A stretch of 22,242 nucleotides of DNA. Source: a virus. The position numbers were made by a program, and so were the translations under genes. Below the pieces are notes generated by a model, which was not told the origin of the DNA, made no database searches, and was given only the letters and a program-made list of their open reading frames with translations. This document shows positions 1 through 22,242 of this stretch, in pieces (the first letter of the stretch is position 1; every line of letters starts with the position of its first letter). The DNA is taken from positions 1 to 22,242 of IMG/VR virus record IMGVR_UViG_3300025057_000049; one strand, 5' to 3'.

Positions 1-8104: not shown

Positions 8105-8428
8105 ATGGCTACACGACTGCAAATGTCTAGGGATTACAATAAATTTATGCATAAAGTGCATATTCTGAATTCTAAGTTAGAAGAATCTATTCCCCATAAA
8201 TTTTCAAGGTTGTACGATGCAGAGCACAAAGGTGCAACTGGTTACGGCTCATTTAAAGATCAACTACACCAAGTTAAGTCAGAACTAAATGAACGGCTTG
8301 TTTATTTACAGTCACACTCCGACTATAAATCGCTTTATGGTAAGTTAAGATATCAACTTCAAGAATCTAAAAACACAGAAGATCTACATAAGGTTATTAA
8401 AAATGGCCTTTGGTTGCTTCAACAATAA
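8105..8428 (+). CDS. Small helical phage protein, unknown
   Basis: A 107-aa, predicted all-helical, basic protein with no membrane segment. Heptad-like leucines (HKVHILNSKLEESI, DQLHQVKSELNERL) suggest a helical bundle or dimer. It is the last gene of transcription unit 2, nine bases after the spanin-like gene, and the next phage promoter starts 15 bases after its stop. I do not recognise the family. The position between lysis genes and the head-maturation protease leaves either a lysis-accessory or a head-assembly role open. Confidence 0.55.
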   Translation: MATRLQMSRDYNKFMHKVHILNSKLEESIPHKFSRLYDAEHKGATGYGSFKDQLHQVKSELNERLVYLQSHSDYKSLYGKLRYQLQESKNTEDLHKVIKNGLWLLQQ

Positions 8429-8443
8429 AGACCTTCTAAAAAC

Positions 8444-8481
8444 CATGTCACACCTATTGCTATACTGTTTGGGCAATTTTA
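8444..8481 (+). promoter_or_regulatory. Phage late promoter, copy 3 (CATGTCACA-N21-CAATTTTA)
   Basis: CATGTCACA (8444-8452) is followed after 21 bases by CAATTTTA (8474-8481), the weakest -7 of the five. Predicted start is near 8487, about 10 bases before the ATG at 8497. TGTTTGG (8466-8472) / CCAAACA (8484-8490) form an inverted repeat across the -7, with outer arms ATTGC (8456-8460) and GCAAT (8494-8498). It drives the protease and capsid genes. Confidence 0.65.
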
Positions 8482-8496
8482 CACCAAACAATTGCA

Positions 8497-9363
8497 ATGA
8501 GTGTCAATACTTTACTTTACGAGCTTACACATAGTGAATGGTTAATGGATCTCCGTTACCTACACCAATTTCGTGCATCCCTTAAATCAGGAAGTTCTCA
8601 AAAGCAAGAACGCGACGAAAAAGAATATGGTCCTTCACTAATAGAATTCTATTCAGAAAATCTTCAAAGACTTAATCCTTCTAATACTGCAGAAATTCCT
8701 ACAGGAGCTATAGCTGTTATTCACGTTGTAGGCGTCATGATGAAATATGGCAATTGGTGGGTCCAAGGTGCAGATGAAGTTGTCGCTCAATTAGACTTTG
8801 CAAATAATATAGACAATGTAGCTGCAATTGTTTTGGTAGTAGATGGTCCAGGAGGAGCTGTCTCTGCAATTGCTCCTTTTATTGAGTTTGCGCAGCGTAA
8901 ACGTAAACCAATTGTTGGCGCTTTCGATTCTGCATACAGCCTTCACTGGTGGATATTAAATGCAGTCTGCGATTACAAAATGGCTCTTAATAATATTTCT
9001 GCAGGTTGTGGTAGTGTTGGTGTCGTAACACATTGGTTAGACCTAACTGAGTATTGGAGAAATCTAGGTGTAAAAGAAGAAGAAGTCTATTCAGATTTAA
9101 GTGAGCATAAAAATGAGGTGTGGCGCAAAATTAAGGAGAATGATGAAGAAGGTAAAAAAATGCTCAGAGTTCAATTAAACGATGTTGCAGAAAAATTTCA
9201 AGCTGCAGTAAAAAAAGGATGCCCAAATCTTATTGAAGAAGAAGGCACCTTATCAGGTAGGGTGTTTGGTTCAGAAAAAGCACTCAGCCTAAATATGATA
9301 AATAAAATCGGCACAATGCAAGATGCTATGAATATAGCTCAAACGCTATCTGAGGTCGCTTAA
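8497..9363 (+). CDS. S49 (SppA/ClpP-like) prohead maturation protease
   Basis: A 288-aa serine peptidase of the S49 type used by phages to cut scaffold and capsid precursors inside the prohead. AIAVIHVVGVMM (71-82) is the first strand of the fold and VVDGPGG (114-120) the oxyanion loop. FDSAYSLHWWI (143-153) aligns with the ASGGYW nucleophile segment of SppA, making Ser148 the nucleophile. GCGSVGVV (170-177) is the typical following turn, and SEHKNE supplies the likely general-base Lys205. It is the first gene of unit 3 and lies 36 bases before the capsid gene, whose N-terminal region is a plausible substrate. There is no signal peptide, as expected for a cytoplasmic assembly enzyme. Confidence 0.85.
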   Translation: MSVNTLLYELTHSEWLMDLRYLHQFRASLKSGSSQKQERDEKEYGPSLIEFYSENLQRLNPSNTAEIPTGAIAVIHVVGVMMKYGNWWVQGADEVVAQLDFANNIDNVAAIVLVVDGPGGAVSAIAPFIEFAQRKRKPIVGAFDSAYSLHWWILNAVCDYKMALNNISAGCGSVGVVTHWLDLTEYWRNLGVKEEEVYSDLSEHKNEVWRKIKENDEEGKKMLRVQLNDVAEKFQAAVKKGCPNLIEEEGTLSGRVFGSEKALSLNMINKIGTMQDAMNIAQTLSEVA

Positions 9364-9398
9364 AAATGGAGTCTATTAATTAATTATAAATCTAAACT

Positions 9399-11564
9399 AT
9401 GAAAAGACTAGCAAAGACCATCGCAATGCTCTCGGCGCTCCTTAGCATCAAGGAAATACCGATTGAGGGTGGCAAATCAAATTTTTCTGATGATCAGAAA
9501 GATAAGATGAAAGAGAAAATGGGTGAGGAGCTTGCTCAAAAAACCATTGATGCAATCGATAAGGAAGCTACAAACATCCTTAAAGAACAACAAAAGGATG
9601 AAGACTTGTCTGCTATTCGTCAAGAATTAGCAACAGCTCTTGAAGGCACAAATGCAGATGTAGATTCTGTTATTGAAGCTGTAGATGAAGGTACCGAGGA
9701 CGGTGAAAACTTATCTGCAGAAGTACGAAAATTAGCAACTGCGCTTATTGAAAGCAATAAACGTAATGAAGAGCTAGTGCAAAAATTAATAAATGATCCA
9801 GAAGGTGACTCTCCAGAGGCGCGTGGGTCTACTAATCCAAATGGTAATATGCAACACAGTAACACACACTTGTTAGCAAGTGGTAAAGGTTATGATGCTT
9901 TTGAAGGTCGTAACTGGAACAAACAAGCTGCTGGTTTATCTACTAAACCAACAGATTGGGCGGCAGAAAATGGTATTAACATCGATAAGCTAAATAATGA
10001 TTTAGATCATTACTTTAGAGAGGACCCTACAGTAGTTCAATCACTTATTCGTGATCGTTTTGGTTTACCATCACATTGGGATAAGAAAATGGGTGTTACA
10101 GATCAGGTGGCAGATGCAACAATTGTATCTGGTGAAATCACACAAGCACGTAAATTACCTTGGTTAGCTAAAAACAAACAAAAAATTCAAGCAGAGATTG
10201 GTAAAGTTTGGCCAGTACAGGTTGATATTGAGTTTATAGGAAAGCAATTGCAAGACTATGAAGCGTCTTGGTTAAGTAAGTTTGTTGGTGGTGGCTCTCA
10301 GCCCTATAAAATGTCTTTCGTTGGCTTTTTATTGCAAGAGCTTTCTGCTCAGGCACGTATTGAGGACCGTATTTCTTCTATTAAGGGTATTCACGTTGCT
10401 ACTCCAGATAATGCAACAACACCAGGAAGATTTATCAATCGTCAAGATGGATTGCTTTACCAATTTTGGTATGCATACCATTACAAAAAACAATATAAGA
10501 TTGCTAATGTAGGGACACCTACTAATGAAAATATATTAGATCACGTAAAGGATGTTATTGAAAAAAACATTCCTGAAGAAGTGCGTAGCAATACACCTTT
10601 AGATTTTTATATGTCTGAAGATTGGGCTAGAGCTTATGCAAGACGTTACCGACAACTTCACGGTGTCGAAATGGATTTCACTGGAAACGTTTGGAATATT
10701 GAATTATATCCTAACATCCGTTTTGAAATTCTTCACGACCTAGCAGGTACTAACTTTATGTTTATTACAACTAGAGATAATATTCAAATTTTAGAGAATA
10801 TACCTCAAGAAAAGTCTATGTATCATTTTGATATGATAAGACGTGTAATTTCTGCCTATGCAGATTATAAACAAGGTATACGTGCTAAACATATTGGTAA
10901 CAAAGTTAAAGATGGTGATCCAGCTCAATTTAAAGTGCAAACTATCTGGACTAATGGTCAGCCATTTTTCTCTGCAGATACATTTGTGCCGGCACACGAT
11001 GATCAAACTGGTGAGCTTAATGTAAAGTATAGTAATATGCAGGTTGCTTCAGAGTGGAAAACAGATATCACAGAGATTAACAACACCTATACAGGTCAAG
11101 TATTAAAAATACGTGGTAACGCATCAATGGCAGCATCTAAGAATGTAAAAAACAATTCAGACTTGTTATTAGCATCAGATTTCGATTTAAGTACTGGAGG
11201 AACATTAACACTTTATGTTCAGGCAGATGGTAAAAAGAAAGAATTAAGCCGAACTACAGAGCCTGATGTAACGACGCCAGATCCAGTTAATTTTATGAGT
11301 ACAGTAATTGATGCTGCAGATGGTAGCGATCAAAACTATACGGGTACTACAGATCAAACATTAACTGAAATAATTAATGGTACAGAAAACCAAGAATTAA
11401 CTATTACGGGAAATGACACAGGCTCATTTACGGTAAGTAATATTCCTGGTAATGTTGCAGTGAGTGCAGATGCTGTTTTAGCAACTGCTACAGATACAAT
11501 TTCTTTTGTATTGGTAGACGGCGTATGGATGGAAACCTCTAGGGACATTGCTCCAGGAGCTTAA
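9399..11564 (+). CDS. Major capsid protein with fused N-terminal scaffold-like and C-terminal surface domains
   Basis: A 721-aa HK97-type capsid protein, much longer than the usual 300-400 aa. Residues about 25-150 are acidic, Lys/Glu-rich and helical, like a scaffolding or delta domain, and likely to be cut by the protease encoded just upstream. The capsid core spans about 200-560 and includes RNTPLDFYMSEDWARAYARRYRQLHG and a spine-like LENIPQEKSMYHFDMIRRVISAYADYKQGI. From about 630 a short beta domain follows (QTLTEIINGTENQELTITGND, then SFVLVDGVWMETSRD), a pattern common at the ends of fibre and decoration proteins, so it may project from the capsid surface. Assignment rests on position after the protease and on the core pattern. 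Confidence 0.75.
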   Translation: MKRLAKTIAMLSALLSIKEIPIEGGKSNFSDDQKDKMKEKMGEELAQKTIDAIDKEATNILKEQQKDEDLSAIRQELATALEGTNADVDSVIEAVDEGTEDGENLSAEVRKLATALIESNKRNEELVQKLINDPEGDSPEARGSTNPNGNMQHSNTHLLASGKGYDAFEGRNWNKQAAGLSTKPTDWAAENGINIDKLNNDLDHYFREDPTVVQSLIRDRFGLPSHWDKKMGVTDQVADATIVSGEITQARKLPWLAKNKQKIQAEIGKVWPVQVDIEFIGKQLQDYEASWLSKFVGGGSQPYKMSFVGFLLQELSAQARIEDRISSIKGIHVATPDNATTPGRFINRQDGLLYQFWYAYHYKKQYKIANVGTPTNENILDHVKDVIEKNIPEEVRSNTPLDFYMSEDWARAYARRYRQLHGVEMDFTGNVWNIELYPNIRFEILHDLAGTNFMFITTRDNIQILENIPQEKSMYHFDMIRRVISAYADYKQGIRAKHIGNKVKDGDPAQFKVQTIWTNGQPFFSADTFVPAHDDQTGELNVKYSNMQVASEWKTDITEINNTYTGQVLKIRGNASMAASKNVKNNSDLLLASDFDLSTGGTLTLYVQADGKKKELSRTTEPDVTTPDPVNFMSTVIDAADGSDQNYTGTTDQTLTEIINGTENQELTITGNDTGSFTVSNIPGNVAVSADAVLATATDTISFVLVDGVWMETSRDIAPGA

Positions 11565-11580
11565 TAAATATTAATCTAAT

Positions 11581-11603
11581 GCCCGTTAGTAATAGCGGGC
11601 TTT
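11581..11603 (+). terminator. Short GC-rich hairpin between capsid and tail-tube genes
   Basis: GCCCG and CGGGC pair across a 10-base loop and are followed by TTT. The T run is short, so this is more likely a partial terminator or mRNA-stabilising stem that adjusts the ratio of capsid to the next protein than a full stop. No phage promoter motif lies in this 52-bp gap. Confidence 0.45.
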
Positions 11604-11616
11604 AATACATAAAATT

Positions 11617-12447
11617 ATGTACACACCAAGTTCAGTTTTTAAAGATAGATCAAATCTATCTCCTGGTGCGCCAAGAGGTAAGTCACCAAATATTTCAATC
11701 ATCTTTACAGATGATATTGTCACAGAGCCAGTTCGTAATGCTGGAGGCGTAGTGTTGGAGGGAAATTTCACTTTTAAAGAAGGAAAAGGCCCTATAAAAT
11801 GCTATATGACTGCTTCTAAACAGGCGCCTACAGTTTCTGGTGAAGGTGAAGAAGATAGTATTTCACTTTTACACAAATTTGAAGGGATGCATCCTGGAGA
11901 CTCTTTAGAGATTGAGGAGTTAATTCAAAATCTAATAGGTCAAAACGTAATACTTATTTATGGAAGCTGTAACAGTGCTACAAAAAAAGTATTTGGGACA
12001 ACTTGTGCTCCACTTCAGTTAAAACCAAGCTTTACAGATAATAATGAGTCATTAGGTTACTCGTTAGTTTTTGAGCAATTCCAAAAAACTAATCGTTTAC
12101 CAGGTCGTTTTAATGGAGCATTACCTACTGGTAATTTCACTGCAGTTGTAGGTAACGTTGTAACTGCTTCACAAGCTCTTGGCAATGTATATCAATTGCC
12201 AGCTTTTGCTACTACTACAGCTTTAGAAGTAGAAAATGAGGACCTTGAATCTGGAACATTTATTACTCTTGTGGGTGACGGTGGTTCAGATCCAGCAACA
12301 TTATCTAATGGCGCTCCTGTTGGAGACGGCGAAACTATTTTGTTAAAGAATGGTGCGCAATGGACAGCATTAGACGGAGCAACTATAGATCTTGAGTTAT
12401 TTAACGATGGTTCAACATCATACTTTATTGAACGTAAGCGCACTTAG
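11617..12447 (+). CDS. Tail-tube-like / major tail protein with C-terminal display domain
   Basis: A 276-aa beta-rich protein. Residues 1-165 hold strands and loops of the kind seen in tail tube or head-tail proteins (SPNISIIFTDDIVTEPVRN, VLEGNFTFKEGKGPIKCYMTAS, GYSLVFEQFQKTNRLPGRF). From about 170 a separate domain follows (TTALEVENEDLESGTFITLVGD ... ILLKNGAQWTALDGATIDLELFNDGSTSYFIERKRT), of the same general style as the capsid protein's last 90 residues. It shares transcription unit 3 with protease and capsid, where an abundant structural protein is expected. The tail-tube call is inference; a capsid decoration protein is the alternative. The stop codon lies in the left arm of a hairpin at 12444-12462. 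Confidence 0.5.
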   Translation: MYTPSSVFKDRSNLSPGAPRGKSPNISIIFTDDIVTEPVRNAGGVVLEGNFTFKEGKGPIKCYMTASKQAPTVSGEGEEDSISLLHKFEGMHPGDSLEIEELIQNLIGQNVILIYGSCNSATKKVFGTTCAPLQLKPSFTDNNESLGYSLVFEQFQKTNRLPGRFNGALPTGNFTAVVGNVVTASQALGNVYQLPAFATTTALEVENEDLESGTFITLVGDGGSDPATLSNGAPVGDGETILLKNGAQWTALDGATIDLELFNDGSTSYFIERKRT

Positions 12448-12462
12448 CAGAAAGACTGCTAA
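12444..12462 (+). other. Hairpin overlapping the stop codon of the tail-tube-like gene
   Basis: TTAGCAG (12444-12450) and CTGCTAA (12456-12462) form a 7-bp stem with loop AAAGA. The TAG stop is inside the left arm. It precedes the strong terminator by 18 bases and may protect the 3' end of the abundant structural mRNA. Confidence 0.45.
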
Positions 12463-12479
12463 ACGCTTGATTAGGGAGG

Positions 12480-12512
12480 AAAAAGCGATACTGTTACGGT
12501 ATCGCTTTTTTT
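12480..12512 (+). terminator. Strong intrinsic terminator closing transcription unit 3
   Basis: GCGATAC (12485-12491) and GTATCGC (12499-12505) pair with a 7-base loop, extended by five A before and seven T after, so the stem can reach 12 bp. It ends the protease-capsid-tube unit. The next phage promoter motif begins at 12513, directly after the last T. Confidence 0.8.
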
Positions 12513-12550
12513 CATGTCACACGTCAAGGCAATTGCAATTGCCATATTTG
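12513..12550 (+). promoter_or_regulatory. Phage late promoter, copy 4 (CATGTCACA-N21-CATATTTG)
   Basis: CATGTCACA (12513-12521) is followed after 21 bases by CATATTTG (12543-12550). Predicted start is near 12556, with the ATG at 12585. The spacer holds the perfect 16-bp palindrome GGCAATTGCAATTGCC at 12528-12543. The promoter restarts transcription right after a strong terminator and drives the terminase unit. Confidence 0.75.
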
Positions 12551-12584
12551 AGTAAATATTAAACTTTGTTAATCTATCGTCACT

Positions 12585-13595
12585 ATGAAATCAATTAAAT
12601 CACAATTACTAATTATCCTTACGTGTGCCACTATGGAGTTACACGAAAAATATAATGAGATAATGAAGTTGCTACGTACAACTAAGGCTGTAAATCACGT
12701 TCAAATGAGACTTTACAATCAAATGGGTGCCTCTAAGCAAAGTATGAATACAATTACATACGATCTTCAACAGTTGTTTGGTATTAAAGATGTTGAATTA
12801 AGAACACCATTTGTTTCAGAAAAAAGTACAGATGTTCCGAAAAATGGTACAGATGTCCCGGAAAACGAAACAACTTCACTTTCAGAAAGTCAGCTAAAAG
12901 GATTATTGGAGTTTAATCCAGATAATTACTCAGATTATCATAAAGAACTCAAGCCTTTCGCAAGTGAGCTGGCAGATGCTTTAAATGTAGATCTAGATAG
13001 CTTAAAAAAAGCAGATTTAATAGAGTTCATTCAATCTAAACAAGAAGAATTCCAAAAACCAGAATTTAAAAACCCCTTTTTAGAGGCTTCAAATGATGCT
13101 AAAGCGGGTTTAAAACTCCGAGAGCAATTCCCATTCTTGGCTCATAAAGATTGTCCAGATAAGTTTAAAGTCTTAGTAGCAGACAAGCTAACGGCATACA
13201 ATGCGGTTATAAGCGCGCGTGCAGAACTCTTCAAGCAAAAAGATAATCAAACTCTTCCACAAGAGGATATTTTAGCTTTGGTGAGTGATGCTGTGGCAGA
13301 CTTTCAGCTTAATCAAGATATTTTTGATGAGTTAAATCATTATAAAGAACACGGCGTAATTTTAGGAAATCATCCAATTTTTGAAGATGAGATGCTTCAT
13401 AAAGAGGTGTCGCTTTTGAGTAATAATGATGCGCATAAAGCACACAAAAACTTAGCGACATACATCTCTAAGGAAAAGAAAAAATTAGATAAAGCAAAAA
13501 CACCTGAGTCTAAAGAAAAAATTCAGGAAGTAATCAATGGTCACGAGGCCAAGCGTAAGCTCATTGCTGAAAAGTTGGGCTTAAATGAAAAATAA
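12585..13595 (+). CDS. Phage protein of unknown function, helical, unit 4 leader
   Basis: A 336-aa, strongly helical protein. The first 75 residues resemble a small helix-turn-helix unit (VNHVQMRLYNQMGASKQSMNTITYDLQQLFG). A polar linker contains a near-tandem repeat (STDVPKNGTDVPENET, about residues 81-96). The rest is charged coiled coil, ending in KKKLDKAKTPESKEKIQEVINGHEAKRKLIAEKLGLNEK. I do not recognise a family. A second possible start at 12633 would drop the first 16 residues, including an odd hydrophobic stretch (LLIILTCAT). Its 3' end overlaps the PLD-like gene by 11 bases, suggesting the two products work together, perhaps as a DNA-binding or scaffold partner of a nuclease. Confidence 0.6.
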   Translation: MKSIKSQLLIILTCATMELHEKYNEIMKLLRTTKAVNHVQMRLYNQMGASKQSMNTITYDLQQLFGIKDVELRTPFVSEKSTDVPKNGTDVPENETTSLSESQLKGLLEFNPDNYSDYHKELKPFASELADALNVDLDSLKKADLIEFIQSKQEEFQKPEFKNPFLEASNDAKAGLKLREQFPFLAHKDCPDKFKVLVADKLTAYNAVISARAELFKQKDNQTLPQEDILALVSDAVADFQLNQDIFDELNHYKEHGVILGNHPIFEDEMLHKEVSLLSNNDAHKAHKNLATYISKEKKKLDKAKTPESKEKIQEVINGHEAKRKLIAEKLGLNEK

Positions 13596-14205
13596 GTTTT
13601 TTGACATAAAAAAACCTGAAGGTGCAGTAGTTAAGAGCGCTGCATCTTCCGTTTTTCGCTCCAAGTATGTGTTAGCGCATTTCGATAAGCTATCTCATCT
13701 GGAGGAAGATTTAAAGCGGTTGCCAAGCAATGAGGAATTTATGTTTCTGCAGACAGAAAATCAATTCAATGCGTTCACCTTTATTCCTGCAGTAGCAAAA
13801 CTACATACCATTAGGCACTTATACGCTGCTACTTATAGCATTAGTAGGAGAGCTATTGAGGCTCTTGTAGAGCTTCACGATAAAGGTATGATAGATGCTA
13901 TCACGCTATGCATTAGTGATAGTCTTATAAAAAGAAACCCTAAGACTATTGATTTGCTTACGGCAATGATATCCAGCAGAGGCAATATAAAAGTTCAGTT
14001 TTGTTGGTCCCACGCAAAAGTGGCCTTAATGCAAACAGATGAAGGACATTATATTGTAGAGGGTAGTGGTAATTGGAGTGAAAACGCAATGTACGAGCAG
14101 TATCTTTTTGCAAATAGTAAAAGCGTGTACGAGTTTAGAAAAGAATTATTTAACAACGTTACCATTCGACATATAGCAGATGCTAACGGTTTAAGAGCAG
14201 TTTAA
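13585..14205 (+). CDS. Phospholipase D-like (single HKD-type) protein, probable nuclease
   Basis: A 206-aa protein with one PLD-type motif in its second half: H143-A-K145, then D152, then GSGNWSEN (160-167). The canonical motif is HxK(x4)D(x6)GSxN; here the Asp is seven residues after Lys rather than five, so the acidic residue may be replaced by E166 or shifted. Single-motif PLD proteins act as homodimers and many are nucleases without metal requirement (Nuc/BfiI type). The lack of a signal peptide favours DNA over lipid as substrate. It overlaps the upstream helical protein gene and lies in the terminase unit, so DNA processing at packaging, or destruction of competing DNA, are both possible. 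Activity is inferred. Confidence 0.65.
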   Translation: MKNKFFDIKKPEGAVVKSAASSVFRSKYVLAHFDKLSHLEEDLKRLPSNEEFMFLQTENQFNAFTFIPAVAKLHTIRHLYAATYSISRRAIEALVELHDKGMIDAITLCISDSLIKRNPKTIDLLTAMISSRGNIKVQFCWSHAKVALMQTDEGHYIVEGSGNWSENAMYEQYLFANSKSVYEFRKELFNNVTIRHIADANGLRAV

Positions 14206-14229
14206 TTTTAATCCCTTAATACAATTCCT

Positions 14230-14382
14230 ATGAAAGCATACACAAAAAAACAATTAGTACAAGCAATGCAAAAGTATAATGCTGAAGCCATTGATAATCC
14301 AGATGATTTTGAGGATTATTCTAAAGGTGAAGATTGTGCAGAAGCTCAAGTTGATAAATTAATATCATTTATAGAAAAATAG
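14230..14382 (+). CDS. Small acidic phage protein (50 aa)
   Basis: ATG at 14230 opens a 50-codon frame ending in TAG, 24 bases after the PLD-like gene and four bases before the next ATG, with no other gene in the gap. The product starts MKAYTKKQLVQAMQKYNAEA and ends in an acidic helical part (DNPDDFEDYSKGEDCAEAQVDKLISFIEK). The amphipathic helices look like a real small protein, perhaps an adaptor or inhibitor. Family not recognised. Acidic small phage proteins next to counter-defence genes can be DNA mimics, but nothing here proves that. Confidence 0.55.
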   Translation: MKAYTKKQLVQAMQKYNAEAIDNPDDFEDYSKGEDCAEAQVDKLISFIEK

Positions 14383-14386
14383 AATT

Positions 14387-14704
14387 ATGACAAAATTTGC
14401 AGATGCCATCGAGGCAATAGATACAGGCTTAAGAGTTAGAAGAGAAAGTTGGCCAAAAGAACGTAAGTTTATTTTTAAACAAGTTCCGGCAACCATTCCA
14501 TCTTCAGTTGTTCCCAAAATGCAGTCTTTACCAGAGACTGTGAAGAGTTATTTTAAGGACACTTTTGAAAAAGAACAAATTTCCGAAATATATTATGTAG
14601 ATCAAATTGCAGAAGTAGGAGAATCTAATTTAATAACAGGCTTCGCAGCGTCTCCTGCTGACATTCTTGCAACAGATTGGAAAATATTAGATAGACGTCT
14701 ATAA
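14387..14704 (+). CDS. DUF2829 / Tad2-like protein, candidate Thoeris inhibitor
   Basis: A 105-aa protein with the framing motifs of DUF2829: KFADAIEAIDTGLRVRRESWP at residues 3-23 (family pattern F-x-x-A-L-x-x-hydrophobic-x-x-G-x-x-hydrophobic-x-R-x-x-W) and SPADILATDWKIL at 89-101 (family pattern D-I/L-L-A-x-D-W). Members studied as Tad2 are phage proteins that sequester the cyclic-ADP-ribose signal of Thoeris defence. The middle (30-85) is longer than in compact members and carries extra charged residues, so ligand binding need not be conserved. It sits five bases after the 50-aa gene and abuts the next gene, in the terminase unit. The family call is fairly safe; the anti-Thoeris activity is inference. 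Confidence 0.75.
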   Translation: MTKFADAIEAIDTGLRVRRESWPKERKFIFKQVPATIPSSVVPKMQSLPETVKSYFKDTFEKEQISEIYYVDQIAEVGESNLITGFAASPADILATDWKILDRRL

Positions 14705-15034
14705 ATGAGCCTAACCGAAGAAGAATACGAAGCTATCGAGGATCTTGCAGCGTGCAACTATTCTCCAGTACGCATTGCCAAATATCTCGATGTAGATAAG
14801 GCCGTATTTCTTAGTGCCTGGTATAATAAAGAAAGTGAAGTACGCTTACGCTACGATAAAGGGCAACTGCAGGCAGAATTTCTCATTGCTCAAAAGCGTT
14901 TAGAAAATGCCAAGAACGGTAATCTTACTGCAGACCAACAACACACTAAAGAAGTAGAACGACGTAAGACCGAAGACATTAAACATCAACTATTATTTGG
15001 TGGGTTTCTCAATAAAATGACAGACCAATGTTGA
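14705..15034 (+). CDS. Terminase small-subunit-like HTH protein
   Basis: A 109-aa protein. Residues 3-50 form a helix-turn-helix typical of small terminase or Terminase_1/phage_terminase HTH proteins (EEEYEAIEDLAACNYSPVRIAKYLDVDKAVFLSAWYNKES), followed by a helical oligomerisation tail (LIAQKRLENAKNG ... EVERRKTEDIKHQLLFGG). Small terminase subunits recognise the packaging site and stimulate the large subunit. It begins one base after the Tad2-like gene and overlaps the next gene by seven bases. It lies two genes upstream of the large terminase, consistent with this role. Confidence 0.65.
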   Translation: MSLTEEEYEAIEDLAACNYSPVRIAKYLDVDKAVFLSAWYNKESEVRLRYDKGQLQAEFLIAQKRLENAKNGNLTADQQHTKEVERRKTEDIKHQLLFGGFLNKMTDQC

Positions 15035-15651
15035 ATAAATTCAAAGAATTAAGTTTAGAAGATTTAGTGGAGTTTCGCGATCACGGCGATATGACAAACG
15101 CACCTGCAGAAGTTTTAGCCTATGCGTTAGAACTGGAAAAGGTGCACGGTATGCACTTACGTATTAAGGATTATGGTAGCAGAGATGCTATTATTAATCA
15201 TCTCACAAAATTTAATGGGTACTCCAATTATCTGGCTGCAAAGTTGCACGATGAAATGCTAGAGTATTTCTATGGTGATAGGACTATTAGTAAAAACGCA
15301 CATCGTTATCGCTTGGCAGACCTTATGGAAAAAGGGATAAATACAGCTTTGGTTTTAGCTAAGGATGCAAAAGAAGTTATAGCAGCCATTAAAGAAATTA
15401 AGAGTGTTGCCCAAGTATTACAATTAGATCAAACAGATGGGCAAGAGTTTCCGTCTGAGCTGTTAGCTAAACCAGTAAAATTATACACTAGTAATGCAGA
15501 GGCATTAGGTATGATGCCAATGGATAGGTATAAATTGGGCACTTTTATAGACGAATTAGAGGGCTTGACTGAAGCTCAAAAAATTATGGCAAAGCGTGAT
15601 TCTATGTTATTGCCAGTTAAATTTTTCCAAGATGATAGACCTAGGGAATAA
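15028..15651 (+). CDS. Terminase-associated phage protein, unknown family
   Basis: A 207-aa helical protein translated from an ATG that overlaps the small-terminase-like gene and extending 20 bases into the large terminase frame, so the three are probably translationally coupled. Contents include SRDAIINHLTKFNGYSNYLAAKLHDEMLEYFYGD and a C-terminal part with MPMDRYKLGTFIDELEGLTEAQKIMAKRDSMLLPVKFFQDD. It has no recognised catalytic motif. The position suggests a packaging accessory, possibly contributing to DNA recognition with the 109-aa HTH protein. Confidence 0.6.
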   Translation: MLNKFKELSLEDLVEFRDHGDMTNAPAEVLAYALELEKVHGMHLRIKDYGSRDAIINHLTKFNGYSNYLAAKLHDEMLEYFYGDRTISKNAHRYRLADLMEKGINTALVLAKDAKEVIAAIKEIKSVAQVLQLDQTDGQEFPSELLAKPVKLYTSNAEALGMMPMDRYKLGTFIDELEGLTEAQKIMAKRDSMLLPVKFFQDDRPRE

Positions 15652-17326
15652 TAATGTAGAGGGTCGTTATGCCTCTTGGCTTAAGCAAGGGATAGATTTT
15701 ATTTCACCTAAAAATTTACACCTTGTCTCCGGTCGTGGTACTGCAAAATCTACAGATATCCTGGCAGATAGAAGTATTGATATTTGTTATGATATGCCAC
15801 GAGCTATGTTCGCCCTGGTAAGTGATACGTATGTAAATGCACTTACCAATATTGTTCCCAAGATAATTGAAGGGTGGAGAGAGCGTAAAGGTTGGATAGA
15901 AGGAGTGCATTATGTAACAGATGAGCGTCCTCCAGACCACTTTAATATTCCGTATTCACCAATTCTAAATTACAAGCATACCATATCCATACATAACGGT
16001 TGTTTTTTTAATATTGGAAGTATGGACCAAGTATCATCTTTAGCAGGTAACTCATACCAGCATATATTTGGTGATGAAGCAAAATATCTTAATCCAAACA
16101 AGCTGAAGAAATTAATGCCCGCAAGGCGTGGTTTTCCAGAAGTGGCTCATAGTATATACTATCGTGGCTTAACTTTTACCACAGATATGCCAAATGTTAC
16201 TGAAGGCGATTTTGATTGGATTCTAGACAATGAAAAAAATATGGATATCGAGAAAATAAAACTTGCACTAAGAGCAGGTTCTGTTTTAAATGAGATACGT
16301 CATGAGTTTTATGAGGCTTGCAGAAAAAAAGCACCGCAACATAAAATAGATCTTATACAAAAAAATTATACCCGATGGTATATGAAGTGGATGCAGACAC
16401 GTGTGGATAGTACCCTCTTCTATATTGCATCGTCCTTCGTAAATGCAGACATTCTTCAGGCGGGTTACTATAAAGACGTTCTGGAGAGTGACGGCATTGA
16501 AGAGTTTAAAGCATCTATTTTATCGTTACGCCCTAATGTAAAAAAAGGAGAAAAATTTTACGGTAACCTGGGCGATCATCATTTTTATAGTGATGGTGTA
16601 AATAATCAATACTATATAGATAATTATGGTTTAAATGATGCTATAACACCAACTAGCTACGCTTTAAATCGTTGTAATGCTAAATTCCCATTAGATTGTG
16701 GGATAGATTTTGGAGATATGACGAGTATGGTAATAGGGCAGGATGCAAGACGTTATTATAACGTTTTAAAGAACTTTTATACACTTGCTCCGCAAAGTAG
16801 TAAAGAGCTCGCAAAACAATTCCTAGACTTTTTTGAGCCACATCGTCGTAAGGTTTTAAATATGTATTATGACAGGGCAGGTAATCAATACAAAAAAATT
16901 AAAAGAGATTGGGCCACAGAAATTAAAGACCATATTGAAAATTATGAAGGAAAAAGTACGGGTTGGAAAGTAAATTTAATGAGTGAAGGTCAAGGTGATA
17001 TTTATCACGAGCAGGAATTTAACTTTATGAAAAAATTTATGGGAGATTATTACGAAGGATTGCCTCAGCTTCGTATAGACGAGCTCCAATGTAGAGAGCT
17101 GAAAAGCAGCTTAAGTTTAGCAAAAATTAAAATGTCTAAAGACAGAAACGGAAGTATGCGCCTCCAGAAAGATAAAAGCTCAGAAAAGTTACCACTTAGA
17201 AAATTGCCGATGTATAGTACAAATTTTAGTGATGCCTTTAAATATTTAATGTATAGGCCTAAATGGGTTAAGCTCAGTGAACGAAGATTGCCGCAACAGT
17301 GGAGTGAACCAGTTATTGTTGGATAA
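15632..17326 (+). CDS. terL: Phage terminase large subunit
   Basis: A 564-aa packaging motor and nuclease. Walker A is GRGTAKS (34-40), Walker B IFGDEA (145-150), and the adenine-binding region lies before them. The RNase H-like nuclease domain shows its three acidic positions at GIDFGD (D359), YYDRAG (D414) and FSDAFKY (D534). The protein hydrolyses ATP to pump DNA into the prohead through the portal and cuts concatemers. The start at 15632 (MIDLGNN) is preferred to an in-frame ATG at 15596 because the extra 12 residues (Cys-rich, unlike a terminase) overlap the upstream gene more. The portal gene, usually next, is here 3.5 kb away beyond an inverted block. Confidence 0.92.
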   Translation: MIDLGNNNVEGRYASWLKQGIDFISPKNLHLVSGRGTAKSTDILADRSIDICYDMPRAMFALVSDTYVNALTNIVPKIIEGWRERKGWIEGVHYVTDERPPDHFNIPYSPILNYKHTISIHNGCFFNIGSMDQVSSLAGNSYQHIFGDEAKYLNPNKLKKLMPARRGFPEVAHSIYYRGLTFTTDMPNVTEGDFDWILDNEKNMDIEKIKLALRAGSVLNEIRHEFYEACRKKAPQHKIDLIQKNYTRWYMKWMQTRVDSTLFYIASSFVNADILQAGYYKDVLESDGIEEFKASILSLRPNVKKGEKFYGNLGDHHFYSDGVNNQYYIDNYGLNDAITPTSYALNRCNAKFPLDCGIDFGDMTSMVIGQDARRYYNVLKNFYTLAPQSSKELAKQFLDFFEPHRRKVLNMYYDRAGNQYKKIKRDWATEIKDHIENYEGKSTGWKVNLMSEGQGDIYHEQEFNFMKKFMGDYYEGLPQLRIDELQCRELKSSLSLAKIKMSKDRNGSMRLQKDKSSEKLPLRKLPMYSTNFSDAFKYLMYRPKWVKLSERRLPQQWSEPVIVG

Positions 17327-17354
17327 TCTTTATCTTAGCAATAAAATTTATCAA

Positions 17355-17597
17355 ATGAAACTAAAGGGTATTGAGTTTGAGTACGAAACTAAATGCAGAA
17401 GATGTGGAGAAATTCATTCTTGGTTTGGAGGTAACGAATATAAAGTAGATGATAAGCCAATAGATACTTCTTTAATTCAATTCCTAAATCACATGCAGGA
17501 GAAAATTCAATATGCAAAAACATATAGTTGCAATACTTGTAATCGTTCGACAGTACAAGAAATAGTTTCTTATACTCCAGATCATAACGTTTATTAA
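17355..17597 (+). CDS. Small zinc-ribbon protein (80 aa)
   Basis: A product of 80 aa with two CxxC knuckles, CRRC (about residues 13-16) and CNTC (about 61-64), spaced about 45 residues apart as in a zinc ribbon. The ATG at 17355 is chosen over a frame start at 17277 that would overlap the terminase end by 50 bases. The latter adds 26 residues without motif. It would be the last plus-strand gene of unit 4 and converges with the minus-strand block, leaving 23 bases between stops. Zinc ribbons of this kind often bind DNA or other proteins. Function unknown. Confidence 0.6.
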   Translation: MKLKGIEFEYETKCRRCGEIHSWFGGNEYKVDDKPIDTSLIQFLNHMQEKIQYAKTYSCNTCNRSTVQEIVSYTPDHNVY

Positions 17598-17620
17598 TTA
17601 CAATAAAAGTTAGAATCTTC

Positions 17621-18430
17621 TTAACTGTTGTTTGCTGGTGTTATAAAAAGATAATTATTTAAATCTATCCAATAACCATTTGCAATTTTTTGATCATTAT
17701 ATGAAATATCAAACTGCAAATCTATACCTTCTTCAGGATTTGGTCTGTAATATATGTCAAGCTTCCAGTAATCTTCTACTATTATAGGTTCTTTTAAAAA
17801 TCCTAAATCAGTTAGTGCACTCAAAACTGTACAAGCTTCTATAAGTGCATAATCATTCAAATGTCCCTTAACACCTTTTGCTATCGCTGGATTCTTTGCA
17901 TTTCTGGCTAACCATTTATATATAAAATTTTCAGTTTTGTATCGAAGTTCAAATTCATTGTTTGTGGATCTATCGATATTTTTGAAAGAAATGTGGTTTT
18001 CATTTGTTGTAATTTGCCTGTTAGTTCTCATTTCTTCTAATAAGATATCCTTATTTTCCTCACGCATTTTGTCAAGTTCAACTTGCAGCTTTTCCAAATG
18101 CCTTTTTATTTCAGGGTCTTCAGATAGTATTCTGGGTTTGTATTCACCTTCCTCTAATATTTCATCTATAGGAATCCAGGATTTTTTTTCTTCAGGTGTT
18201 ATAGGTTCCTCTCCTGGTTCGGTTGGTGCCAAAGTGTGTATAAATGAATTACCTCGTAGTGAAGTCTTTGAATTAATATTTTGAGGTATTTTTATAAAAG
18301 AACCATTTTCAAATTTAAAATCACCTTTCATTGTCCTAGCTATAAGTATAGCATCACCACTTTTCTTATACAGCTCATTTAACTCGGTATTAAGCCTATT
18401 TACGTCAATATTATTTTTGTTGGCACTCAT
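17621..18430 (-). CDS. Unrecognised 269-aa protein at the end of the inverted block
   Basis: A 269-aa soluble protein. The start is set at the ATG at 18430, since a TATATTTG -7 element lies at 18453-18446 and would exclude a longer version beginning with TTG at 18448. The N-terminal third is polar and mixed alpha/beta. Residues about 68-90 are Pro/Glu-rich (LAPTEPGEEPITPEEKKSW). A coiled coil follows at about 105-140 (KRHLEKLQVELDKMREENKDILLEEMR). A folded C-terminal part contains YKWLARNAKNPAIAKGVKGHLNDYALIEACTVLSALTDLG. No enzyme motif is seen. It has its own promoter and lies behind a strong hairpin, so it need not be co-transcribed with the methylase-like gene. Confidence 0.6.
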   Translation of the reverse strand: MSANKNNIDVNRLNTELNELYKKSGDAILIARTMKGDFKFENGSFIKIPQNINSKTSLRGNSFIHTLAPTEPGEEPITPEEKKSWIPIDEILEEGEYKPRILSEDPEIKRHLEKLQVELDKMREENKDILLEEMRTNRQITTNENHISFKNIDRSTNNEFELRYKTENFIYKWLARNAKNPAIAKGVKGHLNDYALIEACTVLSALTDLGFLKEPIIVEDYWKLDIYYRPNPEEGIDLQFDISYNDQKIANGYWIDLNNYLFITPANNS

Positions 18431-18445
18431 AATGAATATTTTAAG

Positions 18446-18453
18446 CAAATATA
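18446..18453 (-). promoter_or_regulatory. -7 element of a promoter for the 269-aa gene
   Basis: On the minus strand TATATTTG matches TAnnTTTG exactly. Predicted start is near 18439, about 9 bases before the ATG at 18430. No clear TTG at -33 is seen. The CATGTCACA motif is absent, so the gene is not under the late promoter class. Confidence 0.45.
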
Positions 18454-18475
18454 CTTATAATTGGATTTGGTAGGT

Positions 18476-18503
18476 AAATTTCGCCCGCTAGGGCGAAATT
18501 TTT
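18476..18503 (-). terminator. Long hairpin between methylase-like gene and 269-aa gene
   Basis: AAATTTCGCCC (18476-18486) and GGGCGAAATTT (18491-18501) are 11-bp perfect arms with a 4-base loop. The TAG stop of the methylase-like gene falls in the loop and adjoining base. The plus-strand side has five T after the stem; the minus-strand side has only a short T run within the arm. It probably ends transcription of the anti-restriction-like genes, possibly in both directions. Confidence 0.6.
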
Positions 18504-19144
18504 AAAATACACGGCGTTTCTGTTTTATAGTAGTCGTGATTTACTACATAAGTATTATAAGGCTCTGTAATTCTTAAGCTATCCATATGAAACGCATCGC
18601 ACCTAATGCCGTGAAATGCACAATTTATAACACACATCTTAATACATACATGGTCTAAATCTTGGGCAATAAATTTATTTCCCTCTGCTTGGTGGTTACT
18701 TGCTAAAATTAATCTTCCACTTCCGCAAGCAGGTTCATTTATAGTCTTACCAAAATCATTTTTTTTCTGTGTCAATTGTGCCATCATGCTGCAAATAGCT
18801 TTTGGTGTAAAAAATTGCCCAAAACCTTTTTTTTTGCTTTTCCAAGCAATTGCCTCGTAATAATCGCCTAAAGGGTCGCACCAATCGCCCACACTAATTT
18901 CTCTATCATAATACATCATTAAGCTACCTAATAATTTTGCAAAATTGTTTAACTCCTCTTTATTATAATTTTTAATTGTTTCGTGATATAGCTTTTCTTG
19001 GGTTTGTCTTGCAAGGCAACAAATAACAATTGTAAGAAAGTCATCAAAAACGCGTGATGGTTCGTGTCTATATGCTATTAATGAAAAGAGGGAATTAAAT
19101 TCCCTCAAATCATTTTGTATGTCTGTGGTTTTAACTACTTGCAT
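18488..19144 (-). CDS. N6-adenine methylase-like protein lacking the catalytic NPPY/F motif
   Basis: A 218-aa protein related to the HsdM / N6-adenine methylase fold. It has DWCDPLGDYYEAI (87-99), GQFFTP (109-114) and the SAM-binding motif I NEPACGSGRL (136-145), with a likely motif II acid at D162 or D164. After MDSL (187-190), where the catalytic N/D-P-P-Y/F should follow, the sequence reads TEPYNTYVVNHDYYKTET, without the motif. HsdM proteins are about 500 aa, so only the front half of the fold is present. It could bind SAM or DNA without methylating. It overlaps the ArdC-N gene by 14 bases, pointing to a joint role. Such truncated proteins occur repeatedly in Bacteroidetes mobile elements, so recent decay is not the only reading. 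Confidence 0.75.
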   Translation of the reverse strand: MQVVKTTDIQNDLREFNSLFSLIAYRHEPSRVFDDFLTIVICCLARQTQEKLYHETIKNYNKEELNNFAKLLGSLMMYYDREISVGDWCDPLGDYYEAIAWKSKKKGFGQFFTPKAICSMMAQLTQKKNDFGKTINEPACGSGRLILASNHQAEGNKFIAQDLDHVCIKMCVINCAFHGIRCDAFHMDSLRITEPYNTYVVNHDYYKTETPCILKISP

Positions 19145-19526
19145 CGCTCAATTCTCTTACTTGTGCGTTACTAAAGACAAAAGAAACAGGGTAAAACATA
19201 TTACCGTTTTCATCTTCTGCTATTGGTTCTGTGGTGCCGTCCTCTTTCTTTTCTGTTGGTTTACCCCAAACTAAAAAAGCTTTTTCACCCTTTTTAACGC
19301 ATTTTCCCTCTTTCATCCATCCCTTAAAGCTTTTAAATTCTTTGTGCTTGGGGTTTTTGTGTAGATATTCGATAATTATATCGTTAACCTTTAAAGCGTT
19401 TACGGCTTGTATTTCTGCATCATTTTTGCAATCGTGTAGTAATTGCTCCCTAATTGCTTGCGCTTTATTAGATAGGTTTTTTAAATGCTCTCTTTTTTCT
19501 TGAATAGTCTGTTTTTTAGTACTCAT
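19131..19526 (-). CDS. ArdC N-terminal-domain-like protein (anti-restriction family)
   Basis: A 131-aa protein that corresponds to the ssDNA-binding N-terminal domain of ArdC: a basic helical start (residues 1-30), then FKSFKGWMKEGKCVKKGEKAFLVWGKP (65-91), the characteristic G-W/x-x-x-G-x-x-V-x-K-G-E-K-A pattern, and FYPVSFVFSNAQVREL. Full ArdC carries a C-terminal metalloprotease-like (HExxH) domain, which is absent here; the gene ends where that domain would begin. ArdC proteins protect incoming plasmid DNA from restriction. The following methylase-like gene overlaps it by 14 bases. A protective role for phage DNA is inferred from family and neighbour. Confidence 0.7.
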   Translation of the reverse strand: MSTKKQTIQEKREHLKNLSNKAQAIREQLLHDCKNDAEIQAVNALKVNDIIIEYLHKNPKHKEFKSFKGWMKEGKCVKKGEKAFLVWGKPTEKKEDGTTEPIAEDENGNMFYPVSFVFSNAQVRELSDASS

Positions 19527-19538
19527 AATGTTTAGATT

Positions 19539-19760
19539 TTAAAATAAATAATCATCGTAATCACTTGGCAAATCTGCATTAACTACAAAGCATTCGGCAA
19601 TTGCATAGGCTACGTTAAAAGCGTTTGCACACTGCTTTTTATAATCTTTAAAATCAACCCAATTAAATGCAAAAGAAAAACCCATGTTTGACAATAATTC
19701 TTTTACTTGGTCAGACAATTTAAATGAAGTACTTTTGTGTTGAATGTTATTATTAACCAT
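19539..19760 (-). CDS. Small unknown protein (73 aa) in the anti-restriction-like block
   Basis: A 73-aa protein, MVNNNIQHKSTSFKL..., with a Phe/Ala-rich middle (MGFSFAFNWVDFKDYKKQCANAFNVAYAIAECF) and an acidic end (LPSDYDDYLF). No membrane segment is certain and no family is recognised. It lies 12 bases upstream of the ArdC-N gene and follows a hairpin. Its leader shares the 16-mer AACAAATAAATATTAT with that of the 131-aa gene upstream, so both are probably translated by the same signal. Confidence 0.6.
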   Translation of the reverse strand: MVNNNIQHKSTSFKLSDQVKELLSNMGFSFAFNWVDFKDYKKQCANAFNVAYAIAECFVVNADLPSDYDDYLF

Positions 19761-19764
19761 GATG

Positions 19765-19780
19765 ATAATATTTATTTGTT
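19765..19780 (-). repeat. Shared 16-nt leader, copy 2 (before the 73-aa gene)
   Basis: ATAATATTTATTTGTT on the plus strand (AACAAATAAATATTAT in the minus-strand leader) is identical to 20223-20238. Both copies end a few bases before an ATG. The A-rich content fits a Bacteroidetes translation enhancer in place of a Shine-Dalgarno sequence. Confidence 0.6.
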
Positions 19781-19781
19781 A

Positions 19782-19819
19782 ATCCCCTAAGTCCGTGAAA
19801 CCTAGGGGATATTTTTTTT
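19782..19819 (+). terminator. Hairpin with T run, oriented against the minus-strand block
   Basis: ATCCCCTA (19782-19789) and TAGGGGAT (19803-19810) form an 8-bp stem with a 13-base loop, followed on the plus strand by A and eight T. In that direction it is a good intrinsic terminator and would stop antisense read-through from the terminase unit. On the minus strand no T run follows, so there it may act as an attenuator or stabiliser between the 131-aa and 73-aa genes. Confidence 0.6.
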
Positions 19820-19823
19820 ATTA

Positions 19824-20219
19824 TTAGATGCTATATTTTAAAATTTCCTTTTCGCTCGCATCTAAAAACGTTTGCAATTTTTTTCCAATAACCTCTGTTA
19901 TTTCTTCAACTACTTGTGAGTTAGATATATCCATATTAAAACCTTTAGCGTTGGAAAGGGTTATTTTTTCCTTAGTTCCGTCACTACTTATGATAAATTT
20001 CTCTAATTCATCTTTTTTGTTTTGTAAAAAGGCATGTTTATCTGCCATGAGTTGAAAGTTTTGCAGTTTTTTAATTCTGCTTTCTGCGCTCGGTCTTAAC
20101 ACTTCATTCACTTTGGTACTGCTTTTCTCTACTTTAGGCGTAGTTTTTTCAGAAGTTGAACCATTTACTTTTTTTGTGCCTTTAGGCGTTGACTTTAAGT
20201 CTTTTACAACTTTTTCCAT
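19824..20219 (-). CDS. Small mobile-element protein (131 aa), first gene of the inverted operon
   Basis: A 131-aa protein with a disordered, Lys/Ser/Thr-rich start (residues 1-45), a helical part (SAESRIKKLQNFQLMADKHAFLQNKKDELEKFI) and a small C-terminal region with SSDGTKEKITLSNAKGFNMDISNSQVVEEITEVI. I associate this outline with small genes of Bacteroidetes plasmids and conjugative elements, but no function is known to me. It is the first gene behind the palindromic operator. The basic tail followed by a helical core would suit a DNA- or RNA-binding accessory, which is inference. Confidence 0.6.
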   Translation of the reverse strand: MEKVVKDLKSTPKGTKKVNGSTSEKTTPKVEKSSTKVNEVLRPSAESRIKKLQNFQLMADKHAFLQNKKDELEKFIISSDGTKEKITLSNAKGFNMDISNSQVVEEITEVIGKKLQTFLDASEKEILKYSI

Positions 20220-20222
20220 GAT

Positions 20223-20238
20223 ATAATATTTATTTGTT
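20223..20238 (-). repeat. Shared 16-nt leader, copy 1 (before the 131-aa gene)
   Basis: ATAATATTTATTTGTT on the plus strand, identical to 19765-19780. Given the predicted transcription start near 20240, this repeat would be nearly the whole 5' leader of the inverted operon. Confidence 0.6.
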
Positions 20239-20246
20239 TATATACA

Positions 20247-20280
20247 TAAAGATAAGAAATATTAGTCATATTGACTAATA
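20247..20280 (-). promoter_or_regulatory. Promoter with perfect palindromic operator for the inverted block
   Basis: TATTAGTCA (20260-20268) and TGACTAATA (20272-20280) are 9-bp perfect arms around TAT, a 21-bp palindrome of the size a dimeric regulator binds. On the minus strand TATCTTTA (20254-20247), one base from TAnnTTTG, lies five bases downstream. The operator therefore covers the spacer between the -7 and -33 regions, where a bound dimer would block or remodel RNA polymerase. No second copy was seen in the window and the regulator is not encoded nearby. Confidence 0.6.
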
Positions 20281-20559
20281 AATGAGCTCTAAAATGTGTT
20301 TTTTTTTAAGATTTTTTTTAATTAATCTTTCATATTATACTGTCAATGTTTTGCATATATTTTAAATATTAAAAAATATAAGTGTCTGTAATACAATCTA
20401 ATAACTATAAAAGTTTGAAAAACTTTTATGCGTGTGTTTTCTTTTGCCCGTCCCGCTGAGTTCCTTATAAGCAATTGCAGTTAATCTAAATCTATAGATA
20501 TATGACGCCCAATACCCAACCACTTATGATATAATCCTTTGTTATCCCTTGCTTTAGTT
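20281..20559. other. Gene-free control region between inverted block and portal unit
   Basis: No convincing gene is present here. It holds A/T runs near 20300-20340, a perfect hairpin at 20407-20429 (ATAAAAGTTT / AAACTTTTAT, 3-base loop) without a following T run, a palindrome ATCTATAGAT near 20490, and a relatively GC-rich stretch near 20445-20460. The hairpin and palindrome could be protein sites or parts of an untranslated RNA. Nothing further is supported. Confidence 0.4.
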
Positions 20560-20597
20560 CATGTCACAACCATTAACAATGACCCATTGTATTATTG
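20560..20597 (+). promoter_or_regulatory. Phage late promoter, copy 5 (CATGTCACA-N21-TATTATTG)
   Basis: CATGTCACA (20560-20568) is followed after 21 bases by TATTATTG (20590-20597). Predicted start is near 20603, nine bases before the ATG at 20612. ACAATG (20576-20581) / CATTGT (20585-20590) is the accompanying inverted repeat. This copy lies beyond the inverted block and restarts structural gene expression at the portal unit. Confidence 0.75.
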
Positions 20598-20611
20598 TGT
20601 AAAACAATCAG

Positions 20612-20887
20612 ATGTCACTAACAAAGGTTTATTCCGCTTTGGAACGTATGAGAGAGTTGTCCTCTAGCAACGTTCCATTTTCATTTTCATTTTGGTCGTA
20701 CAGCGAGAAACGAGGAGAATCAAATGGATTGAAGCAAATTAACCGCGCAGTATTGCGTACTGGTTTGTCTTCTAAAATCTCAGACAAAAGTGAGATTCTT
20801 ATTGCTTATACAGATTTAGATTCAGGCAACCCTGGTTTTGCTTATTTACCACTTATACTAACATTTAATAACTGTGATTTAAAATGA
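20612..20887 (+). CDS. Small phage protein upstream of the portal gene
   Basis: A 91-aa protein (MSLTKVYSALERMRELSSSN...) with a helical start, a beta-rich middle (VPFSFSFWSYSEKRGESNGLKQINRAVLR) and an ILIAYTDLDSGNPGFAYLPLILTFNNCDLK end. Family not recognised. It is first in unit 5 and its TGA overlaps the portal ATG by four bases (ATGA), so translation is coupled and a role in portal or head-neck assembly is likely. The start is fixed by the late promoter just upstream. Confidence 0.6.
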   Translation: MSLTKVYSALERMRELSSSNVPFSFSFWSYSEKRGESNGLKQINRAVLRTGLSSKISDKSEILIAYTDLDSGNPGFAYLPLILTFNNCDLK

Positions 20888-22242
20888 GAATAGAGCACTA
20901 CGATACTGGTGGATTGATTGATTGCGGTAACGTGGCCTTTTCTTATGAGGTTACTGAAAGACCAAGAGATTTAGTTAATCAAAAAAATAAAACAGATAGT
21001 CTAGATTGGAATAGATACAACAATTTTATGATTGGAGATTATCGCATACATCCTTATGGTGATCAAAATGATTTACCTGAAAAAATAAGACAGGTAATCC
21101 AAAATCACTATATGGCTTCTTCACAGTTAACCAAGAAAACTCAAATGATGTGGGGACAAGGACCTCATTTATATAAGGAGTCGTTTAAAAATGGTTATCT
21201 GGAGAGAGAGTGGGTTAACGATAAAGATGTTTGGAATTGGATTAAATCTTGGGATGGAGAGGATTACCTAATGAGATGCTCTACAGATTGGGAACACATT
21301 AAAGGGACTTTTACTAAGTTTTACCAAGGAAGAGGTGGAAGAATAGGGAAGAATAATATTGCTAAACTAGAACATGTTTCACCTAATAAAGCTCGTTTAG
21401 CTTCTAAAATGAAGCTTACCTTTTCTAAACCAACACACGCAGTTGTTACTGATTGGGATTTTAATCACATAAATAATTTAACAGACTATAAGGCTTATAA
21501 GCTTTTTGATCATAACAATCCTTTTGCTGAACGTAATAGTATTTATTATTCTAATATGTACAGTTTTGCAACAGACTACTATACTGTTCCAGATTTGTAT
21601 GGGTCATTAGAGTGGTTAAGGCGCTCTACAGCTATTCCTTATATATTTAAGGCCTTGAGTGATAACTCGATGAATGTTAAATATCATTTACAATCACCTT
21701 CTTCTTTTTGGGATTCAAAACGTTCACAAATAAAAGATGAGTGCCACCAAAAAAACAAAGAATACAACGAAGCTCTCTTTGTAGCCTACCAAAAGAATTT
21801 TCTTAAAAAAGTTGCTGAAGTTTTATCAGGTCAAGAAAATGTTGGGAAATTCTGGCATTCTGAAAAGATGATAAATGTAGATGGTCAAGATATAAAAGAA
21901 CACGGTTGGGAATTAAAACCAATAGATCAAAACGTTAAGGACTTTATAGACGCGCACATTAAACTTTCAGATAAAGCAGATCGTGTTATAGCGAGCACAT
22001 TTGGTTTACATCCATCTCTAGGTAACGTAAGTGCAAATGGAAATTCCGATAGTGGTAGTGAACAAGGCTATGCTTTTAAAAATTACATAAACTCAGGCGT
22101 AGACATTCCAGAAATGATAGTCTGTAAACCTCTTAATTATGCTCTTATGGCCAATTATCCAACCAAGGGTTTAAAGATTGGTTTTTACAGAACAGTAACA
22201 AAGTTAGAGAGTGAAACTACTCCAGCTAAACGATTAATAAAT
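20884..22242 (+). CDS. Phage portal protein, 5' part, continues beyond the window
   Basis: The first 453 codons are open to the window edge. Portal-like features are an N-terminal arm with IGDYRIHPYGDQNDLPEKIRQVIQNHYMASSQLTKKTQMMWGQGP, a wing region with repeated aromatic residues, and DAHIKLSDKADRVIASTFGLHPSLGNVSANGNSDSGSEQGYAFKNYI at about 357-403, matching the 'K-x-x-x-x-I-x-x-x-F-G-hydrophobic-P ... G-x-G-S' pattern of portals. Portals form the dodecameric DNA channel at the capsid vertex, on which the terminase docks. Usually the gene follows the large terminase directly; here the inverted block separates them. The stop codon and the tail genes expected downstream are outside the window. 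Confidence 0.8.
   Translation, partial: MRIEHYDTGGLIDCGNVAFSYEVTERPRDLVNQKNKTDSLDWNRYNNFMIGDYRIHPYGDQNDLPEKIRQVIQNHYMASSQLTKKTQMMWGQGPHLYKESFKNGYLEREWVNDKDVWNWIKSWDGEDYLMRCSTDWEHIKGTFTKFYQGRGGRIGKNNIAKLEHVSPNKARLASKMKLTFSKPTHAVVTDWDFNHINNLTDYKAYKLFDHNNPFAERNSIYYSNMYSFATDYYTVPDLYGSLEWLRRSTAIPYIFKALSDNSMNVKYHLQSPSSFWDSKRSQIKDECHQKNKEYNEALFVAYQKNFLKKVAEVLSGQENVGKFWHSEKMINVDGQDIKEHGWELKPIDQNVKDFIDAHIKLSDKADRVIASTFGLHPSLGNVSANGNSDSGSEQGYAFKNYINSGVDIPEMIVCKPLNYALMANYPTKGLKIGFYRTVTKLESETTPAKRLIN

Follow-up and report, generated by a model that had tools for sequence, protein, structure and literature searches.

The minus-strand gene block located between the large terminase and portal genes of the viral contig IMGVR_UViG_3300025057_000049 is best interpreted, with moderate confidence, as a counter-restriction operon (an establishment operon) that a temperate Duneviridae-type phage would express on entry and that would then be shut off by gp15, an Aca-like repressor encoded in trans. 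Such an operon probably shields the incoming viral DNA from host defenses in phages of Flavobacterium-type bacteria, and gp15, encoded elsewhere in the genome, is its probable off switch. Two features are new here: a probable cos site between the block and the portal gene and an operator of the block that is paired with an operator of gp15.

Organization of the locus

In the window (the entire stretch of 22,242 nucleotides that was analyzed), the block is bordered on the left by the plus-strand large terminase gene (positions 15596 to 17326) and on the right by the plus-strand genes for a 91-aa adaptor-like protein (20612 to 20887) and the portal (from 20884 to the window end at 22242). The portal gene runs off the end of the window, and gp15, which lies beyond it, was therefore studied in the relatives. 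The terminase and the portal place the contig among the Duneviridae-type phages: both are 51 to 52% identical to those of laban6-1, and identity to the phage 6H is 50% for the terminase and 42% for the portal.

An earlier note on this DNA described a single inverted unit of five genes surrounded by plus-strand genes only. The gene map of the window bears out the position of the inverted block between terminase and portal but shows two further minus-strand genes at positions 169 to 1889. Judged from the sequence, the real unit is a minus-strand operon of four genes, p5-p4-p3(ArdC-N)-p2(MTase-like), at positions 18488 to 20219. It is closed by a strong bidirectional hairpin terminator, AAATTTCGCCCGCTAGGGCGAAATTT (18476 to 18501), and p1 is a separate insertion beyond it. 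A plus-oriented terminator-like hairpin with a T-run in the gap between p4 and p5 (19782 to 19819), also noticed earlier, was confirmed (z −2.5) and would stop late read-through towards the portal.

In the closest relative, G001 (∼88% nucleotide identity), the operon-end hairpin is found a few bases past the terminase stop codon. The present contig contains, directly after that stop codon, an insertion of ∼1.13 kb (17327 to 18460, the boundary to the right of p1 being approximate) that is missing from G001 and, by this comparison, is recent. It carries p1 (17621 to 18430, minus strand; 269 aa), preceded by its own −7 box TATATTTG, and, on the plus strand, an 80-aa open reading frame of the CxxC...CxxC type (17355 to 17597). 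The start codon of p1 is probably the ATG at 18430 rather than the TTG at 18448, and a family search with p1 matched no family. Membership of p1 in the operon was rejected, as the gene is missing in G001, has its own promoter, and lies past the terminator. The idea of cargo, put forward for the whole block, fits this terminase-side slot better than it does the p5-p2 operon.

Proteins of the operon

The first gene, p5 (19824 to 20219, minus strand; 131 aa), usually heads the block in the relatives. Its product is predicted to have a disordered N terminus followed by a prefoldin-beta-like helical hairpin; the structural match to prefoldin (Z 9.2, TM ∼0.5) reflects likeness of shape only. No significant Foldseek match was obtained for p5 or gp15, and tblastn searches of phages and plasmids found no p5 homologs. 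The second gene, p4 (19539 to 19760, minus strand; 73 aa, phrog_21262), is conserved in nearly all blocks.

The presence of ArdC-N and methylase-like genes, recognized in the earlier note, is corroborated by Pfam matches to PF08401 and PF02384. The p3 product (19131 to 19526, minus strand; 131 aa) is a stand-alone ssDNA-binding ArdC-N domain that scores barely above the PF08401 cut-off (23.5 versus 22.6 bits) and ends at residue 131, without the C-terminal metalloprotease domain of ArdC. The p2 product (18488 to 19144, minus strand; 218 aa) is an HsdM/N6-MTase-like protein (PF02384, E 4e-15) that retains the SAM-binding motif I, NEPACGSG (NEPxxGSGR in 13 aligned members). However, its catalytic motif IV, [DN]PP[FYW] (NPP[FY]), is missing, an N-x-x-[FYW]-type sequence being found instead in the 13 phage members, and the motif is also missing from five plasmid homologs. 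Methylation by p2 is doubtful for this reason, and the protein may lack that activity.

The block in related phages

Most of the Duneviridae-type phages examined have a minus-strand block at this place and in this orientation, usually headed by p5/p4, which argues against an only occasionally inserted cargo. Junctions of terminase and portal without the block, which were to be looked for among relatives, do occur, in Ingeline, L084, Muricauda L300, and Christiangramia L332. The distance from p5 to the portal is 4.7 kb in G011/L053, a point against the counter-restriction model given below. L013 to L016 carry blocks with nothing past p5/p4. The tail modules are exchanged among phages and include ArdC-N with the motif-IV-less N6-MTase-like protein, RadC/JAB, DUF932, and DUF6943, as well as a true ArdA in one relative, L099 (PF07275, 53.2 bits against a cut-off of 27). 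The ArdA, RadC, DUF932, and SymE domains of these blocks were confirmed by Pfam. We know of no anti-defense role for p5, p4, or SymE.

The suggestion that the same block might be found on plasmids holds for p2-type genes, which are present there, but p5 was not detected. The plasmid relatives of p2 adjoin psiB/psiA, ssb, JAB, and DUF932 genes, and these neighborhoods, together with the ArdC-N, RadC, DUF932, and single ArdA found in the slot, support the proposed DNA-protecting content. The same genes could alternatively serve DNA establishment and replication support through ssDNA binding, recombination, and nucleotide processing, with no part in counter-defense. ArdC-N is an ssDNA-binding domain, nucleic acids may be processed by RadC/JAB (PMC5512222), ssb is among the plasmid neighbors of the p2 relatives, and p5 and p4 have no assigned function. 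However, the free exchange of tails, their absence from L013 to L016, and the absence of the entire block from Ingeline, L084, L300, and L332 are unlike a core replication function, and L099 encodes a true ArdA, so that this explanation appears fairly unlikely in comparison with counter-restriction.

A probable cos site next to the portal gene

Between the block and the portal, the plus strand contains an invariant element, CCGTCCCGCT (20448 to 20457; consensus CCGnCnCGCT), a cosN candidate at which assembly ends of relatives fall, and, at a fixed spacing from this core, the conserved cos-associated motif AGATATATGA (20496 to 20505). Isolate and metagenome assemblies that end at the core or within 8 bp of it include five Ingeline records, L009/L010, L051, and FPSV-D35, of which L051 taken alone could be a chance occurrence among about 40 contigs. 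Because of this coincidence with assembly ends, the CCGnCnCGCT element is probably cos. The corresponding ends in laban6-1 would be at about positions 19302 to 19311 of its record. A scan of viral contigs with the whole cos pattern found none that starts at the core, a result that loss of the overhang would predict.

The element might instead be an origin, a pac site, or a regulatory site, in which case the terminal position of the block would be coincidental. No termini experiment was found in the literature for any Duneviridae phage, and PhageTerm left Ingeline undetermined (PMC8776804). Against this, assemblies from several sources break off at or beside the same 10 to 11 bases, and the genome of Leef, a more distant phage of the Helgolandviridae with predicted 3′ cos ends, also opens between the terminase and the portal-side genes; a function other than cos is thus quite unlikely. 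Location between the terminase and a cos-like element would put the block at one end of the linear virion DNA, with its promoter ∼200 bp from the predicted tip and pointing inward. An attempt to derive the packaging direction from side-biased conservation was abandoned, since the two flanks of the site are symmetrical (0.45 versus 0.44 bits); this equality favors neither end as the first to enter.

Paired operators and the putative repressor gp15

The block promoter has a Bacteroidota-type −7 box of the TAnnTTTG-like kind, TATCTTTA (20247 to 20254, minus strand), which is conserved in relatives, and next to it a putative operator, the perfect 7+3+7 palindrome TTAGTCATATTGACTAA (20262 to 20278), one of only four such GC-containing palindromes in the window. 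The block thus has an operator of its own, as had been noticed earlier, and this dedicated operator supports control separate from that of the late genes. In complete relatives, a single second copy is found ∼4.7 kb downstream, at the promoter of gp15, a gene for an HTH-like protein of 60 to 90 aa that is located in the tail-gene region on the strand opposite to the block; a matching copy precedes gp15 in G001 as well. In laban6-1, gp15 occupies positions 14545 to 14742 of the record. In many relatives, the palindrome adjoins or overlaps the −7 box of both promoters. Sharing of the operator with the main phage repressor was rejected, as a search of complete relatives revealed no further close copy near an early region and only the gp15 copy recurs.

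The two operators co-vary. Across 29 loci (a set from which the operators of G011 and G012 are missing), the score of a block operator with the gp15 operator of its own phage was 17.7, compared to 13.0 ± 0.45 for permuted pairs (0/20,000 permutations), and the pairs also match in the held-out prophages L289, L291, L292, and L295 and in the ArdA-bearing L099. Similarity of gp15 predicts similarity of the operators (Spearman 0.77; Mantel 0/2000), with a partial correlation of 0.53 given gp14, gp16, portal, p5, and p4, and does so better than any other gene tested. Neither p5 nor p4 showed a partial correlation with the operator, and both were rejected as the regulator. The co-occurrence of gp15 with the block, represented by p5, is strong (33/1/3/12, Fisher p = 6e-8), in a table that was classed by hand and includes some nearly identical p5-positive loci, such as L118 to L120. 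A block without gp15 is found in L061, which counts against the model, and no convincing shared palindrome was detected in the gp15-less blocks of L061, L024, L127, and L294.

The structural model of gp15 (pLDDT 94.7) has helices consistent with an HTH. Its nearest folds are XRE regulators, AcrIIA15, HipB, and Aca2, all of them weak matches (Z 6.0 or less; 2.4 for Aca2). Pfam gave scattered weak HTH matches only, with single members matching HTH_23 or HTH_26, and there was no match in NCBIfam.

The second operator lies between the tail genes gp16 and gp14 and overlaps a −33/−7 promoter in 8 of the 29 loci, as might be expected if the main task of gp15 were to time the late tail genes, with the block operator in second place. 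However, most of the block-less phages have no gp15 and join gp16 directly to gp14 (gap of 17 bp or less), so the tail genes do not need gp15, and such a role is very unlikely to be its main one.

A model for expression of the block

Under the counter-restriction model, a naive cell would contain no gp15 at the time of entry, and the block would be transcribed at once. Its products, the ssDNA-binding ArdC-N and the HsdM-like protein here and ArdA, RadC, or DUF932 in other phages, would then protect the incoming DNA. As the putatively autoregulated gp15 builds up, the block would be silenced, and it would be kept silent in the lysogen and during late infection, where transcription against the late genes would be harmful. 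This logic would be that of anti-CRISPR operons and their Aca repressors, but with the repressor acting in trans from 4.7 kb away.

The block had also been proposed to protect the lysogen. In that case, a prophage-expressed cargo would guard the host against other phages or exclude superinfecting ones, in the manner of the old/tin hotspot next to cos in P2. In its location beside cos and portal and in its variable gene content, the locus of this temperate phage does resemble the P2-phage and P4-satellite hotspots (PMC9122126), and lysogens of laban6-1 resist laban6-1 (PMC7077304). However, those hotspots hold anti-phage defense systems, whereas the block has a usual head, a content of the anti-restriction type (ArdA, ArdC-N, DUF932, RadC), and a co-evolving putative repressor. 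PADLOC detected no defense system in it, with only MTase-type models for p2 and a marginal hit for p5, and, with a dedicated repressor encoded by the prophage itself, the block would be expected to stay silent in lysogens. This layout, in which an operon has a repressor of its own, makes protection of incoming DNA likelier, and a lysogen-borne defense is unlikely.

A more specific version of the counter-restriction model can be offered only tentatively: that the operon occupies the end of the virion DNA that enters first, that its repression is lifted solely in cells without gp15, and that gp15 represents a new family of very small repressors that act in trans and whose paired, co-evolving operators give counter-defense a timer and a superinfection-type specificity across the phage family.

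Comparison with known systems

Gene 0.3 (Ocr) of phage T7 is one of the first-entering anti-restriction genes, and the block would likewise place anti-restriction-type genes near the virion-DNA tip, but in a temperate phage and under predicted repressor control. The arrangement further resembles acr-aca operons in combining a counter-defense-type operon of a temperate phage with an inverted repeat within the core promoter, and Aca proteins in the small size, predicted HTH-like character, and putative autoregulation of gp15 and in operator specificity that follows the regulator (PMC9410906). In contrast to aca genes, gp15 lies outside the operon, among tail genes at a distance of 4.7 kb, in the opposite orientation and with its own promoter, although solo aca genes have been proposed that could work in trans (PMC9410906); the targets, too, look like restriction, not CRISPR.

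Leading-region islands of plasmids share the repertoire of MTase-like, Ard, ssb-, psiB-, and DUF932-type genes, and in both cases expression is expected once the DNA enters a naive cell (PMC11541004). The block differs from them in belonging to a dsDNA phage with a candidate cos end, not to ssDNA led by oriT, in having a conventional promoter and a putative repressor, and in p5, which was not found on plasmids. Polyvalent proteins of the ArdC/DarB type also use ArdC-N and MTase-like domains around DNA entry (PMC5512222), but here these are separate small proteins with no protease or helicase domain and with motif IV missing.

Implications

An odd inverted block thus becomes a putative regulatory circuit that is open to testing and is found across phages of Flavobacteriia. 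Its probable cos site, in the order terminase-cos-portal, would be in an unusual place for Bacteroidota phages. The swappable tail (ArdA, ArdC-N, RadC, DUF932, DUF6943, or MTase-like genes) would provide a fixed address for finding uncharacterized counter-defense genes, and, with the paired operators being lineage specific, the gp15 operator may serve as a sequence handle for such operons in phages that have no known anti-defense gene.

Operon in the terminase-portal gap

The window, a complete IMG/VR record, is a linear fragment of 22,242 bp. Its terminase (15596-17326) and portal protein (20884 to the end of the window) share 51-52% identity with those of Flavobacterium phage laban6-1 (Duneviridae) and 50% and 42%, respectively, with those of phages 6H/2A/FPSV; both also match proteins of Cellulophaga phage Ingeline, Bacteroides BT-TP2, and Porphyromonas prophages. 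At the left end (169-1889), two minus-strand genes, one of them coding for DUF5677, are likely to be further cargo.

The earlier note described an inverted five-gene block in the terminase-portal gap. Four of these genes indeed form a minus-strand operon, p5 (19824-20219), p4 (19539-19760), p3 (19131-19526; ArdC-N), and p2 (18488-19144; N6_Mtase), which ends in a hairpin (18476-18501). The fifth gene, p1, does not belong to it: in the closest relative, isolate prophage G001 (∼88% nucleotide identity), the hairpin lies a few bases after the terminase stop, whereas the window has ∼1.13 kb extra between the two, so that p1 is part of a recent insertion absent from G001. This insertion (17327-18460), directly after the terminase stop, carries p1 (269 aa, with its own -7 box TATATTTG) and a plus-strand CxxC ORF of 80 aa. 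No relatives of p1 were found in families or phages.

Motif IV has been lost from the p2 product, although its SAM motif I is retained. Five plasmid relatives lack motif IV as well, so the label “methylase” may be a misnomer. The short “N-6 DNA methylase” family to which p2 belongs (with loci L186-L190) is widespread in phages and plasmids, with matches in 1,654 plasmid records; it contains motif I and GQFFTP, lacks the catalytic motif IV, and possibly represents an HsdM mimic or SAM binder. The p5 model resembles the chaperone shape of prefoldin beta (Z 9.2, rmsd 2.7, 90 residues), a likeness that may reflect merely a common coiled-coil arrangement.

Distribution of the block

Inverted blocks occupy the same position in laban6-1 (gp22-gp27), 6H (gp14-gp18), and FPSV-F7, and are carried by prophages of Leeuwenhoekiella, Maribacter, Pustulibacterium, and Flavobacterium. 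A scan of viral contigs with the terminase yielded 41 loci having both borders. The majority have a minus-strand block with p5 and p4 at its portal-side head, often with SymE next, followed by one of several modules: ArdC-N with the methyltransferase-like gene, RadC/JAB, DUF932, or DUF6943. In one phage (L099), the head gene is a true ArdA (PF07275). Additional genes, on either strand, can lie between terminase and block. By eye, plus-strand genes there in five loci (L035, L049, L055, L062, and L072) include helicase-like, PAPS-reductase-like, and ParB-like genes and HTH proteins; the gene after the terminase in L127 (7276-8103) looks like a D12-class adenine methylase and has no Pfam match. 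In L053/G011, 4.7 kb is inserted between p5 and portal, the sole case found with p5 away from the portal-side intergenic region.

The junction without the block, which the earlier note had proposed to look for, was found in Ingeline, whose core is visible in isolate Ingeline_8, and in L084, Muricauda L300, and Christiangramia L332, all three of which retain the cos-like element described below.

A probable cos site

The core CCGnCnCGCT is common to 49 nonredundant sites between p5 and the adaptor gene (2.3 bits per column), accompanied by AGAnATATGA ∼48 bases from the core start. Records of five separately assembled Ingeline isolates open within the core, which only the circular Ingeline_8 record crosses. 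Two contigs, L009 and L010, represent one phage in different metagenomes and end at the same base, approximately where the core should begin; the L051 contig ends one base past its core, and the FPSV-D35 record (MK764450) has one end 8 bp from it. Leef, which is more distantly related and is predicted to have 3′ cos ends (PMC8776804), has a genome that likewise opens between the terminase and portal-side genes. Together, these ends indicate that the element is probably cos. If so, the virion DNA would carry the block at one end, its promoter ∼200 bp from the tip, and the portal genes at the opposite end. Conservation, equal on either side of the core, favors neither end as the first to enter. 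The FPSV-D35 record, labeled complete and circular, contains neither terminase nor block and is probably incomplete.

Paired operators and the putative regulator gp15

The block promoter contains a palindrome just upstream of its -7 box TATCTTTA. The window ends before the second operator, so the pair was read from relatives. A whole-record search of the 11 with a defined operator revealed a second copy ∼4.7 kb downstream, upstream of a gene for 60-90 aa (gp15 in laban6-1) between the tail genes gp16 and gp14. The sequence varies by lineage (TTCCGTA..TACGGAA, GTCGTA..TACGAC, TTAGTC..GACTAA, TTGCGT..ACGCA, and others), and the two copies within a genome agree (mean score, 17.7 versus 13.0 ± 0.45 for permuted pairs; 0/20,000). 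Matched pairs are also present in prophages outside the permutation test and in the ArdA phage L099, and weakly in L290. A -33/-7 promoter overlies the gp15 palindrome in 8 of 29 loci (0.14 expected).

Similarity of gp15 predicts operator similarity (Spearman 0.77; 0.53 after removing gp14, gp16, portal, p5, and p4; Mantel 0/2000); in the same test, p5 and p4 add no prediction. The gp15 gene is found in 33 of 34 p5-bearing phages and is absent from most others (Fisher p 6e-8), where gp16 and gp14 mostly adjoin. The three exceptions among phages without p5 carry blocks with another head; L061 has the block and lacks gp15. The predicted gp15 structure consists of four helices (pLDDT 94.7), the nearest solved structures, at modest Z, being XRE regulators, AcrIIA15, HipB, and Aca2. 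Given the operator correlation, the co-occurrence with p5, and the predicted fold, the most likely role of gp15 is to bind both operators and to repress itself and the block. In the lineage comprising L021-L024 and L108, which lacks p5 and gp15, p4 and RadC are accompanied by a different small HTH gene beside the terminase, possibly a replacement regulator.

Comparison with known systems

Beyond the observed position, orientation, gene families, paired operators, co-evolution, and co-occurrence, we infer that the block would be expressed on entry into a cell lacking gp15, that its products would guard the incoming DNA against restriction, and that gp15 would afterwards turn it off. Plasmid leading regions have the same gene repertoire (PMC11541004; plasmid loci examined here). 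The proposed logic is that of the acr-aca systems, in which phage replication requires repression (PMC9410906); however, the putative repressor of the block is encoded in trans, by a gene located among the late ones. Possible trans action of solo aca genes has been suggested previously, and variable hotspots adjoining cos are already known in P2/P4 (PMC9122126). The block-gp15 system would thus be a variation on a known kind.
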